From: Mesorhizobium liriopis
Lineage (GTDB): Bacteria; Pseudomonadota; Alphaproteobacteria; Rhizobiales; Rhizobiaceae
DNA length: 64,000 nucleotides
Assembly (NCBI RefSeq): GCF_024053505.1
Contig: NZ_JAMXQS010000008.1
Location: forward strand, 248,001 to 312,000
Reading direction: 5' to 3'
Shown: positions 1 to 64,000 of the stretch, piece by piece
Position numbering within the stretch: position 1 is the first letter of the stretch
Layout of the letters: every line of letters starts with the position of its first letter
The notes under the pieces: generated by a model
Databases searched by the model: none
What the model saw: the letters and a program-made list of their open reading frames with translations, nothing else
Told to the model about the DNA's origin: nothing
Position numbers and translations under genes: made by a program

Positions 1-115
1 GCGCGGCTTCTCGCGCTTCGCTTTTTGGCGGCAGGAACCAGCCCGCTGCCAGAGTTTTCCGGCACACGCGCCGCATGAGGCGGCGAGCCTGCCACCGCAT
101 TCTCGGGAGCCCGCA
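1..115. other. Flank upstream of pstC, no assignable gene
   Basis: All three + frames lack a recognisable protein end. One frame stops at 76-78 and another at 117-119, so the tail of an upstream gene could lie here but cannot be named. In related bacteria phoR or pstS often precedes pstC. No Pho-box pair (CTGTCAT repeats) is visible. A GGGAG ribosome-binding site sits just before the pstC ATG at 116. Confidence 0.4.
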
Positions 116-1579
116 ATGACAGCGGCTGTTTTCGGCCTCATCATCCTGATCGGCGCCATCGGTTTCGTTGTCGGCCGCAGCCGTGCCGCCGGCCAATCGA
201 CGGCCCAGGGCAAGCTCCACTCGCTTCCGCACTATCATGGCTGGTGGGCGTTTCTGCTCGCGGTCGTGCCCGCAATCCTCTTCCTTCTCGTGTGGGATGT
301 CGGCTCCTCGGTCTATGCCGACCGCACCATGCTCGCTCAGGTCGAGGCCCATTCGGGCGAAGACCAGTCGGCCAGCCCGACGCTCGCCGGCAGCTTGACG
401 CGCTCGCTCGCCACCGCATTCAGCCGCCTCGACAGCGCGACCCTCGACGGCCTGCCCGCGACGGCGACCGAGCTCAAGCCGGTGCTCGCGCAGCACGGCA
501 TGAACCTCGCCGACAACGTTCAGGATTATATGATCCCGATCGCCAAGGAGGCTTCGGCGCGCGCCAAGAGCCTTTATCTGGCGGGTGCCGTGGTCGCGCT
601 GATCGCCTCGCTCGGCGGCGTCTTCATCGGCCTGTCGCAGGTTTCGCTCCGGGCACGTGCCCGCAACCGTGTCGAGCGCCTGCTGCGCTATGCGCTTCTC
701 GGCGCGTCCACCATCGCCATCATGACCACTGTCGGCATCGTGCTTTCGATGCTGTTTCAGACGATCACCTTCTTTTCGCAGGTGTCGCCGGTCGGGTTCT
801 TCTTCGGCACGGTCTGGGACCCGCGCTTCGCGGCTGCGGGCTCCGGTGGTTCGACCGGCCAGTTCGGCCTGATCCCGCTCCTTGCCGGCACGCTGTACAT
901 CGCGCTCGTCGCCCTTCTGGTCGCGGTCCCCATCGGCCTGATGGCCGCCGTCTACATGGCCGAATATGCCAAGCCGCATGTGCGCTCGATCGTGAAGCCC
1001 GCGCTCGAACTCCTCGCCGGTATCCCGACCATCGTCTACGGCATTTTCGCGCTCATCACGCTCGGCCCCTGGTTGCGCGACCTGAGTGCTGCGCTCACCG
1101 GCGGCTCGCCCTTCATTCAGGCGCAGAGCATCTTCACCGCCGGTCTCGTGATGGGCATCATGCTGATCCCGGTCGTGTCCTCGCTGTCCGATGACATCAT
1201 CACCGCCGTGCCCAAAGCCATGCGCGATGGCTCGCTGGGCCTGGGGGCCACGCGTTCGGAAACCATCAAGAAGGTGGTTTTGCCGGCAGCCCTTCCGGGC
1301 ATCGTGGGCGCCGTGCTGCTGACCGCCTCGCGCGCCATCGGCGAGACCATGATCGTGGTTCTGGCCGCCGGCGTTGCCGCCAACCTCACGATCAACCCGT
1401 TCGAGGCGATGACCACCATCACGGTGAAGATCGTCAATCAGCTGACGGGCGATCTCGAATTCAACTCGCCGCAGACGCTCGTCGCCTTCGCGCTCGGCAT
1501 GACGCTCTTCGTCGTCACGCTCGTCATGAACATCGCGGCCCTCTACATCGTCCGCAAGTACCGGGAGCAGTACGAATGA
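116..1579 (+). CDS. pstC: Phosphate ABC transporter permease PstC
   Basis: Inner-membrane permease that with PstA forms the channel of the high-affinity phosphate importer. The 487-residue product is longer than enterobacterial PstC because of an N-terminal extension: membrane segments near residues 1-20 and 43-63, a periplasmic stretch, then another segment near 152-173. The binding-protein-dependent permease domain fills the second half, with the EAA loop that contacts PstB near residues 366-402 (AMRDGSLGLGATRSETIKKV). The ATG has a GGGAG site upstream. It overlaps pstA by four bases (ATGA), so translation is probably coupled. A pstS binding-protein gene is not in this window. Confidence 0.95.
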   Translation: MTAAVFGLIILIGAIGFVVGRSRAAGQSTAQGKLHSLPHYHGWWAFLLAVVPAILFLLVWDVGSSVYADRTMLAQVEAHSGEDQSASPTLAGSLTRSLATAFSRLDSATLDGLPATATELKPVLAQHGMNLADNVQDYMIPIAKEASARAKSLYLAGAVVALIASLGGVFIGLSQVSLRARARNRVERLLRYALLGASTIAIMTTVGIVLSMLFQTITFFSQVSPVGFFFGTVWDPRFAAAGSGGSTGQFGLIPLLAGTLYIALVALLVAVPIGLMAAVYMAEYAKPHVRSIVKPALELLAGIPTIVYGIFALITLGPWLRDLSAALTGGSPFIQAQSIFTAGLVMGIMLIPVVSSLSDDIITAVPKAMRDGSLGLGATRSETIKKVVLPAALPGIVGAVLLTASRAIGETMIVVLAAGVAANLTINPFEAMTTITVKIVNQLTGDLEFNSPQTLVAFALGMTLFVVTLVMNIAALYIVRKYREQYE

Positions 1580-2895
1580 CCGACATCGCGTCTTCCGGCA
1601 CGCTCATCGACGCCAAGGCGCCGCCGCGCCGCGACATCGGCCTCAAGCGCCGCTACGCCGCCGAACGCCGCTTCCGCATCTATGGCATCCTGGCCGTTTC
1701 GGTCGGCCTGGTCTTTCTGGCCGTGATGCTCTTCTCGATCATCTCCCAGGGCTACACCGCGTTCAGCCAGACCGCGGTCACCCTGCCGATCACCTTCGAT
1801 CCAGCCGTGATCGACCCCAAGAACGAGCGAGAGAGCGATCCCACCAAGCTGCAGACCGCCAACTATCCTGCGCTTGCGCAAAAGGCCTTGGCCGAAAAAC
1901 TCGGCTTCGCCGCCAACGACCGGGCCGCCACCCGCCAGCTGCGCGGCTTCCTGTCGGACACCTCGCGCGTTCAGTTGCGTGACATCGTGATGGCCGACCC
2001 ATCTGTGATCGGTACCACGCGCGATGTGGAAATCCTGACCTCGGCCAATATCGACTCGGCCTTCAAGGGCCAGATCGACCTCGACGTGCCGGAAGCCAAC
2101 CGCAAGGTATCCGACCAGCAGGTCGGCTGGATGCGTAAGCTTTCTGAAGAGGGTGCGCTCGCCACTCGATTCAACACTGGCCTCTTCACCAATGGCGCTT
2201 CGAGCCGTCCGGAAAGTGCTGGCATGGGCGTCGCCATCGTCGGCTCCTTCTACATGATGCTGATCGTTCTGCTCGTGGCACTTCCCGTGGGCGTCGCGGC
2301 CTCGATCTATCTCGAGGAGTTCGCGCCCAAGACCAAGTTCACCGACCTGATCGAGGTGAACATCAACAACCTCGCGGCGGTGCCCTCCATCGTGTTCGGC
2401 TTGCTCGGCCTCGCCGTGTTCGTGAACTTTTTCGGCCTGCCGCGTTCGGCCTCGGTGGTCGGCGGTCTCGTGCTGACCTTGATGACGCTGCCGACCATCA
2501 TCATCGCGACCCGCGCGGCGCTCGTCGCCGTGCCGCCATCCATCCGCTCGGCGGCACTCGGTCTCGGCGCCTCGCGCATGCAGATGGTGTTCCACCATGT
2601 TCTGCCACTTGCCATGCCCGGCATCCTGACCGGCACGATCATCGGTCTTGCCCGCGCCTTGGGTGAAACCGCGCCGCTGCTCCTGATCGGCATGGTGGCC
2701 TTCGTGGCCGACATCCCCTCGACCCCGCTCGACCCGGCGACCGCATTGCCCGTGCAGATCTATATGTGGGCCAACGAAGCCGAACGCGCCTTCGTGGAGC
2801 GCCTGTCTGGCGCCATCATCATCCTGCTCATCTTCCTGATGGCCATGAACCTGACGGCGATCATCCTGCGCCGCAAGTTCGAGCGCCGGTGGTAG
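1576..2895 (+). CDS. pstA: Phosphate ABC transporter permease PstA
   Basis: Second permease of the phosphate importer. The 439-residue protein has an N-terminal membrane anchor near residues 35-58 and an unusually long periplasmic loop of about 150 residues before the conserved permease core. Such long PstA forms are known in alphaproteobacteria, against about 296 residues in E. coli. The EAA loop ([19 protein letters not shown]) lies near residues 320-355. The start overlaps the pstC stop by four bases and pstB follows after 13 bases, so all belong to one operon. Confidence 0.95.
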
Positions 2896-2908
2896 AAGGA
2901 AAGCTCAC

Positions 2909-3733
2909 ATGAATCTCATGACAGGAAGCCAAGTGGAAAACGCAGTCCACCAGCAGACCGGCGGCGTCGAGAATACGCCTCTCAAGATGCGTGGCCGCAA
3001 GGTCAACGTCTTCTATGGTCCCAAGCAGGCGCTGTTCGGCGTCGATCTCGATGTGCGTCAGAACCAGGTGACGGCGCTGATCGGCCCCTCGGGCTGTGGC
3101 AAGTCCACCTTTCTGCGCTGCCTCAACCGCATGAACGACACGGTGGACAGCGCGCGCGTCGAGGGCGACATCACGCTCGACGGCGAGAACATCTACGATC
3201 CCAAGATCGATGTGGTGGAACTGCGCGCCCGCGTCGGCATGGTCTTCCAGAAGCCGAACCCGTTTCCGAAATCGATCTACGAGAACGTCGCCTACGGCCC
3301 GCGCATCCACGGGCTCGCGCGTCGCAAGGCGGATTTCGACGGCATCGTGGAGAAAAGCCTCCAGCGCGCCGGCCTCTGGTCGGAAGTGAAGGATCGTCTT
3401 CATGAGCCCGGCACCGGTCTCTCGGGCGGCCAGCAGCAGCGTCTCTGCATCGCGCGCGCCATCGCCGTGTCGCCGGAAGTGATCCTGATGGACGAGCCCT
3501 GCTCGGCGCTCGACCCGATCGCGACCGCGCGCATCGAGGAGCTGATCGACGAACTGCGCCAGAACTATACGATCGTGATCGTCACCCACTCCATGCAGCA
3601 GGCGGCCCGCGTGTCGCAGCGCACGGCGATGTTCCACCTCGGCAATCTGGTGGAAGAGGGCCCGACCGAGAAGATGTTCACCAACCCCGACGAGAAGCGC
3701 ACCCGCGACTACATCACGGGCCGCTACGGCTGA
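2909..3733 (+). CDS. pstB: Phosphate ABC transporter ATPase PstB
   Basis: Cytoplasmic ATPase that drives phosphate import. All ABC motifs are present: Walker [10 protein letters not shown] at residues 59-67, signature LSGGQQQR at 171-178, Walker B VILMDEP at 191-197 and the switch histidine at 227. Length is 274 residues against about 257 in E. coli, the excess being an N-terminal tail of about 20 residues. An AAGGAAAG ribosome-binding site precedes the ATG. A downstream in-frame ATG at codon 4 cannot be excluded as the true start. Confidence 0.96.
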
Positions 3734-3785
3734 TCGCGCCGGGACCAACCCCTCCCGGATCACCGAGACAGAACAGGCTGAGACA

Positions 3786-4493
3786 ATGGGCGAGCATACG
3801 GTTTCTTCCTTCGACCAGGAACTCGACGAGATCGACCGCCTGATCGTGCAGATGGGCACGCTGGCGCAGCGGATGGTGGGCGATTCCACCAAGGCCCTGC
3901 TTTCCGCCGACGAGCGGTTGGCGGCCCGTGTAATCTCCGAGGACGCGACGCTGGACGCCTTCCAGCGCGATCTCGACGCGCGTGTCATCACTTTGATCGG
4001 CAAGCGCCAGCCCATGGCGCAGGATCTGCGCGCAGCCGTCGGCGCGCTGCGCATGGCGGCCGATCTCGAGCGCATCGGCGATCTTGCCAAGAATGTCGCC
4101 AAGCGCGTCAATGCGGTGGGCCGCACACCGGTCTCCGAAACGCTGTCCAACAGCATCGAGGCGATGTCGCGCGTCGTGCAGGATGCGGTGAGCGACGTGC
4201 TCGACCACTACACCGCGCACAATGCGGAGGCCTTGCAGGCGCTGCGCGTGGACGACGAGAAGATCGACATCCGCTACACCGCGATCTTCCGCGAGCTCCT
4301 GACCTATATGATGGAAGACCCGCGCGTGATCACCACCTGCACGCATCTGCTCTTCTGCGCCAAGAACCTCGAACGCATCGGCGACCACGTCACCAACATC
4401 GCCGAGAACGCCTATTATGTGACGACCGGCCTGCAACTGCCCGCCAAGCGCCCCAAGCGCGACGAAACCATGCCGGCGGCGAGCGTGAGCTGA
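3786..4493 (+). CDS. phoU: Phosphate signalling protein PhoU
   Basis: Negative modulator that links the state of the Pst transporter to the PhoR/PhoB two-component system. The 235-residue all-helical protein has two PhoU repeats, each with the metal-binding motif region: ALRMAADLERIGDLAKNV near residues 90-107 and AKNLERIGDHVTNIAENAYY near 192-211. The ExxxD signatures in both repeats are intact. It lies 52 bases after pstB and 13 before phoB, the usual order in rhizobial pst operons. Confidence 0.95.
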   Translation: MGEHTVSSFDQELDEIDRLIVQMGTLAQRMVGDSTKALLSADERLAARVISEDATLDAFQRDLDARVITLIGKRQPMAQDLRAAVGALRMAADLERIGDLAKNVAKRVNAVGRTPVSETLSNSIEAMSRVVQDAVSDVLDHYTAHNAEALQALRVDDEKIDIRYTAIFRELLTYMMEDPRVITTCTHLLFCAKNLERIGDHVTNIAENAYYVTTGLQLPAKRPKRDETMPAASVS

Positions 4494-4506
4494 GGAGAAG
4501 GCCCGC

Positions 4507-5193
4507 ATGAACGCACGGATCATGGTGGTCGAGGACGAGGAATCGCTCGGCCTGCTTCTTCGCTACAATCTCGAAGCCGAAGGTTTCGCGGTCGAGGTGA
4601 TCGAGCGCGGCGACGAGGCGGATATCAGGCTGAAGGAAGAGGTGCCCGACCTTCTGGTGCTCGACTGGATGCTGCCGCAGGTGTCGGGCATCGAGCTTTG
4701 CCGCCGCCTTCGCCTGCGCAACGAGACCCGCGCCCTGCCGATCATCATGCTCACCGCGCGCGGTGAGGAAGCCGACCGGGTGAGGGGGCTTTCGACGGGT
4801 GCCGACGACTATCTTGTGAAGCCCTTCTCGACCCCCGAATTCGTGGCCCGCGTGCGCGCGCTCCTGCGCCGGGCCAAGCCGCAGGTTTTGTCCAACGTGC
4901 TTTCCGTCGGCGACATGGTGCTCGACCGCGAAGCGCATCGCGTCTGGCGCGCGCAGACCGAGCTCAAGCTCGGTCCTACCGAGTTCCGCCTGCTCGAATT
5001 CATGATGCGCCATCCCGGCCGTGTCTTTTCGCGCGGGCAGCTGCTCGACAAGGTTTGGGACGAGACGCTCGACATCGACGAACGCACGGTGGACGTCCAT
5101 GTCGGCCGCCTGCGCAAGGCCATCAATCCCGAAGGCATGACCGACAAGATCCGCACCGTGCGCGGCGCCGGCTACGCCATTCAGGAGCAGTGA
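4507..5193 (+). CDS. phoB: Phosphate regulon response regulator PhoB
   Basis: OmpR/PhoB-type transcription factor for phosphate starvation genes. The receiver domain has the acidic pair E9/D10, phosphoacceptor D53 (LVLDWMLP) and the conserved KPF lysine. The C-terminal winged helix ends with RTVRGAGY, typical of PhoB. Length (228 residues) is normal. It is the last gene of the pst operon and lies 30 bases from the end of the convergent ROK gene. The partner kinase PhoR is not in the window. Confidence 0.94.
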   Translation: MNARIMVVEDEESLGLLLRYNLEAEGFAVEVIERGDEADIRLKEEVPDLLVLDWMLPQVSGIELCRRLRLRNETRALPIIMLTARGEEADRVRGLSTGADDYLVKPFSTPEFVARVRALLRRAKPQVLSNVLSVGDMVLDREAHRVWRAQTELKLGPTEFRLLEFMMRHPGRVFSRGQLLDKVWDETLDIDERTVDVHVGRLRKAINPEGMTDKIRTVRGAGYAIQEQ

Positions 5194-5223
5194 CCCTCCC
5201 GCTCGAGGCGTAGTGCGGCCGGA

Positions 5224-6453
5224 TCAGCCGGCGAGCGCGATGCCGGGCGAAAAGATTTCCTCGTCGAGGTGCTGAAGCGCGCGGAGCGCGGAGCCTTGGC
5301 GGATCAAGGGCATTTCGTCGGGCTCGAGAGCAAATGCGATGTTGCCGGCGCGCGCCCCGCCTGCGGTCGCCTGGAGCCCGCGACGCAAGCCCGGTTTCAT
5401 CAGGTCGAAGGCCTGGGTGTTGGCGCCGACAAAGGTGACGGGCAGGGGGTCGACAAGCGCGAAGAGGCTGCCCAAGCCCAGACCGATGGCTTCGCCTGCC
5501 TTGTCGAAAGCCTTTTGTTCGAGCGGCGAACCGTTCCGCGCGGCATTGACCAGTTTTGTCATATCGGCCGTGCTGATATTGGAAAGCGGCTGGACCTTCT
5601 CACCGTTTCCTGCCGCCGCACGGGCAATCGCATAGCTGCCGGCATAGGCCTCGACGCAGCCATACTTGCCGCAGCGGCAAAGCGCGCCGCCGGGGTGCAG
5701 CATCAGGTGACCGAACTCGGCACCCGAAGAATGCGTGCCCGAGAAGATGCGCCCATCGAGCACGATGCCCATGCCGATGCCGTGTGACAGCAGGACCACC
5801 GCGAAATCCCGCTGCCGCCGCGCCGTGTTCGCGCTCATCAGGGCGGTGGCGATCATCGAGCAGTCGTTCTCGACGCCGGTCGGCACGCCCGTGCGGCGCT
5901 CGATGAGATCGGCGAAACCCAGACCCGTCCATGGTGTGATCGGCGTCCAGACCATCTCGCGGCCCGCTCGATCCGTGATGCCCTGCACGGCGAGAACAAC
6001 GCGCAGAACAGGACCGGCGGCCTTTTGCGCGGCGTGCTCCACCAGTTCGGCGACGATGCCGGAAACCTCGTCCTCCAGCGCGGCGGCTGATATCCGGAGA
6101 GTGTCGAGGCGTTTGGCGCGATCGGCGATGGTAGTGCCGGCATAATCGAGAAGTGCGGCCGACAGGTGGTTGAGCGTCAGCGTCGCGACCACCACCGTGC
6201 CTGCCCGAGGATCGAGTGCGAGCCCGACCTGCGGGCGTCCGCGCTTGAGAATGGCGGCAGGTTCCTCCGCCTCGATCTCGCGCAGCGCGCCTTCCGTGAT
6301 CAGACCGGCGGAAATGGCCGAAACGGTCGAAGCGCTGAAACCGGTCGCATTCGCGATCTGGGTTCGCGAGACCTGCCCGACCTTGCGCACCGATGAGAGT
6401 ACCAGAAGCCGGTTGTTGCGCCTGAGATCGTCGTGGCGGATGCCGCTCGCCAT
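5224..6453 (-). CDS. ROK-family transcriptional repressor (XylR-like)
   Basis: Probable sugar-responsive repressor of the divergent xylFHG-type genes. Start is placed at the ATG at 6453, which has a strong GGGGAGGAAGG site upstream; a longer reading frame reaches 6537 without such a site. The 409-residue protein begins with a winged helix-turn-helix near residues 20-60 (SRTQIANATGFSASTVS), followed by a ROK sugar-kinase-like domain. It carries the zinc motif CRCGKYGCVE near residue 258. The ligand is inferred from the neighbouring transporter and not shown by the sequence. Confidence 0.88.
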   Translation of the reverse strand: MASGIRHDDLRRNNRLLVLSSVRKVGQVSRTQIANATGFSASTVSAISAGLITEGALREIEAEEPAAILKRGRPQVGLALDPRAGTVVVATLTLNHLSAALLDYAGTTIADRAKRLDTLRISAAALEDEVSGIVAELVEHAAQKAAGPVLRVVLAVQGITDRAGREMVWTPITPWTGLGFADLIERRTGVPTGVENDCSMIATALMSANTARRQRDFAVVLLSHGIGMGIVLDGRIFSGTHSSGAEFGHLMLHPGGALCRCGKYGCVEAYAGSYAIARAAAGNGEKVQPLSNISTADMTKLVNAARNGSPLEQKAFDKAGEAIGLGLGSLFALVDPLPVTFVGANTQAFDLMKPGLRRGLQATAGGARAGNIAFALEPDEMPLIRQGSALRALQHLDEEIFSPGIALAG

Positions 6454-6511
6454 GTCCTTCCTCCCCTGAAACGGCTCGCGCCCGTTCCGCCCATGCTTGT
6501 TGCCAATCATA

Positions 6512-6560
6512 TTGACAGAGGAGGCCGCCTCGGTCACTATTTTTTCGGACCTCGAAAAAA
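6512..6560 (+). promoter_or_regulatory. xylF promoter with overlapping palindromic operator
   Basis: A TTGACA at 6512-6517 and CACTAT at 6535-6540 are separated by 17 bases, a good sigma-70 spacing. Immediately at and after the -10 lies an inverted repeat TTTTTTCG-GACCT-CGAAAAAA at 6540-6560, with perfect 8-base arms. Its position over the expected transcription start fits a repressor site for the adjacent ROK protein, which is an inference. Confidence 0.65.
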
Positions 6561-6634
6561 AGAGGTCGGGTTGGTCGCTTCGGCTTCAACAGGCTGCATC
6601 GCACGGGAGCGCGATGCTTATCGGGAGGAACATC

Positions 6635-7675
6635 ATGAAAAAATTCGCAACCGCCATTCTGGCGGGCGTCGCCATGACCGTGGCGCTCGGCGGCGTCGCA
6701 TCCGCCAAGGACAAGGTGATCGGCGTGTCCTGGTCGAACTTCCAGGAAGAGCGCTGGAAGACCGACGAAGCCGCGATCAAGAAGGCGCTGGAAGCGGCCG
6801 GCGACAAGTACATCTCCGCCGACGCGCAGTCCTCGGCCTCCAAGCAGCTCACCGATGTAGAAAGCCTGATCTCGCAGGGTGCCAACGCGCTGATCATCCT
6901 CGCGCAGGACGCTTCGGCCATCGGGCCCGCCGTGCAGAAGGCGCTCGACGAAGGCATTCCGGTGATCGCCTATGACCGTCTGATCGACAATCCGGACGTG
7001 TTCTATCTCACCTTCGACAACAAGGAAGTGGGCCGCATGGAAGCCCGCGAAGTGTTCAAGGTGAAGCCCGAAGGCAACTATGTCTTCATCAAGGGCAACG
7101 GTGCCGATCCGAATGCTGACTTCCTGTTCGAAGGCCAGATGGAAGTGCTGAAGGAGGCCATCGACGCCGGCAAGATCAAGAATGTCGGCGAGGCCTATAC
7201 GGATGGCTGGCTGCCGGCCAACGCGCAGAAGAACATGGAGCAGTTCCTGACCACCAACGACAACAAGGTCGATGCGGTGGTGGCGTCCAATGACGGCACG
7301 GCGGGCGGCGCCATCGCGGCGCTCGACGCGCAAGGTCTCGCGGGCTCCGTGCCGGTTTCGGGCCAGGACGCAGACCACGCCGCGCTCAACCGCGTGGCGC
7401 TCGGCACGCAGACGGTCTCGATCTGGAAGGACTCGCGCGAACTCGGCCGCAACGCCGCCGAGATCGCCTCGCAGCTGGCCGACGGCAAGGCCGCCGATCA
7501 GGTGGCAGGCGTCACCAAGTTCAAGACCCCCGGCGGCAACGAGCCCGTCTCGCTGTTCCTGACCCCCATCCCGATCACCAAGACCAACCTGAACGCCGTG
7601 ATCGAGGCGGGCTGGGTCACGAAGGATGTGGTCTGCGCCGGTGTGACGGCCGGTTCGGTCGACGCCTGCAAGTAA
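6635..7675 (+). CDS. xylF: D-xylose-type sugar ABC transporter periplasmic binding protein
   Basis: Periplasmic receptor of a CUT2-type sugar importer. The ATG at 6635 is preceded by GGGAGGAA and opens a signal peptide (cleavage expected after VASA, about residue 23). The mature part closely follows E. coli XylF in landmark segments: [12 protein letters not shown]-type [38 protein letters not shown] and SGQDAD. Length is 346 residues. D-xylose is the likely substrate from this resemblance, though related receptors for other pentoses exist. It is first in the operon, 97 bases before the permease, with a stable hairpin in the gap. Confidence 0.88.
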
Positions 7676-7684
7676 GCATGAAAT

Positions 7685-7721
7685 GGTCCGCCGCGCTTTT
7701 TGAGGAGAAGCGCGGCGGACC
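7685..7721 (+). other. Intercistronic hairpin between xylF and xylH
   Basis: A perfect 14-base inverted repeat, GGTCCGCCGCGCTT at 7685-7698 and its complement at 7708-7721, with a 9-base loop. No U-run follows, so it is not a simple terminator. In transporter operons such hairpins commonly protect the binding-protein message and lower downstream expression; that role is inferred here. Confidence 0.7.
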
Positions 7722-7772
7722 GGCCATCCGGCTGGCGGCCTGCCATTCATAAGGCCGCATGGGGAGGAGAGC

Positions 7773-9089
7773 ATGGCTGATACGGCCACCGGTGCCGCGC
7801 CCGACCGCGCGCGCGCAAGCGAACAAGGCGCTGTCGGACGCTTTCTGCAGGCGACCGAAATCGACACCCGCATGCTCGGCATGGTCGGCGCGCTGGTCCT
7901 GATCTGGCTCGGCCTGCACTTCCTGTCGGGCGGGCTATTTCTCACCCCGCGCAACCTCTGGAACCTGTCCGTCCAGTCCGCCTCCATCGCCGTCATGGCG
8001 ACGGGCATGGTGCTCGTCATCGTCACGCGCAATATCGACCTGTCCGTGGGCTCGATCCTCGGCTTCGTCGGCATGATCATGGGCGTGCTGCAGGTGACGA
8101 TCCTGCCGCAGATGGCAGGCATCGCCCAAGGCAGTCCCGCTCTCTGGATCCTGGCGCTTCTCGCAGGCCTCGGCGTCAGCCTGCTGATCGGTGCGTTCCA
8201 GGGCTTCCTCGTCGCCTATCTTTCCATTCCCGCCTTTATCGTCACGCTGGGTGGCCTCCTCGTCTGGCGTGGTGCCGCTTGGTGGGTCACGAGCGGCCAG
8301 ACGGTGGCGCCGATGAACCCCACCTTTCGCCTGATCGGCGGTGGGCCCGAAGGCTCGATCGGCGCTTTCTGGAGCTGGGTCGTGGGCCTCGCGGCCTGTG
8401 CCGCTGTGGCGGTCCTTCTTGCCAATGGGCGACGCCAGCGGCGGCGCTTCAAATTCCCGCAGCGGCCGGTCTGGGCGGAGGTGTTTCTGGGCGCGCTGGC
8501 CTGCGTGCTGATCCTCGGCGCGGTCGGCGTCGCCAATTCCTATCCATGGCCCGCTGCCATCGTGCGCCGCTACGCGCAGGCCAACAACCTTTCAGTGCCG
8601 GATGGCGGATTGTTCATCGCGCATGGCATCGCGATTCCCGTCCTGATCGCCGTCGCGGTCGGCATCGTCATGACGTTTCTCACGAACCGCACGCGCTTCG
8701 GCCGCTACGTCTTCGCCATTGGCGGCAATCCGGAAGCAGCAGCACTTGCCGGCATCAACACGCGCTGGGTGCTGTTGAAGATCTTCGCGCTGATGGGCCT
8801 GCTCGCCGGCGTGGCCGCTGCCATCTCCACGGCGCGCCTCAATGCCGCCACCAACGCACAGGGCACGCTGGACGAGCTGCTGACCATCGCCGCAGCCGTG
8901 ATCGGCGGGACCTCGCTCGCGGGCGGTGCCGGGACCATTGCGGGCGCCATGCTCGGCGCGCTGCTGATGCAATCGCTGCAATCGGGCATGGTGCTTCTCG
9001 GCATCGACACGCCCTTGCAGAACATCGTGGTGGGTGCCGTGCTCGTGGTCGCCGTCTGGCTCGACACGCTTTACCGCAAGCGAGCCTGA
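7773..9089 (+). CDS. xylH: Sugar ABC transporter permease (XylH type)
   Basis: Integral membrane permease of the CUT2 family, 438 residues with about ten or more hydrophobic segments and the family landmarks [20 protein letters not shown] near residues 72-91 and [20 protein letters not shown] near residues 313-332. The SLAGGAGTI stretch near residue 382 is typical of XylH and RbsC. It follows xylF and lies 14 bases before the ATPase gene, with GGGGAGGAG before its ATG. It would pair with two copies of the half-size ATPase encoded next. Confidence 0.9.
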
Positions 9090-9103
9090 GAAGGAGAGGG
9101 ACC

Positions 9104-9892
9104 ATGGACAATCACGCAGCCCCGCTCGTCGAGATGCGCGACATCTCGATCGCATTCGGCGGCATCCGTGCGGTCGATGGGGCGTCGATCGACCTCTATC
9201 CCGGTGAGGTCGTCGCACTTCTCGGCCATAACGGTGCCGGCAAATCGACGCTGATCAAGATCCTGTCGGGCGCCTACAAGCGCGATGCCGGCACGATCCT
9301 CGTCAATGGTGAAGAGGCGTCGATCGCAAACCCGCGCGACGCCAAGAAATACGGCATCGAGACGATCTACCAGACGCTCGCGCTCGCCGACAATGTCGAT
9401 GCCGCCGCCAATCTCTTTCTCGGCCGCGAGATCATGACACCCTTCGGCACGCTGGACGATGCCGCGATGGAAGCCAAGGCACGCGAGGTGATGGGGCGGC
9501 TCAATCCGCGCTTCCAGCGCTTCAAGGAGCCGGTGGTGAAGCTGTCGGGCGGCCAGCGCCAGTCGGTGGCAATCGCGCGCGCGATCCTTTTCGACGCGCG
9601 CATCCTGATCATGGACGAGCCGACGGCGGCGCTCGGACCGCAGGAAACCGCGCAGGTCAGCGAACTCGTGATGCAGCTCAAGAAGGAAGGCATCGGCATC
9701 TTCCTGATCAGCCACGACATCCATGATGTGTTCGATCTGGCCGACCGCGTCTGCGTGATGAAGAACGGGCGCGTCGTCGGCACGGCACGGACCAGCGATG
9801 TCACGCAGGACGAAGTGCTCGGCATGATCATCCTCGGCAAATGCCCGCCGGGTGCCGTGCCGGGGCCGGGCGCCATGACGCTCGCCGCCTGA
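9104..9892 (+). CDS. xylG: Sugar ABC transporter ATP-binding protein, single-domain (XylG/FrcA-like)
   Basis: ATPase of the sugar importer. Start at the ATG at 9104 with AAGGAGAG upstream. Walker [10 protein letters not shown] is at residues 41-49, the signature LSGGQRQS near 147-154, and Walker B ILIMDEP near 167-173. The protein has 262 residues and only one nucleotide-binding domain, whereas E. coli XylG and RbsA have two fused domains of about 500 residues; FrcA-type transporters of rhizobia are also half-size. A terminator follows within 20 bases. Confidence 0.88.
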
Positions 9893-9910
9893 ACGTCGAA
9901 CCCTAAAGAA

Positions 9911-9932
9911 AAAGGCCCCGAAAGGGGCCTTT
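9911..9932 (+). terminator. Intrinsic terminator after xylG
   Basis: AAAGGCCCC at 9911-9919, loop GAAA, GGGGCCTTT at 9924-9932, followed by TCCGTTT. It lies between the xylG stop and the convergent lipoprotein gene and could act in both directions. Confidence 0.85.
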
Positions 9933-9954
9933 TCCGTTTGAACCTCGGCTCGGA

Positions 9955-10206
9955 TCAGCAGCGGGCCGTGTAGACGTTGCCGCGGCGATCGCGATAGCGG
10001 CAATAGCCCGGATCGGCAGCCTTGCCGATGAGGTAACCGCCGACCGCACCGGCACCTGCGCCGATCAGCGCGCCGGTCGTGTCGCCGGCGATGCCGCCGA
10101 TCACAGCGCCGCCGACAGCACCAGCCGTCGCAGTCTTTTCGGCCGTGGTGCAGCCGGTCACGCCGAGCGTGGTCACCAGCCCCAGGGCAAGCATGAACTT
10201 CTTCAT
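9955..10206 (-). CDS. Small glycine-zipper lipoprotein
   Basis: The 83-residue product has a lipoprotein signal peptide with lipobox LGVTGC (Cys19) and then a glycine-zipper segment (AVGGAVIGGIAGDTTGALIGAGAGAVGG) of the kind found in 17 kDa antigen-like envelope proteins. The tail (YCRYRDRRGNVYTARC) is basic. Start at the ATG at 10206, preceded by TGAGGGAG. Likely anchored in the outer membrane; function unknown. A near-consensus EcfG promoter lies about 70 bases upstream. Confidence 0.8.
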   Translation of the reverse strand: MKKFMLALGLVTTLGVTGCTTAEKTATAGAVGGAVIGGIAGDTTGALIGAGAGAVGGYLIGKAADPGYCRYRDRRGNVYTARC

Positions 10207-10278
10207 TGAAAACTCCCTCACTTGGATCGTTTTGCCGGTCCAGGCAGATGGTTCACATCTGCCCTCTCGCCAGCCCTC

Positions 10279-10303
10279 AACGCACCATGTGGCGATTTGT
10301 TCA
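10279..10303 (-). promoter_or_regulatory. Possible degenerate EcfG promoter for the lipoprotein gene
   Basis: On the minus strand TGAAC-N16-CGTT, which differs from the EcfG consensus GGAAC-N16-CGTT by one base in the -35. The -10 lies about 72 bases before the lipoprotein ATG. Weak on its own; listed because exact copies occur next door. Confidence 0.35.
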
Positions 10304-10320
10304 ACGCCCGGCAAAAAAGC

Positions 10321-10494
10321 TCAGATGAAGGTGAAGCCGATGATCCCGGTTCCGATTACGGCAACCGCGAAGGCGCTGATGCGTGCGTAATGCGAGAACC
10401 AAAAGGGCGTGCGGGTGGCGGCCGGTTCGTCGTCAGGAAACGATGCCATCGAGAGCCGAGCTGCATGCTCGAAGTTCTGGACTTCAGCGACCAT
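10321..10494 (-). CDS. Small single-span membrane protein, EcfG-controlled
   Basis: No known family recognised. Start at the ATG at 10494, which has GGAGGAAACGCC upstream; an earlier in-frame start at 10530 lacks this. The 57-residue product has a charged N-terminal half (SFPDDEPAATRT) and one C-terminal membrane helix (ISAFAVAVIGTGIIGFTFI) ending at the stop codon, so it would be tail-anchored in the inner membrane. An exact GGAAC-N16-CGTT promoter lies 29 bases upstream, so it is probably a general stress response gene. Confidence 0.7.
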   Translation of the reverse strand: MVAEVQNFEHAARLSMASFPDDEPAATRTPFWFSHYARISAFAVAVIGTGIIGFTFI

Positions 10495-10522
10495 TGGCGT
10501 TTCCTCCGCACCGTCTCGTTGT

Positions 10523-10547
10523 AACGGCATCAGAGATTAACAGTTCC
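10523..10547 (-). promoter_or_regulatory. EcfG-type promoter, exact consensus
   Basis: On the minus strand GGAAC (10547-10543), 16-base spacer, CGTT (10526-10523). This is an exact match to the alphaproteobacterial EcfG consensus and points at the 57-residue gene that starts at 10494. Confidence 0.85.
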
Positions 10548-10609
10548 TTATGACCGATTTTTCTCGGCTATCGGTGGAACCCATCTCATTCTTTGGGATT
10601 AACAGCGCA

Positions 10610-10735
10610 TGAAGCGGTTGCCGCTGCCTCTCAACCCCCACCCCTCGCGGCACGTTTCTTTTTGAGAACGACGATCCCCCTCCGTCCTTCTCAACCCTCA
10701 AAGCCGGTCCCTCGCGGGCCGGCTTTTTCTTTGGT
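10610..10735 (+). ncRNA. Candidate trans-acting small RNA with C-rich loops
   Basis: A + strand terminator at 10701-10725 has no + strand gene in front of it: both neighbours are transcribed leftward. Upstream are two further hairpins with C-rich loops: TGCCGC (10619-10624) with GCGGCA (10647-10652) around a loop containing CCCCCACCCC, and TTGAGAA (10662-10668) with TTCTCAA (10688-10694) around a loop containing CCCCCTCC. C-rich single-stranded loops that can pair with Shine-Dalgarno sequences are typical of Rhizobiales small RNAs of the cuckoo and similar groups. The 5' end is not defined and no clear promoter was found. Confidence 0.45.
10701..10725 (+). terminator. Strong intrinsic terminator, orphan on + strand
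   Basis: AAGCCGGTCC at 10701-10710, loop CTCGC, GGGCCGGCTT at 10716-10725 (ten pairs, one G-U), followed by TTTCTTT. On the opposite strand it is followed by only three T, so it might also weakly end the HWE kinase transcript. Confidence 0.8.
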
Positions 10736-10776
10736 CTCGCGTGAGAAGCAAGGATAGGAAAGAGGCAGGATGCGGT

Positions 10777-11853
10777 TCAGTCGATCGTGCTGAGGGGGAC
10801 CGTCAATTCGTATCGCAGCTCGCCTTCACTCATGACGAGCGTGGCGTGTCCGCGAAGCGAAGCGGGCACGACGCGCTCGAGCGTCAAGGTGCCGAAACGC
10901 TTCTCGATGCCGTCGAACTCGGCCATCGGCACATCCTCCTGCCAAAGCAGGTTCAGGCTCCGCTCGCCAGCTTCCTCGCTGATGATCTCGGACACGATGT
11001 CGACGCGACCATCAGCCTGGCCCAGCGCCCCGTAACTCAAGGAATTCGCGCCCAATTCGTGCAACGCCAACCCGATATGCAGCGCGGCATTGGGGTTGAG
11101 ATGGAGATCGGGCCCCGCAAAGTCGATCCGCGATTTTCCGGTGGGGAGGTACCGCTCGACCTGGTTGGCCACGAGATCGCGCAACTGGGCGCCGCGCCAG
11201 TTGGAAAGCGTCACCAGATCCTGGGAGGCCGCGATCGATTGCAGCCGGCCACGAAACCGGTTCAGAAAACCGTCGATGGACGTGGAAAAGCGACCGGTCT
11301 GCGATGCGATGCTCTGGATGATGGCGAGGAGGTTCTTCGACCGATGGCTCACCTCGCGCAGCAACATGTGAAGCGCGCGCTCACGCTGTTTCTGCTCGGT
11401 CACATCGACCATGGTCGTCGCAATCGTCTGAACCAGACCTTCTTCATTGCGAAGAGGATCGATCCAGACATTGAACCAATGCGCCACCGGCGACGTAATC
11501 TGCAGCTCGCAGAAGCTGGGCTGGCCGTCCTCCAAGGCGCGATGCTTGAGCTCGGTCAGCCGCGCTGCTTCGCTTGCAGGCAGGTAGTCACCATCGTATG
11601 CGCCAAGAAGACTGGTCTTCCAAAGGCTCGGGACATTCAGAGCCCACACGATCTTCAGTTCGGTGTTCTGCAGCAGGACAGTCGCGCCGGTATGGCGGGC
11701 TGCCAGCGACAGGCTCATTTCAACCGATCGATTTTCCTGCGGCTCCTCTTTCCGATCTTCTGGCCGATCTGCTGGCGACGTTGGAACCAATCGATCCCCC
11801 ATCATCGGATGCCGCGGAGGCGCGGCATCCTCGGATTGATCATGCGGTCCCAT
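10777..11853 (-). CDS. HWE-family sensor histidine kinase with PAS domain
   Basis: Soluble kinase of 358 residues. An N-terminal PAS-like region covers about residues 50-152, followed by the HWE/HisKA_2 dimerisation helix with H170 in LLREVSHRSKNLLAIIQSIASQ. A short HATPase follows, with HELGANSLSYGAL in the N-box. HWE kinases feed the PhyR/NepR/EcfG system, and the gene sits 18 bases after DUF1328 and close to phyR, so it may be a PhyR-directed kinase. No membrane segment is visible. The start at 11853 has a poor ribosome-binding site and is uncertain. Confidence 0.85.
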   Translation of the reverse strand: MGPHDQSEDAAPPRHPMMGDRLVPTSPADRPEDRKEEPQENRSVEMSLSLAARHTGATVLLQNTELKIVWALNVPSLWKTSLLGAYDGDYLPASEAARLTELKHRALEDGQPSFCELQITSPVAHWFNVWIDPLRNEEGLVQTIATTMVDVTEQKQRERALHMLLREVSHRSKNLLAIIQSIASQTGRFSTSIDGFLNRFRGRLQSIAASQDLVTLSNWRGAQLRDLVANQVERYLPTGKSRIDFAGPDLHLNPNAALHIGLALHELGANSLSYGALGQADGRVDIVSEIISEEAGERSLNLLWQEDVPMAEFDGIEKRFGTLTLERVVPASLRGHATLVMSEGELRYELTVPLSTID

Positions 11854-11871
11854 AGTGCCTGACTATGCGCG

Positions 11872-12039
11872 TCAGGAAGCGCGGCGGAAAAAACCCGCCA
11901 GAACGGAAATCACCAGGAAGGCGAGGAAGATGAAAAGCAGCAGTTGCGCGATGCCTGCGGACGCGCCCGCAATGCCGCCGAGACCCAACGCGCCAGCGAT
12001 GATGGCCACAACCAGAAACACCAATGCCCAGTACAACAT
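11872..12039 (-). CDS. DUF1328 small membrane protein (YtjA family)
   Basis: A 55-residue protein with two hydrophobic helices ([19 protein letters not shown] and a second around [22 protein letters not shown]) and a short basic end. Start at the ATG at 12039 with TTAGGAGG upstream. DUF1328 proteins are small inner-membrane proteins of unknown function, often stress-induced. A perfect EcfG promoter on this strand lies about 40 bases before the start, so it belongs to the stress regulon and probably shares a transcript with the HWE kinase. Confidence 0.88.
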
Positions 12040-12077
12040 GTCCGTGCCTCCTAAGGTTTGTCGGGGAATGAGTTCGA

Positions 12078-12104
12078 GGAACGGCAGCCGCGACAAAACG
12101 TTCC
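12078..12104. promoter_or_regulatory. Bidirectional EcfG promoter
   Basis: GGAAC at 12078-12082 and CGTT at 12099-12102 on the + strand, spacer 16. On the - strand GGAAC (12104-12100) and CGTT (12083-12080), spacer also 16. Both strands match the consensus exactly because the site has the symmetric form GGAACG...CGTTCC. The minus arm serves DUF1328; the plus arm would run antisense into the 3' end of phyR. Confidence 0.8.
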
Positions 12105-12166
12105 GCCCTCTTCCCCGAGAAGGAGCGGTTGCCACACCTGCGCTGAGACCTGAAAGGCGGAGCGGC

Positions 12167-12961
12167 TCAGGCCGCCGCCTTCGCCTGCCGATCGAAGAAC
12201 AGCGCCTGGCTGATCAATGCCTTCACCATGTCCGGATTGAACGGCTTGGTGACAAGGAAAGCCGGTTCCGGTCGCTCGCCGGTCAGCAGGCGCTCCGGGA
12301 AAGCCGTGATGAAGATCACCGGCACCGAAGTCGAGGACAGGATCTCGTTCACGGCGTCGATGCCCGACGAACCGTCCGCCAACTGAATGTCGGCCAAGAC
12401 CATCTTGGGGTGCGCCTTGTTGAACAGCGCGGTCGCCTCCGCATGGGTGCGGGCGACACCGACCACATTGTGGCCGAGGCTTTCCACCATTTCCTCGATG
12501 TCCATCGCGATCAGAGGCTCGTCCTCGATGATCATGATGTCCGTCGCGACCTGGCGTGAGATTTCGTTGCTGGCTTCGGTCAGAAGCCTGGAGAATTCTT
12601 CCTCGCTCACATCCATGACCTCGGCCGCCTCACGCTCATCGAAGCCTTCGACGGCGACGAGCAGAAAGGCCTGGCGCGGGGCAGGGGCGATGGCCGTCAG
12701 GTTGGCTGCCGCGCGCTGCTCCCAGATCGAGGTCGGGGATTCCTGCGGCACACGGATGGCGACCGAGGTGAAAAGCTTGGCGAAGACCTTGTAGAGTGCG
12801 ATGCGGTCGCTGGAAGCCTTGGGGAAAATGCTGGTATCTGCGATCAGGGCTTCGAGCATCGCGGCAACGAGGGCATCACCGCTGGCCTGAGAACCGGAAA
12901 CCGCCCGCGAGAAGCGCCGAAGAAAAGGCAGGTGCGGCGCAATAGTGGCGGACAAACTCAT
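12167..12961 (-). CDS. phyR: Anti-anti-sigma response regulator PhyR
   Basis: Central switch of the alphaproteobacterial general stress response. The 264-residue protein has an N-terminal sigma-factor-like domain (residues 1-135, sigma2- and sigma4-like helices) and a C-terminal receiver with acidic residues E146/D147, phosphoacceptor D191 ([10 protein letters not shown]) and K239. When phosphorylated, the sigma-like domain binds NepR and frees EcfG. It is divergent from nepR-ecfG, with an exact EcfG promoter on each strand between them, giving positive feedback. Confidence 0.96.
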
Positions 12962-13046
12962 ATTGGAAATTCTCCCTCAACGCGACTTCAAGCACAGAGC
13001 TTCGGGCATGGGGTGCCCTTGGTCCAGCCCCATTGCCCATACACCA

Positions 13047-13071
13047 AACGCCTTTTCACCTGAATTGTTCC
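13047..13071 (-). promoter_or_regulatory. EcfG promoter for phyR
   Basis: Minus-strand GGAAC (13071-13067), 16-base spacer, CGTT (13050-13047); exact consensus, 86 bases upstream of the phyR ATG. Confidence 0.88.
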
Positions 13072-13078
13072 TGAACAA

Positions 13079-13103
13079 GGAACGAAATCGCGCCCGCACC
13101 GTT
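13079..13103 (+). promoter_or_regulatory. EcfG promoter for nepR-ecfG
   Basis: GGAAC at 13079-13083, 16-base spacer, CGTT at 13100-13103; exact consensus. Its -35 lies seven bases from the -35 of the divergent phyR promoter, forming the palindrome GTTCCTGAACAAGGAAC at 13067-13083. The nepR leader is about 230 bases and shows no other gene. Confidence 0.88.
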
Positions 13104-13338
13104 TGAGGCCGGTTGGGGATCGAATCCAGCCGGGTGAAGTCAACGGGGAGGTTGTACTTCAAGCGCGACCGGTCGGTTTTGTTCCCGACGCATGCTGGCA
13201 GAAGATTTCGCCGTTGCCTATGTTTCCCGGAAGGCTGGGCGGCGGTCGATCAGGCGGGATATTCCTGCCTGGTTCGCAGAGCCGGCAAGAGTTGAACAAG
13301 GGTGCGCGTCCTTCAGGGTGATTGGGGCCATTGAACGA

Positions 13339-13533
13339 ATGAGCGATGACGAAAAAGGCGTAGCGGATGCCGGCAAGGCGTCCGGCCGCGTCGATCCGCT
13401 GGGTACGAACTCGGAGATCGGTCGCAAGCTGCGGCAATACTACGATGAACTGGTGTCCGACGATGTGCCCGACCGCTTCGCGCAACTCCTGAGTCAGCTC
13501 GAAGGCGCGGAAACCTCGCGCAAGGAAGGCTGA
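13339..13533 (+). CDS. nepR: Anti-sigma factor NepR
   Basis: The 64-residue product has the NepR core IGRKLRQYYDELVSDDVPDRFAQLLSQLE, which forms the two helices that hold EcfG inactive and are captured by phosphorylated PhyR. The start at the ATG at 13339 gives the usual length and an N-terminal acidic tail; the upstream ribosome-binding site is weak, so a slightly different start is possible. It lies three bases before ecfG, so the anti-sigma and sigma factors are co-translated. Confidence 0.92.
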   Translation: MSDDEKGVADAGKASGRVDPLGTNSEIGRKLRQYYDELVSDDVPDRFAQLLSQLEGAETSRKEG

Positions 13534-13536
13534 TCC

Positions 13537-14085
13537 ATGGCCGTTTCTCAGGGTTTCAAAAAGGACCTTCTGGGCGCCATCCCGAGCCTTCGTGCCTTCG
13601 CCGTATCGCTGTCTCAGAATGCCGACAAGGCCGACGATCTGGTGCAGGAAACGCTGGTCAAGGCGTGGGACAAGCACGAGAGCTTCCAGCCGGGCACCAA
13701 TCTGAAGGCATGGCTCTTCACCATCCTGCGCAACGAATTCTACTCGCAGATGCGCAAGCGCGGACGCGAGGTGCAGGACAGCGATGGCGTGATGACCGGA
13801 CGTCTCGCGGTGCACCCCTCGCAGCACGGCATGCTCGATCTCAAGGATTTCCGCGGGGCGCTCGAGCAGCTGCCCGAAGACCAGCGCGAAGCGATCATCC
13901 TGATCGGAGCCTCGGGCTTTTCCTACGAGGAAGCGGCCGAAATCTGCGATTGCGCGGTGGGCACGATCAAGAGCCGTGTCAGCCGGGCGCGCACGCGTCT
14001 GCAAGATATCCTGAAGATCTCGGGCGATTCCGACTACGGACCGGATGCGATCGCGTCGCAGGTGATGGGGTCGAGCGCGGCCTGA
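13537..14085 (+). CDS. ecfG: General stress response ECF sigma factor EcfG
   Basis: ECF15-group sigma factor of 182 residues. Region 2 covers about residues 12-80 (QNADKADDLVQETLVKAWD, LKAWLFTILRNEFYSQMRKR) and region 4 about residues 105-160 (LPEDQREAIILIGASGFSYEEAAEICDCAVGTIKSRVSRAR). It directs RNA polymerase to GGAAC-N16-CGTT promoters, several of which are visible in this window, including its own. A 9-base hairpin (14092-14116) without U-run separates it from the convergent regulator gene. Confidence 0.95.
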   Translation: MAVSQGFKKDLLGAIPSLRAFAVSLSQNADKADDLVQETLVKAWDKHESFQPGTNLKAWLFTILRNEFYSQMRKRGREVQDSDGVMTGRLAVHPSQHGMLDLKDFRGALEQLPEDQREAIILIGASGFSYEEAAEICDCAVGTIKSRVSRARTRLQDILKISGDSDYGPDAIASQVMGSSAA

Positions 14086-14100
14086 CGGTGCTGGCGCAGC

Positions 14101-14559
14101 CTAAAGCGCTGCGCCATTCCGCCTTTGCCTGCTCTCAAGCGCGCGCGACACGGCACCCAGCAGTTCGTCGCTCGCATAGGGCTTGTTGATCACGGCAACG
14201 TCGGGAAACGAGGAAAACGCCTCGTCGGCGTCGCTGTAACCGGATGCAAAGATGAAAGGCACGCTGCGCTCCTTGAGACGCTGTGCGAAAGCGAGGGAAG
14301 AAACGCCGCCCAACATGACATCGATGATGGCAACGTCGTATTCACCGAAATCGAAACCGTCGCCTTGCGTTTCGCTGATGCTGCGCAGGATGGAAACGTC
14401 GCCCGCTCCGTGATCGCGGCACAGCTGTTCGACATCCATGGCGATCAGGAATTCGTCTTCCAGCAGCAGGACGCGTGCGCCGTCCAGCGCGCCAGTGGTC
14501 AAAGCAGAATCACTCCGGTCATGGTGTTGCAGTGGATGGGAGAGCGGATGGGCTGTCAT
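14101..14559 (-). CDS. Single-domain response regulator, FATGUY type (MrrA/SdrG-like)
   Basis: A stand-alone receiver of 152 residues with an N-terminal tail of about 28 residues. Acidic pair E34/D35, phosphoacceptor D80 and K126 are present. The segment PFIFASGYSDA at residues 101-111 matches the FAT-G-Y signature of the FATGUY receivers, such as Caulobacter MrrA and Sphingomonas SdrG, which pass phosphoryl groups among HWE kinases and PhyR. Position next to ecfG supports that role. Start at 14559 is tentative; a start nearer residue 20 is possible. Confidence 0.82.
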   Translation of the reverse strand: MTAHPLSHPLQHHDRSDSALTTGALDGARVLLLEDEFLIAMDVEQLCRDHGAGDVSILRSISETQGDGFDFGEYDVAIIDVMLGGVSSLAFAQRLKERSVPFIFASGYSDADEAFSSFPDVAVINKPYASDELLGAVSRALESRQRRNGAAL

Positions 14560-14746
14560 TTAAAAAAGACGTGTTGGCCGGGACGTTCTGGTCGCTCAGC
14601 GCCTGAAACGATGAAAGACCGAGAAAAACCGGCTGTGCCGTCCTTTCGTGTCAGGGGATAAGGGACGGAGCGGGCTGGACAGACTGCACAAACCCTCCTG
14701 ATCCTCTGCGGAAACCGAGCAGCCCAAACCAAGCCGGAGGGGCACC

Positions 14747-15148
14747 ATGGCAACAGACAAATCTCACGCTTCCGCACGCAAGGCGCCGACCAAGGTGGCC
14801 GTGAAGCGGGATATCCTCGACATCAACGAAACCGAAAACGGAACCGAAAAGGAGACCATCATGGCAGCCGATCTCGAAGCCGACATCCGCCAGCTGCGCG
14901 AAGACGTGGCCGCTCTCGCCAAGCAACTCGCGGCGACCACCCAGCATGGCGCCGGGACAGCCCGCGCAGTGGCGCTTGAGGGCGTCGATCACCTGCGCCT
15001 GCAGGGCGAAGCGGCGATCGACGCGCTGCGCAGCAATGCCCGCGATCTCGAAGCCCAGCTGACGAGCTCGGTGCGCGAGAAGCCCGTGACCTCGCTCGCG
15101 ATCGCAGCCGGCATCGGCTTCCTGTTCGCGCTTTTCACCCGGCGCTGA
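14747..15148 (+). CDS. DUF883 (ElaB/YqjD-like) membrane-anchored protein
   Basis: The 133-residue protein has a basic N-terminus, a long amphipathic coiled-coil region (residues about 40-108, with ADLEADIRQLREDVAALAKQL) and a C-terminal membrane anchor (VTSLAIAAGIGFLFALFTRR). This layout is that of the ElaB/YqjD/DUF883 family, whose E. coli members bind ribosomes and localise them to the membrane in stationary phase. A strong CCGGAGGGG site precedes the ATG. It is followed by a holin-superfamily-like gene, as is common in alphaproteobacteria. No exact EcfG promoter was found before it. Confidence 0.85.
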   Translation: MATDKSHASARKAPTKVAVKRDILDINETENGTEKETIMAADLEADIRQLREDVAALAKQLAATTQHGAGTARAVALEGVDHLRLQGEAAIDALRSNARDLEAQLTSSVREKPVTSLAIAAGIGFLFALFTRR

Positions 15149-15185
15149 TCCGGCCGGCATCATCAATCGAGAGGGGGCCTGGGCG

Positions 15186-15680
15186 ATGATCAGTATGCTG
15201 GGATCGATGATCCTTGGCACGGCTTCGGCCGAAGCCGGTATCGCGGTGAAACGTGCCAAGGCGGCGGTCGCCGCCTATGCCGTGGGCGGCATCCTGCTGA
15301 TCCTGGGCCTAGGCTTCCTCTTGCTTGCGGCTTACGCCTGGGCCGCGAACCGGTATGGCCCGGTACAGGCAGCACTGGGCTTCGGCGGCGGATTCATTCT
15401 CATTGGGGCCGTCTTCATCTTCGCCCACCGCGTTTCATCAACCCGCAAGCGGCGCATCGACGAGGCCCGGCGTGCGGCCGAAGCGCGGAGCCTGGCCACC
15501 ACGGCTGCGATCTCCTCCCTGCCGACGGCGATCGCAAGCCCGCAGACCGTCCCTTTGATCGGCCTCGCCGGTGCCTTTGCCGTTGGTTACGCGATCTTCC
15601 GCGAGAACCGCAGACCCCCCAGGCCCGTGGTTCGCAGGATGCCGCCGCCATCCCCGTTCACCGGAGCGCCTCCGCTCTGA
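15186..15680 (+). CDS. Phage-holin-superfamily-like membrane protein
   Basis: The 164-residue product has two close N-terminal membrane helices (AVAAYAVGGILLILGLGFLLLAAYAW and AALGFGGGFILIGAVFIFAHR), a basic-to-acidic cytoplasmic helix rich in Arg and Ala, a third weaker hydrophobic segment (PLIGLAGAFAVGYAIF) and a proline-rich tail. This resembles the DUF1469/holin-like proteins that accompany DUF883 genes. It follows DUF883 by 37 bases with GAGAGGGGG upstream and is probably co-transcribed. It is not part of a prophage; no phage genes are nearby. Confidence 0.72.
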   Translation: MISMLGSMILGTASAEAGIAVKRAKAAVAAYAVGGILLILGLGFLLLAAYAWAANRYGPVQAALGFGGGFILIGAVFIFAHRVSSTRKRRIDEARRAAEARSLATTAAISSLPTAIASPQTVPLIGLAGAFAVGYAIFRENRRPPRPVVRRMPPPSPFTGAPPL

Positions 15681-15737
15681 GGCGGCGTCGGCTGCAGCTC
15701 GGGCCTGTCTCGTCCGAGCGAGCCTCAATCCTCGATA

Positions 15738-17261
15738 TCAGACCTGTTCAGGCGTCAGGGGAAGCGTGATCGTGGCCTTCACGCCATCGGGCAGGAACTC
15801 GTGCTCGACATGGCTGCCCAGAACCTTGCCCAGGCTGCGGCGGATCAGGATCGAACCGAAGCCGTGCTGGTTCGGCTTCTCGACGGCCGGACCGCCGCGT
15901 TCTACCCAATCGAGCTGCATCAGCCCAGGCGCGGTGAGACGCCAGCCGAATTCCACATGGCCGCGCGGGACGGACAGGGCGCCGTATTTCAGCGCATTGC
16001 TCGCGAGTTCATGAAGGATGAGGCCGAGGCCCAGGGCCTGGTCGGGCGGCAGAACGAGATCGGGGCCCTCGAGACGGATGCGCGGGTTCTTGGCATCATC
16101 GAAGGGGCCGACTTCGAGCTTCACCAGATCCAGCATGGCAATGCCGCGCCATTCCTGATCGGACAGAAGATTATGGGCGAGACCCAGCGCCTGCAGGCGC
16201 CCCGAGAAGGCATCGAGAAACTCCCGCGGCTTTTTCGCATGCCGCACGGTCTGACTTGCCAGGGCCTGCACGGTCGCAAGCGTGTTCTTCACCCGGTGGT
16301 TGATCTCGCGTAGCAAAAGCCTTTGGCGCTCGTCGCCGGCCTTGCGCTCGGTGATGTCGAAATTCACGCCGAACACGAGGAGAGGCTGGCCGCTTTCATC
16401 GCGTTCGACCACTCTTCCGCGCGCCGCCAGCCATTGGGGCGGATCGGTGTCGCGGATGCGGTATTCGCCCTCATATTCCCCGGTCGTGCCGATGGCCTCC
16501 CGGAACCGCGCACGGCTGACCTTCAGATCGCGGCGGTCGATGGTCGCGAAAAGGGTGCGCGCGCGGATTTCGGTGGCCGGCTCGAACCCAAACAAAGTGG
16601 GCAGAAGCGGGTCGCATTCGATGGTGTGGTGGCGGATATCCCAGACCCAGCTCGCAAGGCCGGCCGCCTCGAGTGCGATGCCGCGGCGCTTTTCCTCCCG
16701 TGCGAGCGCCAGACTGGCTATCGCGCCCGAGCGCGAGGCGTGCTTAAGCGAAAACAGGCTCGACGCAAGCCCGGCCAAGCCGCGCAGCTGATCGAGAACG
16801 GCATCTTCGACCGACGCGAGAGGTTCGAAGCCGTAGGCCGCCAAAGTGCCGATTCGAAACCCGTCCACGACCACCGGAATGCCGACATAGGACCGTATAT
16901 GCGGCTCGCCGACGACGTGAGTGTTGTCGAGGAAGCGCGCGTCCTCATGGGTGTCGCCGACCATGAGAATCTCGCCTAGAGCCAGAGTGTAGGCGCAGAA
17001 CGAGGTTTCGACCGGCGTTTCCTTCAGCTCCGCGCCGAAACAGGCGCTGAACCATTGGCGGCTGTCGTCCATGACGCTGACAACCGCGACCGGCAGCTTC
17101 AGGAGATGGGCGACCGCTGCGGCGAGTATCTGGAAATCATTATCGCCCGAGCTATCCATGAGCTGCAGCGAGCGCAGCGCCTCCAGTCGAGCGCTGTCAC
17201 CGATGATGCCGGCGACCGAGGCTGGCAAGTGTTTCGAAGATATGTCTATCGCAAGCGACAA
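15738..17261 (-). CDS. HWE-family histidine kinase with GAF and PAS domains
   Basis: Soluble sensor kinase of 507 residues. GAF covers about residues 25-175 (VAVVSVMDDSRQWFSACFG, HIRSYVGIPVV), PAS/PAC about 195-305, and the HWE dimerisation helix has H322 in LLREINHRVKNTLATVQALASQ, followed by a HATPase with LHELASNALKYGAL. GAF domains of this sort bind small ligands or chromophores; none can be assigned. Likely a second input to PhyR. The start codon is TTG at 17261 with a weak ribosome-binding site, so the N-terminus is uncertain. Confidence 0.85.
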   Translation of the reverse strand: MSLAIDISSKHLPASVAGIIGDSARLEALRSLQLMDSSGDNDFQILAAAVAHLLKLPVAVVSVMDDSRQWFSACFGAELKETPVETSFCAYTLALGEILMVGDTHEDARFLDNTHVVGEPHIRSYVGIPVVVDGFRIGTLAAYGFEPLASVEDAVLDQLRGLAGLASSLFSLKHASRSGAIASLALAREEKRRGIALEAAGLASWVWDIRHHTIECDPLLPTLFGFEPATEIRARTLFATIDRRDLKVSRARFREAIGTTGEYEGEYRIRDTDPPQWLAARGRVVERDESGQPLLVFGVNFDITERKAGDERQRLLLREINHRVKNTLATVQALASQTVRHAKKPREFLDAFSGRLQALGLAHNLLSDQEWRGIAMLDLVKLEVGPFDDAKNPRIRLEGPDLVLPPDQALGLGLILHELASNALKYGALSVPRGHVEFGWRLTAPGLMQLDWVERGGPAVEKPNQHGFGSILIRRSLGKVLGSHVEHEFLPDGVKATITLPLTPEQV

Positions 17262-17326
17262 GTCTCGCCGATCCCTGGAAGTTGTGGCGCTGTTTCAGTG
17301 TTCCGAAGAGTGGCGTGGTAACGGAC

Positions 17327-17351
17327 GGAACCTGTGTCGTGCAAGCGCATT
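17327..17351 (+). promoter_or_regulatory. Near-consensus EcfG promoter
   Basis: GGAAC at 17327-17331, 16-base spacer, CATT at 17348-17351 (one mismatch to CGTT). It lies about 50 bases before the 55-residue membrane-protein gene. Confidence 0.5.
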
Positions 17352-17402
17352 CCAATCACAAGTTTCGGCCCCCAACGGCCTCCCATCGTGAAGGAAGCGG
17401 AT

Positions 17403-17570
17403 ATGTCCAAGATTGTGAACGAAGAACGCGCGCGCCAGGGCCGTCGGGGATCCACTGTGCTGATCATTCTCGTGGTGGCGCTCATTCTGGCGGCGATCGG
17501 CTGGTTCGCGGTCGAATATTACGGCCAGAGCATCGACAACCAGCCGACCCAGCTCGACACAGCGAACTGA
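17403..17570 (+). CDS. Small single-span membrane protein
   Basis: The 55-residue product has a basic N-terminus (NEERARQGRRG), one membrane helix (STVLIILVVALILAAIGWFAVEYYG) and a short polar tail (QSIDNQPTQLDTAN). It has no cysteine and no known motif. GAAGGAAG precedes the ATG. Its position between a stress kinase and a PRC-barrel gene, and a near-consensus EcfG site upstream, suggest a stress-regulon membrane protein. A terminator follows at 17592. Confidence 0.7.
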   Translation: MSKIVNEERARQGRRGSTVLIILVVALILAAIGWFAVEYYGQSIDNQPTQLDTAN

Positions 17571-17591
17571 CGATCCTCGCAGGGCGCGGTC

Positions 17592-17611
17592 AGGCCTCCT
17601 TCGGGAGGCCT
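17592..17611 (+). terminator. Intrinsic terminator
   Basis: AGGCCTCC, loop TTCG, GGAGGCCT, then TTTCG. It ends the 55-residue gene transcript. Confidence 0.85.
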
Positions 17612-17685
17612 TTTCGTATGTGTCGCCGACAGTCCCGAATGCACCCAACGGAAGCCACAAAACTTGGCAGGCCGATCCGAACAAA

Positions 17686-17710
17686 GGAACCTATGCAGCG
17701 TCGATGTGTT
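17686..17710 (+). promoter_or_regulatory. Near-consensus EcfG promoter before the PRC-barrel gene
   Basis: GGAAC at 17686-17690, 16-base spacer, TGTT at 17707-17710 (one mismatch to CGTT), about 100 bases upstream of the PRC-barrel ATG. Confidence 0.5.
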
Positions 17711-17810
17711 TGTAAAAGGTAGTCGCCGCGCCGGGCAGGCCCTGCAACGGTTGCCCTAGACGCGGCGGTGCATCCCATTCAAGCATGACAATGCACAAGG
17801 AGAGCTTATC

Positions 17811-18749
17811 ATGATCCGCAAGCTTTTGGCCACAACAGCCTTCGCCACCGTGCTCGCAACCGGCGCATTCGCGCAGGAGGCCACCACGCCTGCTCCGGCA
17901 GCACCGGCTGCCACTGAAGCCACCACGCCTGCCGTCGGCACGGCCGAAGGTCATCTCGCCACCAACCTCATCGGCGAGAACGTCTATAACGGCACCGCCG
18001 AGAACGCCGAGAAGATCGGCGACGTGAACGATCTGGTTCTCAGCGATTCCGGTCAGATCGAGTCCGTCGTGGTCGGCGTCGGCGGGTTCCTCGGCATCGG
18101 CGAAAAGAACGTCGCGCTGAACTACAAGGACTTGTCCTGGAACGAGCGCAACGGCGACCGCTGGCTGGTGACCGCCTCGACGAAGGACGCTCTGCAGGCT
18201 CTGCCGGCATTCGATCGCGCCGCTTATGACGCGAAGCCTGCGAACACTGCACAGAACACCGATGCTTCCGGCTCGTCGACCACTGCGATGGCGCCGGCTA
18301 CCACGGCTCAGCCTGCCGCTCCGGCGACCGACTCGGCGGCCAATGCGACCAACACCACCAACAACATGGCCGCGACGCCCGACCAGACCCAGACCGCTGC
18401 GATCGATCGCTCGACGCTGAAGGAAGTGCCGGCCGACAAGCTGACGGCTGACAACCTCGTCGGCACCACCGTTTACGGCGCGAACGATCAGAATGTCGGC
18501 GAGATCAGCGATATCGTCCTGACGGCCGACGGCAAGGTCGATGCCGTGCTGATCGACGTCGGCGGCTTCCTCGGGATGGGTGCGAAGACGGTCGCGGTCG
18601 GCATGGACAAGCTGTCCTTCATGCAGGACGGCAGCGACAACCGCTACCTCTACACCAACTTCACGAAGGAGCAGTTGGAAGCTCAGACGGCTTACGACGC
18701 CGGCACCTATGCGACCAACCGTGACGCCCAGCGTCTGACCGTGCAGTAA
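17811..18749 (+). CDS. Secreted protein with two PRC-barrel domains
   Basis: The 312-residue protein starts with a signal peptide (cleavage near ATGAFAQ, residue about 21), then an Ala/Thr/Pro-rich linker. It carries two PRC-barrel repeats: residues about 48-118 (NVYNGTAENAEKIGDVNDLVLSD, VVVGVGGFLGIGEKNVAL) and about 215-285 (TTVYGANDQNVGEISDIVL, VLIDVGGFLGMGAKTVAV). A low-complexity Ala/Thr/Asn linker separates them. PRC-barrels are small beta domains in photosynthetic reaction centres and in many rhizobial stress proteins. AAGGAGAGC precedes the ATG. Export suggests a periplasmic role. Confidence 0.85.
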   Translation: MIRKLLATTAFATVLATGAFAQEATTPAPAAPAATEATTPAVGTAEGHLATNLIGENVYNGTAENAEKIGDVNDLVLSDSGQIESVVVGVGGFLGIGEKNVALNYKDLSWNERNGDRWLVTASTKDALQALPAFDRAAYDAKPANTAQNTDASGSSTTAMAPATTAQPAAPATDSAANATNTTNNMAATPDQTQTAAIDRSTLKEVPADKLTADNLVGTTVYGANDQNVGEISDIVLTADGKVDAVLIDVGGFLGMGAKTVAVGMDKLSFMQDGSDNRYLYTNFTKEQLEAQTAYDAGTYATNRDAQRLTVQ

Positions 18750-18786
18750 GACTTCTTCGTCTTATCGATCCTTGGTCGGATCGGAG

Positions 18787-18812
18787 GCCCGTGCCGCTCC
18801 TGCGGCGCGGGC
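18787..18812 (+). terminator. Intrinsic terminator after the PRC-barrel gene
   Basis: GCCCGTGCCGC, loop TCCT, GCGGCGCGGGC (11 pairs with one G-U), followed by six T. Confidence 0.9.
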
Positions 18813-18941
18813 TTTTTTGTTGTCTTGCGTCCAAAAAGGCGACAGTCCATTCGTCATCCGAGACATGAACATCGTGGCTCGGTTCGCCATATCAAGAGCC
18901 GACAAGCGCCGCATCAGGCGGCGCTCCAGGAGAATACCGCG

Positions 18942-19931
18942 ATGACCGACACGACGATCGGCGGGCTGATCCAAGGCCTGCACCACGTCACGCTGATGGC
19001 AAAGGATGCGCGCCGCAACAACCGTTTCTACACGGAAGTTCTCGGCCTGCGCCGCGTCAAGCAGACGGTGAATTTCGACGCGCCCGATGTCTACCATCTC
19101 TACTATGCCGATGGCGCGGGCACGCCCGGCACGGTGATGACGTTCTTCCCCTTTCCGAACATCGCGCGCGGCACGACAGGTGTGGGCGCGGCATCGCGCA
19201 CGAGCTTTTCCGTGCCCGCCGGCAGCCTTGCCTTCTGGCGCGACAGGCTGGCGGCCGAAGGGATCGAAGTGGAGGACACTTTGCGCTTCGGTGAAGCGGG
19301 GATCGAGTTCGCAGGCCCCGACGGCGAGGGCTTGTCGCTTGTGGAGCGCGCCGATGATCCGCGAGAGCCGTGGACCGGCAACGGGGTGGCAGCGGATATC
19401 GCCATTCGCGGCTTCCACGGCATCACGCTTCTCTTGCGCAAGGCCGAAGGCATTTCCGCCATCCTCCAATTCATGGGCTATCGCGAGGGGGGGCAGGACG
19501 GAAATATCACGCGGTTCGTCAGGGATGGCGGCAACGGCGCGAATATTATCGATCTGGAAGAGAGCGCGGACGCGCCGTTCACACGGCAGGGTGCCGGCTC
19601 GGTGCATCATGTCGCCTTCGCCGTCGAGAATGCCGAGGCGCAGGCCAAGGTGCGCGATGCGCTGGTGGCACTCGGCGCGCAGGTGACGCCGTCGATCGAC
19701 CGCGATTATTTCCGCGCCATCTATTTCCGCACCCCGGCGGGCGTGTTGTTCGAGGTGGCGACCAACGATCCGGGTTTTGCGCGGGACGAAGACCCGGCGC
19801 ATCTGGGCGAAGCGCTGAAGCTGCCGAGCCAGCATGAGCATCTGCGGGCCATCCTCGAAAAGCAGCTGCAACCGCTCGAAGACAGGCCGCTCGGCACGTC
19901 CGCGCGCGGCGACGGGGAGGACATGGCATGA
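18942..19931 (+). CDS. Glyoxalase-fold ring-cleaving dioxygenase-like protein (MhqO type)
   Basis: Start at the ATG at 18942 with CAGGAGA upstream. The 329-residue protein has two vicinal-oxygen-chelate modules. The first begins LIQGLHHVTLMAKDARRNNRFYTEVLGLRRVKQTVNFD and the second has SVHHVAFAVENAEAQAKV and GVLFEVATNDPGF, which place the metal ligands His, His and Glu. The architecture is that of MhqO-type proteins for quinone or aromatic detoxification. It overlaps the hydrolase gene by four bases, the same pairing as Bacillus mhqO-mhqD. The substrate is not known from sequence. Confidence 0.85.
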   Translation: MTDTTIGGLIQGLHHVTLMAKDARRNNRFYTEVLGLRRVKQTVNFDAPDVYHLYYADGAGTPGTVMTFFPFPNIARGTTGVGAASRTSFSVPAGSLAFWRDRLAAEGIEVEDTLRFGEAGIEFAGPDGEGLSLVERADDPREPWTGNGVAADIAIRGFHGITLLLRKAEGISAILQFMGYREGGQDGNITRFVRDGGNGANIIDLEESADAPFTRQGAGSVHHVAFAVENAEAQAKVRDALVALGAQVTPSIDRDYFRAIYFRTPAGVLFEVATNDPGFARDEDPAHLGEALKLPSQHEHLRAILEKQLQPLEDRPLGTSARGDGEDMA

Positions 19932-20842
19932 GCGAGGTTTCTTATCGCTTTCTCGAAGCCGACGCAGCGCCCGGCGCGCCGCTTCTCGTTCTCTGCCACG
20001 GCACGGGCGGCGGGCCGAACGAAATGCTGGGGCTCGGCCGCGCTGTCTTGGGGGGCGCCGCGATGGTCGCACCTGCGGGCGATGTGTCCGAGGGCGGTGC
20101 CGCACGCTTCTTCCGACGCACGGGCGAGGGTGTCTACGACATGGACGACCTCGCACGCGGGACGGCCAAGATGGTGGGGTTCATCGAGGATCAGAAGGCG
20201 CGACGCGGCGCTTCGGCCGTGATCGGTCTGGGCTACTCGAACGGGGCGAACATCCTTGCTTCGAGCTTCTTCGCCAAGTCGTCGCTCTTCGAGGCGCTGG
20301 TGCTTCTGCATCCGCTCATCCCCTTCGCGCCCGAATGGGGCGAGAGCGCCTCGAGCCGCAGGGTGCTGGTCACGGCCGGCGAGCGCGATCCCATCTGCCC
20401 GCCGGCGCTGACCCACCGGCTCGTGTCATGGCTCGAAGAGGCCGGTGCCGATGTGACAGCTGAGTGGCATCCCGGCGGGCACGAGCTGCGGCAAAGCGAG
20501 ATCGATGCCGTGTCGCGCTTTCTCTCACCTTTCGCCGGCGCCGAGACCGGCACCGAGACTGGCATCGAGCGGGAAGAAAGCGGCACGCGTGGCCGCTATC
20601 GCATGGCAGCGGGCAAGGGGCAGTGGGCGGAGCTGACCTATGGCCGGAGTGATGCCGGCGAAATGGTGATCGACCACACTTTCGTGCCGCCGGTCGCGCG
20701 CGGCAAGGGGCTGGCCGAGAAGCTGACACTGCGCGCCGTCGCGGATGCTCGCGCGGAAGGCCTGACGGTCGTGCCGCTCTGCTCATATGTCGCCGCGCAG
20801 TTCCGGCGCCATCCCGAATGGAGCGACCTCCTCCGAGGCTAA
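19928..20842 (+). CDS. Fusion of MhqD-type hydrolase and COG2388 acetyltransferase
   Basis: The first about 205 residues form an alpha/beta hydrolase of the phospholipase/carboxylesterase-like MhqD group: oxyanion region LVLCHGTGGGPNE, nucleophile elbow GLGYSNGAN, and catalytic HPGGHEL. Residues about 218-304 form a small GNAT-like domain (YGRSDAGEMVIDHTFVPPVARGKGLAEKL, VVPLCSYVAAQFRRHPEW) of the COG2388 predicted acetyltransferases, normally a separate 90-residue protein. The two are joined by a Glu/Thr/Gly-rich linker with no stop codon. Translation is probably coupled to the dioxygenase-like gene. The combined job is unknown. Confidence 0.82.
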   Translation: MSEVSYRFLEADAAPGAPLLVLCHGTGGGPNEMLGLGRAVLGGAAMVAPAGDVSEGGAARFFRRTGEGVYDMDDLARGTAKMVGFIEDQKARRGASAVIGLGYSNGANILASSFFAKSSLFEALVLLHPLIPFAPEWGESASSRRVLVTAGERDPICPPALTHRLVSWLEEAGADVTAEWHPGGHELRQSEIDAVSRFLSPFAGAETGTETGIEREESGTRGRYRMAAGKGQWAELTYGRSDAGEMVIDHTFVPPVARGKGLAEKLTLRAVADARAEGLTVVPLCSYVAAQFRRHPEWSDLLRG

Positions 20843-20856
20843 CACGAACGACTCAC

Positions 20857-20881
20857 GGAACCGAGAGGTTACGGTTTCGTT
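20857..20881 (+). promoter_or_regulatory. EcfG-type promoter, exact consensus
   Basis: GGAAC at 20857-20861, 16-base spacer, CGTT at 20878-20881. It lies between the hydrolase fusion and the next + strand gene and points at the latter. Confidence 0.8.
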
Positions 20882-20974
20882 ACAGGTCCCGCGCAGCGAA
20901 GCGCGGGGCCGATACGGTTCTCGTTTAGCTGTGCCGCCGTGCCTAACCGAAGCAGACCGCCGAGCGACACGACC

Positions 20975-21376
20975 ATGCCTCTTTTCGCGAACTCATCCGC
21001 CATCCAGACGCCGTCCCGGAACGCCGCGTGCACGCGTCGCCGCGAGCAGCCTCTCGTTCTGGCCGTGCTTCTTCTTTCGGTGGTGGTCGCAGGGCTGGCG
21101 TTCTTTTCGGCTTCCGGATCCTCGGCCTTCGCCGCTGTCTCCTCGATCTATGCCGATATCGCGCCGCTGACGGTTTCGCAGAACGTGGAGACCGGCCGTG
21201 GCGCCCGCGTGACCGAGCTCACGGCGGAGGAGGCCTGCCGCGGCCAGGCCTGGGGGCGGGAAACCATGACCTGCCTTTCGACCATCTCACGCGAATCTGG
21301 CACGCATCTGATCCGACCAACCCGCATCATCGTCGCGGGGCCCGAGCTTCAGCCGCAAACCCCGAACGTGTACTGA
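20975..21376 (+). CDS. Hypothetical exported or membrane-anchored protein, EcfG-controlled
   Basis: No family recognised. From the ATG at 20975 the product has 133 residues; a GTG at 20939 would add 12 residues, and neither has a strong ribosome-binding site. A basic N-terminus is followed by one hydrophobic segment (LVLAVLLLSVVVAGLAFFSASGSSAFA), which is a signal peptide or anchor. A polar domain with two Cys (EEACRGQAW, ETMTCLSTI) follows; these could form a disulfide in the periplasm. An exact EcfG promoter lies upstream. Confidence 0.65.
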   Translation: MPLFANSSAIQTPSRNAACTRRREQPLVLAVLLLSVVVAGLAFFSASGSSAFAAVSSIYADIAPLTVSQNVETGRGARVTELTAEEACRGQAWGRETMTCLSTISRESGTHLIRPTRIIVAGPELQPQTPNVY

Positions 21377-21390
21377 TTGGACGGTCGGGT

Positions 21391-23439
21391 CTAGTCGCCC
21401 GCCTGCGCCAGCACACTGCGGACATCGAGCGTCGAGAACGGCTTCTCCAGCACCAGCGGGCGCATTCCGTGAGGCAGCCGATCGATCTCCGCCCGGGCGC
21501 CCAGGAGATCGCCTGTCACCAGCACGAAGCGGCTGGCAAGGTCCGGTCGCTTCTCGACCACTGCACGGAAGATCGAGGCGCCATCCGCGCAAGGCATGCG
21601 CAAGTCGCTGAAGATCAGATCGGTGGGCTCCCGCAGCATATCCTCCGCACTGGTCCACGTGGCCGTCGCGCGCGCTTTCACGCCCATCAATTCGAGAATA
21701 TCGGCGAGTGAGCTTGCCACATCCGGCTCGTCGTCAATGATCAGCGCATGGCGCAACTCGCGCCTCGGCGCTTCCGGCGTCTGGGCACCTTGCGCGGTCT
21801 GGGCGAGGGCGGGCAGTTCCACGACGAAGCGCGCCCCATGCGGCTCGGCGTCCTCCAGCCGCACCGTGCCGTGATGACGCTCCACGATCGAGCGCGAGAT
21901 CGACAGGCCGATGCCGGTGCCGACGCCGACCGGCTTGGTGGTGAAATAGGATTCGAAGATGCGGTCCTTGATGGCATCGGCCACGCCGGGTCCACTATCT
22001 TCCACCGCGAAACCGCAGACGGAATCCTTGCGGAAGGTTCTGACCTTGATGCGCCGTTCGCCGCTCCGTCCGGCCAGCGCGTGCTGGCTGTTGACCAGGA
22101 AATTCGCCACCACCTGCGTGAGGTGATCGGCGTCACCTTTCACCAGAAGGCGTTCGCCGGCCAGGTCCGTGTCGATGGAGATCCCGCTCGAACGTGCGCC
22201 GTAGGCGGTCACTTCGAGGGCCGCGCGCACCACGGTGTTCAGGTCGGTGTCCGATTGCTCGGGCGGTCGCAGGCGCACCATGCCGAGGAAGCTTTTCACG
22301 ATCCGTCCGCAGCGCTCGGCCGCCGCCCGCACCTTTTCCGCGCGCAATTTGGTTTGCGGATCGCCCGCGAATTCGTGCAGCAACGTCGATTGCGCCACGA
22401 CCACGGCGAGCGGATTGTTGAGCTCGTGGCTGACGCCGGCCAGAAGCGAGCCCATCGCCGCCATCTTCTCGTTCTGGTGCAGCCGCTCGCGATGGCGCGT
22501 GATCTCGTCCTCTGCCGCGCGTTGCGGGCGCAGGTCGCGGATGGAACCCAGCATCAGGCGGCGGTCCGCGACGCGCACCTCGGATGCGGTCAATTCGATC
22601 GGGAAGATTTCGCCGTCCGAATTGCTCGTCACCGTTTCCATGCGCCGCCCGAGCATCGGTGCGCCCCGGCCCGACATATATTCGCCGCCCGTCGCGTAGC
22701 CCTTGCGGTAGAAAGGCGGCACCACGGTATGCAGCAGGTCCTTGCCCAGAACCTGCTGTTTGGAAAAGCCGAACATCTTCTCGGCCGCCGGGTTGAACTC
22801 GATGATGCTGCCGGTCTCGTCGATGACGATCACGGCATCGAGCGAGGCCTGGATGAGTGCCGTGCGAATGACCTCGCTCACATGCGCGTCCGACGAGGAG
22901 CGCTCGGCAGCCTCGCCGATGATGTTGGCAATCAGCTCCACGGAACCCAGTTCGTCCGCCGTCCAATCGCGCTCATGGAGGCAGTCGTTGAGACCGAGCG
23001 AGCCCCAGAGATGGCCATTCGCGAAGATGGGGAAGCCGAGCACGGATTTGACGCTTTGGCGGCGCAGGTCCTCGCCGAGATAGCCGGGCACGTCGCGCAC
23101 CATGGCGACAAAGGGAATGCCGTGCCGGCTCTGCGTGGAGAGATGCTGCAGATAAGGGTCGGTCGCGACCACCCCTTGCGGGATCTCCGTCGGCTTCGCC
23201 TCGGCGCCGGGCACATCCGGGTTCGACCAGATCGCTTCGATGGACTGGATGAAGACGTGGTCGTCGGTTTCCTGAAATCGGAAAAGCACGATGCGGTGCA
23301 CGCCGAGCACGCGGCCGAAGCGACCGAGCGCGTCGCCCAGATCGGTCCGCCAGCTGTCGCGGCGCAGATGGCGGGCGAGGGCTGCCGTGGCAGCCGTGAG
23401 GCCGCCACCGGATTCACGTGCTGAAATCCCCTCCACCAT
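21391..23439 (-). CDS. Hybrid sensor histidine kinase (GAF-PAS-HisKA-HATPase-REC)
   Basis: The 682-residue soluble kinase has a GAF domain (residues about 23-183), PAS (about 193-308, DAVIVIDETGSIIEFNPAAEKMFG), HisKA with H338 in GVSHELNNPLAVVV, HATPase (about 438-548, with GTGIGLSISRSIVERHHG) and a C-terminal receiver (about 568-682, acceptor Asp in LIFSDLRMPCADG). Start is placed at the ATG at 23439; a GTG two codons earlier is equally possible. It follows an OmpR-type regulator on the same strand after 145 bases. No membrane segments, so the signal is cytoplasmic. Confidence 0.88.
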   Translation of the reverse strand: MVEGISARESGGGLTAATAALARHLRRDSWRTDLGDALGRFGRVLGVHRIVLFRFQETDDHVFIQSIEAIWSNPDVPGAEAKPTEIPQGVVATDPYLQHLSTQSRHGIPFVAMVRDVPGYLGEDLRRQSVKSVLGFPIFANGHLWGSLGLNDCLHERDWTADELGSVELIANIIGEAAERSSSDAHVSEVIRTALIQASLDAVIVIDETGSIIEFNPAAEKMFGFSKQQVLGKDLLHTVVPPFYRKGYATGGEYMSGRGAPMLGRRMETVTSNSDGEIFPIELTASEVRVADRRLMLGSIRDLRPQRAAEDEITRHRERLHQNEKMAAMGSLLAGVSHELNNPLAVVVAQSTLLHEFAGDPQTKLRAEKVRAAAERCGRIVKSFLGMVRLRPPEQSDTDLNTVVRAALEVTAYGARSSGISIDTDLAGERLLVKGDADHLTQVVANFLVNSQHALAGRSGERRIKVRTFRKDSVCGFAVEDSGPGVADAIKDRIFESYFTTKPVGVGTGIGLSISRSIVERHHGTVRLEDAEPHGARFVVELPALAQTAQGAQTPEAPRRELRHALIIDDEPDVASSLADILELMGVKARATATWTSAEDMLREPTDLIFSDLRMPCADGASIFRAVVEKRPDLASRFVLVTGDLLGARAEIDRLPHGMRPLVLEKPFSTLDVRSVLAQAGD

Positions 23440-23584
23440 GCACACCGTCCCATCGCGCCGCCGCTCCCGGCACCTTGATGGTGCTCTTGAAGAATGATGC
23501 GGATCGGCCGCTTACATAACGGAAGGTCGAGAGAAAAGCCCGCGAAATTCGACCGGCACTTTCGCCTTCACTGGAATGGCGGTT

Positions 23585-24298
23585 TCACGTGAGCGCGAAG
23601 ATATAACCTTCGCCGCGCACCGTGCGCAGAAAACGCGGGGTCGCCGGATCGTCCTCGATCTTCTTGCGCAGCCGCATGATGCGGATGTCGAGCGCGCGCG
23701 ACGTGTCCTTCTCGTCATCCAGCCCGACGGCCTGCAGCACCGCGGCGCGGCTCAAGAGCCGGTTGGGACGCGCCAGAAACACTTCGAGTACGTCGAACTC
23801 GCTTTTCGCCAGTTCCACCGTGCCGTCCGGCCCGATCACGCGCCGGCCTTCGAGATCGGCCTCGAAGGCGCCGAAGCGAATCGTGCGCCGTGTGGTTTCC
23901 CTGCCATCTCTCTCAGGTGCTGCCGCCGCCTCGGCGGGGACCCGGCGCAGCACGCTGCGGACGCGCGCCAGAAGCTCGCGCAGGTCATAGGGTTTCACGA
24001 GATAATCGTCGCCGCCGAGTTCCAGGCCCACGATGCGGTCGAGCGAGGTGCCGGCGGCGGTGGCGAAGATCAGCCCGAGCGGCATCTGTCCGCGCAGCCA
24101 GCGGCCGAGCGAAAGCCCGTCTTCGCCCGGCATGGCGATGTCGAGAATGGCGAGATGGAAGGCCTGCGTGGCGGCAAGTTTGCGCATGGCGGCGGCGTCT
24201 TCGGCCATTTCCACGTCATAGCCGTTCGCCGTCAGATATTCGGCGACCGCTTCCCGAAGATCGGGCTCGTCTTCAACAACGGCGATCCGCGCGCGCAT
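23585..24298 (-). CDS. OmpR-family response regulator
   Basis: A receiver plus winged-helix regulator of 237 residues. E9/D10, phosphoacceptor D53 (LAILDIAMPGEDG) and KPYDLRELLARV are all present. The DNA-binding domain ends with FLRTVRGEGYIF. Start at the ATG at 24298 with AAGGGAAG upstream; a longer frame reaches 24460 without such a site. It lies upstream of the hybrid kinase on the same strand and is divergent from a degenerate receiver regulator, the two starts being 96 bases apart. Confidence 0.9.
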   Translation of the reverse strand: MRARIAVVEDEPDLREAVAEYLTANGYDVEMAEDAAAMRKLAATQAFHLAILDIAMPGEDGLSLGRWLRGQMPLGLIFATAAGTSLDRIVGLELGGDDYLVKPYDLRELLARVRSVLRRVPAEAAAAPERDGRETTRRTIRFGAFEADLEGRRVIGPDGTVELAKSEFDVLEVFLARPNRLLSRAAVLQAVGLDDEKDTSRALDIRIMRLRKKIEDDPATPRFLRTVRGEGYIFALT

Positions 24299-24394
24299 GT
24301 TTTTCTCGCTTCCCTTGGGGAAAGAAAGTAATTCGGGCATTGAAGAGGTGTCCAGAGTGGGTTGCTGGTTTCTTTGTTCAGCAAAAAGGATGGG

Positions 24395-25069
24395 ATGAAG
24401 CGCGCGGTCGTCGCCTTGGTGGGGTGGGAGAACGAAACCGGCACCGTGATGGGCGACCATCTCGAACGCCGCGGCTTCGTGCTTCGTGCCGAGGCCGAAG
24501 CGCTGATGGCGTCGCGGCTGATCGAGAAGGACAAGCCCGACATCGTCGTGCTCGGCCCCACGCTTGCGCGCACAGCCCTTCTCGATCTCCTCGCGCAGGC
24601 GAGCGATCCGCAGGCGCCGTTCTTCGTGGTCGTGGCGCGCTCAGGCGATCTCGTGGAGCGTGTGCTGGCGCTCGAGGCCGGGGCCTCCGACATCATCGAG
24701 CCCCACATCGCCCCGCGCGAATTCGCGGCGCGCATCAGCGGGCTTGCCCATCGGCGGGGTTTAAGGCGCGGCGAGCTGATCATGCTAGAGCGCGCGACCG
24801 TGGATCTGAGCGCGGCACTCGTGATGCATCATTCGGGCCGCGAGGAGCAGCTTTCGCCGGGTCAGGTGACGCTGCTCCGCCTGTTCGCCGCGCGGCCCCG
24901 CAGCGTGCTGTCGCGCGAGGAGATCATCGCGACGGCTCCGGCCGAGGACACGGATGCCTTCGACCGCTCGATCGACTCGCGCATCGCGCGGCTGCGGCGC
25001 AAGCTCGACACGGACACCATCGCGACCGTGCGCGGCAGCGGCTACCGCTTCGACCCGCCGGGCCGCTGA
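24395..25069 (+). CDS. OmpR-like transcriptional regulator with degenerate receiver
   Basis: The 224-residue protein has the receiver/winged-helix layout. At the phosphoacceptor position the sequence reads IVVLGPTL, so Gly54 replaces Asp. The acidic pair is missing (VALVGWENE) and IEPH stands where KPF is expected. The winged helix (ARPRSVLSREEIIATAPAEDTDAFDRSIDSRIARLRRKL, TVRGSGYRFDP) looks intact. It is therefore likely to regulate without phosphorylation, perhaps by dimerisation or ligand. It is divergent from a canonical OmpR regulator. Start at the ATG at 24395. Confidence 0.82.
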   Translation: MKRAVVALVGWENETGTVMGDHLERRGFVLRAEAEALMASRLIEKDKPDIVVLGPTLARTALLDLLAQASDPQAPFFVVVARSGDLVERVLALEAGASDIIEPHIAPREFAARISGLAHRRGLRRGELIMLERATVDLSAALVMHHSGREEQLSPGQVTLLRLFAARPRSVLSREEIIATAPAEDTDAFDRSIDSRIARLRRKLDTDTIATVRGSGYRFDPPGR

Positions 25070-25074
25070 ACGCT

Positions 25075-25224
25075 TCAGCGGATGGCATGGTCGAGCGTCA
25101 CCGCGGCAACCTCAACCGGTGGCCGCTCATGCTTGATGACGACGCTGGCAAGACCGGCAAAGCCGAGAAGCGCCTGCACGTAAAGGAGCGTCGATAAAAC
25201 CGAAACTGCGAAACGGCGATTCAT
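25075..25224 (-). CDS. Small membrane peptide, 49 residues
   Basis: Too short for usual gene calling. The minus strand has CGGAGGACCCTC directly before the ATG at 25224, an ideal ribosome-binding site. The frame is MNRRFAVSVLSTLLYVQALL (first 20), then a further hydrophobic run GFAGLASVVIK and a polar tail with HERPPVEVAAVTLDHAIR. It looks like a signal anchor or one-span membrane peptide. It converges with the degenerate regulator gene, six bases apart. No family recognised. Confidence 0.6.
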   Translation of the reverse strand: MNRRFAVSVLSTLLYVQALLGFAGLASVVIKHERPPVEVAAVTLDHAIR

Positions 25225-25329
25225 GAGGGTCCTCCGTTGAATTCGAAACTTGCCCGGTGGGCTTCGATGACCGGCTTATCCTGCGGCAACGTAACGGTTT
25301 GACGCTTCCGGACGGGTGCTGTGGGCGCG

Positions 25330-25393
25330 GTTTCGTTTCATTGGCCCGCCCAGCCCTGAGTTTCGTTTAATTGCGAAACGCGCGCGAAACGAA
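25330..25393. repeat. Cluster of GTTTCG/CGAAAC repeats
   Basis: TTTCGTTT occurs at 25331-25338 and 25361-25368, and its inverted forms CGAAACG at 25374-25380 and GAAACGAA at 25386-25393. TTCGTTT and AAACGAA (25362-25368, 25387-25393) form a 7-base inverted repeat. It lies in the 261-base gap between the divergent 49-residue gene and the L,D-transpeptidase gene, so it could be a regulator-binding region. Nothing else is seen in the gap. Confidence 0.45.
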
Positions 25394-25485
25394 TGCAACC
25401 GGAAGCCGGCATGCCGGCGAAACATGGTTAATGGACAAGCCCCGCATCGGCGTCGGGGGACGCCTCGCTTCAAAGGGGACGATCC

Positions 25486-25941
25486 ATGCCTGCCTTCTCA
25501 TTCTCGCGACTGATCAATCTTGCCGGTGCCGTTCTGATCGGCGCGGCCACTCTTCTCGGTGCTGGCCGTGCCGAGGCGGCCAGCCAGATGGTGGCCCGGA
25601 TCAGCATCTCGGCGCAGCGAATGCTCGTGCTGGTCGATGGGCGTGAGGCGTTCAGCTGGAAAGTCTCGACGGCCGGCCGCGGCTACAGCACGCCGACCGG
25701 CACGTTCAGGCCGACGCGGCTGCACGAGATGTGGTATTCGCGCCAGTACGACAACGCGCCGATGCCGCACTCCGTCTTCTTCTTTCATGGCTATGCGGTG
25801 CATGCGACCGATGCGGTGAAGAAGCTCGGTCGCCCGGCCTCGCATGGCTGTGTCCGGCTTCACCCCGACAATGCGGCCGACTTCTTCACGCTGGTCGAAA
25901 CCTTCGGGATCGCCAACACCGCGATCGTGATCACCGAGTGA
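25486..25941 (+). CDS. Exported L,D-transpeptidase (YkuD domain)
   Basis: Periplasmic peptidoglycan cross-linking enzyme. The 151-residue protein has a signal peptide (cleavage expected after AGRAEA, about residue 28) and then a YkuD domain with the catalytic motif ASHGCVRLHPDNA. The His and Cys of the active site are both present. It is a minimal enzyme without a LysM or peptidoglycan-binding module. AAGGGGAC precedes the ATG. It converges with the CdsA-like gene, four bases apart. Confidence 0.92.
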   Translation: MPAFSFSRLINLAGAVLIGAATLLGAGRAEAASQMVARISISAQRMLVLVDGREAFSWKVSTAGRGYSTPTGTFRPTRLHEMWYSRQYDNAPMPHSVFFFHGYAVHATDAVKKLGRPASHGCVRLHPDNAADFFTLVETFGIANTAIVITE

Positions 25942-25945
25942 GGCG

Positions 25946-26875
25946 TCACGTCCAGCCGTAACGGACGAGGTGGAAGAAGATCGGGGCTGCGAAGACAAGG
26001 CTGTCCACGCGGTCCATCATGCCGCCATGGCCCTCGATCAGGTGGCCCCAATCCTTGACGCGGCGGTCGCGCTTGATGGCGGACGCCACCAGCCCGCCGA
26101 GCGTGCCCATCAGGCAGGAGACCAGGGCGACGCCACCGGCCTGAAGCGGCGTGAAGGGGGTGAGCCACCAGAGTGTCGCACCCAGAAGGCTCGCCAGAAC
26201 AAGACCGCCGATCAGCCCTTCCCACGTCTTGGACGGCGACACGCTCGGCGCCAGCTTGTGGCGGCCAAACAGCTTGCCCGACACATATTGCAGCACGTCG
26301 CTGCCCTGCACCACGACCAGAAGAAAGGCGACGAGCAGAACCTGTCTGCCCTCGAAACCGGCAATCGGCAGCCAGACGAGGGCCGCGATATGCGAGATGC
26401 AATAAACGGTCGCCATCACGCCCCATTGCTGCTCGGCCACGCGATAAAGAAAGTTCTCCGTGTCGCCGCGCAACACGGTCAGCGCCGGCAGGAACAGAAA
26501 GCACCAGACCGGCACGAAGATCGCGAAAAGCCCGTACCAGTTCGTCCAGACCAGCCAGTACTGGATGGGGAGGGCGACGAAGAAAAGCGCGAAGAGCGGC
26601 CAGTGGTCGGCGCGGCGGGACACCGTCAGCGTCATGAACTCGCGGAGAGCCGCGAACGAGACCAGCGCGAAAAGCCCGATCACCGTGTAGGGGCCGGCAA
26701 GGATGGCGGCCGCCAGCACCGCGATCATCACCCACCATGCCTTGATGCGCTCGTCGAGATTGACCAGCGTGGCGTCGGGCGTTCCCGCCCGGGCAGACAG
26801 AAGGGTGGAAACGAGGCTCGCCACCGTCAGCGTGCCGAGCAGGCCGCCGAACAGATATGTGGTCTCAGGCATCAT
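25946..26875 (-). CDS. Phosphatidate cytidylyltransferase-like membrane enzyme (CdsA/YnbB-like)
   Basis: The 309-residue polytopic protein has about eight hydrophobic segments and the CdsA-family C-terminal region VSPSKTWEGLIGGLV ... SAIKRDRRVKDWGHLIEGHGGMMDRVDS. This includes the Lys and the two Asp of the CTP/metal site (SxxKRxxxxKDxGxxxPGHGGxxDRxD, with Glu for Pro). It would make CDP-diacylglycerol from phosphatidate. It is the third gene of an operon with an acyltransferase and a CDP-alcohol phosphatidyltransferase, the same set as E. coli ynbA-ynbB. It probably is a paralogue, since the housekeeping cdsA usually sits with frr and uppS. Confidence 0.85.
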   Translation of the reverse strand: MMPETTYLFGGLLGTLTVASLVSTLLSARAGTPDATLVNLDERIKAWWVMIAVLAAAILAGPYTVIGLFALVSFAALREFMTLTVSRRADHWPLFALFFVALPIQYWLVWTNWYGLFAIFVPVWCFLFLPALTVLRGDTENFLYRVAEQQWGVMATVYCISHIAALVWLPIAGFEGRQVLLVAFLLVVVQGSDVLQYVSGKLFGRHKLAPSVSPSKTWEGLIGGLVLASLLGATLWWLTPFTPLQAGGVALVSCLMGTLGGLVASAIKRDRRVKDWGHLIEGHGGMMDRVDSLVFAAPIFFHLVRYGWT

Positions 26876-27531
26876 GAGCGGGGCTCCTTGGGGTCGAGCG
26901 CGGCAAGGCTCAGTCGGGCGCGTTCAAGAAAGGCACGGCGTTCCTCGTCTGGTTCGGGCCTGATCGGCGCGCCGAAAACCACGCGGCAGAGAAGCGGCAC
27001 GGGCAGGAATTCGCCCTTGGGCAGCACGCGCGACATGTTTTCGATGAAGCAGGGCACGAGCTCGATTTCGGGGCGCGCCACCGCGAGATTGTACAGACCG
27101 GAGCGGAAGGGCAGCAGGCCCTTTTCCGTTTCGGTGTTGCGGGTGCCTTCGGGGAAGATGATCAGCGAGCAGCCGCGATCGAGCACGTCGAGCATCGCCT
27201 GCATGGGATCGCCCATTCGCTTTTCCCTGTCGCGCTCGACGAGCACGGAGCGTAACAGGTCGGTCGCGATGAAGCGGCGCACAGCGCTCTTGCTCCAATA
27301 GTCGGCTGCCGCCAACGCGCGGGTGCGCAACCGTTCGGCGGGCGGCAGGCAGGACGAAAGCAGAATGAAATCGCCGTGGCTCGAATGATTGGCGAAGTAA
27401 ATCCGCTGTTTCGCCGAGGGTGCCGTGCCCGCCCAGACGGGGCGGACGCCGGTGATCGTGCGGGCGAGGCCGGCAAAGCCCGCGGCAGCCGTGCGCCGCA
27501 GCGCGCGCGCGAAAAAACTCTCGGTGCTCAT
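26872..27531 (-). CDS. Lysophospholipid acyltransferase (PlsC family)
   Basis: The 219-residue protein has the acyltransferase motif I NHSSHGDF (NHx4D) near residue 56, a block II/III region with FPEGTRNTET near residue 133 and a later PEIELVPCFIENM block. It would transfer an acyl group to lysophosphatidate or a related lysolipid at the inner membrane. Start at the ATG at 27531, overlapping the upstream phosphatidyltransferase stop by four bases; its own stop overlaps the CdsA-like start in the same way. Confidence 0.87.
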   Translation of the reverse strand: MSTESFFARALRRTAAAGFAGLARTITGVRPVWAGTAPSAKQRIYFANHSSHGDFILLSSCLPPAERLRTRALAAADYWSKSAVRRFIATDLLRSVLVERDREKRMGDPMQAMLDVLDRGCSLIIFPEGTRNTETEKGLLPFRSGLYNLAVARPEIELVPCFIENMSRVLPKGEFLPVPLLCRVVFGAPIRPEPDEERRAFLERARLSLAALDPKEPRS

Positions 27532-28127
27532 GCCTGGACGCCCAGGCGAACGCGGTTGGCGACGGTGGCGAGCGCGAGGAGCGTCAGAAGCGGAAAGGCG
27601 ATCAGGAAGATTTCGGTGAAGTCGATGCCGAAGCCGACAAGAAAGCCCAGCGCGCCGATGCCGAAGGCACGGTCGCTCTTGCCGAGCGGCCCGGCATAGT
27701 TGCGCCCAACGCCCGCGGCCTGGCCCAGCACGCCGGCGAACTCGGCAAGAAAGCTCACGAAGATGAAGCCAAGCACGGCCCAGGGCTGGAAGGGCGCGAC
27801 GAAGAGGAAGGGCAAAGCGAGGGCCGCGTCGGACACGACGTCGCACAACTCGTTGAGATATTGGCCGAGCTTTGAGGCCTGTCGGTGCTCACGGGCCAGC
27901 ATCCCGTCGATGGCGTTGAGCGCCATGCGGATGAAGAGGAAGAGCGGCAGCAGCAGAAAGAGCGGACGGATGTCACCGGCAAAGGAAAGCAGTGCCCCAA
28001 GCGCGACCGACAGGCCGGCAGCACCCAGCGTTACCTGATTGGCGGTGACGCCGGCGTCGGCCAGCCGCTCGGTGAGCGGACGCAAGAGGCCCTGGAAGCG
28101 TGGCTTGAGTTGATAAAGAGTCGCCAT
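27528..28127 (-). CDS. CDP-alcohol phosphatidyltransferase family protein with altered motif
   Basis: The 199-residue membrane protein has five to six hydrophobic segments and the CDP-alcohol phosphotransferase motif DGMLAREHRQASKLGQYLNE, followed by LCDVVSD. Compared with D1xxD2GxxARx8GxxxD3xxxD4, D2 and D4 are present but D1 (NAID) and D3 (QYLN) are both Asn. These two aspartates normally bind the metal ions, so the reaction or the metal may differ. It is the first gene of the three-gene lipid operon and faces the TetR gene across two palindromes. Confidence 0.82.
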   Translation of the reverse strand: MATLYQLKPRFQGLLRPLTERLADAGVTANQVTLGAAGLSVALGALLSFAGDIRPLFLLLPLFLFIRMALNAIDGMLAREHRQASKLGQYLNELCDVVSDAALALPFLFVAPFQPWAVLGFIFVSFLAEFAGVLGQAAGVGRNYAGPLGKSDRAFGIGALGFLVGFGIDFTEIFLIAFPLLTLLALATVANRVRLGVQA

Positions 28128-28186
28128 GTTGCGGGTCCTTTTCCCTGTCGCGAGCCTTGACTTGGGCTCCGTCCGACACCAGATAT

Positions 28187-28220
28187 TGAACGACGTTCAT
28201 ATTTATATGAACATTGTTCA
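28187..28220. promoter_or_regulatory. Two tandem TetR-type operators
   Basis: TGAACGACGTTCA at 28187-28199 and TGAACATTGTTCA at 28208-28220 share the form TGAAC-N3-GTTCA. Their centres are 21 bases apart, two helical turns. They lie between the lipid operon (start 28127) and the TetR gene (start 28236), the second one only 15 bases before the TetR ATG, so autoregulation and operon control are both likely. Confidence 0.75.
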
Positions 28221-28235
28221 GGAAGCGCAAGCCCC

Positions 28236-28850
28236 ATGGTCGGAAAAGTTTCGGAACGCCGTGAAGCCCTGCGCCAGACCCTGGTCGAGGTCGCCGAGAG
28301 CATGGTCGCGCATGAGGGCTTGAGCGCCCTGCGCGCCCGCGATGTGGCAAAGGAGGCGGGCTGCGCGCTGGGTGCCATCTACCTCCATTTCCCCGACATG
28401 GACGCGCTGGCCGCTGCCGTGAATGCCCGTACGCTGCAGCGTTTGGAGGGGGAGGTCGCCGAAGCCTTCGAGGCGGCGCAGGCGCGCGACAACCCCAAGC
28501 GCGCGCTCGCAACGCTCGGCACGACCTATGCGCAGTTCGTCTGGGAAAACCCGAAGCTCTGGTCGGCGATCTTCGAACTCGGCTTTCGGCAGGGGGAGGC
28601 CGCCGAGCCGCCGCAGTCGCCCGAGCATTTCCGACTGCTCGCGGCCATCGTCGCACCCTTGCGCGCGCTGCTGCCCGATGGCGATCCGGCGGTGATCGAG
28701 GCGCATGCGCGGGCGCTGTTCTCTGCCGTGCATGGCATCGTGTCGCTCAGCCAGCAGCGCCGCTTCATGGCCGTCGAGCGCGATCAGGTGGCGGGCGAGA
28801 TCAGCTTCATCGTCAACGCCTTCTGCGACGGCGTATCGGCCTCAAAGTGA
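28236..28850 (+). CDS. TetR/AcrR-family transcriptional regulator
   Basis: The 204-residue protein has an N-terminal TetR helix-turn-helix (residues about 8-55, LSALRARDVAKEAGCALGAIYLHFPDMDALAAAV) and a ligand-binding C-terminal domain with the TetR_C shape (ENPKLWSAIFEL, HARALFSAVHGIVSLSQQ). The ligand is unknown; a lipid precursor or membrane stress cue is plausible from the divergent lipid operon. Its end overlaps the convergent dehydrogenase gene by nine bases. Confidence 0.9.
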   Translation: MVGKVSERREALRQTLVEVAESMVAHEGLSALRARDVAKEAGCALGAIYLHFPDMDALAAAVNARTLQRLEGEVAEAFEAAQARDNPKRALATLGTTYAQFVWENPKLWSAIFELGFRQGEAAEPPQSPEHFRLLAAIVAPLRALLPDGDPAVIEAHARALFSAVHGIVSLSQQRRFMAVERDQVAGEISFIVNAFCDGVSASK

Positions 28851-29612
28851 AACGGTGAGCGCGCCGTCCACATAAAGCGTGTGGCCGTTCACGAAGCTCG
28901 ACGCGTCGGAGGCGAGGAAGATGCAGGCGCCGACCAGTTCCTCGACTTCGCCCCAGCGCCCGGCCGGCGTGCGCTTCTCCAGCCATTCCGTGAAAGCAGG
29001 GTCTTCGACCAGCGCCTTGTTGAGCGGCGTCTTCATGTAGCCGGGCGCAATCGCATTCACCTGCAAGCCATGCTTCGCCCAATCCGTCGCCATGCCCTTG
29101 GTGAGGTTCGCAACCGCACCCTTGGTCGCGGTGTAGGGTGCGATCGAAGTTCGGGCGAGGGCCGCCTGAACCGAGGCGATGTTGACGATCTTACCCTTGC
29201 CGCGACCGATCATATGGCGCGCCACCGCCTGGCCCGCATGGAAGACGGAAGCGATATTGGTCTGCAACAACGCCTCGAAGCGGTCGGCGGGAAAGTCTTC
29301 GAGCGCCGCGCGATGCTGCATGCCGGCATTGTTGACGAGAATGTCGATGGGCCCGCGATCCCGCTCGAAGCCGTCGATGGCCTCGCGTACGGCATCATGC
29401 TTGGTGACATCGAAAGAAATGGCCTGAACGCCGAGCCCGTCCGCCTTCAGCGTCGCCACCGCCTCGGCCAGCTTGGTTTCATCCCGGCCGTTGAGCACGA
29501 CACTCGCACCGGCACGGGCAAGCCCGCGCGCCAGCGCAAGCCCGATGCCTTGCGAGGATCCCGTCACCAGCGCGGTGCGATGGGTCAGATCGAACAGGCT
29601 GAGATCGGGCAT
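28842..29612 (-). CDS. Short-chain dehydrogenase/reductase (gluconate 5-dehydrogenase-like)
   Basis: NAD(P)-dependent oxidoreductase of 256 residues. Cofactor motif TGSSQGIG near residues 17-24, the NNAG motif near residue 92, and catalytic Ser with Y-x3-K (SIAPYTATKGAVANLTKGMA) are present. The C-terminal VNGHTLYVDGALTVSL is typical of sugar-acid SDRs such as gluconate 5-dehydrogenase. It is followed upstream by a sugar isomerase-like gene nine bases away, so both act probably on one sugar or sugar acid. The exact substrate cannot be read from the sequence. Confidence 0.88.
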   Translation of the reverse strand: MPDLSLFDLTHRTALVTGSSQGIGLALARGLARAGASVVLNGRDETKLAEAVATLKADGLGVQAISFDVTKHDAVREAIDGFERDRGPIDILVNNAGMQHRAALEDFPADRFEALLQTNIASVFHAGQAVARHMIGRGKGKIVNIASVQAALARTSIAPYTATKGAVANLTKGMATDWAKHGLQVNAIAPGYMKTPLNKALVEDPAFTEWLEKRTPAGRWGEVEELVGACIFLASDASSFVNGHTLYVDGALTVSL

Positions 29613-29621
29613 GGAAACTCC

Positions 29622-30416
29622 TCAAGACCGCCCGAGCGTGAAGCGCCCGGCCTTTTCGCGCAAGAGCGGCAAGCCCTCTTCCAGCACTTCATCGAGACGA
29701 GCCTCTGCCGACAGCGTGACGGAGCCGTTGAACGCGATCGTGTCGAGGCTCGCAAACACCGCCGTCCAATCCACCATGCCACTGCCCGGCACGCCGCGAT
29801 TGGCCTCGGCCAGTCTCACGCTCGCGAGAAAGGGCGCCGCCGTCTCGAAGCCTGCAGCGAAGCTCTTTTCCTCCGCATGCATGTGGCTGGTGTCGAGCGC
29901 GATCACGAGGTTTTCGCTGCCGATCCGCTCCACCGCCCTGAATGCATCCTCGGCACGGTTGAACAGGCGCGTCTCGTAGCGGTTGGCGGGTTCGACCGCG
30001 AGACGCACGTCATAGACCAGCGCGGCCTTCGCCGCCCGCTCCAGAAAGCGTGTCGCCTTGTCGAGCGCGCGCTGCCCCTGCGCCTTCCGATTGCCCCGCA
30101 CGCCATAAAGCATGCCGCCCAGAACAGGGCTGTTGAGGTCCGCGCAATCGCGAAACACCCCTTCGAGAAGGGCCAGCGCATCGTCGGCGGAATCCTGCGG
30201 ATCAAAGAGCGCGGGCAGGTCGCAGACCGCCGAAAGCTCGAAGCGCGCGGCGTCGGCCAGCCCGCGCAAACGGCGCGCATCGACGCTTCGCGGCCGCTCC
30301 AGCCTGATCTCCAGCGCGCCGATCCCATGCTCGGCCAGCCGGTCCATTTCACGCTCCAGCCGGCCGGGGTCCTGATCGGGGGAAACGAGCGTGGCGTCGA
30401 GACCCAAAGTGCTCAT
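29622..30416 (-). CDS. Sugar phosphate isomerase/epimerase-like TIM-barrel protein
   Basis: The 264-residue protein is of the xylose-isomerase-like TIM-barrel superfamily. Landmarks are LAVEPANRYETRLF, NLVIALDTSHMHAEE and a final NGSVTLSAEARLDE strand, with metal-binding Glu, Asp, His and Glu expected at these places. Start at the ATG at 30416 with AAGGAAA upstream; a longer frame reaches 30467. It is in an operon with the SDR gene and divergent from the 2-hydroxyacid dehydrogenase gene, across a region with duplicated motifs. Confidence 0.78.
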   Translation of the reverse strand: MSTLGLDATLVSPDQDPGRLEREMDRLAEHGIGALEIRLERPRSVDARRLRGLADAARFELSAVCDLPALFDPQDSADDALALLEGVFRDCADLNSPVLGGMLYGVRGNRKAQGQRALDKATRFLERAAKAALVYDVRLAVEPANRYETRLFNRAEDAFRAVERIGSENLVIALDTSHMHAEEKSFAAGFETAAPFLASVRLAEANRGVPGSGMVDWTAVFASLDTIAFNGSVTLSAEARLDEVLEEGLPLLREKAGRFTLGRS

Positions 30417-30454
30417 TCGAATTTCCTTGCATCGGCCCGAAAGGCAGGCTTTTA

Positions 30455-30612
30455 GAGGGCCTGACACAGCCCCGGCGGTCGGCCCGTCGGGTCTTTTCCG
30501 CTGCTGCTTCGTTGCCGATGCTCGCCTATGCGCTGCATAGGCTGTGCTCGGTGCCTTGCAGCAACAAAAAATCCCTCAACGGTCCTCAACCCTGGGACTG
30601 TGTCAGGCCCTC
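30455..30612. repeat. 15-base inverted repeat flanking a divergent promoter region
   Basis: GAGGGCCTGACACAG at 30455-30469 and its exact complement at 30598-30612, with a further CCC match after one mismatch, lie 128 bases apart. Each copy reads GGGRCTGTGTCAGGCCCTC toward its own gene and ends 38 bases (isomerase) or 30 bases (dehydrogenase) before the start codon. Either a duplicated regulatory element or the ends of a 158-base non-autonomous mobile element; no target-site duplication is visible. Confidence 0.6.
30524..30542. promoter_or_regulatory. Palindrome midway between divergent sugar genes
   Basis: GCCTATGCGCTGCATAGGC, with perfect 8-base arms around GCT. Its position in the centre of the divergent region suggests an operator for a dimeric regulator; no regulator gene is adjacent. 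Confidence 0.5.
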
Positions 30613-30642
30613 TTAACCGTCAAATCCTGGAGGAGAAAGAGT

Positions 30643-31668
30643 TTGAGCGAAAAGCCCCTCGTGATCAGCGCGCCCGAGCCGCGTTCGCTCGACCTGATCT
30701 TCTCCGACGATGCCCGCACCGCCCTTCATGAGCGCTACGACATCTTCGAATGCGAGGCGCATGAGGTGGCGACGCTGTCGGACCATGTGCTCGGCGAAGC
30801 GCGCTACATCATCGGCCAGCCACCGCTCGATGGGGCTGCGCTCGCCAAGCTCAAATCGCTGCGCTGCATCTTCAACGTCGAGTCCAACCTCTTTCTCAAC
30901 ATGCCCTATGACGAGGTGTTCAGGCGCGGCATCCATGTGGTGACGACCGGTGCGGTCTTCGCCGAACCGGTCGCGGAACTGGGCTTGGGCCTTGCGCTCG
31001 ATCTCGCCCGCAGCTTCACCGATGCCGACCTCCTTTTCCGCGAAGGCAAGGAATTGTGGGGCGGCGACGGCAACGGATCGGCGCGGCTCCTGTCGGGTTC
31101 GGAAATCGGCATCATCGGCTTCGGCGACCTCGGCCGTGCGCTGAACCGTCTGCTCTCGGGCTTCCGCGCCAAAGTCCGCGTCTTCGACCCCTGGCAGCCC
31201 GCTTCCACCCTGCGCGATCAGGGCGTCGAGCCGGCAAACGTCGAAACCGTGCTGTCGCAAAGCGACACCGTGTTCGTGGTGGCTTCCGCGACATCCGAGA
31301 ACCAAGGCTTCTTGGGCCGCGAAAGCTTTGCCTCGATGCGAAAGGGTGCTGCCTTCATCCTGCTTTCGCGCGCCGGCGTGGTCGATTTCGAGGCGCTGAT
31401 GGATGCGGTGCGCGCCGGTCACATCGTGGCGGCGAGCGATGTGTTCCCGGAGGAGCCCCTGGCCCTCGACCACCCCGTCCGCACGCTTCCCGGTTTCCTG
31501 CGCTCGGCCCACCGCGCAGGCGCGCTCGACATCGCCTTCAAACGCATGGGCGACATGGTGCTCGAAGACATGGCGCTGCTCGACCAGGGCCTGCCGCCGC
31601 TTAAAGCAAAGCGCGCCGAGCGCGAAACCGTGTCGCGCATGCGCTCCAAGCCCGTGACGCGCAACTGA
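30643..31668 (+). CDS. D-2-hydroxyacid dehydrogenase family protein
   Basis: NAD-dependent oxidoreductase of 341 residues. The start is taken as the TTG at 30643 because CTGGAGGAG lies eight bases before it; the frame is open further upstream with no better site. The Rossmann motif is GIIGFGDLGRALNRLLSGF, and the catalytic residues are expected in LLSRAGVVD (Arg), PEEP (Glu) and RSAHRAG (His). Members of this branch act on sugar-derived or glycerate-like hydroxyacids. Divergent from the isomerase/SDR operon and probably co-regulated. Confidence 0.85.
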   Translation: MSEKPLVISAPEPRSLDLIFSDDARTALHERYDIFECEAHEVATLSDHVLGEARYIIGQPPLDGAALAKLKSLRCIFNVESNLFLNMPYDEVFRRGIHVVTTGAVFAEPVAELGLGLALDLARSFTDADLLFREGKELWGGDGNGSARLLSGSEIGIIGFGDLGRALNRLLSGFRAKVRVFDPWQPASTLRDQGVEPANVETVLSQSDTVFVVASATSENQGFLGRESFASMRKGAAFILLSRAGVVDFEALMDAVRAGHIVAASDVFPEEPLALDHPVRTLPGFLRSAHRAGALDIAFKRMGDMVLEDMALLDQGLPPLKAKRAERETVSRMRSKPVTRN

Positions 31669-31681
31669 GAGGCAGCCGGCC

Positions 31682-32071
31682 ATGATGCTCGTGCGAACCT
31701 ATGTGGGCCCGAGCGCCATCGAAGGCGTCGGCGTCTTCGCCGCCGAGCCGCTCGCCCGGGGCACCGAGATCTGGCGGCTCGAACCCAGCTTCGACCGGTT
31801 GATCCCGCGCACAGTCTACGACCAGGCCGAGCCTGTCTTGCGCGAACTCCTCGACCGCTACGCCTATCCGAGCCAGGACGATCCCGACATCCTGATCTTC
31901 GAAGTGGATAGCGGGCGCTTCATGAACCATTCGGACGACCCCAATGGCGGCTTCCCCCCAAGCGGCGGCGGCATCGCCCTGCGCGACATCGCGGCGGGCG
32001 AGGAGATCACCTGCGATTACGGCGAGTTCTACGGCGCGTTCGAACTCTTGCCCGGCAGATCCGCCGAATGA
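31682..32071 (+). CDS. SET-domain protein
   Basis: A 129-residue protein that is almost entirely a SET domain. The N-terminal GPSAIEGVGVFAAEPLARGTEI strand pair, the cofactor/pseudoknot motif RFMNHSDDPN near residue 80 and EITCDYGEFYG near residue 111 are the classic SET signatures. These enzymes methylate lysine using S-adenosylmethionine; the bacterial target here is unknown. There is no post-SET cysteine cluster. It overlaps the following GT29-like gene by four bases, so the two are translated together. Confidence 0.85.
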   Translation: MMLVRTYVGPSAIEGVGVFAAEPLARGTEIWRLEPSFDRLIPRTVYDQAEPVLRELLDRYAYPSQDDPDILIFEVDSGRFMNHSDDPNGGFPPSGGGIALRDIAAGEEITCDYGEFYGAFELLPGRSAE

Positions 32072-32691
32072 AGCGGCTGGTGGTCGTCGGCAATGGGCCA
32101 CTCTCGCGCGATCTGGGCGAAGTGGTCGATACGGCCGATTTCGTCGTCCGCTTCAACGAGCCCAAGCAGGGCATCGGCATGAGCGGCTCGCGCACCGACC
32201 GGCTGATCATGGCCAATTCCGGCAAGCCGATGGAGCGGCGGCTGCGTGACCCCAAGCTGATCCCTTCCGCCATCTTCCAGAACGCGGGCGAGATCATGCT
32301 GGCCTACCACCCGGCCATCATCCGCCGCTATTTCCGTGCGCCCAACCTCCTGTCGCGGTTGAAAGGCCGTCGCACCGACTGGACGTTGCCGACAATCGAG
32401 AAGTTCGGCGCGGCGGGCAAGGAAATCCGCATCATGCCGGTGCAGTTCTATCTCGACGGTTGCCGCGAACTCGGCGTGCCGGAGGAGAAGATGCACGAGA
32501 TCTTCCCGTCCACCGGTTTTTTCGGCATCCGGCACGCGCTCAACACATTCCCAATGGATCGGTGGCGCCTCGAACTCTGCGGCTTCTCATGGTCGGGCTG
32601 GCGCCGCCATGCCTGGGGCGACGAGCGGCGATGGGTTGAAAGCCGCGTGGAAAAAGAGTTGATCCACATCATCGACGCGGCGGAAAAATAG
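32068..32691 (+). CDS. GT29-like (sialyltransferase-fold) glycosyltransferase
   Basis: The 207-residue protein carries segments that resemble the sialyl motifs of family GT29. Residues 1-35 (VVVGNGPLSRDLGEVVDTADFVVRFN) correspond to motif L, and residues 146-172 (FPSTGFFGIRHALNTF, ELCGFSW) to motif S; a late His (H181) is in the right place. No signal peptide, so it acts in the cytoplasm. Related rhizobial proteins are often labelled urease-associated without proof. The donor is not known; CMP-sugar use is an inference from the fold. Confidence 0.68.
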   Translation: MKRLVVVGNGPLSRDLGEVVDTADFVVRFNEPKQGIGMSGSRTDRLIMANSGKPMERRLRDPKLIPSAIFQNAGEIMLAYHPAIIRRYFRAPNLLSRLKGRRTDWTLPTIEKFGAAGKEIRIMPVQFYLDGCRELGVPEEKMHEIFPSTGFFGIRHALNTFPMDRWRLELCGFSWSGWRRHAWGDERRWVESRVEKELIHIIDAAEK

Positions 32692-32725
32692 AGCTAAGCC
32701 CCGCCCGCCTAATTGGAGCCAAATC

Positions 32726-33427
32726 ATGAGCGAAGCATTCAGGATTTTCATCGGCTGGGACTCGCGCGAGCCGATCGCCTACGAAGTGGCGAAGAAGACC
32801 GCGCTGGAGAATTCCTCGATCCCGCTCGACATCCAGCCGATCAAGCTCGACGAACTGGTCGAGCGCGGCGCCTATACGCGCGACATCGATCCGCTGGCTT
32901 CGACCGAATTCACCTATTCGCGCTTTTTCACGCCCTATCTCGCCGGCTATGAAGGCTGGGCGCTGTTCTGCGACTGCGATTTCATGTTCTTCGGCGATCT
33001 TGCCGACCTGCGCAAATATGAAGACCCGTCCAAGGCCGTTCTCTGCGCGCAGCACGACTACCAGCCCAAGGACGGCGTGAAGATGGACGGCAAGGTCCAG
33101 ACCGCCTATCCGCGCAAGAACTGGTCGTCCTTCATGCTCTTCAACTGCGCGCACCCCTCCACCCGGCAGCTGACGCCCGAGCGCATCAACAGCGAGACCG
33201 GCGCATACCTCCACCGCATGCAGTGGGCGCAGGACGACGAGATCGGTTCGCTGCCGATCGAGTGGAACTGGCTGGAAGGCTGGAACCAGAAACCGGCATC
33301 GGGCACGCCGAAGGCCGTGCACTACACGCGTGGCGGCCCCTGGTTCAAGGATTGGCAGGACGTGGATTACGGCGACCAGTGGCGCGCCGAAGCCGAAAAG
33401 ATCGAGCCGGGCTTCAAGCCGATCTGA
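32726..33427 (+). CDS. GT8-like glycosyltransferase
   Basis: The 233-residue cytoplasmic protein starts with FRIFIGWDSREPIAYEVAKK and has a DxD-type metal motif at D83-D85 (ALFCDCDFMFFGDL), then NWSSFMLFNCAHP and a C-terminal HYTRGGPWFKDW. This is the pattern of nucleotide-sugar-dependent transferases related to family GT8. It sits 34 bases after the GT29-like gene, so both may decorate one acceptor. A GGAGCC site precedes the ATG. A terminator follows at 33468, inside the 3' part of the convergent psuG gene. Confidence 0.72.
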   Translation: MSEAFRIFIGWDSREPIAYEVAKKTALENSSIPLDIQPIKLDELVERGAYTRDIDPLASTEFTYSRFFTPYLAGYEGWALFCDCDFMFFGDLADLRKYEDPSKAVLCAQHDYQPKDGVKMDGKVQTAYPRKNWSSFMLFNCAHPSTRQLTPERINSETGAYLHRMQWAQDDEIGSLPIEWNWLEGWNQKPASGTPKAVHYTRGGPWFKDWQDVDYGDQWRAEAEKIEPGFKPI

Positions 33428-34426
33428 TCAGGCCGATCTGATCGGAATTTCTTCTCGATTCAGAATAAAACGGGCGCTTCCCTCGAAGCGCCCGTTTCCG
33501 TTTGAGCCCTTCTTGAGCGCCGAATAGGCAACCGCGATCTGGGCTGCCAGCGCCGCATTGTTCTTGATCAGGGCGATGTTGGCGCGCAGGCTCTCGCCCT
33601 TCGACAGTTCGTTGATGCGCGCGAGCAGGAAGGGCGTCACCTCCTTGCGCGCGATGCCCTTGGCGTCGGCTTCCGCCACCGCATCATTGATCGTGCCGGT
33701 GATGAACGCGTCCGTCAGCGCATCGGCTTCCGGCACGGGATTGGCGACGAGGATACCGGTCTGCGAGCCCATCGCCTCGTGCAGCGCCATGGCTTTGGCG
33801 ATGTCTTCCGCGCTGTCGAGCCGGTGGTCGGCCTTGAGCCCGCTCTTGCGGGTGAAGAAGGCGGGGAAGTCCTCGGTGCGGTAGGCGATCACCGGCACGC
33901 GCTGGGTTTCCAGATATTCCAGCGTCTTCGAGATATCGAGGATCGACTTCACGCCCGCGCAGATCACCGTCGTGCCGGTTTGGCCGAGTTCGGTGAGGTC
34001 GGCGGAAATGTCGAAGGTCTGCTCCGCCCCGCGATGCACACCGCCGACGCCGCCCGTGGCGAAGATCGGAATGCCGGCAAGCGCCGCGATGCGCATGGTG
34101 GCCGACACGGTGGTGCCCGCCGTGCCCTTGCGCACCATGACAGCCGCCAGATCACGGCCCGAAGCCTTCACAGCATCTTTCGATTGCGCGAGCGCTTCGA
34201 GCTCGGCCGCGTCGAGGCCGGCGCGCAACTCGCCGTCGATCAGCGCGATCGTCGCGGGCACCGCGCCGTTCTCGCGCACCACGCTTTCTACCGCCTGCGC
34301 CGTTTCGAGATTGGCGGGGAAAGGCATGCCGTGGGTGATGATGGTGGATTCCAGCGCGACCACCGGGCCGCCGGCTTTCAGCGCGTCCTCGACCTCGCGG
34401 TTGAGGCGGATTTGGATGGGAGCCAT
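33428..34426 (-). CDS. psuG: Pseudouridine-5'-phosphate glycosidase
   Basis: Cleaves pseudouridine 5'-phosphate to uracil and ribose 5-phosphate, in the cytoplasm. Key residues are visible: E26 in VALESTIITHGMP, K160 in ICAGVKSILD, and the FATGGVGGVHRGAE block near residue 123. Length is 332 residues against about 312 in E. coli. The last 25 or so residues (after SALKKG) look unrelated to the family and are encoded by a strong terminator hairpin, so an ancestral stop was probably lost. The kinase gene lies ten bases upstream on the same strand. Confidence 0.92.
   Translation of the reverse strand: MAPIQIRLNREVEDALKAGGPVVALESTIITHGMPFPANLETAQAVESVVRENGAVPATIALIDGELRAGLDAAELEALAQSKDAVKASGRDLAAVMVRKGTAGTTVSATMRIAALAGIPIFATGGVGGVHRGAEQTFDISADLTELGQTGTTVICAGVKSILDISKTLEYLETQRVPVIAYRTEDFPAFFTRKSGLKADHRLDSAEDIAKAMALHEAMGSQTGILVANPVPEADALTDAFITGTINDAVAEADAKGIARKEVTPFLLARINELSKGESLRANIALIKNNAALAAQIAVAYSALKKGSNGNGRFEGSARFILNREEIPIRSA
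33468..33497. terminator. Strong terminator inside the 3' end of psuG
   Basis: AAACGGGCGCTTC at 33468-33480, loop CCTC, GAAGCGCCCGTTT at 33485-33497: 13 perfect pairs. On the + strand it ends the glycosyltransferase transcript; on the - strand it is followed by TATT and lies about 40-70 bases before the psuG stop codon. Confidence 0.88.
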
Positions 34427-34436
34427 GGGCTTCTCC

Positions 34437-35543
34437 TTATTGTTCGAGCCGGCGTGCCTGGGTGGCGAGAAAAGTGGGGGACAGGTCGGGATGGACGCTC
34501 GACCGGCTTTCGGTAGTCAAGGTAGCCAAAAGCGCGCCGGTGCGGGCGGCTTGGGTCAAAGGCGTGCCATCGAGCAGGCGGGACAGGGTGCCGGCAATCA
34601 TCGCATCGCCCGCGCCGGTGATATCGACCGGACGGGCGGGCACCGGCTCGTGGAAGGCGACGCCGTCTTCGGTCGCGAGCACATAGCCTTCCGCGCCAGT
34701 CGTCACCAGCACCTGGGCCACGCCGCGTGCGCGCAGGGCGGCGGCGAATTCGTCGGCTTGGCCGCGCGTGACGCCCAGAATGGCGCGGGCTTCGTCGCGG
34801 TTGGTGAAGAGCAGGTCGATGGCGCTGAGGTCATCGGGCAATCGCGCGGCCTTGGGCATCGAAACCGTGTCGATGGCGAGCCGGAAGCGGGCGGACAGTT
34901 TCTTGGCGAACAGCGTTCCGATCGTCTCGGCCGGCAGGTTGCAGTCCATGAACACCCATGACGAGGCCGCGAGGTGAGGCCAGATGCGCTCGATGTGAGC
35001 GGGCTGGAAGAGGTCGAACACCTCCATGTTGGCGATGCCGAGCGCCAAGTCGTTGTCGGGGCCGAGGATCGCTGCATATTCGGCCGTTGGGCGCTCGGAT
35101 GTCGAGAGAACCTGGCTCACATCCGCGCCCAAGGCACCGAGATGGGCGAGGAGCGCCCGGCCGCCCTCATCGTCGCCGACGATCGAAATGAACGATACAT
35201 TGGCTTCCAGCCGCGCGAGATTTTCGGCGACATTGCGGGCCACGCCGCCAAAGGAACGTGAGCCCTGCATCGGGTTCGAGGTGCCGAAAATCAGTTCGCG
35301 CCTCGCATGGTATTTGCGGTCGAGCACTGCACCGCCGATCACTGTGATGCGCTGCGGCTCGGGCAGAACATAGCCGCGCCCGAGAATGTAGCCTTTCTGG
35401 GTCAGGCTCACGACATGGGCTGCAACCGTCGAACGGGCGAGGCCGAGGGCGGAAGCGATCTCCTGCTGCCCGGCGAACGGGTTGCGCGCGACGAGATCGA
35501 GAACCGCCTGTTCCTGCGCGCCGAGTTCGTCCTTGGAAGCCAT
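34437..35543 (-). CDS. psuK: PfkB-family kinase with N-terminal winged helix (PsuK-like)
   Basis: Probable pseudouridine kinase that supplies the substrate of PsuG. Residues about 8-58 form a winged helix (LDLVARNPFAGQQEIASALGLARSTVAAHVVSLTQKGYI). Residues about 63-360 form a ribokinase-like domain with SFGGVARNVAENLARL and the catalytic DITGAGDAMIAGTL. Start at the ATG at 35543, six bases after GGTGGG; an ATG two codons earlier is possible. Known kinases of this subfamily, such as E. coli YeiI, share the winged helix, so an autoregulatory role is plausible. A palindrome lies 39 bases upstream. Confidence 0.85.
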   Translation of the reverse strand: MASKDELGAQEQAVLDLVARNPFAGQQEIASALGLARSTVAAHVVSLTQKGYILGRGYVLPEPQRITVIGGAVLDRKYHARRELIFGTSNPMQGSRSFGGVARNVAENLARLEANVSFISIVGDDEGGRALLAHLGALGADVSQVLSTSERPTAEYAAILGPDNDLALGIANMEVFDLFQPAHIERIWPHLAASSWVFMDCNLPAETIGTLFAKKLSARFRLAIDTVSMPKAARLPDDLSAIDLLFTNRDEARAILGVTRGQADEFAAALRARGVAQVLVTTGAEGYVLATEDGVAFHEPVPARPVDITGAGDAMIAGTLSRLLDGTPLTQAARTGALLATLTTESRSSVHPDLSPTFLATQARRLEQ

Positions 35544-35581
35544 CCGCATCCCACCGTGATGGCAGGTGCTATCGCGCTAAA

Positions 35582-35603
35582 CAGTTGTTTATGTCAACAA
35601 CTG
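35582..35603. promoter_or_regulatory. Palindrome upstream of the psuK-psuG operon
   Basis: CAGTTGTT at 35582-35589 and AACAACTG at 35596-35603, separated by six bases. It lies 39 bases upstream of the psuK start and ends two bases before the acuI stop. A likely operator, possibly bound by the winged helix of the kinase itself. Confidence 0.55.
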
Positions 35604-35605
35604 GA

Positions 35606-36601
35606 TTATTGGCTGACGTCGATCACGACCCGGCCACGGATCTTGCCGGCCACGATGTCCTGCGCCAACTGGGGCAGGGCGGAGAGCGGTTCCATGCGTG
35701 CGATGGCAGCGAGATGCTTGCGGTCGAGATGCGCGGCCAACAGCGCCCAGGCACGCTCGCGCTTCGCCTGCGGTGCCATCACCGAATCCACGCCGAGCAG
35801 CGCCACGCTCCGCAGGATATGGGGGAGAACGGTGCCGGGCAGATCCGCGCCACCTGCCAGACCGCAGGCCGCCACCGCGCCGCCATAGACTGTTTGCGCC
35901 AGGAGATTGGCGAGCGTGGTTGAGCCCACCGAATCGACCGCACCCGACCAGCGTTCCTTCTGCAGCGGCCCGCTCTTTTCGGAGAGGCTCGCCCGGTCGA
36001 CCAAAGCCGAAGCGCCGAGGCTCGACAGGTAGTCGCGCGTCTCGGCCCTGCCGGTGGAGGCGGTGACCCTGTAGCCTTTCGCGGCAAGCAGGCTGACCGC
36101 CGTGGAGCCCACGCCGCCAGCCGCGCCGGTCACCAGCACTTCGCCGCTGCCCGGCTCGATCGTGCCCCAATCCTCCAGTGCGTTTACGCAAAGCGCCGCC
36201 GTATATCCGGCCGTACCGATGGCCATCGCCTGTTCGGCCGTGAAGGCATCGGGCAGGCGTACCAGCCATTCGGGCTTCACGCGGGCGAAGCGCGCATAGC
36301 CGCCCCACTCGGTTTCCGACAGACCCCAGCCATTGACGATGACCTTGTCGCCGGGCTTCCACGCGTCGGAACGCGATTCCCTCACCGTTCCAGCGAGGTC
36401 GATGCCCGCCACCATCGGCAGGCGGCGTGCGATGCGGCCCTTGCCGGTGATCGCCAGGCCATCTTTATAGTTGAGCGTGGAAAACGCGACCTCGACCAGC
36501 ACATCATGGTCGGGCAGGTCTGACAGGCTGAGCGTCTGGAACCCGGCCTTCGGCTTGCCCTCTTCATCCACGATGGTCAGGGCCCGAAAGGTCTCGCTCA
36601 T
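35606..36601 (-). CDS. acuI: Acrylyl-CoA reductase/quinone oxidoreductase (AcuI/YhdH family)
   Basis: NADPH-dependent medium-chain reductase of 331 residues. Landmarks are SDLPDHDVLVEVAFSTLNYKDGLAITGKG, GIDLAGTV, the cofactor-binding VTGAAGGVGSTAVSLLAAKGYRV and a C-terminal GRVVIDVSQ. No zinc-ligand cysteines are present, as expected for this branch. AcuI proteins detoxify acryloyl-CoA. It is upstream of the psu genes on the same strand, but the psu operon seems to have its own promoter region, so they need not be linked. Confidence 0.87.
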   Translation of the reverse strand: MSETFRALTIVDEEGKPKAGFQTLSLSDLPDHDVLVEVAFSTLNYKDGLAITGKGRIARRLPMVAGIDLAGTVRESRSDAWKPGDKVIVNGWGLSETEWGGYARFARVKPEWLVRLPDAFTAEQAMAIGTAGYTAALCVNALEDWGTIEPGSGEVLVTGAAGGVGSTAVSLLAAKGYRVTASTGRAETRDYLSSLGASALVDRASLSEKSGPLQKERWSGAVDSVGSTTLANLLAQTVYGGAVAACGLAGGADLPGTVLPHILRSVALLGVDSVMAPQAKRERAWALLAAHLDRKHLAAIARMEPLSALPQLAQDIVAGKIRGRVVIDVSQ

Positions 36602-36703
36602 GCGCCACGCTCCATTGTCTTGTGCCGGGATGATGTGCGCTCGGGAGTTGCCAAGGCAACCCCTCGGTCAAGTGGAGCGAGAGTTCTGAGCGCCTTGCCA
36701 ATA

Positions 36704-36718
36704 GTCATACTATATGAC
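36704..36718. promoter_or_regulatory. Palindrome upstream of araB
   Basis: GTCATACTATATGAC, perfect 6-base arms around CTA, in the 212-base gap between the divergent acuI and araB genes, about 95 bases before the araB start. Its size suits a GntR- or LacI-type regulator; no such gene is adjacent. Nothing else clear is seen in the gap. Confidence 0.5.
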
Positions 36719-36813
36719 ACTAGCTTGGGTATGAGGGTGCCTGCCATGGCACCTGTCCGGAACAGCATAACAGGGCGGAAAGCCCGACGCCAAAGCGCTT
36801 CGAGGGAGGCATC

Positions 36814-38478
36814 GTGTTCACGATCGGCATCGACTACGGCACCAATTCCGTGCGCGCGCTCGTGGTGCGCTCAAGCGACGGCGCGGAGTTCGGCTCGGCC
36901 GTGGTGAACTATCCAAGCGGCACGCAGGGCGTGCTGCTAGACCCTGCCAACCACCATCTCGCGCGCCAGCATCCGGGCGATTACCTGTTCGGGCTTGAGG
37001 AAAGCGTTCGCGGCGCACTGGCTGAAGCCGAAGGCAAAGACGGATTTTCCGCGGATCAGGTCGTCGGTCTGGGTGTCGACACCACGGGCTCCAGCCCGCT
37101 TCCGGTCGATGCGCAGAATCAGGCTCTGGGCCTCTTGCCCGAATGGAAGAGCAAGCTTGCGGCCCAGTGCTGGCTCTGGAAGGACCATACGAGCTGGCGC
37201 GAGGCGCAGAGCATCACCCAGCGCGCCGCCGAGCTTCGCCCGCAATATATCGCCAAATGCGGCGGCACCTATTCGTCGGAATGGTTCTGGGCAAAGATCT
37301 GGCGCTGCCTCAACAGCGCCCCTGACGTGTTCGAGGCCGCCCATTCCTGGGTCGAGCTGGCCGATTGGGTGCCCTCCGTGCTCGCCGGCGTGACTGACCC
37401 ACGCCTGATCAAGCGCGGTGTATGCGCCGCCGGCCACAAGGCGATGTATGCCGAGGATTGGGGCGGCCTGCCGGACAAGGAATTCCTGTCGGCACTCGAC
37501 CCCAAGCTCGCGGACTTGCGCGATCGTCTTTACGACACGGCTTACGATGCGTCGGAAGCTGCCGGCAATCTTTGCGCCGATTGGGCCGAAAAGCTCGGCC
37601 TGAAACCCGGCATCCCGATCGCCATCGGTGAGTTCGACGTGCATTACGGTGCTATCGGCTGCGGCGTTACCGAAGGCACCTTGGTCAAGGTCATCGGCAC
37701 CTCCACCTGCGATTGCGGCGTGGTCTCGGCCGACAAGACGGTGGCGGACATTCCCGGCATTTGCGGCATCGTCAAGGGTGCCATCCTGCCCGGCTATTAC
37801 GGCATCGAGGCCGGCCAGTCGGCGGTCGGCGACATCTTCAAATGGTGGGTCGAGGGCGTCTGCAAGGGCGACGCAGCCCTTCATGGTGAACTGACCAGGG
37901 AAGCGGAAGCCTTGCGTCCCGGCCAATCCGGTCTTCTCGCGCTCGACTGGAACAACGGCAACCGTACGATCCTCGTCGACCAACTCCTGACCGGCCTGCT
38001 TGTCGGCCAGACGCTCTACACGACCCGGGCCGAAATCTACCGCGCGCTGATCGAGGCCACCGCCTTCGGCGCGCGGGCCATCATCGAGCGCATCCGCGAA
38101 TATGGCGTGCGCATCGACCGCGTGGTCTGCACCGGCGGCATCGCCGAGAAGAACGCGCTGCTGATGCAGATCTATGCCGACGTGACGGGCTGCACCATGC
38201 AGGTCGCGGCATCGAGCCAGACCTGCGCGCTAGGCTCGGCGATTTCCGCTGCCGTTCTGGCCGGCGCGCATCCGAGCTTCGAGGCGGCGCAAGCCGCGAT
38301 GACCTCGCTTCTTCCCGTCGAATACACCCCGCGCGCGGCGGAGCAGGCGACATATGAAGAGCTCTATCGCCTCTACCGCGATCTCCACGACAGCTTCGGC
38401 GGGCTTTCGCGCTCGGCCGATCTGTCGGGCGTCATGAAATCGCTTCTCGAAATCAAATCCGCCGCTTCGGGCGAATAA
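36814..38478 (+). CDS. araB: Ribulokinase
   Basis: Phosphorylates L-ribulose to L-ribulose 5-phosphate. The 554-residue FGGY-type kinase starts with FTIGIDYGTNSVRALVV and has the araB-specific region WKDHTSWREAQSITQRAAEL near residues 128-147 and the C-terminal ATAFGARAIIERIREYG and CTGGIAEKNALLMQIYADV segments. The start codon is GTG at 36814, with CGAGGGAGG seven bases upstream. araA follows after 18 bases and araD after that, giving an intact arabinose operon without its transporter or regulator in view. Confidence 0.93.
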   Translation: MFTIGIDYGTNSVRALVVRSSDGAEFGSAVVNYPSGTQGVLLDPANHHLARQHPGDYLFGLEESVRGALAEAEGKDGFSADQVVGLGVDTTGSSPLPVDAQNQALGLLPEWKSKLAAQCWLWKDHTSWREAQSITQRAAELRPQYIAKCGGTYSSEWFWAKIWRCLNSAPDVFEAAHSWVELADWVPSVLAGVTDPRLIKRGVCAAGHKAMYAEDWGGLPDKEFLSALDPKLADLRDRLYDTAYDASEAAGNLCADWAEKLGLKPGIPIAIGEFDVHYGAIGCGVTEGTLVKVIGTSTCDCGVVSADKTVADIPGICGIVKGAILPGYYGIEAGQSAVGDIFKWWVEGVCKGDAALHGELTREAEALRPGQSGLLALDWNNGNRTILVDQLLTGLLVGQTLYTTRAEIYRALIEATAFGARAIIERIREYGVRIDRVVCTGGIAEKNALLMQIYADVTGCTMQVAASSQTCALGSAISAAVLAGAHPSFEAAQAAMTSLLPVEYTPRAAEQATYEELYRLYRDLHDSFGGLSRSADLSGVMKSLLEIKSAASGE

Positions 38479-38496
38479 AGTACAGGAACATCCACG

Positions 38497-40005
38497 ATGA
38501 TCGAACTCGCCTCGCCGAAGATCTGGTTCGTTTGCGGCTCACAGCACCTCTACGGGCCGGGCCCGCTCGCGCAGGTCAGCGAGCACGCCAATGAGATCGC
38601 GCGCAATCTGGCCGCCTCCGGCAATCTCTCGCTCGAACTCGTCGCCAAGCCGATCGTGACGACACCCGAAGAGATCGCCAAGCTCTGCATCGCGGCCAAT
38701 GCGGACGAGAGCTGCGCCGGCCTGATCTTCTGGATGCACACTTTCTCGCCGTCCAAGATGTGGGTCCGCGGCCTCGGCATCCTCAACAAGCCGTTCCTGC
38801 ACCTCCACACGCAGTTCAACCGCGAACTGCCGTGGGACACGATCGACATGGACTTCATGAACCTGAACCAGTCGGCGCATGGCGACCGCGAGGCGGGCTT
38901 CATCCACACGCGCATGCGGCTGGCGCGCAAGGTCGTGGTCGGCCACTGGTCGGACCCGGAAGTGCAGAAGCGCATCGACGCCTGGATGCGTGCGACCCGC
39001 GCCTGGGCCGACTGGCAGGGCGCGCGCTTCGTCCGCTTTGGCGACAATATGCGCTTCGTGGCCGTGACGGATGGCGACAAGGTCTCGGCCGAGATGAAGT
39101 TCGGCTTCGCCACCAACACCCATGGCATCGGCGATCTGGTCGCCAAGGTCGATGGCGCAATCGATGCGGAAGTGTCCAGGCTCATCGAGGAATACGAGGC
39201 GACCTATTCGCTGGCCGAAGACCTGCGCAAGGGCGGCGCGCGGCATGAGAGCGTCCGCTACGGCGCGCGCCTCGAACTGGGCCTGCGCGCCTTCCTGTCC
39301 GAAGGCGGCTACAAGGGCTTCACCACCACCTTCGAGGACCTGCATGGGCTTCGCCAGTTGCCGGGCATGGCGCCGCAGCGCCTGATGGCGGACGGCTACG
39401 GCTTCGCGGGCGAGGGCGACTGGAAGACGGCGGCCCTCGTGCGCGCCATGAAGGTGATGGCGCACGGCCTCGAAGGCGGCACCTCCTTCATGGAGGATTA
39501 CACCTATGACCTGACGCCGGGCGGCGAAAAGGTGCTCGGCTCGCACATGCTCGAGATCTGCCCCTCCATCGCCAGGGACAAGCCCAGCCTCGAAGTGCAT
39601 CCACTCGGCATCGGCGGCAAGGAAGACCCGGTGCGCCTCGTCTTCAACGCGCCCACCGGCCACGCTCTCAACGCCTCGCTGGTCGATCTCGGCAACCGCT
39701 TCCGCCTGATCGTCAACGAGGTGGACGCCGTCGAGCATCCCGATCTGCCGAAATTGCCGGTCGCCCGCGCGGTATGGGAATGCCGCCCGGACTTCAAGAC
39801 CGCCTGCGCCGCCTGGATCTATGCGGGCGGGGCGCACCACACCGGCTATTCCTACGCAGTCACGACCGAGATGCTGGAAGACTTCGCCAATATCGCCGGC
39901 ATCGAGACGGTGGTGATCGACGCCGACACCAGGCTCTCCTCGTTCAAGCAAGAACTGCGCAACAACGAAGTCTACTATCACCTGGCACAAGGCATCAGGG
40001 CTTAA
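38497..40005 (+). CDS. araA: L-arabinose isomerase
   Basis: Converts L-arabinose to L-ribulose, in the cytoplasm, with a divalent metal such as Mn. The 502-residue length matches E. coli AraA (500). Characteristic segments are [17 protein letters not shown] at the N-terminus, [47 protein letters not shown], and the catalytic region [15 protein letters not shown] and [13 protein letters not shown]. Metal ligands are expected in these Glu and His residues. A GGAACATCC stretch precedes the ATG. Confidence 0.96.
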
Positions 40006-40009
40006 ATGG

Positions 40010-40705
40010 ATGCTCACCGAACTCAAGCGCGAGGCCTATGAGGCCAACATCGCCCTGCCCAAGCAGGGGCTCATCAACCTCACCTTCGGCAATGCGAGCG
40101 CCATCGACCGCGCCCAGGGCATCTTCGCCATCAAGCCGAGCGGCGTGGATTATGCGGTGCTCAAGCCCGAGGACATGGTTCTGGTCGATCTCGACGGCAA
40201 GCGCGTCGAAGGCGACCTCAATCCATCCTCGGACACGCCCACCCATCGCCGGCTGTTCCTCGCCTTCGAGAGCATCGGGGGCGTCGTGCATACGCATTCA
40301 TCCTGCGCCACGGCTTTCGCGCAAGCGGGCCGCGCAATCCCGATCTTCGGCACGACCCATGCCGACTATTTCGCGGGCGATGTGCCGGTCACGCGCAAGA
40401 TGACGGCAGACGAGATCGCGTCCGCCTACGAATGGGAAACCGGCAACGTCATCGTCGAGCGCTTCCGTGATCTCGACCCGGCCGACTATCCGGCCGTTCT
40501 CGTCAACCGCCATGCGCCCTTCACCTGGGGTCCGACAGTGGCGAAGGCCGTGGAAGCCGCCGTTGCCACCGAATGCATCGCGCATATGGCGCTGATGTCG
40601 CTCCAGCTCGCGCCACAGCTGGAAGTGATCGAAACCGAACTGCTCAACAAGCATTTCAAGCGCAAGCACGGGCCAGACGCCTATTACGGACAGAAGAAGG
40701 CTTAA
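40010..40705 (+). CDS. araD: L-ribulose-5-phosphate 4-epimerase
   Basis: Converts L-ribulose 5-phosphate to D-xylulose 5-phosphate. The 231-residue class II aldolase fold protein has NLTFGNASAIDRAQGIFAIKPSG, the zinc ligands in VVHTHSSCATAFAQAG, and the C-terminal YHG-like end HFKRKHGPDAYYGQKKA typical of AraD. The start at the ATG at 40010 is four bases after the araA stop; an out-of-frame ATG at 40006 is ignored. It ends the arabinose operon; no clear terminator was seen before the tRNA gene. Confidence 0.95.
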   Translation: MLTELKREAYEANIALPKQGLINLTFGNASAIDRAQGIFAIKPSGVDYAVLKPEDMVLVDLDGKRVEGDLNPSSDTPTHRRLFLAFESIGGVVHTHSSCATAFAQAGRAIPIFGTTHADYFAGDVPVTRKMTADEIASAYEWETGNVIVERFRDLDPADYPAVLVNRHAPFTWGPTVAKAVEAAVATECIAHMALMSLQLAPQLEVIETELLNKHFKRKHGPDAYYGQKKA

Positions 40706-40768
40706 GCTCAGGGGGAGCCGAAAACAGGTCGGGCCAAGCGCCCGACTAAATCACGAAGAATGATTTAT

Positions 40769-41075
40769 TGGTGTCCACGGCAGGATTCGAACCTGCGACC
40801 CCAGGATTCATACCACTTCGGCTTCCGCCGCCGCCTCTGAACTGCGAGGCGTTCGTGGTCTGGACTGTCCCTTCGCCATGAGCCCGAAAGCCGTTAGGCG
40901 CTGCCCGTCCAGTCTCTACACCTTCCCGTCCTTTCGGACCGGCTTGGCTCGGGATCGGCTGGCCGCGACCGGCTGAAGCGTTCCCCGACTTTGAGCAGAT
41001 TCACCAGGGCCGTTTCCGCGCCCGGTGCCCAATTCAATAGGAATCCTGTGCTCTATCCTGCTGAGCTACGTGGAC
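40769..41075 (-). tRNA. tRNA-Arg (CCU) interrupted by a group I intron
   Basis: The minus strand gives a complete cloverleaf when 230 bases are removed: acceptor GTCCACG pairs with CGTGGAC, D-stem GCTC/GAGC, anticodon stem CAGGA/TCCTG, anticodon CCT, T-stem GCAGG/CCTGC with loop TTCGAAT, and an encoded CCA at 40771-40769. The exons are 41075-41039 (37 nt) and 40808-40769 (40 nt), making a 77-nt tRNA. The interruption follows the third anticodon base, exactly where the Agrobacterium tRNA-Arg(CCU) intron sits. Confidence 0.93.
40809..41038 (-). ncRNA. Self-splicing group I intron (tRNA-Arg CCU)
   Basis: A 230-nt insert begins after the anticodon U and ends with G at 40809, as group I introns require. 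Core elements are visible on the minus strand: R-like GTGTAGAGACTGGACGGG at about 40921-40904 and S-like AAGGGACAGTCCAG at about 40873-40860, which pair as P7 (GACTG with CAGTC). A P/Q-like stretch GAATCTGCTCAAAGTCGGGG lies upstream. No homing endonuclease is encoded. Size and core fit the small subgroup IC3 introns in bacterial tRNAs. Confidence 0.9.
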
Positions 41076-41133
41076 ATCGGGCGCTTCTGTAGCAAGGCGC
41101 AGCGGGGTCGTCACCTCCCCGATAGGAAAATTC

Positions 41134-42246
41134 CTACCGCGCTTCGAGCATATCCCGCAGGAAGCCTTGCGCTTCCGAGGCCGGCACGTCGCGGGCGATG
41201 AAGCTCTGGCCGATCCCATGGGTCAGGATAAAGGTCAGCTTGCCGCCTTCGACCTTCTTGTCCTGCAACATGAAATTCATCAGCGTCTCGGCGTCGGGCA
41301 GGGGGCCGGGAATGTCCTGGATGCGGGTCGGCAGGCCGGCGGCCTTCAGATGCGCTTCGACACGGACGGCGTCGTCCGGGCTTGCCTGGTTGAGGCGGGC
41401 GGAGAAACGGTGGGCCAGCGCCATGCCGATGGCCACACCCTCGCCGTGGACGAGGCGGGTACTGTCATAGGCCGTGGCGCCTTCGAGCGCATGGCCGAAC
41501 GTATGGCCGAGGTTGAGAAGCGCGCGGTCGCCGCGCTCGAACTCGTCGCGCAACACGACCTCGGCCTTGGCGCGGCAGGACTGGGCGATGGCTTCCGCGC
41601 GCGCCGAGCCGCCTGCGAAGATGTCTTCGCGATTTTCTTCGAGCCAACGAAAAAAGTCGGGGCGGTCGATCAGGCCGTATTTGACGACCTCGGCATAGCC
41701 GGCACGGAACTCGCGCGGGGACAGCGTGTCGAGCACGCCGGTATCCGCCAGCACGAGGCGGGGCTGGTGGAACACGCCGACGAGGTTCTTGCCGAAGGCT
41801 GAGTTGATGCCGGTCTTGCCGCCGACGGAAGAATCGACCTGCGCGAGAAGTGAAGTCGGGACCTGGATGAAGGGCATGCCGCGGCGGGCGATGCCGGCCG
41901 CAAAGCCGACGAGATCGCCGATCACCCCGCCGCCGAGCGCGATCAGCGCGTCACGGCGCTCGAGGCGCTGGGCGAGGGCGAAATCGACGACCTCCTGGAG
42001 ATAAGTGAAGCTCTTGGTCTTCTCGCCGGCGGGCAGGGTGAGGGAGGCCGCCTCGATGCCGGCCGCACGCAGGCCGTCGAGCAGCGCGGGCAGATGATGT
42101 GTTGCGACGTTTTCGTCCGTCACCACCGCTGCGCGCACCTGGCCCAAGCGCGAAGCGATCTCTTCGCCAGCGCGCGCCAAAAGACCGTTGTCGATCAGGA
42201 TGTCGTATTCGCGCCCTTCGAGAGGCACATGGACGCGTTCGGTCAT
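41134..42246 (-). CDS. aroB: 3-dehydroquinate synthase
   Basis: Second step of the shikimate pathway, NAD- and metal-dependent. The 370-residue protein shows LTLPAGEKTKSFTYLQEVVDFAL, the NAD-binding ALGGGVIGDLVGFAAGIARRGMPFIQVPTSLLAQVDSSVGGKTGIN and metal ligands in YAEVVKYGLI, LNLGHTFGHALE and LVHGEGVAIGM. It overlaps aroK by four bases and follows it in the transcript, the standard aroK-aroB order in proteobacteria. It lies 58 bases downstream of the tRNA-Arg 5' end on the same strand. Confidence 0.96.
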   Translation of the reverse strand: MTERVHVPLEGREYDILIDNGLLARAGEEIASRLGQVRAAVVTDENVATHHLPALLDGLRAAGIEAASLTLPAGEKTKSFTYLQEVVDFALAQRLERRDALIALGGGVIGDLVGFAAGIARRGMPFIQVPTSLLAQVDSSVGGKTGINSAFGKNLVGVFHQPRLVLADTGVLDTLSPREFRAGYAEVVKYGLIDRPDFFRWLEENREDIFAGGSARAEAIAQSCRAKAEVVLRDEFERGDRALLNLGHTFGHALEGATAYDSTRLVHGEGVAIGMALAHRFSARLNQASPDDAVRVEAHLKAAGLPTRIQDIPGPLPDAETLMNFMLQDKKVEGGKLTFILTHGIGQSFIARDVPASEAQGFLRDMLEAR

Positions 42247-42830
42247 GCTTTGGCTGGACTTTCGAGGTGGGTCTTGAGGGCCGAGACCACTTCCGAAGCG
42301 ATCACGTCCTTTTTCTCGTCGCGGGTGTGCACGGTAAGGTCGGCCAGCGCGTAGGTCGGATAGCGCTGGTCCATGAGGCGCAAAAGGATGTCGCGCGGAT
42401 TGCCGGTCTTGAGGAGCGGGCGGTTGTTCTTGCGGCCGACGCGGTCGAGCAGAACGTCGATCTCGGCTTTGAGCCAGACCGAGACGCCATGCGCGGCAAT
42501 GGCTTGGCGCGTCTGCTCGTTCATGAAGGCCCCGCCGCCGGTGGAAAGCACCTGCGGGCCGTTTTCGAGGAGGCGGCCGATCACGCGGGTTTCGAGCGCC
42601 CGGAATTCGGGCTCGCCGTAGAGCTCGAAGAGTTCGGGCACCGTCAGCCGCGCGGCACTTTCGATCTCATGATCGCTGTCGAGAAAAGGCAGATCGAGCA
42701 AATGCGCGACGCGCCGGCCGATCGCCGTCTTGCCTGCGCCCATCAACCCCACGAACACGACAGTCCGCCGCCCGAGAGCGGAAACGAGGTCTGTCGCGGC
42801 GCGAGGCAAATCCACCGTCTCTTCCGACAT
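42243..42830 (-). CDS. aroK: Shikimate kinase
   Basis: Phosphorylates shikimate. Start at the ATG at 42830 with GGCAGGAATTC upstream; 195 residues, normal for the alphaproteobacterial enzyme. Walker A GLMGAGKT is at residues 28-35. Shikimate-binding residues lie in FLDSDHEIE, YGEPEFRALE and LSTGGGAF, and the lid arginine is in RNNRPLL-type RKNNRPLLKTGNP. The N-terminal extension of about 20 residues before the P-loop is common in rhizobia. Confidence 0.94.
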   Translation of the reverse strand: MSEETVDLPRAATDLVSALGRRTVVFVGLMGAGKTAIGRRVAHLLDLPFLDSDHEIESAARLTVPELFELYGEPEFRALETRVIGRLLENGPQVLSTGGGAFMNEQTRQAIAAHGVSVWLKAEIDVLLDRVGRKNNRPLLKTGNPRDILLRLMDQRYPTYALADLTVHTRDEKKDVIASEVVSALKTHLESPAKA

Positions 42831-42976
42831 GAATTCCTGCCCACCCGAAGGGGGGTTCCAACCCAAAAGCGGGCTTGCGTCAAGCTGGAGCTGTGCCTCT
42901 CATGCACTTGCCCCGCCTATGCGCTGGCTCGTAAAACGGCCCCAAGGGACCCCATTCTCCACGCCCCGGGGAGACG

Positions 42977-43192
42977 ATGCCGACTCTTTTCAGATTTATC
43001 GTGACTTTGGCCGTTCTGGCCGCGCTCGGCTATGGCGCGATGATCGCGCTGGTGACTTTCGTCGAGCCCAGGCAGCGCCCCATGTCGGATCGCATTGCGC
43101 CCGAAAGGCTGAACCCGCAGAACCAGCCGGCGCAGCCCGCACCCAGCCAGGCGCAGCCCGCCCAGCCGCAGGCGCCGGCGCCGGCGCAGTAA
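42977..43192 (+). CDS. Small membrane-anchored proline/glutamine-rich protein
   Basis: The 71-residue protein has an N-terminal membrane helix ([25 protein letters not shown]), a short basic link and a Pro/Gln/Ala-rich tail ([22 protein letters not shown] begins after NPQN). GGGGAGACG precedes the ATG. It is found at this place, before xerD and opposite aroK, in many Rhizobiales, but no function is established. It lies four bases before xerD, so is co-transcribed with it. Confidence 0.75.
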
Positions 43193-43196
43193 ACCC

Positions 43197-44117
43197 ATGG
43201 GGGCGAGCGGGCGGATCGAGGCATTTCTGGAAATGATGGCGGTGGAGCGCGGCGCGAGCGCGCATACGCTCGACGCCTATCGCCGCGATCTCGACGATGC
43301 GGCCGCTGCCATCGACGGCGATCTCGACCAGGCGGATGCGGAAACGGTGCGCGATTATCTCGACAGCGTGGCCGGCCGGGGCCTGGCGGCGACCACGCAG
43401 GCGCGCAAGCTTTCAGCACTTCGGCAGTTCTTCCGCTTTCTCTATACAGAGAACATCCGCACGGATGATCCGACGGGGACGCTTGCGAGCCCGCGCAAGG
43501 ATCGGCCGCTGCCAAAGACCATGACCGAGAACGAGACCGGGCGCCTGATCGAGCGGGCGGCTACCGAAGCGCGTGATCCCGAGCAGGCGCCGAATGGCGA
43601 GGCGCAGGCGCTACGGCTTCATGCGCTGGTCGAGCTTCTTTATGCGACGGGCTTGCGCGTCACCGAACTGGTCGGGCTTCCAGCCTCTGTTGCCCGGCGC
43701 GACGAGCGCTTCTTCGTGGTGCGCGGCAAGGGCAACAAGGAACGCATGGTGCCGCTCGGCTCGGGCGCCAAGCGGGCCGTGGCTGCGTGGCTCAGCTATC
43801 GCGACAAGAACCCGGCGCTGGCCAAGAGCCGGTTTCTGTTTCCGGCCGATTCGGACACCGGATTCCTGCCGCGCCAGGTTTTCGCGCGTGAGCTGAAAGG
43901 GCTCGCGGCACGCGCAGGGATCGCTTCGGAGAAGATATCGCCCCACGTCCTGCGCCATGCCTTTGCGAGCCATCTCTTGGCGAACGGGGCGGACCTGCGG
44001 GCCGTGCAGCAATTGCTGGGGCATGCGGATATCTCGACCACGCAGATCTACACGCATGTGCTGGAAGAAAGGCTGGTGCGGTTGGTGAACGAGCATCATC
44101 CGCTGGCGGTGGGTTGA
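43197..44117 (+). CDS. xerD: Site-specific tyrosine recombinase XerD
   Basis: Resolves chromosome dimers at dif together with XerC. The 306-residue protein has the N-terminal SAM-like domain (residues about 5-90, [17 protein letters not shown]) and the catalytic domain with Arg in [13 protein letters not shown], Lys in [48 protein letters not shown] containing the HxxR, His and nucleophile Tyr. It is the housekeeping enzyme rather than an integrase: its place near accA is conserved and no attachment site or mobile cargo is seen. Confidence 0.93.
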
Positions 44118-44154
44118 TTGGGGAGGGACGCGGAGGCGCTGAGTTTGGTGGGAA

Positions 44155-44207
44155 CGTCACCCCCACCCCTTACCCCTTGTGGGGAGGGGTAAGGGGTGGG
44201 GGTGACG
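44155..44207. repeat. REP-like long palindrome
   Basis: A 23-base perfect inverted repeat (arms 44155-44177 and 44185-44207, loop TGTGGGG) composed mainly of C-runs: CGTCACCCCCACCCCTTACC, then CCT. A diverged relative lies at 45668-45720. It sits between the ends of xerD and the convergent HxlR gene and could also act as a transcription barrier. Confidence 0.8.
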
Positions 44208-44246
44208 CCTCCGCCTCGCAAACGCTGAACCAGTTTCAGCCGGCAC

Positions 44247-44645
44247 TCACCTCACCCCATCGAACTCCCGCCGCGCGGCCTTGATCGCAGCGTGGTGACT
44301 GTCCGCCCACGCCACCAGCGCGCCCAGCGGCACCAGAACCGAACGGCCCAGCGGCGACAGTGCGTATTCCACGCTCGGCGGCTTGGTCGGGAACACCGTC
44401 CGCTCCACCATGCCGTCGCGTTCGAGGTTGCGGAGCGTCTGTGTCAGCATGCGCTTCGAGATGTCGGGTACGGCGCGCATCAGCTGGCTGAACCGCTGCG
44501 GCTGGGCGGCGAGGGTCAGGAGAATAAGCGTCGTCCACTTGTCGCCGATCTGGTCGAGGATTTCCCGGACGGGGCAGTTCTCGGTGTAAACGGGCCTGGC
44601 CTGCGATGGGCGTTCGGCTGAAACTGTGTCGAGAGCGGGTTCCAT
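44247..44645 (-). CDS. HxlR-family transcriptional regulator
   Basis: A small winged-helix regulator of 132 residues. The HxlR signature CPVREILDQIGDKWTTLIL begins near residue 24, with the conserved Cys that in some members senses thiol-reactive compounds. RFSQLMRAVPDISKRMLTQTLRNLERDGMVER is the recognition region. It is divergent from an NmrA-like oxidoreductase gene, a standard pairing (as in ytfH/ytfG), and probably controls it through the CCTTG...CAAGG repeats between them (44664-44704). Confidence 0.92.
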   Translation of the reverse strand: MEPALDTVSAERPSQARPVYTENCPVREILDQIGDKWTTLILLTLAAQPQRFSQLMRAVPDISKRMLTQTLRNLERDGMVERTVFPTKPPSVEYALSPLGRSVLVPLGALVAWADSHHAAIKAARREFDGVR

Positions 44646-44756
44646 GAGGGTTCTCCCGAAGTAACCTTGTGCGGAAATCCTGCCTCCTTTCGGAGGTGCA
44701 AGGAAGTCTCTAAGTGAGACCTGCTCTCGATTTCAAACCAAAAAGGTCTTTTCACG

Positions 44757-45632
44757 ATGTCGGATCAGGTTTCACGCATTCTCGTCACCGGTGCGAGCGG
44801 ACAGCTCGGCAAGCTCGTCATCGATGCGCTGCTCGCCAAGGCACCAGCCAGCCGCATCTCGGCGCTGGTTCGGCGCAAGGATGCGGGCGACGCGCTTGCC
44901 GCGCGCGGCGTCGATGTGCGGCTTGGCGATTACACGGATGTGGCAGCGCTCGAAAAGGCCTTCGCGGGCGTCGATCGGCTCCTGCTGATCTCATCGAGCG
45001 AAGTCGGGCAGCGCGCACCGCAGCATCGCAATGCGATCGATGCGGCGAAGAGGGCCGGCATCGAGCTCGTGGTTTATACGAGCATCCTGTATGCGGACAG
45101 TTCCGTGATCGGTCTGGCGGACGAGCATCGAGACACCGAAGCCTATCTGCGCGCTTCGGGCGTGCCTTTCGTGATCCTGCGCAATGGGTGGTACACGGAA
45201 AACTACGCGACTGCCGTGCAGAACGCGCTGGCGCATGGCGTTCACCTGACGGCTGCGGGCGAGGGCCGGGTGAACTCGGCGGCGCGCAAGGACTATGCCG
45301 AGGCGGCTGCGGCCGTGCTGTTGCAGGACAGTGTGCAAAGCGGCCGGATCTATGAACTGGCTGGCGACGACAGCTTCTCGCAGGACGAACTCGCGGCGGA
45401 AGTGGCGCAGATTTCGGGCAAGCCGGTCGAGACCAAGCACCTGTCGCTGGACGAGTATGAGGGGGCGTTGGGCCAAGCCGGTCTGCCGCCGCAATTCGCG
45501 GCGATGTATGCGAATTTCGACAAGGGCACGGCCGCAGGCGCGCTGGCGGATGAGGGACGCGCGCTGAGCACCCTGATCGGGCGGCCGACGACGTCCTGGA
45601 AGGAGACGGTGGCCGAGTTGGCGAAGGGGTAA
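44757..45632 (+). CDS. NmrA-like NAD(P)H:quinone oxidoreductase (QorB/YtfG type)
   Basis: An atypical short-chain dehydrogenase of 291 residues. The N-terminal nucleotide motif is ILVTGASGQLGKLVIDALL. The segments DVRLGDYTDVAALEKAFAGVDRLLLISSSEVGQRAPQHRNAIDAAKRAG and VPFVILRNGWYTENY match the E. coli YtfG/QOR2 family, which reduces quinones with NADPH. AAAAGGTC precedes the ATG. Divergent from the HxlR regulator, so expression is likely induced by quinone or electrophile stress. Confidence 0.88.
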   Translation: MSDQVSRILVTGASGQLGKLVIDALLAKAPASRISALVRRKDAGDALAARGVDVRLGDYTDVAALEKAFAGVDRLLLISSSEVGQRAPQHRNAIDAAKRAGIELVVYTSILYADSSVIGLADEHRDTEAYLRASGVPFVILRNGWYTENYATAVQNALAHGVHLTAAGEGRVNSAARKDYAEAAAAVLLQDSVQSGRIYELAGDDSFSQDELAAEVAQISGKPVETKHLSLDEYEGALGQAGLPPQFAAMYANFDKGTAAGALADEGRALSTLIGRPTTSWKETVAELAKG

Positions 45633-46072
45633 GCGAGCACCGCGTTCCTTTGGGCGTCGAGCTCGGCGTCAACGTCAGCCCCACGCCTTACCCCTCCCCA
45701 CAGGTGGGAGGGGAGGCGTCATCGGTGTGACAGACTTGGGAGCTTGTCGCCTCGCTTGAAGGAATGAGCGCAACTCTCCGCGCTTTCCCTTCCCCCTATT
45801 GGGGTGAGAGGCGACGGTTGAAGGCCGGCAGAAAGCCATGGAGACGGCTTTTCGAGCCTTGAACGCACCGAGCCATGCGAAGGGCAGGTAAGGAGTGGAG
45901 GTAACCGCTCCGCCTCACTGGTCTTTTCGCAACCACCCCACCCGAGCAATCACTCATCACCCCCGGCGCTTGCCCATGAGCCGGCATGTCGCTATGTCGG
46001 GGGCGCCCGTGGCCTTGCGTTCCGTCCGAATGCGAGGGCGGGCGTCGTTTCATATGTGCAGCCGGCGGGCCG
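45633..46072. repeat. 440-base intergenic region with degenerate REP-like sequence
   Basis: No coding frame with a ribosome-binding site or known product was found. At 45668-45720 a diverged copy of the 44155 palindrome occurs (CCTTACCCCTCCCCACA followed by GGGAGGGG). At 45886-45920 a second diverged right-arm segment (GGTAAGGAGTGGAGGTAACC) appears, followed by CGCTCCGCCTC as after the intact copy. GTCGCCTC (45746-45753) and GAGGCGAC (45808-45815) form an inverted pair. The region looks like a mosaic of old repeat insertions; the accA promoter must lie within it. Confidence 0.55.
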
Positions 46073-47023
46073 ATGTATAATTATCTCGACTTTGAAAAGC
46101 CGGTCGCTGACCTCGAAGCCAAGATCCTCGAACTCAAGAAGCTCGGCGAGCAGGGCGAGGCCGTGGATGTGCACGAGGAAATCTCGCGGCTCGAAAAGCG
46201 CTCCGTCGATGCGCTGCGCGATGTCTACAAGGCTCTGACGCCCTGGCAGAAGGTACAAGTGGCGCGCCATCCCGACCGGCCGCACTGCATCGATTACCTG
46301 TCCGCGCTCTTCACCGACTTCACGCCGCTCGCCGGCGACCGCGCCTATGGCGAGGACCATGCGATGGTCGGCGGGCTCGCGCGGTTTCGCGGCGAGCCGG
46401 TGGCGATCCTCGGTCAGGAAAAGGGCTCGGATACCGCTTCGCGCCTCAAGCACAATTTCGGCTCGGTGCGGCCGGAAGGCTACCGCAAGGCCGTGCGCAT
46501 CATGGAACTGGCGGACCGCTACCAGCTGCCGGTGATCTCGCTAGTCGATACGGCCGGCGCTTATCCCGGCATCGGCGCCGAGGAGCGCGGGCAGGCAGAA
46601 GCCATCGCGCGCTCGACCTCGGCCTGTCTGGGGCTCAGGGTTCCGATGATCTCGGTGATCATCGGTGAGGGCGGTTCGGGCGGGGCCATCGCGATCGCGG
46701 CGGCCAATCGCGTCTTGATCCTCGAACACGCCATCTATTCGGTGATCTCGCCGGAGGGTGCCGCCTCGATCCTGTGGAAGGACACGACGCGCTCGCGCGA
46801 TGCGGCGACCTCGATGAAGATCACGGCACAGGACCTGCTCGAGCTCGGCATCGTGGACGCCATCATCCCCGAGCCGCTCGGCGGCGCGCATCGCGGGGCC
46901 GAGGCCGTGATCGAAGCGACGGGTGATGCGATCGCGCGCTCGCTGGAAGAGCTGCAGACATCCGGCAAGGACCTGCGCGAGGAGCGCCGTGACAAGTTCC
47001 TGCGTATCGGACGCAGCGTTTGA
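46073..47023 (+). CDS. accA: Acetyl-CoA carboxylase carboxyltransferase subunit alpha
   Basis: Transfers CO2 from carboxybiotin to acetyl-CoA in fatty-acid synthesis. Start at the ATG at 46073; 316 residues, the usual length. Key segments are YNYLDFEKPVADLEAKI, the GQEKGSDTASRLKHNFGSVRPEGYRKAVRIMELA region and the oxyanion-hole glycine run IIGEGGSGGAIAIAAANRV. Housekeeping gene. A terminator follows at 47122. The upstream 440 bases carry repeat remnants. Confidence 0.96.
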   Translation: MYNYLDFEKPVADLEAKILELKKLGEQGEAVDVHEEISRLEKRSVDALRDVYKALTPWQKVQVARHPDRPHCIDYLSALFTDFTPLAGDRAYGEDHAMVGGLARFRGEPVAILGQEKGSDTASRLKHNFGSVRPEGYRKAVRIMELADRYQLPVISLVDTAGAYPGIGAEERGQAEAIARSTSACLGLRVPMISVIIGEGGSGGAIAIAAANRVLILEHAIYSVISPEGAASILWKDTTRSRDAATSMKITAQDLLELGIVDAIIPEPLGGAHRGAEAVIEATGDAIARSLEELQTSGKDLREERRDKFLRIGRSV

Positions 47024-47121
47024 CATGAGAGTGTTGCGCTCGCGTGCTTGACGCGAGCCGCGATCGCCTGAAACTCTTGCGGTAACTTCGCTGCAAGGTT
47101 AACGGCAGTAAAGACTGAGCG

Positions 47122-47141
47122 CGGCCTCGAACCGGAGGCCG
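47122..47141 (+). terminator. Intrinsic terminator after accA
   Basis: CGGCCTC, loop GAACCG, GAGGCCG, then TTTTCC. It lies 20 bases before the next start codon. Confidence 0.75.
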
Positions 47142-47160
47142 TTTTCCTGAGCGTGGACCG

Positions 47161-48429
47161 ATGAAGAGATCCGTTGCCCGTGCCGTGCTTCTGGCTGCCG
47201 CGCTTGCGCTGGCGGGCTGCACCGAGCAGGCGCTCGAAGATTTCTCGACCACCGGTGGCAAGGAACTCAACAGCAAGATTCTTGCCCGCATGAAGACCAA
47301 GGACATGGATCGCACGTCGCCGATCATGGTCCGCATCTTCAAGGAAGAGGGCAAGATGGAGATCTGGAAGGCCAAGACCAATGGCCGCTACGATCTCATC
47401 TCGATGTACGACATCTGCAAATATTCGGGGAAGCTCGGGCCGAAGTTCATCGAGGGCGACCGGCAGGCGCCGGAGGGCTTCTACACGGTGCGTCCGGGGC
47501 AGATGAACCCGAACTCGCAATATCACCTGTCCTTCAATATCGGCTTCCCCAACGCCTATGACCGCGTGCATGGCCGCTCGGGCCAGAACCTGATGGTGCA
47601 TGGGGGCTGCTCGTCGCAGGGCTGCTATTCGATGACGGACGTGCAGGTGGAGGAGATCTTCGCGCTGGGTCGCGAAGCCTTCAAAGGCGGGCAGACTGAG
47701 TTCCAGATCCAGGCCTATCCCTTCCGCATGACGCCCGCCAACATGGCGCGCTACAAGGACGATCCGAACTACGCGTTCTGGAAGAACCTCAAGGAAGGCT
47801 ACGACCAGTTCGAGGTCACCAAGGTGCCGCCGAAGGTCGATGTCTGCGAGAAGCGTTATGTCTTCAACGCGACGCCCGAGCCCGGCAAGACGATCTCGCC
47901 CGCCGGCGCGTGTCCGGCAAGCGCGCAGCCCGAGGCGTTGCAGACGGCGTTCAAATCCTACCAGACCGGCTACGACGCGGCATTCAATGCAGCGCTGAAC
48001 AAAGGCGGCACAGAGCCGGCGAGGGCTTCGATCGCCGGCATTCAGGAGGCCAATCTCGTGGCGGACTGGACCAAGCGCCGCGCGCGGGGCGAACGCATCA
48101 CGCTCGATCCGCCTTCCATGCAGAAGGACGGCACTGTGCTCGTGACCGAGCGCATGGGCCGCATCGATTCAGCCGCCGGCCGCAAGATGGCGGCAGCGGA
48201 AGCCGCGGAGGCCGCGAAAAAGAAGGCCGCGGAAGAAAAAGCCATCGCGCTGGCTGCCGCCAAGGCCGAAAAAGAAGCGGCGAAGATCGCGGCAGCGCAG
48301 GCTGCGGCGCAGCCGCCGGTGGTTCAGGCTTCGCTTCAGCCCGAACCCGCACCGCTGGCAGTCGCGCCGGAAGAAGGCGGCACGGTGGCCAAGCTCAAGA
48401 AGCGGTTCAGCTCCATTCTCGGCAATTGA
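47161..48429 (+). CDS. L,D-transpeptidase lipoprotein (YafK-like)
   Basis: The 422-residue protein has a lipoprotein signal with LALAGC (Cys20), then a YkuD catalytic domain of the murein-peptide YafK group: GPKFIEGDRQAPEGFYTVRPGQMNPNSQYHLSFNIGFPNAYDR and the active-site HGGCSSQGCYSMTD near residues 144-157. The C-terminal 60 or so residues before the end are an Ala/Lys/Glu-rich helix (AAAEAAEAAKKKAAEEKAIALAAAKAEKEAAKIAAA), likely a coiled coil. It remodels peptidoglycan from the membrane. It overlaps tusA by four bases. Confidence 0.9.
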   Translation: MKRSVARAVLLAAALALAGCTEQALEDFSTTGGKELNSKILARMKTKDMDRTSPIMVRIFKEEGKMEIWKAKTNGRYDLISMYDICKYSGKLGPKFIEGDRQAPEGFYTVRPGQMNPNSQYHLSFNIGFPNAYDRVHGRSGQNLMVHGGCSSQGCYSMTDVQVEEIFALGREAFKGGQTEFQIQAYPFRMTPANMARYKDDPNYAFWKNLKEGYDQFEVTKVPPKVDVCEKRYVFNATPEPGKTISPAGACPASAQPEALQTAFKSYQTGYDAAFNAALNKGGTEPARASIAGIQEANLVADWTKRRARGERITLDPPSMQKDGTVLVTERMGRIDSAAGRKMAAAEAAEAAKKKAAEEKAIALAAAKAEKEAAKIAAAQAAAQPPVVQASLQPEPAPLAVAPEEGGTVAKLKKRFSSILGN

Positions 48430-48671
48430 GCGAAGCGCGGACACTCGACCTGCGGGGACTTCGCTGCCCCCTGCCGGTCTTGCGCGCGCGGAAAATGCTG
48501 AAGGGGATGGAATCGGGCGAAGCGCTCGTCGTTCTCACAACCGATCCGCTGGCGGGACTCGATATTCCCGCGTTTCTCGCCGAGGACGGGCACAAGCTCG
48601 TCTCGGTCGAGCGCACGGCGTGGGGCCACCGCTTCCATGTCGAGCGGGGCGAGGGCGGTCAGCGGAGCTGA
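48426..48671 (+). CDS. tusA: TusA-family sulfurtransferase
   Basis: A small sulfur carrier of 81 residues. The start codon is a TTG that overlaps the transpeptidase stop (TTGA at 48426-48429), so translation is probably by termination-reinitiation. The signature is LDLRGLRCPLPVLRARKML with the persulfide Cys at position 14. Roles in tRNA thiolation or other sulfur transfer are known for the family. Its 3' end overlaps the convergent SnoaL-like gene by 13 bases. Confidence 0.86.
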   Translation: MSEARTLDLRGLRCPLPVLRARKMLKGMESGEALVVLTTDPLAGLDIPAFLAEDGHKLVSVERTAWGHRFHVERGEGGQRS

Positions 48672-49045
48672 GCGGCGATTGCGCTCTTGTCGATCACGGA
48701 CCAGACTTCCCTGATCAGGCCGTTCTCGAAGCGGTAGAAGACGTTTTCCGCGAATTGCACGCGGCGGCCATTGATGGGCAGATCGAAGAACTGGCCGCGC
48801 GGGGAACAGTCGAAGAGCAGGCGGCTCGCGACATGGGTGCTGTCGGCGACGAGCAGATCGATGGTGAAGCGCAGATCGGGGATTTCGCGGTGGTCGCGTT
48901 CCAGCATGGCCCGATAGCCGGATAGGCCGAGCTCGTTGCCGTTGTGGCGCGCGTCCGGTGCCACGAAATCGCCGAGCACGGCCCAGTCCTGACGGTTCAG
49001 GCAGTCGATATAGCCGCGATAGCGAGTTTCGAGGTCCCCGGCCAT
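48659..49045 (-). CDS. SnoaL-like (NTF2-fold) protein
   Basis: The 128-residue protein from the ATG at 49045 has the ester-cyclase/SnoaL pattern: YRGYIDCLNRQDWAVLGDFVAPDARHNGNELGLSGYRAMLERDHREIPDLRFTIDLLVADSTHVASRLLFD and ENVFYRFENGLIREVWSVIDK. Such proteins include small cyclases and many of unknown role. It starts one base after the cobW stop on the same strand, so is co-transcribed with cobW and dacC. Function cannot be assigned. Confidence 0.8.
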   Translation of the reverse strand: MAGDLETRYRGYIDCLNRQDWAVLGDFVAPDARHNGNELGLSGYRAMLERDHREIPDLRFTIDLLVADSTHVASRLLFDCSPRGQFFDLPINGRRVQFAENVFYRFENGLIREVWSVIDKSAIAAQLR

Positions 49046-49046
49046 T

Positions 49047-50120
49047 CTAGCGGGATGCCATGCCTGGAATCGCCAGCGGGTTGTCGAAAACGGCTGTGCG
49101 GTCGGGGCGGTCGAGTTCGATGCGGCCGGTGATGGCACTCCAGAGCCCGCGGATCGAGGCCTCGTCGAGATGACGGCCGATCAGCACGAGGCGCGCGCCG
49201 CGATTGTCGTCGGGCCATGCCTTCAGCGATGCGGGCGGGTGCAGCATGTCGCGCACGCCATGCACCACGAGCGGATGCGCGGGCGCCTCGCTCAGTTCCA
49301 CGATGCCCTTGAGGCGCAGAAGGTGCGGGCCGTGCTGTGAACGCACGAGGTCGAGAAAGGCATCGACCGAGGCGTAAGGCAGCGGGCCATCGTGGGAAAG
49401 CACGATGCTGCCGATGTCGTGGTGATGACGTTCATGGCCGTGATGGTCATGATGATGATGATGGTGGTGATGCGCGCCGAGCCAGCGCTCGATGTCGGGC
49501 TTGCGCGTGGCGGGGTCGATCAGGCCGGCGGACAGGATCGCGGCATCGGCCTGCGAGGCGTCGGACAGCTCGGCGCGCGGGTTGAGGTCACGGAGGGCAG
49601 CGGTGAGCGCTGCAATCTGGTCCGGCGTGGCGAGGTCCTGCTTCGAAACGCACAGGCGGTCGGCGACGCCGACTTGCGCGCGTGCTTCGGCATGGGCGTC
49701 GAGCGTTTCAGGGCCGTGCAGGGCATCGACCAGCGCGATCACGCCGTCGAGCCGGAAAGCGTCCGACAGGAACGGGTGAGCGATCAGGAGCTGAAGGACA
49801 GGCACCGGATCGGCCAAGCCGGTGGTTTCGATCACCACGCGCGAAAGCGGGCCGATTTCGCCATTGGCCGCGCGCGAGGCGAGGTCGGCGAGCGTGTCCG
49901 CGAGATCGCCGCGCACGGTGCAGCAGAGGCAGCCGCCCGACAGTTGCACGATGCCCTCGGTGGACTGCTCGACCAGGAGATGGTCGATGGAGACCTCGCC
50001 CCATTCGTTGATGATGACCGCAGCCCCGCTCATCGCCGGGTCGCGCAGCAGGCGGTTGAGGAGCGTGGTCTTGCCGCTGCCTAAGAAACCAGTGAGGATC
50101 GAGACCGGAACGGCGCTCAT
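49047..50120 (-). CDS. CobW-family (COG0523) GTPase/metallochaperone
   Basis: The 357-residue G3E GTPase has a P-loop TGFLGSGKTT at residues 10-19, the metal-binding GCLCC at residues 63-67 (CxCC) and a His-rich loop at residues 217-234 with eight His in a row followed by DHHGHERHHH. The C-terminal CobW_C domain follows. Such proteins insert or chaperone zinc or cobalt. It overlaps the upstream dacC stop by four bases, so a cell-wall hydrolase and a metallochaperone are co-expressed. A Zur site was not seen. Confidence 0.9.
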   Translation of the reverse strand: MSAVPVSILTGFLGSGKTTLLNRLLRDPAMSGAAVIINEWGEVSIDHLLVEQSTEGIVQLSGGCLCCTVRGDLADTLADLASRAANGEIGPLSRVVIETTGLADPVPVLQLLIAHPFLSDAFRLDGVIALVDALHGPETLDAHAEARAQVGVADRLCVSKQDLATPDQIAALTAALRDLNPRAELSDASQADAAILSAGLIDPATRKPDIERWLGAHHHHHHHHDHHGHERHHHDIGSIVLSHDGPLPYASVDAFLDLVRSQHGPHLLRLKGIVELSEAPAHPLVVHGVRDMLHPPASLKAWPDDNRGARLVLIGRHLDEASIRGLWSAITGRIELDRPDRTAVFDNPLAIPGMASR

Positions 50121-51331
50121 GAAGGCTGCTTGACGAGCCGGTCGCCACGGCCGGTCGGCGAAGGCGCGGCGGGTTTCTCGTCGACTTCGTTGTCGCCCTG
50201 CGCGAGCGGTTCCTTCAGGCCGGGTGCGGGAATGTCGGGGCGCCAGGAAGGTATCGGCACATCGGCCACCGCATCGCCATTGGCGTTCTGCATGGCTTTC
50301 GGCACGGGGCCGAGCGCGCCGCCGAGACCCACGGTTTCGAGATGCTGCGCGGGGGCGAGCGCGGTCAGCACGGAAGGCGAGGGCGCCTGCGTGACGGCGA
50401 CGTCCGGCTGGTCGGTTTCCTGCGGGCCGTCGGATGCCTTGTGCGCGGTCTTCGGCGAGCACACCACGTCGCGCATGTCGGTGGTTTCGGCCTGCTTGTC
50501 GCCATAGGGCGCGAGGCTTGCGAGCTGCGGCAGGTTGGCAGGGCGGTTGTCGAAACCCTTGATCAGCATGCGGGCGGCTTCCTCGGCGCGCTCGTCGGGC
50601 GATGGCGCGCCGAGAACGATGGCGCCCAGCGTGTGGCCGTCGCGGGTGGCCGAGCCGATCAGGTTGAAGCCCGAGGCGCAGACGAAGCCGGTCTTCATGC
50701 CGTCCGCACCGGGAAAACGGCCCATCAGCGTGTTGAAGGTTTTCAGCACCTTCTTGCCGACCACGATGCCGTCGATGTTGAAATAAGTCGCGTATTGCGG
50801 GTACTCGGTGCGGATGGCGCGCACCAGAATCGCGAGATCGCGCGCGGTGGTGTACTGGTTCGGGTCATGGAGCCCGTTGGGGTTCACCCAGTGCGAGCCG
50901 GTCATGCCGAGCCGTGCCGCTTCCGCGTTCATGCGCGCGGCAAACGCGCTTTCCGAGCCGCCGACATTCTCGCCGATGGCCATGGCGATGTCGTTGGCCG
51001 ACTTCACCATGATCATCTTCAGCGCGTTGTCGAGCGTCATCACCGAGCCCGGCTTGTAGCCCATCTTGGCGGGCGGCATGGAAGCGGCATGGCGCGACAC
51101 GCGGATCGGCGATTGCAGCGTGAGCTCGCCTGCATCCACCGCGCGGAAGGCGGTATAGGCCGTCATCAGCTTGGTCAGCGAGGCCGGATGCCAGCGGCGG
51201 AAGGCTTCCTTGTGCTCGAGCACTTCACCGGTCTTGATGTCGAAGAGAAGAGCGGGGTTCGCTTGCGCCGCGCCGCTGCCCGCGAAAACGGAAAATGCCA
51301 GAAGAAGTGGCGTAAGGTGCCTGAGCCGCAT
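50117..51331 (-). CDS. dacC: D-alanyl-D-alanine carboxypeptidase (penicillin-binding protein 5/6 family)
   Basis: Trims peptidoglycan pentapeptides in the periplasm. From the ATG at 51331 the product has 404 residues with a signal peptide (cleavage after AAQA, about residue 24). Active-site motifs are SLTK (S51-K54), SAN in MVKSANDIAMAIGENVGG and KTG in GADGMKTGFVC. The C-terminal 130 residues are Pro/Ala/Gln-rich and lack the usual amphipathic anchor. The longer open frame to 51400 would disrupt the signal peptide, so the shorter start is preferred. Confidence 0.9.
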   Translation of the reverse strand: MRLRHLTPLLLAFSVFAGSGAAQANPALLFDIKTGEVLEHKEAFRRWHPASLTKLMTAYTAFRAVDAGELTLQSPIRVSRHAASMPPAKMGYKPGSVMTLDNALKMIMVKSANDIAMAIGENVGGSESAFAARMNAEAARLGMTGSHWVNPNGLHDPNQYTTARDLAILVRAIRTEYPQYATYFNIDGIVVGKKVLKTFNTLMGRFPGADGMKTGFVCASGFNLIGSATRDGHTLGAIVLGAPSPDERAEEAARMLIKGFDNRPANLPQLASLAPYGDKQAETTDMRDVVCSPKTAHKASDGPQETDQPDVAVTQAPSPSVLTALAPAQHLETVGLGGALGPVPKAMQNANGDAVADVPIPSWRPDIPAPGLKEPLAQGDNEVDEKPAAPSPTGRGDRLVKQPS

Positions 51332-51493
51332 CGAGACGTCCGATCTGCCTATTCCGGAAATGGTATCGCGGGGACGTGGCCGGGAAAACCCATCTGGCAC
51401 ATCAAATCCCCAACGCGAGGCGTCGCGCGCGTGCTAGAGTTCGAGTTTGACGTGAACATGGCAGCGTCTGATTAACAGAGTGATGGAGTTCCC

Positions 51494-52657
51494 ATGCCGA
51501 TCCTGAACCGTGCCGCCGAATTGCAGGACGAAGTGAGCGCATGGCGCCGGCATCTGCACCAGAACCCCGAACTGAATTTCGACCTGCCCGAGACCTCGGC
51601 CTTCGTCGCGGCAAAGCTCAAAGAGTTCGGCTGCGACGAGGTCGCGACGGGCATCGCGCGCACGGGCGTCGTAGGAATCATCAAGGGCAGTCGCGGCGAG
51701 GGCCCGACCGTGGGCCTGCGCGCCGACATGGACGCGCTGCCGGGCACGGAAACGAGCAGCGTTGCCCATGCCTCGCGAAAGCCGGGCCGGATGCATGCCT
51801 GCGGCCATGACGGGCACACCGCGATGCTTCTTGGTGCCGCCAAATATCTGGCCGAAACACGCAACTTCAAGGGATCGGTCGCCGTCATCTTCCAGCCGGC
51901 CGAGGAAGGCGGCGGGGGCGGCAATGTGATGGTCAAGGAAGGCATGATGGAGCGGTTCGGCATCAAGACCGTCTACGGCATGCATAACCTGCCGGGCCTG
52001 CCCGTGGGCCGCTTCGCGATCCGGCCCGGCCCGATCATGGCGGCGACCGCCGAGTTCACGATCACGGTGAAGGGCAAAGGTGGGCACGCCGCGATGCCGC
52101 ACGGCACGGTGGACCCGATCGTGGCGGCAGCCGCCATCGTGACCGCGTTCCAGACCATAACCTCGCGCAGCGCGGACCCGGTGGAGGCGCTGGTGGTGTC
52201 GGTCACCAAGCTGCAGGCGGGACATGCCTACAACATCATCCCGGAAACCGCGCTGATCGCGGGCACGATCCGCACGCTGAAAAAGGAAATGGCCGGCATG
52301 GCGCGCGACCGGCTGTTCGCCATCGCGGAAAGCGTCGCGAAGGCTTATGGAGCGAGCGTCTCGATCGCCTTCGACGCGAACTATCCGGTGACGGTGAACC
52401 ACGAGGCCGAGGCCGTGGTCGCGGGCGATGCCGCGGCAGCCGTTGTGGGCGAGGCGCAGGTGACGCGGAACGTTCAGCCGATGATGGGCGGGGAGGATTT
52501 CTCCTACATGCTCGAAGCGCGGCCCGGCGCATTCATCTTCATCGGGAACGGGGCCACGGCCGGGCTGCATCATCCGGGCTATGATTTCAACGACGAGGCG
52601 ATCCCGCATGGGATCAGCTATTGGGCACGGCTGGCGGAGAATGTGCTGGGAGCCTGA
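51494..52657 (+). CDS. M20-family amidohydrolase (hippurate hydrolase-like)
   Basis: Metal-dependent amidase of 387 residues. Landmarks are WRRHLHQNPELNFDLPETS, the metal-binding MHACGHDGHTAMLLGAAKYL, FQPAEEGGGGGNVMVKEG and the C-terminal GGEDFSYMLEARPGAFIFIGNG with the last His ligand in LHHPGYDFNDEAIPHGI. It belongs to the family of N-acyl amino acid and indole-acetyl-amino-acid hydrolases. The natural substrate is not evident. It has an isolated position between two minus-strand genes. Confidence 0.91.
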   Translation: MPILNRAAELQDEVSAWRRHLHQNPELNFDLPETSAFVAAKLKEFGCDEVATGIARTGVVGIIKGSRGEGPTVGLRADMDALPGTETSSVAHASRKPGRMHACGHDGHTAMLLGAAKYLAETRNFKGSVAVIFQPAEEGGGGGNVMVKEGMMERFGIKTVYGMHNLPGLPVGRFAIRPGPIMAATAEFTITVKGKGGHAAMPHGTVDPIVAAAAIVTAFQTITSRSADPVEALVVSVTKLQAGHAYNIIPETALIAGTIRTLKKEMAGMARDRLFAIAESVAKAYGASVSIAFDANYPVTVNHEAEAVVAGDAAAAVVGEAQVTRNVQPMMGGEDFSYMLEARPGAFIFIGNGATAGLHHPGYDFNDEAIPHGISYWARLAENVLGA

Positions 52658-52687
52658 GGGGCGGAAGGCGGAAACTCTCAACCTGCG

Positions 52688-53293
52688 TCAAGCCGGCTTG
52701 AGCGTCCCCGCCATACGCCGCAGCACCCCATCCCGGCGCACGATCCGGTGCCAGAATGCCATGCCGACATGGCCGGCGATCAGCGCGCCGAAGGTCCAGG
52801 CCAGCAGGCCATGAAGCGCGTCGGCGGGGGCCATCATCCAGGCGATCTCGGTGTCGGTCTTCGGCACGAGCTGGAGGCCCCACTGCTCGTAGCCTCGGCC
52901 TTTGCCATAGGCACGCAGAAGGGCGATGGCGGGAATGGCAATCATCAAGGCGTAGAACAGCTCGTGCGCGAGGCGGGCGATGAGGCCTGACACCGTGCGG
53001 TCGTAGGGAGGGCGGCGGTGACGGTTGGCGATGGCCCAGACGAGGCGGGCGACGCCAAGAGAAAGAACCAGCACGCCCACCGTGCCGTGATAGGGACCAA
53101 GCTCGCTGACCGAGCGCATGAACGGGCCATCGCCGATCAGTCGCCAGCCGAGAAGCGTCACCATCTGCCAGATCAGGAGATAGGCGATGCTCCAATGTAA
53201 GAAGCGGCTGACGAGGCCGTAGCGCGCGGAACTGTCGAGCCAGAGGCTCGGGTGCTTCTCGTCGGCCGCGCCTGAAGCCGTCTCCATCACCAC
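52688..53293 (-). CDS. Cytochrome b561
   Basis: The 201-residue integral membrane protein has four hydrophobic segments. The haem-ligand histidines are expected in RYGLVSRFLHWSIAYLLIWQM (helix 1), LGPYHGTVGVLVLSLGVARL (helix 2), and DALHGLLAWTFGALIAGHVGMAFWHRIVRRDGVLRRM (helix 4). It passes electrons from quinol to periplasmic acceptors. It overlaps the bolA stop by seven bases, so the two are one operon with bolA first. Confidence 0.88.
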   Translation of the reverse strand: MVMETASGAADEKHPSLWLDSSARYGLVSRFLHWSIAYLLIWQMVTLLGWRLIGDGPFMRSVSELGPYHGTVGVLVLSLGVARLVWAIANRHRRPPYDRTVSGLIARLAHELFYALMIAIPAIALLRAYGKGRGYEQWGLQLVPKTDTEIAWMMAPADALHGLLAWTFGALIAGHVGMAFWHRIVRRDGVLRRMAGTLKPA

Positions 53294-53592
53294 CGCGTCG
53301 GCTCGCCCGGCGCGGCGGCGTCGATCGCGAGCGCGTGGACGCGGCCCGGCGCGAGCTCGCCTTCGAGCACGGCGTTCACCGCGCGGTGGCGTTCGAGACG
53401 GGACTTGTCCGCGAATGCCTCCGATACGATGCGCACGCGGAAGTGGGTTTCGCCCGTGCCGTCGAAGTTCGCATGCTCGCCGCCATCGGCATGATGATGG
53501 CCGGCATGGAGGTGGCTTTCATTGATCACTTCGAGCCGTTCGGGCGCGAATGCCTCGCGCAATTTGGCTTCGATGCCGCTCTGGATGGTCAT
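53287..53592 (-). CDS. bolA: BolA-family transcription/redox regulator
   Basis: The 101-residue protein has a BolA fold with IEAKLREAFAPERLEVINESHLHAGHHHADGG and FRVRIVSEAFADKSRLERHRAVNAVLEGELAPGRVHALAI, including the conserved FxxK-type helix and C-terminal His used to bind [2Fe-2S] with monothiol glutaredoxin. Start at the ATG at 53592 with AAGGAAGC nine bases upstream; a GTG two codons earlier is too close to that site. The His-rich insertion (HLHAGHHHADGG) is longer than in E. coli. Confidence 0.93.
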   Translation of the reverse strand: MTIQSGIEAKLREAFAPERLEVINESHLHAGHHHADGGEHANFDGTGETHFRVRIVSEAFADKSRLERHRAVNAVLEGELAPGRVHALAIDAAAPGEPTRW

Positions 53593-53722
53593 GCACACGC
53601 TTCCTTGATCGGCGCGTCATGCGAAAAGATGACGCGATGGGCTTTTCGGGCGGCTAACGGTGATCCGCTCACAAAAGTCAATTCTTGTTTCGCTTCGTGC
53701 GATCCCCATAATCGTGCCTACC

Positions 53723-54361
53723 ATGACTGCCTACTCCAAATATTTCGAGAAAATCCGGGTGAGACCGGAAGGGGCTGCCGGACCGCGGCCCGAAGGACCC
53801 GTCTGCCAGTGGGACGGCTGCACCGCGCCGGGCAATCATCGTGCGCCGGTCGGCCGCCAGCGCGAGGGCGAGTATTTCCGCTTCTGCTTCGATCATGTGC
53901 GGGAGTACAACAAGGGCTACAACTACTTCTCGGGGCTGAAGGACACCGACATCCTGCGCTTTCAGAAAGACGCGTTGACGGGCCATCGGCCAACCTGGAA
54001 GATGGGGTCCGGCGGCACCGGCGGTGGCGAATTCGAGGCGCGCGTGGCGCCCGATTTCGCCAAGCAGCGCTCGGGGCGCGCGGGCTACTACAAGCGCATC
54101 CGCGACCCTTATAACCTGTTCGGCGATGCGGCGGCCAAGGCGCGCGCCGCGCAGCCGCGCAAGGTTCGCACGCTGGAAGCCAAGGCGCTGGAAACGTTGG
54201 GCCTCGAACACAACGCCACTGGCGAGGCCATCAAGGCGCGCTATAAGGAACTGGTCAAGCGCCATCACCCGGACGCCAATGGCGGCGACCGTGGCTCGGA
54301 AGAGCGCTTGGGCGAGGTGCTGCAAGCCTATCGCGTGCTGAAGCAGGCGGGATTGTGCTGA
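53723..54361 (+). CDS. J-domain protein
   Basis: The 212-residue protein has a C-terminal J-domain (residues about 150-210, [49 protein letters not shown]) with the HPD tripeptide that stimulates Hsp70. The N-terminal 140 residues are a conserved region with [15 protein letters not shown] and [18 protein letters not shown], including three Cys that could bind zinc. It lies between bolA and cobS, a common rhizobial layout. No Hsp70 gene is near. Start at the ATG at 53723. Confidence 0.87.
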
Positions 54362-54446
54362 AGGTTATGGACCGCTAAACCCGCCCCCGGCAAAGATTGA
54401 AACGTCCGGCGAGAGGCAGTCTGGCCCTTCGCGCGGGGAGCACTTG

Positions 54447-55433
54447 ATGAACAAGCACGACCGCGACATCGCGAACCTGCCCGATACCACCGTTCCGGTG
54501 AAGGAAACCTTCGGCTTCGAATCCCCGATGGTGGTGCCGGCCTATTCCCAGGCCGATGCGCATGTTCCCGATATCGACCCCGACTACATCTTCGACGAGC
54601 CGACCACGCTCGCGATCCTGTCGGGCTTCGCCTTCAACCGCCGCGTGATGGTGTCGGGCTATCACGGCACCGGCAAGTCCACCCATATCGAGCAGGTGGC
54701 CGCACGCCTCAACTGGCCCTGCATCCGCGTCAATCTCGACAGCCATGTGAGCCGCATCGATCTCGTCGGCAAGGACGCGATCGTGGTGCAGGAGGGCATG
54801 CAGGTCACCGAGTTCCGCGACGGCATTCTGCCCTGGGCCTATCAGCACAATGTGGCGCTGGTCTTCGACGAGTACGATGCGGGCCGCCCGGACGTGATGT
54901 TCGTCATCCAGCGCGTTCTGGAAGCCTCGGGCCGCCTGACGCTTCTCGATCAGTCGCGCGTGATCCGCCCGCATCCGGCCTTCCGCCTGTTCGCGACCGC
55001 CAACACGGTGGGTCTGGGCGACACGACGGGTCTTTATCACGGCACGCAGCAGATCAATCAGGCGCAGATGGACCGCTGGTCGGTGGTCACCACGCTGAAC
55101 TACCTGCCGCACGACAACGAGGTCGCCATCGTTCTCGCCAAGGCCAAGCACTATCAGAACGCCAAGGGCCGCGAGACCGTCAACAAGATGGTGCGCGTCG
55201 CCGACATGACGCGCTCGGCCTTCGTCAATGGCGATCTCTCGACCGTGATGAGCCCGCGTACGGTGATCACCTGGGCCGAGAATGCCGAGATTTTCCGCTC
55301 GGTCGGCATGGCGTTCCGCCTGACCTTCCTCAACAAATGCGACGAGCTCGAGCGCAACGTGGTCGCCGAGTTCTATCAGCGTGCCTTCGGCGAAGACCTG
55401 CCGGAAAGCGCGTCCAATTTGGTGGTGGGCTGA
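54447..55433 (+). CDS. cobS: Cobaltochelatase subunit CobS
   Basis: AAA+ ATPase of the aerobic cobalamin pathway that with CobT and CobN inserts cobalt into hydrogenobyrinic acid diamide. From the ATG at 54447 the protein has 328 residues. The P-loop is [16 protein letters not shown], Walker [21 protein letters not shown], and sensor [19 protein letters not shown]. The sequence is typical of CobS. CobT lies downstream but is separated by an AT-rich foreign-looking gene. Confidence 0.95.
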
Positions 55434-55446
55434 GCAGCGCAAGGCG

Positions 55447-56160
55447 ATGATCGACGGCGCGAAGACGTTGATTCTGACTGTAATTGCGGGAATTATAACA
55501 GCTCTATTAATTCCCTATCTTCAGAATGCTAGTGAGCCAAATATAACCTTTCAATATCGCTCGGTTGAGCTGCCTCTTCCATCGACGACTGATCCAGAGC
55601 TCAAGAAAATATTCATATCAATCGGTAACGAAAGTATATATCGAAAGACTATTTACCAAATTAGCTTAGAGAATAATGGAGATCGGAAGATCAATGAGTT
55701 GGAGCTTGTGGTTCCAAATTTTCTGATTGCATATTCATGTCCCAGTATCTGCAAAAGTCCGACCGTTCATAAGCCAAGTGCAGGTAATCTGGTCGTAAAG
55801 GACATTAATCCTGGTACGGAACGATTCGTTTATGTGATTGGCGACTCCGAGATATCGATCAACTCTAATGTTGACGCGATTGTGGATGGTCGTTCAGTAT
55901 CCAGAGACCTTTGGAATGATAATACGCATGATCCTTTTGGGATCGCGAATTTCTCACTGAAATATCCAAACTGGTCATACTTGATTGTTGTGATTGGCGC
56001 TTGGTGTCTCTTTATCGTTCTTCTAAATTTCCTCGGTATGATCTTGGTCAGACTGGATCCCAAATATTATCGACATTTCAGCTCATATTCTCAAGCGAAG
56101 AAAGTGGTGCAAGCCTACGAGGCGGCATCGTTAAAAGTAGAAAATCAAGAGAAGCCGTAA
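55447..56160 (+). CDS. AT-rich orphan two-span membrane protein inserted between cobS and cobT
   Basis: The 237-residue product has no recognised family. An N-terminal membrane helix (residues 6-25) is followed by an extracytoplasmic domain of about 150 residues rich in beta strand, with C98 and C102, a second helix (residues about 177-201) and a cytoplasmic tail of 36 residues with [10 protein letters not shown]. Base composition is markedly AT-rich against its neighbours, and codons such as ATA, TTA and AGA are frequent. It starts 13 bases after cobS and ends two bases before cobT, with only a weak AGCGCAAGGCG site. Confidence 0.75.
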
Positions 56161-56162
56161 TA

Positions 56163-58058
56163 ATGGCAGGACTCGGCGATAACACGCGCGGCACCAAGCC
56201 GAAGAACGGCAGCGGGGGCGAAAGCTTCAAGCGCGCGCTGACGGTTTGCATGCGCGCGATCGCCGGCGACAAGGAGCTGGAAGTCGGCTTCTCCAAGGAC
56301 CGGCCTTCGCTTTCCGGTCATCGTGCGCGGTTGCCCGATGTGCCGAAAAAGGCGTCGGCGGCGGATGTCGCGATCACGCGCGGCCTGTCCGACTCCATGG
56401 CGCTGAAGCTTGCGCGGCACGACCAGCGCATTCACTCGCGATTGGCGCCCGAGGGCCGGCAGGCGCGCGCGGTGTTCGATGCGGTCGAGCAGGCGCGGGT
56501 GGAGGCGATCGGTTCCCGCGCGATGGCGGGCGTCGCGGCCAATATCGGCTCGATGCTCGAAGACAAATATGCCCGCGCGAGCCTTTCGGACGTGCGTGAC
56601 CGCGCGGATGCGCCGCTGGAAGAGGCGGTGGCCCTGCTCGTGCGCGAGAAGCTGACGGGTGCGGCGGTGCCGAAGAGCGCCGAGCGTCTGGTCGATCTCT
56701 GGCGCGACGAGATCGAAAGCAAGGCGGGGGCCGATCTCAGCGGGCTGATCGACCAGCTCGACGACCAGAACGCCTTCGCGCGCGTCGTGCGCTCCATGCT
56801 CGCTTCCATGGATATGGGCGAGGATTTGGGCGACGAGGAGCAGTCCGAGCCGGAAGACGAGGACGATCAGGAGCCGCAGGGCGAGGAAAACGCCGAGCAG
56901 GGCGGCGAGGAGGATTCCGGCACCGAGGACACTCAGTCCGAGGAACCCGACGCGTCTTCCGACGAGCAGGATTCCGGCGAGACGGAAGCGGCGGAAGCCG
57001 ATGCCAGCGAATCCGAGGACGACGATTCGGATGCGCAGACGCCGGGTGAAACCAAGCGGCGCGACAATCCGTGGGAGAACCTGCCGCGCGATCTCGATTA
57101 TCGCGTCTTCACGTCGAGCTTCGACGAGACGATCTCGGCGGACGAACTATGCGACGAAGAGGAGCTGAACCGGCTCCGCGCTTTCCTCGACAAACAGCTG
57201 GCCAATCTGCAGGGCGTGGTGGGACGTCTCGCCAATCGCCTGCAGCGCCGCCTGATGGCGCAGCAGAACCGGTCCTGGGACTTCGACCTCGAAGAAGGCA
57301 CGCTCGACCCCGCACGCCTCGTGCGCGTGGTGATCGACCCGATGCAGCCGCTCTCGTTCAAGCAGGAGCGCGACACCAAATTCCGCGACACGGTGGTGAC
57401 GCTGCTTCTCGACAATTCGGGCTCGATGCGCGGACGGCCGATCACGGTCGCCGCGACCTGCGCCGATATCCTCGCGCGCACGCTGGAGCGCTGTGGCGTT
57501 TCGGTGGAAATCCTCGGCTTCACGACGCGTGCGTGGAAGGGGGGCCAGGCGCGCGAGAAGTGGCTGAAGGACGGCAAGCCGGCAAATCCCGGCCGCCTCA
57601 ACGATTTGCGCCACATTATCTACAAATCGGCCGATGCACCCTGGCGGCGCGCGCGCCGCAATCTCGGGCTGATGATGCGCGAGGGGTTGCTGAAAGAGAA
57701 CATCGACGGCGAAGCGCTCCTCTGGGCGCATCAGCGGCTGATCGCGCGGCCCGAGCAGCGCAAGATCCTGATGATGATTTCGGACGGCGCACCGGTCGAC
57801 GATTCCACGCTTTCGGTGAATCCTGGCAACTATCTGGAGCGCCATTTGCGCGGGGTGATCGAGCTGATCGAGACGCGCTCGCCGGTCGAACTGCTCGCCA
57901 TCGGCATCGGCCATGACGTGACGCGCTATTATCGCCGCGCGGTAACCATCGTGGACGCCGAGGAGCTGGCGGGCGCAATGACCGAACAACTGGCCTCGCT
58001 CTTTGCCGAGGAAGGCTCGCGAGACGCGCGACGCGGCGGGTTCCGGCGCACCGGATGA
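56163..58058 (+). CDS. cobT: Cobaltochelatase subunit CobT
   Basis: Partner of CobS in cobalt insertion. The 631-residue protein has an N-terminal helical domain, a very acidic linker (residues about 219-295, rich in Glu, Asp, Ser, Gln) and a C-terminal VWA/MIDAS domain with [20 protein letters not shown] near residue 413 and [13 protein letters not shown]. Start at the ATG at 56163, two bases after the orphan gene stop, with the ribosome-binding site AAGAGAA coming from the inserted DNA. It overlaps the phytase-like esterase gene by four bases. Confidence 0.95.
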
Positions 58059-59032
58059 GGCTGGCCGTCCTCACGCTGGCCTTGCTTGCCGGCGTGTCGC
58101 TGGCGCAAGCGGAGCCCGTTCAGGTTACTGCGCGGCCCATCACTGAATTTCAGATCGGACGTAAAGAAACGCGATTCGGACCGCTCGAATTCGTCGGCGG
58201 GCTGGAGCTGACGAGCGGCGCGCGGAATTTCGGCTCCTTTTCGGCCCTGCGCTTCCGCGATTCCAACGGTCAATTCATGGGCGTATCGGATGACGGTTTC
58301 TGGTTCTTCGGGCGCATCATACGCGATGCCGAGGGGCGGCCGAGCGGTGTCGAGGATTTTTCGCTCGAACCGATCCTGGATGCGCTGGGCGACCAGCGGC
58401 ACGACAAGAGGGATGTCGATGCCGAAAGCCTCGCGCTGACGGGCGACACGGTGACGGTCGGCTTCGAGCGGACGCACCGCGTGGTTCAGTACAAGCTCCG
58501 ACCCGGTGCGATGGGCAGGACGCTGAGCCAGATACCGTTCCTGATTCCGCGGAACGAGCTTCGGGACAATCGCGGGATCGAGGCGCTGATGAAGGCGCCC
58601 GAAAAGGGGGCTTTGGGCAGCGCGCTGGTGGCCGTGACAGAGCGCAGTCTGGATGCGCAGGGCAATCTTTTTGCCGCCGTGCTATCGGGACCGCGCAAAG
58701 GGCTGTTCAGCGTGGTGCGGCATGACCCGTTCGACGTGAGCGACGGGGCGTTTCTGCCGAACGGCGACCTGTTGCTGCTGGAACGGTCTTACGCCTTCCC
58801 CACCGGCGTCGGCCTGCGCCTGCGCCGTATCGCGGGAGCGGATATCAAACCGGGCGCGGTGGTGGATGGGCCGATCTGGTTTACGGCCGATATGACCTAC
58901 CAGATCGACAACATGGAAGGGCTCGACGTGTGGCGTCGAGCCGATGGAAAAACCGCCGTCTCGTTGATCTCGGACGACAACGGGTCGATCTTCCAGCGCA
59001 ATCTCTACCTGGAATTCGTGCTCGCCGAATAA
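58055..59032 (+). CDS. Exported esterase-like activity of phytase family protein
   Basis: The 325-residue protein has a signal peptide (cleavage after LAQA, about residue 19), then a beta-propeller-like domain of the PF13449 type (esterase-like activity of phytase): [64 protein letters not shown] and [17 protein letters not shown]. It sits after cobT in many rhizobia. Substrates are unknown. The stop is followed within three bases by the convergent yhhQ stop. Confidence 0.87.
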
Positions 59033-59034
59033 GC

Positions 59035-59736
59035 TTAAACGGCGAGCGCGGGCTGGCGCCAGCGCATGGCGATGAGGCGGTAGGGGATCAGCGCCACAAC
59101 GGCGATCAGAAGCTTTACGCCGAGATCGCCTAAGCCCCAGGAAATCCAGCGCGGCGCGGTGGTGGCGAAATGGCCGAGCAGCGGCGCCTGTTCGAGCGAG
59201 AAGGCATCGCTGGGGCCGAGAATTGCGAAGATTGCCGCGAAGGACAAAGTGAAGAAGATCGCCGTGTCCACGACTGAACCGAAGACCGACGCGAAGACCG
59301 GTGCCCGCCACCAGGAATTGCGGCGCAAGCGGTTGAAGACGGACACGTCGAGCAGCTGGCCGACGAGGAAGGCCGCGCCGGATGCAGCAGCGATACGGCC
59401 GAGACGGCCCGGCTCGGTTTCGAACGGCACGAGACCCATCTTGTAGAGAAGCGGCGGGAAAACGAGCGAGCAGATCACTGCGACCGCGAAGCCGATGAAC
59501 ACCACTTTCCGCGCCAGAACCGGGCCGTAGCGGCGGTTGGCGAGGTCAGTCACGAGGAATGCGACGGGATAGGTGAAGGCGCCGTAGGTGAGAATGTCGG
59601 CCAGCTGGATCGAACCGAGCTGGCCCTGCACCGGAAACTGCACGGCGATGTTGGACGCCACCACGACCACGGCCATGGCGAGAACGAAGGGAAGAATGCG
59701 CGGCGGCTGTGCCTGAACGGCCTGGGCTTGCGTCAT
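59035..59736 (-). CDS. yhhQ: Queuosine precursor transporter (YhhQ/VUT family)
   Basis: The 233-residue polytopic protein (about six helices) belongs to COG1738. Family segments are ADILTYGAFTYPVAFLVTDLANRRYGPVLARKVVFIGF and SGAAFLVGQLLDVSVFNRLRRNSWWRAPVFASVFGSVVDTAIFFTLSF. YhhQ imports queuine-type precursors such as preQ0 and preQ1. Immediately before the ATG the RNA can fold as a preQ1-I-type aptamer, which supports this role. A terminator for rpmB lies just upstream, so the gene has its own promoter or reads through. Confidence 0.9.
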   Translation of the reverse strand: MTQAQAVQAQPPRILPFVLAMAVVVVASNIAVQFPVQGQLGSIQLADILTYGAFTYPVAFLVTDLANRRYGPVLARKVVFIGFAVAVICSLVFPPLLYKMGLVPFETEPGRLGRIAAASGAAFLVGQLLDVSVFNRLRRNSWWRAPVFASVFGSVVDTAIFFTLSFAAIFAILGPSDAFSLEQAPLLGHFATTAPRWISWGLGDLGVKLLIAVVALIPYRLIAMRWRQPALAV

Positions 59737-59763
59737 TTTTTTATCCTGGGGTGATGGAACCAG
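59734..59763 (-). promoter_or_regulatory. preQ1-I-type riboswitch overlapping the yhhQ start codon
   Basis: Minus strand: CTGG (59763-59760), loop TTCCATCACC, CCAG (59749-59746), then GATAAAAAAATG. A short stem with an UUC-containing loop followed by an A-rich tail is the preQ1-I layout. The loop CAU (59756-59754) can pair with the AUG start codon (59736-59734) as the pseudoknot P2, and the AGGA ribosome-binding site begins in the 3' side of the stem. Binding would thus block translation. Confidence 0.6.
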
Positions 59764-59791
59764 TGAGGCGGAGTGCCTCGCTCAAACAAAG

Positions 59792-59817
59792 AGCCCGGAA
59801 CGCGGACGCTCCGGGCT
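59792..59817 (-). terminator. Terminator of rpmB
   Basis: AGCCCGGA and TCCGGGCT, eight pairs around a 10-base loop that can extend with GCG/CGC. On the minus strand it is followed by CTTTGTTTG. It ends rpmB, 26 bases after its stop. Confidence 0.75.
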
Positions 59818-59842
59818 TCAAAACTCAGCTGAACCTAAAAGA

Positions 59843-60151
59843 TCAGGCGGCAGCGGCTTCCTCGACGGGGGAAGCGGACTTCTTGGCGATCTGCTTCTTG
59901 AGCAGGCGTGCCTTGGGCGACAGCTCCGAAGCGTCGGCCTTGGCGAGGAATGCGTCGAGGCCGCCACGGTGCTCGACCGAACGGAGCGCGTTGGCGGAGA
60001 TGCGCAGGCGCACGTTCTGGTTCAGGGCTTCCGAGATCAGCGTGACCTGCACGAGATTGGGGAGGAAGCGGCGACGCGTCTTGTTGTTGGCGTGGGACAC
60101 GTTGTTGCCGGACATGACGGCCTTGCCGGTCAGCTCGCAGGCGCGGGACAT
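59843..60151 (-). CDS. rpmB: 50S ribosomal protein L28
   Basis: Large-subunit ribosomal protein, 102 residues with the alphaproteobacterial C-terminal extension. Family segments are [34 protein letters not shown] and [23 protein letters not shown]. The N-terminal CxxC zinc pair of some L28 forms is absent, as only one Cys is present. Upstream at 60194-60220 a GCGCGCC/GGCGCGC hairpin may be a leader element. Housekeeping gene. Confidence 0.97.
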
Positions 60152-60389
60152 TGTGTTTTTCCTTTTTTCTCGCGTCGGACCAATCGGGAAACGGCGCGCC
60201 TGCTCTTGGAAGCGGCGCGCGACCGAAGCCGTCAGCCTCTCAGGGATTTGGCGGTTCCCATAAAAGCATTCCGTTCGAGCGTCAAGCCGAAGCGACGCCC
60301 GATGCGCTGAAACACCGGAAACGCTTCACGAAATAGCCGGATTGGGCGGCAGAATGATGACGACGTTCTTTCTGTCGTCCGAGGCCGTC

Positions 60390-61151
60390 ATGTTCAGCCC
60401 CCGCCTGCTTTTCGTCGCGCTCGGTTTTGCCGCATCCGCTTGGCCTGCGCAGGCCGAGACGTTCAAGAGCGCCTATACCGTCTCCTATTTCGGCATCCCC
60501 ATCGCGCGCTCGTCCTTTTCGACCACGCTCGATGGCGACAGATTCACGGTGGACGGCAAGCTGGCGACCACGGGAATCGCCAACATCTTCGATGAGACCA
60601 AGGGCACGATCGCTGTTGCCGGTTCCGTCCTGCCGGACGCCTTGCGTACCCAGAGTTTCCGGCTCGACTACACGACGGGCAAGAAAAAGAAGAGCACGGT
60701 GATGCGCTTCAAGGGCGGGAATGTCGATTTCGCCGAGAACGTGCCGCCGTCGAAGACCGACCGCAAAGACTGGGTGAAAGTCTCGCCCGACCTGCTCAAA
60801 GGCGTGATGGACCCCTTCGCGGCGACCATGGTCAAGGCATCGAGCCTCGCTGACGTCTGCAAACGCACTTTGAAGACCTTCGACGGCGCGATGCGCGCGG
60901 ACATGAAGCTGTCGCCGGATGGCGAGGGCACGTGGAACGACCGTCCGACGGCCATCTGCAAGGCGCGTTTCGAGCCGATCGCAGGCTACCGCGCCAAGAA
61001 CAAGTCGATCAGCTATCTGCGCGACAGGAGCGAGATCAGCCTGGAATTCACCGCGCTCGGCAAGACCGGCTTTTATGCGCCGGTGCGGGCGAGCGCGGGC
61101 ACGCGGATCGGCACGGTTTCGGTGGAGGCTGACGAACTCGGCACGGACTGA
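60390..61151 (+). CDS. DUF3108 exported protein
   Basis: The 253-residue protein from the ATG at 60390 (CCGAGGCC upstream) has a signal peptide ending near AWPAQA and a DUF3108 domain: FKSAYTVSYFGIPIARSSFSTTLDGDRFTVDGKLATTGIANIFDETKGTI, LDYTTGKKKKSTVMRFKGGNV and DLLKGVMDPFAATMV. It is a periplasmic beta-rich protein of unknown function, next to rpmB in many rhizobia. A longer frame to 60342 has no ribosome-binding site. Confidence 0.85.
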   Translation: MFSPRLLFVALGFAASAWPAQAETFKSAYTVSYFGIPIARSSFSTTLDGDRFTVDGKLATTGIANIFDETKGTIAVAGSVLPDALRTQSFRLDYTTGKKKKSTVMRFKGGNVDFAENVPPSKTDRKDWVKVSPDLLKGVMDPFAATMVKASSLADVCKRTLKTFDGAMRADMKLSPDGEGTWNDRPTAICKARFEPIAGYRAKNKSISYLRDRSEISLEFTALGKTGFYAPVRASAGTRIGTVSVEADELGTD

Positions 61152-61230
61152 GCGTCCGGACCGCTTTTCATCGCTTGTTCTCAGGTGCCTCCTTGTGCAT
61201 GGAGGCAGGGGCCAAGAATGAGGGGATGAG

Positions 61231-62109
61231 ATGGGACGCGCCACACTGGTCGGATTTTCGGCGGTCGCCATGTGGGCGCTGCTCGCGCTTCTGACCGACG
61301 CAACGGGCAGCGTTCCGCCCTTTCTGCTTTCGGCGCTGACATTTGCCGTGGGAACAGCCGTGGGGTTGGTCTGGCGTCTGGTGTCGCCGCCTGTTGCCGT
61401 GGCCGCGCCTGTTCCGGCGATCGTCTGGCTGATCGGCATCGGCGGGCTCTTCGGCTATCACTTCCTCTACTTCAGCGCATTGCGCCATGCGCCGGCAGCG
61501 GAAGCGAGCCTGATCGCCTATCTGTGGCCGCTGCTGATCGTGCTGGGCTCCGCGCTGATGCCGGGGGAAAGCTTGCGCTGGCATCATCTGGCGGGCGCGG
61601 CGCTCGGCCTGGGCGGCACCGCGCTTCTGATCGCATCGCGTGATGGCGGCGTGGCGTTCGGCTCGGGCCACGGCTTCGGCTATGCGATGGCGTTTCTTTG
61701 CGCCTTCACATGGTCGGCCTATTCGCTTCTGTCACGCCGCTTCGCCTCGGTGCCGACAAGCATCGTGACGTGGTTCTGCCTGGCCACCGCCGTGCTTTCG
61801 CTGCTCTGCCATCTCGTTTGGGAAGAAACGGTGTTGCCGCAGACAGGCGCGCAGTGGGCTGCAGTGCTGGGGCTCGGGCTGATGCCGGTGGGTGCGGCCT
61901 TCTATGCCTGGGATCATGGCGTGAAGCGGGGGAATATCCAGGTGCTGGGTGCGGCGAGCTATGCCGCGCCGCTTTTGTCGACGCTGGCGCTGATCGGGGC
62001 CGGGCGGACGGAGCCGAGTGCGCGGATCGTGCTGGCGTGTCTGCTGATCACAGCAGGCGCAGTGCTGGCGGCGAAGAGTTTGCTGTTCGGGCGGAAGAGC
62101 GGAGCGTGA
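61231..62109 (+). CDS. Drug/metabolite transporter (EamA, YddG-like)
   Basis: The 292-residue inner-membrane protein has ten hydrophobic segments in two EamA repeats (GFSAVAMWALLALLTDATG at the start and GHGFGYAMAFLCAFTWSAYSLLSRRFA near residue 147). The layout FGYHFLYFSALRHAPAAEASLIAYLWPLLIVLGSALMPGE is that of YddG, an exporter of aromatic amino acids and methyl viologen. GAGGGGATGAG lies before the ATG. It converges with the gloB-like gene. Confidence 0.86.
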   Translation: MGRATLVGFSAVAMWALLALLTDATGSVPPFLLSALTFAVGTAVGLVWRLVSPPVAVAAPVPAIVWLIGIGGLFGYHFLYFSALRHAPAAEASLIAYLWPLLIVLGSALMPGESLRWHHLAGAALGLGGTALLIASRDGGVAFGSGHGFGYAMAFLCAFTWSAYSLLSRRFASVPTSIVTWFCLATAVLSLLCHLVWEETVLPQTGAQWAAVLGLGLMPVGAAFYAWDHGVKRGNIQVLGAASYAAPLLSTLALIGAGRTEPSARIVLACLLITAGAVLAAKSLLFGRKSGA

Positions 62110-62138
62110 CTAGCTTCGCCCTTCCAGCCTGACGCTTC

Positions 62139-62906
62139 TCAGAAATTATCCTTCCGCCTGCGGATTTCCGCGAACACCGCTGCGTCCGAAGCGTCTTCCA
62201 TCCCCAGCACTTTGCGAATCGCCGGATCGTTCGCGCGCAGGAATGGGTTGGTCGCCAGTTCCTCGCCGATCGTGGTCGGCAGCGTCATCTCGCCATTCGC
62301 ACGCTGCTCTTCGATCTTTTTCGCGCGGGCCTGAAGCGCGGCGTTGTCGGGATCGACGCTGAGCGCGAAGCGGGCGTTGCTTTGCGTGTATTCGTGGCCG
62401 ACATAGACCACCGTTTCGGGCGGCAGCTTCTTCAGCTTTTCGAGGCTTTCGAACATCACATCCGGCCCGCATTCCAGCAGGCGGCCGCAGCCGAGTGCGA
62501 AGAGCGTGTCGGCGGTGTGTGCGATGCCGGCGCGCGGGAGATAGAAGCTCACATGCCCCGCAGTATGCCCGGGCGTGTCGATCACGCGGATCTCGTCATT
62601 GCCGAACGGCAGGATCGAGCCTTCGCGCACCGTATCGTCGATGCCGGGAATCTTGGCGGCCTCTTTCTCGGGGCCGATGATCTTGAGCTTGTAGCGTTCC
62701 TTGAGCTCCAGATTGCCGTCGGTGTGATCGGCATGGTGATGCGTGATCAGAAGCGTGGTGGGCGTCCAGCCACGACGGTCGAGGGCTTCCACGATCGGCT
62801 TGGCCTCGGGCGCGTCGAAGATCACCGTTTCGCCCGTTTCGAGGTCGTAGGCGATCACGCCGTAATTGTCGCTCCGGCAGATGAACTTCTCGATTTCCAG
62901 GGCCAT
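62139..62906 (-). CDS. gloB: Hydroxyacylglutathione hydrolase (glyoxalase II)
   Basis: Metallo-beta-lactamase-fold hydrolase of 255 residues that hydrolyses S-lactoylglutathione. Metal motif THHHADHTDGN near residue 54, DTPGHTAGHVSFYLP near residue 110, DTLFALGCGRLLE near residue 133 and GHEYTQSNARFAL near residue 172 with the glutathione-binding residues are all present. Start at the ATG at 62906; the open frame extends further upstream but without a site, overlapping the divergent methyltransferase. That pairing is conserved in rhizobia. Confidence 0.94.
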   Translation of the reverse strand: MALEIEKFICRSDNYGVIAYDLETGETVIFDAPEAKPIVEALDRRGWTPTTLLITHHHADHTDGNLELKERYKLKIIGPEKEAAKIPGIDDTVREGSILPFGNDEIRVIDTPGHTAGHVSFYLPRAGIAHTADTLFALGCGRLLECGPDVMFESLEKLKKLPPETVVYVGHEYTQSNARFALSVDPDNAALQARAKKIEEQRANGEMTLPTTIGEELATNPFLRANDPAIRKVLGMEDASDAAVFAEIRRRKDNF

Positions 62907-63023
62907 GGGGTGGAATCCTTTCTCCGCTTTCGTCCTCGAAATAGGCGGAGGGTGGGTGGAAGTCACCCCATCGCGCACCACGGCGCGTTGCAAGGCAGGT
63001 GAGGCGGCGATACCGTTTCGCCG

Positions 63024-63785
63024 ATGAGTCAGGATATCGTCGCGCTGCGCGCCTTCTACGATACGCTGCTCGGCCATGTCGCCGAGGGCACCATCGCGCA
63101 TGCGCTCAACGATGTGTGGCCCAAGCTGCCGGACGAGCGGTTGGTGGGCCTCGGCTATGCGCTGCCCTTTCTCGACCGGCTGCAGGAGGGCACCGAGCGG
63201 ACCTTCGCCTTCATGCCCGCGCGCCAGGGTGCGGTGCGCTGGCCCGCCGAAGGCGAATCGCGCTCGGCCCTGATCTTCGACGAGGAACTGCCGCTGCCCG
63301 ATTCGTCGGTGGACCGCTTCCTGCTCGTCCACGCGCTGGAGCATGCCGAGGCGCCGGGCGAGACGCTCAAGGAAATCTGGCGGGTGCTCGCGCCCAACGG
63401 GCGGCTGGTGATCGTGGTGCCGAACCGGCGCGGCGTCTGGGCGCGTTTCGAGCACACGCCTTTCGGCACGGGGCGGCCGTTTTCGGGCACCCAATTGAAC
63501 GCGCTGCTGCGCGAAGCGAATTTCTCCACCGGCGCATCCTCGGCCGCGCTCTTCTTTCCGCCCTCGCGGCGGCGCTGGATGCTGCGGTTCCATCGCCTGT
63601 TCGAGCGCTTCGGGCGTGCGGTCTGGCCGATCTTCGCCGGTGTGCTCGTGGTCGAGGCGCAAAAGAAGCTCTATCAGGGCGTGCCGGTGGCGCGGCGGGC
63701 TTCGCGACGCGTTTTCGTGCCGGTGCTGTCGCCGCAGGGTGCGGCGCGGCTGTCGCATGAGGCGGTGAAGGGCAGCGAGACGTGA
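63024..63785 (+). CDS. SAM-dependent methyltransferase
   Basis: Class I methyltransferase-like protein of 253 residues. The region FDEELPLPDSSVDRFLLVHALEHAEAPGETLKEIWRVLAPNGRLVIVVPNRRGVWARFEHTPFGTGRPFS is the Methyltransf_11-type motif set, while the SAM-binding glycine loop at the N-terminal side (LVGLGYALPFLD) is weakly conserved. It is divergent from gloB, as in other rhizobia. The substrate is unknown. It overlaps the next gene by four bases (GTGA). Confidence 0.83.
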   Translation: MSQDIVALRAFYDTLLGHVAEGTIAHALNDVWPKLPDERLVGLGYALPFLDRLQEGTERTFAFMPARQGAVRWPAEGESRSALIFDEELPLPDSSVDRFLLVHALEHAEAPGETLKEIWRVLAPNGRLVIVVPNRRGVWARFEHTPFGTGRPFSGTQLNALLREANFSTGASSAALFFPPSRRRWMLRFHRLFERFGRAVWPIFAGVLVVEAQKKLYQGVPVARRASRRVFVPVLSPQGAARLSHEAVKGSET

Positions 63786-64000
63786 AGCGGCTTTACCTCG
63801 CCGGTCCCGACGTCTTTGCGCCCGATCCTATGGCGCTTGGCGCGCGAAAGATGGAAATCTGCGCGCGCCATGGGCTCGAAGGCATCTTCCCGATGGGCAT
63901 CACGCCGTGGGACCCGAGCCTTTCCACGCGCGAACAGGGCTTGCGCATCTTTGACGGCTTGGAGCGCGTGATGCGCGACTGCGATGGCGCACTGGTCAAC
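63782..64000 (+). CDS. Nucleoside 2-deoxyribosyltransferase-like protein, 5' part only
   Basis: The frame runs to the window edge (73 codons). It starts with a GTG that overlaps the methyltransferase stop: KRLYLAGPDVFAPDPMALG, then GLEGIFPMG and LERVMRDCDGALVN. The LAGP-F and C/D-xALVN patterns fit the nucleoside 2-deoxyribosyltransferase family, which moves deoxyribose between bases. The catalytic Glu lies beyond the window. Partial sequence only. Confidence 0.72.
   Translation, partial: MKRLYLAGPDVFAPDPMALGARKMEICARHGLEGIFPMGITPWDPSLSTREQGLRIFDGLERVMRDCDGALVN

Follow-up and report, generated by a model that had tools for sequence, protein, structure and literature searches.

An Asn-substituted YnbA-like CDP-alcohol phosphatidyltransferase clade and a putative TetR-controlled lipid operon in Mesorhizobium liriopis

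Three overlapping genes encoded beside a repressor gene of Mesorhizobium liriopis probably build an extra membrane lipid. They lie in the window, the whole stretch of 64,000 nucleotides that was analysed, and encode a YnbA-like CDP-alcohol phosphatidyltransferase (CDP-AP), a PlsC-type acyltransferase and a YnbB-like CdsA-family cytidylyltransferase (Table 1). Most phospholipids owe their head groups to CDP-APs. Judged from alignments and a tree, the Asn pair that the window enzyme carries at D1 and D3, two of the four metal-binding aspartate positions of the family, is an inherited mark of a widespread bacterial enzyme clade that includes Escherichia coli YnbA. Across the clade the four-aspartate rule is broken at the same pair of positions, the proposed base is retained, and the enzyme is linked to two lipid genes. 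Because the clade includes ynbA, an E. coli operon without an assigned reaction gains a testable one, between CDP-diacylglycerol (CDP-DAG) and a phosphorylated alcohol. Among the matches listed in the open-licence literature, no YnbA biochemistry or reaction and no description of the Asn-pair clade was found.

The reading that we favour, tentatively and at somewhat less than an even chance, is an accessory phospholipid-synthesis operon under TetR repression, in which an active YnbA with a rebuilt metal site joins CDP-DAG to a phosphorylated alcohol. We infer every reaction of this scheme, as well as the type of acceptor, the reading of the metal site and the repression. PlsC would acylate lysophosphatidate, and YnbB would convert phosphatidate to CDP-DAG. 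YnbA, its metal site rebuilt and still working despite Asn at D1 and D3, would use the hydroxyl of a phosphorylated alcohol (X-P) as acceptor for the phosphatidyl group, with phosphatidyl-X-phosphate and CMP as products. In longer operons, the YnbD phosphatase may remove the phosphate, after which YnbC may modify the head group. As the window is without a phosphatase partner, its end product would keep the phosphate or need another enzyme. TetR would repress both the operon and its own gene from two TGAACnnnGTTCA sites.

Gene order, gene families, clade membership, residue conservation, partner genes and operator recurrence are direct observations. Stop-start overlaps of four bases join the ynbA-like gene to plsC (27528-27531) and plsC to the ynbB-like gene (26872-26875), so the coordinates bear out the statement of an earlier sequence-only reading that the CDP-AP, PlsC and CdsA-like genes overlap by four bases each. 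The YnbA-like protein scores above the Pfam gathering cut-off of PF01066 (30.5 bits, cut-off 22). PlsC matches PF01553 (64.9 bits, cut-off 23), the YnbB-like protein PF01148 (224.8 bits, cut-off 24), and the divergent regulator the TetR_N DNA-binding domain (38.9 bits, cut-off 24), with TetR_C_33 also matched. Window PlsC retains NHx4D and FPEGTR, and the HX4D and EGTR motifs are present in 65/66 aligned rows. Window YnbB retains the residues conserved with CdsA, and D193, SPxKT, KR, KD, HGG and DRxD occur in 67/67 aligned rows. Both proteins share the conserved catalytic-type residues of the PlsC and CdsA families, with NCBIfam scores below cut-off (98.2 of 385 against the CdsA equivalog for YnbB; 45.6 of 102.95 against the PlsC subfamily for PlsC). 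The host genome contains seven CDP-alcohol phosphatidyltransferase matches, the remaining six genes having Asp at D1 and D3, and another CdsA-family gene at a separate location; given these seven matches and the second CdsA-family gene, the window set appears to supplement the basic lipid genes. Between 25400 and 28900, a promoter scan gave no sigma-70-type site, and terminator-like sites numbered 4 against 3.2 expected.

Table 1. Genes, diagnostic codons and putative operators of the YnbA-like locus (window coordinates)
Feature	Coordinates	Strand	Remarks
YnbB-like CdsA-family cytidylyltransferase, 309 aa	25946..26875	-	
PlsC-type acyltransferase, 219 aa	26872..27531	-	
YnbA-like CDP-alcohol phosphatidyltransferase, 199 aa	27528..28127	-	motif N71..D74G..AR..G..N92E..D96
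Arg192 codon	27552..27554	-	pairs with mycobacterial PIP synthase Arg195 in both alignments
Arg153 codon	27669..27671	-	pairs with mycobacterial PIP synthase Arg155 in one of two alignments; one residue off in the other
Asn92 (D3) and Glu93 codons	27849..27854	-	Asn92 is AAC at 27854-27852; the Glu93 acid is a second clade mark
Asn71 codon (D1 of the CDP-AP signature)	27915..27917	-	AAC
Palindrome TGAAC-GAC-GTTCA, putative TetR operator 1	28187..28199	.	
Palindrome TGAAC-ATT-GTTCA, putative TetR operator 2	28208..28220	.	
TetR-family regulator, divergent, 204 aa	28236..28850	+	TetR_N, TetR_C_33

The motif of window YnbA reads N71-A-I-D74-G-M-L-A-R-x8-G-x3-N92-x3-D96, with Asn at D1 and D3 and Asp at D2 and D4, and departs from the CDP-AP signature D1xxD2GxxAR..GxxxD3xxxD4 with its four Asp. 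Because the signature is otherwise intact, the protein is filed as a variant clade rather than a standard member of the PF01066 family. The sequence-only reading had named these two Asn, and both motif and codons confirm them; its phrase, altered catalytic aspartates, suits the two metal ligands, whereas D4, the proposed base, is intact. An excerpt of PMC4634129 describes the four CDP-AP aspartates as absolutely conserved. E. coli K-12 YnbA likewise has Asn at D1 and D3, and N-D-N-D is found in 82/82 aligned rows (the best 80 of 466 relatives, E. coli and the window). The recurrence of this Asn pair in E. coli K-12 YnbA and in all 80 aligned loci rules out chance or a sequencing error. The homologue alignment once proposed as a check marks the pair as a subfamily trait across the 80 loci, E. 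coli and the tree. One of the two peptide patterns used in the 80-locus scan, LFIRMALN, includes the Asn at D1, which means that D1 is partly selected in those loci; D3 lies outside the pattern.

A phylum-wide protein search with YnbA as query (398 genomes, E up to 1e-6) is free of this bias at D1. It returned 60 matches in 59 of the 398 genomes, with N-D-N-D in 55/60, A-D-N-D in one (G344, locus L168) and D-D-D-D in four. By type, the 60 comprise 37 YnbA-type matches (E up to 1.9e-29), 19 from a second N..N branch, which is under-sampled here because of the YnbA query and the E limit, and the four D..D. One YnbA-type match, in genome G168, has an internal stop. In reading the motifs, loci L105, L107, L108 and L109 gave no CDP-AP match and were left unread, and L101 and L122 are one gene. 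In the search of relatives, host included, nine of 61 genomes hold a YnbA-type match (one of the nine in two pieces), which makes the distribution patchy. The YnbA match of G051 consists of two pieces in different frames. Within E. coli, a ynbA match covering at least 80% is present in 4210 of 5426 genomes.

All N..N rows fall on one side of a single branch of the tree (support 100/97; 87 rows, 68 N..N and 19 D..D, with L168, which has Ala at D1, counted as N..N and the window protein entered twice, as L089 and own_YnbA). The N..N/D..D state changes once, against 17.5 times in shuffles, on a tree rooted at its midpoint only, in which several D..D rows are long and the rows are not independent. 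The D..D rows, most of them retrieved through similarity to YnbA, do not sample the whole family; host paralogues L005 and L007, in which the pattern missed the spacing or the AR pair and which both have Asp at D1 and D3, are outside the tree. The N..N group splits into two branches. Window YnbA groups with E. coli YnbA in a 44-row group (support 100/98). The second branch (e.g. L117, L169, L180) resembles YnbA in its Asn at D1 and D3, its acid at D3+1 and its PlsC and YnbB partners, but where YnbA has the Arg of AR it has Val, Ile, Leu or Met (A[VILM]E for ARE).

The two lost acids are accompanied by nearby acids. In 65 N..N and 18 D..D rows (L168 and three rows lacking a recorded motif are left out), an acid stands at D3+1 in 65/65 N..N rows (63 Glu, 2 Asp) against 0/18 D..D rows, Glu follows the AR/AV pair in 65/65 against 0/18, and Asp occupies D4+4 in 65/65 against 2/18. 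In the YnbA clade, the acids at D3+1 (Glu93), Glu80 and Asp100 are fixed. The D4+4 Asp and the post-AR Glu are not unique marks, since two D..D rows carry the former and the mycobacterial PIP (phosphatidylinositol-phosphate) synthase, which is outside the 18-row D..D count, has Glu after AR. The ynbA gene is under purifying selection in the 40 most alike pairs (dN/dS 0.02 to 0.46, under 0.2 in 37/40). Across all 1331 retained pairs, many of them near saturation, the median is 0.39. The pairs overlap in their genes and lack independence.

Genomic neighborhoods place the window genes within a larger family of operons. Among the best 80 of 466 loci, YnbC, YnbD, PlsC and YnbB occur together in 53/80, PlsC and YnbB only, as in the window, in 11/80, and YnbC and YnbD only in 13/80; YnbB with YnbC and YnbD, PlsC only, and no partner account for one locus each, some contigs being short. 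YnbC combines a hydrolase with a PF12147 methyltransferase, and YnbD matches DSPc above and PAP2 below cut-off. By gene content, the window holds an abridged version of the operon; the longer one also encodes a hydrolase/methyltransferase and a phosphatase. The earlier description of a complete operon holds for the three-gene core, but most relatives are longer, with YnbC and YnbD. Neither YnbC nor YnbD was found in the host genome with single E. coli query sequences, which distant copies would escape. In G045 and G051, a TetR gene faces a methyltransferase domain alone, followed by YnbA, YnbB and PlsC. Loci of the second N..N branch contain PlsC and YnbB in 23/24 cases (L170 has neither) against 0/12 D..D loci, seven of these twelve with a flank of only about 1.5 kb; on this comparison the Asn pair travels with PlsC and YnbB. 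No YnbC or YnbD match was found in the second-branch loci.

The closest named system is ynbABCD of E. coli K-12 (b1408-b1411), whose YnbA and YnbB are 49% and 40% identical to the window proteins and whose YnbA has the same N-D-N-D; the resemblance to ynbAB first noticed from the letters alone is true homology. The two differ in their partners: the E. coli K-12 run from ynbA to ynbD includes ynbC and ynbD but no PlsC gene, and in the window ynbC and ynbD are missing while PlsC and a divergent TetR are present. According to an excerpt of PMC7413402, YnbD did not complement strains short of phosphatidylglycerol-phosphate (PGP) phosphatase or undecaprenyl-pyrophosphate phosphatase and has no assigned function. 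In the part of PMC6362211 consulted, overproduction of E. coli YnbB, described as CdsA-like, raised MPIase and did not complement a cdsA knockout, and for this last reason bulk CDP-DAG synthesis by YnbB is not assured.

Structurally, the AlphaFold2 model of YnbA (mean pLDDT 92.5) has the six-helix CDP-AP fold, and the 19 best-ranked fold matches among those listed are CDP-AP enzymes. It aligns with PIP synthase 5d91 over nearly the whole length (Z 20.1, rmsd 2.6 Å, 187 residues), and more weakly with PGP synthase (Z 12.3) and phosphatidylserine synthase (Z 12.2). The best PDB match of the YnbA profile is also a PIP synthase. The best NCBIfam match, nearly full length, is to archaetidylinositol phosphate synthase (NF040950), of which YnbA is not a member, its score lying below cut-off (78.5 of 180 bits); the scores against PIP synthase NF045883 (41.5 of 170 bits, below cut-off) and TIGR00560 (24.6 of 109.1 bits, a weak match) are lower. 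Like the mycobacterial and Renibacterium PIP synthases (6h53/6h59, 6wmv, 5d91), YnbA has the six-helix fold (Z up to 20), D2 and D4; of the two acceptor arginines, R195 pairs with R192 in both alignments, and R155 with R153 in one of the two. Unlike them, it has Asn at D1 and D3, no Ser132/Lys135 and an acid at D3+1, at about 20% identity.

An excerpt of PMC4634129 has the phosphate of inositol phosphate bound in PIP synthase by the two arginines, with D1 to D3 holding one metal and D4 likely acting as the base; an excerpt of PMC9385802 places two magnesium ions among the four aspartates. R153 and R192 are invariant in both N..N branches, except for one YnbA row that is gapped there, and the cytidine-contacting N30 and T33, D2, D4 and both glycines are invariant or nearly so. 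PIP synthase Ser132 and Lys135 correspond to Glu129 and Gly132 in 43/43 YnbA rows and to Ala and Arg in 24/24 second-branch rows of the multi-row alignment. The profile alignment instead pairs them with YnbA Gly132 and Gly135; the multi-row version is preferred because the second branch has A-Y-x-R where PIP synthase has S-Y-I-K. YnbA lacks the inositol-site Ser and Lys in either alignment. As the arginines appear to be kept while the residues near the inositol ring differ, YnbA probably accepts an anionic phosphorylated alcohol and not inositol-1-phosphate; residue comparison suggests, for YnbA, a phosphorylated acceptor other than inositol phosphate.

These residues also bear on whether YnbA acts at all. 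As a pseudoenzyme, it would perform no transfer after the loss of two metal ligands, and would bind CDP-DAG or regulate YnbB. Nearly every member read has lost two of the four metal Asp, and the second branch is also without the Arg of the AR pair, which helps to hold the alpha-phosphate in PIP synthase (PMC9385802, in part). Against this, D2, D4, the glycines, N30, T33 and both presumed acceptor arginines show little or no variation, and the Asn are fixed rather than drifting, with acids beside them; a pseudoenzyme is unlikely, though it keeps a modest chance. A pseudogene was set aside, given the open reading frames and the fixed residues.

Other readings keep YnbA active with a different acceptor. 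Glycerol-3-phosphate, phosphorylated and universal, would make it a backup PGP synthase, for which the weak TIGR00560 match also speaks; yet the model fits PGP synthase far less well than PIP synthase (Z 12.3 against 20.1), and host paralogues L001 and L002, which we take to be PgsA-like, have canonical D..D motifs, leaving this reading a low probability. CDP-APs normally use a hydroxyl nucleophile, whereas a pathway serving a GlcNAc-PP-diacylglycerol (MPIase)-type glycolipid anchor, with a sugar-1-phosphate as acceptor, would need attack by phosphate. Such an acceptor would suit the two phosphate-binding arginines, and YnbB overproduction raises MPIase, but the same excerpt reports no significant MPIase change on ynbB deletion (PMC6362211), and ynbB is reported dispensable for ECA-PG in an excerpt of PMC8609368; the chance of this is lower still. 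Least probable is that YnbA is itself a PIP synthase. Its best profile and fold matches are PIP and archaetidylinositol-phosphate synthases, but the NCBIfam scores fall far below cut-off, and the host has a separate D..D CDP-AP that retains the inositol-site Ser and Lys and has an inositol-1-phosphate synthase gene directly before it. The E. coli control genome gave no inositol-phosphate synthase match, yet E. coli has ynbA. The PIP synthase identity was set aside because the better host candidate adjoins the inositol-phosphate synthase gene.

The accessory phospholipid operon that we favour would be controlled from the region between the ynbA and tetR start codons, where TGAACnnnGTTCA occurs twice; it is absent from the rest of the window (0.01 expected). 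The host genome has four such sites, two of them at this operon, against one for the reversed control pattern, and the window pair is its only tandem pair. The same operator stands just before five related operons (three sites at L009, two each at L033, G015 and G045, one at G051). Single sites at L085, L169 and L189 do not adjoin lipid genes. With the window TetR as query, twelve genomes gave seven matches at E up to 1e-10, and 7/7 homologues have one to four TGAACnnnGTTCA sites beside the tetR start; five of the seven are 29 to 39% identical, and the remaining two are those of G045 and G051. At L033 and G015 the sites are present, but no match to the window TetR lies near the operon. This recurrence supports autoregulated repression by TetR via the putative operators, and, with a tandem operator found again at homologous operons and beside TetR homologues, the TetR switch proposed in the sequence-only reading is likely. 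The operator is a handle for finding when such operons switch on.

A broader proposal, possible but more doubtful than that for the operon itself, concerns the whole Asn clade, which has PlsC and YnbB partners across Pseudomonadota and occurs in most complete E. coli genomes. Its rebuilt metal centre would produce a head-group phospholipid that lipidomics has overlooked, and in the window lineage this synthesis would be induced through the TetR repressor, which has kin beside PspA. In G029 and G310, which belong to one genus, the TetR homologue faces a PspA gene, and the switch is perhaps linked to envelope state.

In the group with Asn at D1 and D3, the Asn at D1 is lost only in L168 (a locus of genome G344), among the members read here; its diverged YnbA carries Ala at D1 and AVE instead of ARE. 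Separately, ynbA of E. coli strain 26561 appears to be split by an IS1A element.

The Mesorhizobium liriopis genome encodes, outside the window, a CDP-alcohol phosphatidyltransferase with the canonical Asp at D1 and D3, its gene following directly on that of inositol-1-phosphate synthase, on the same strand. The two genes are likely a phosphatidylinositol-phosphate pair.

In the long operon form of L009, a relative's locus, a 145-aa protein, hydrophobic by eye and with no match in Pfam or NCBIfam, is encoded between YnbD and PlsC, and a gap of comparable size separates these two genes in many long-form loci. Beyond the end of the window's ynbB, at a distance of 4 bases, lies a small convergent gene for a YkuD L,D-transpeptidase. 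At two further loci, L197 and L198, a PspA/IM30 gene stands opposite a TetR homologue with three sites of the putative operator palindrome TGAACnnnGTTCA; the next gene of L197 encodes a YiaAB domain.

Coordinates of the genes and loci described
Feature	Sequence	Position
YkuD L,D-transpeptidase gene	window	25486-25941
Inositol-1-phosphate synthase and CDP-alcohol phosphatidyltransferase genes	L191 (C20)	2870-4790
145-aa protein	L009	11759-12193
TetR homologue, PspA/IM30	L197	378-2115
TetR homologue, PspA/IM30	L198	7-1740
ynbA, apparently split by IS1A	NZ_CP027118.1	2420385-2421767
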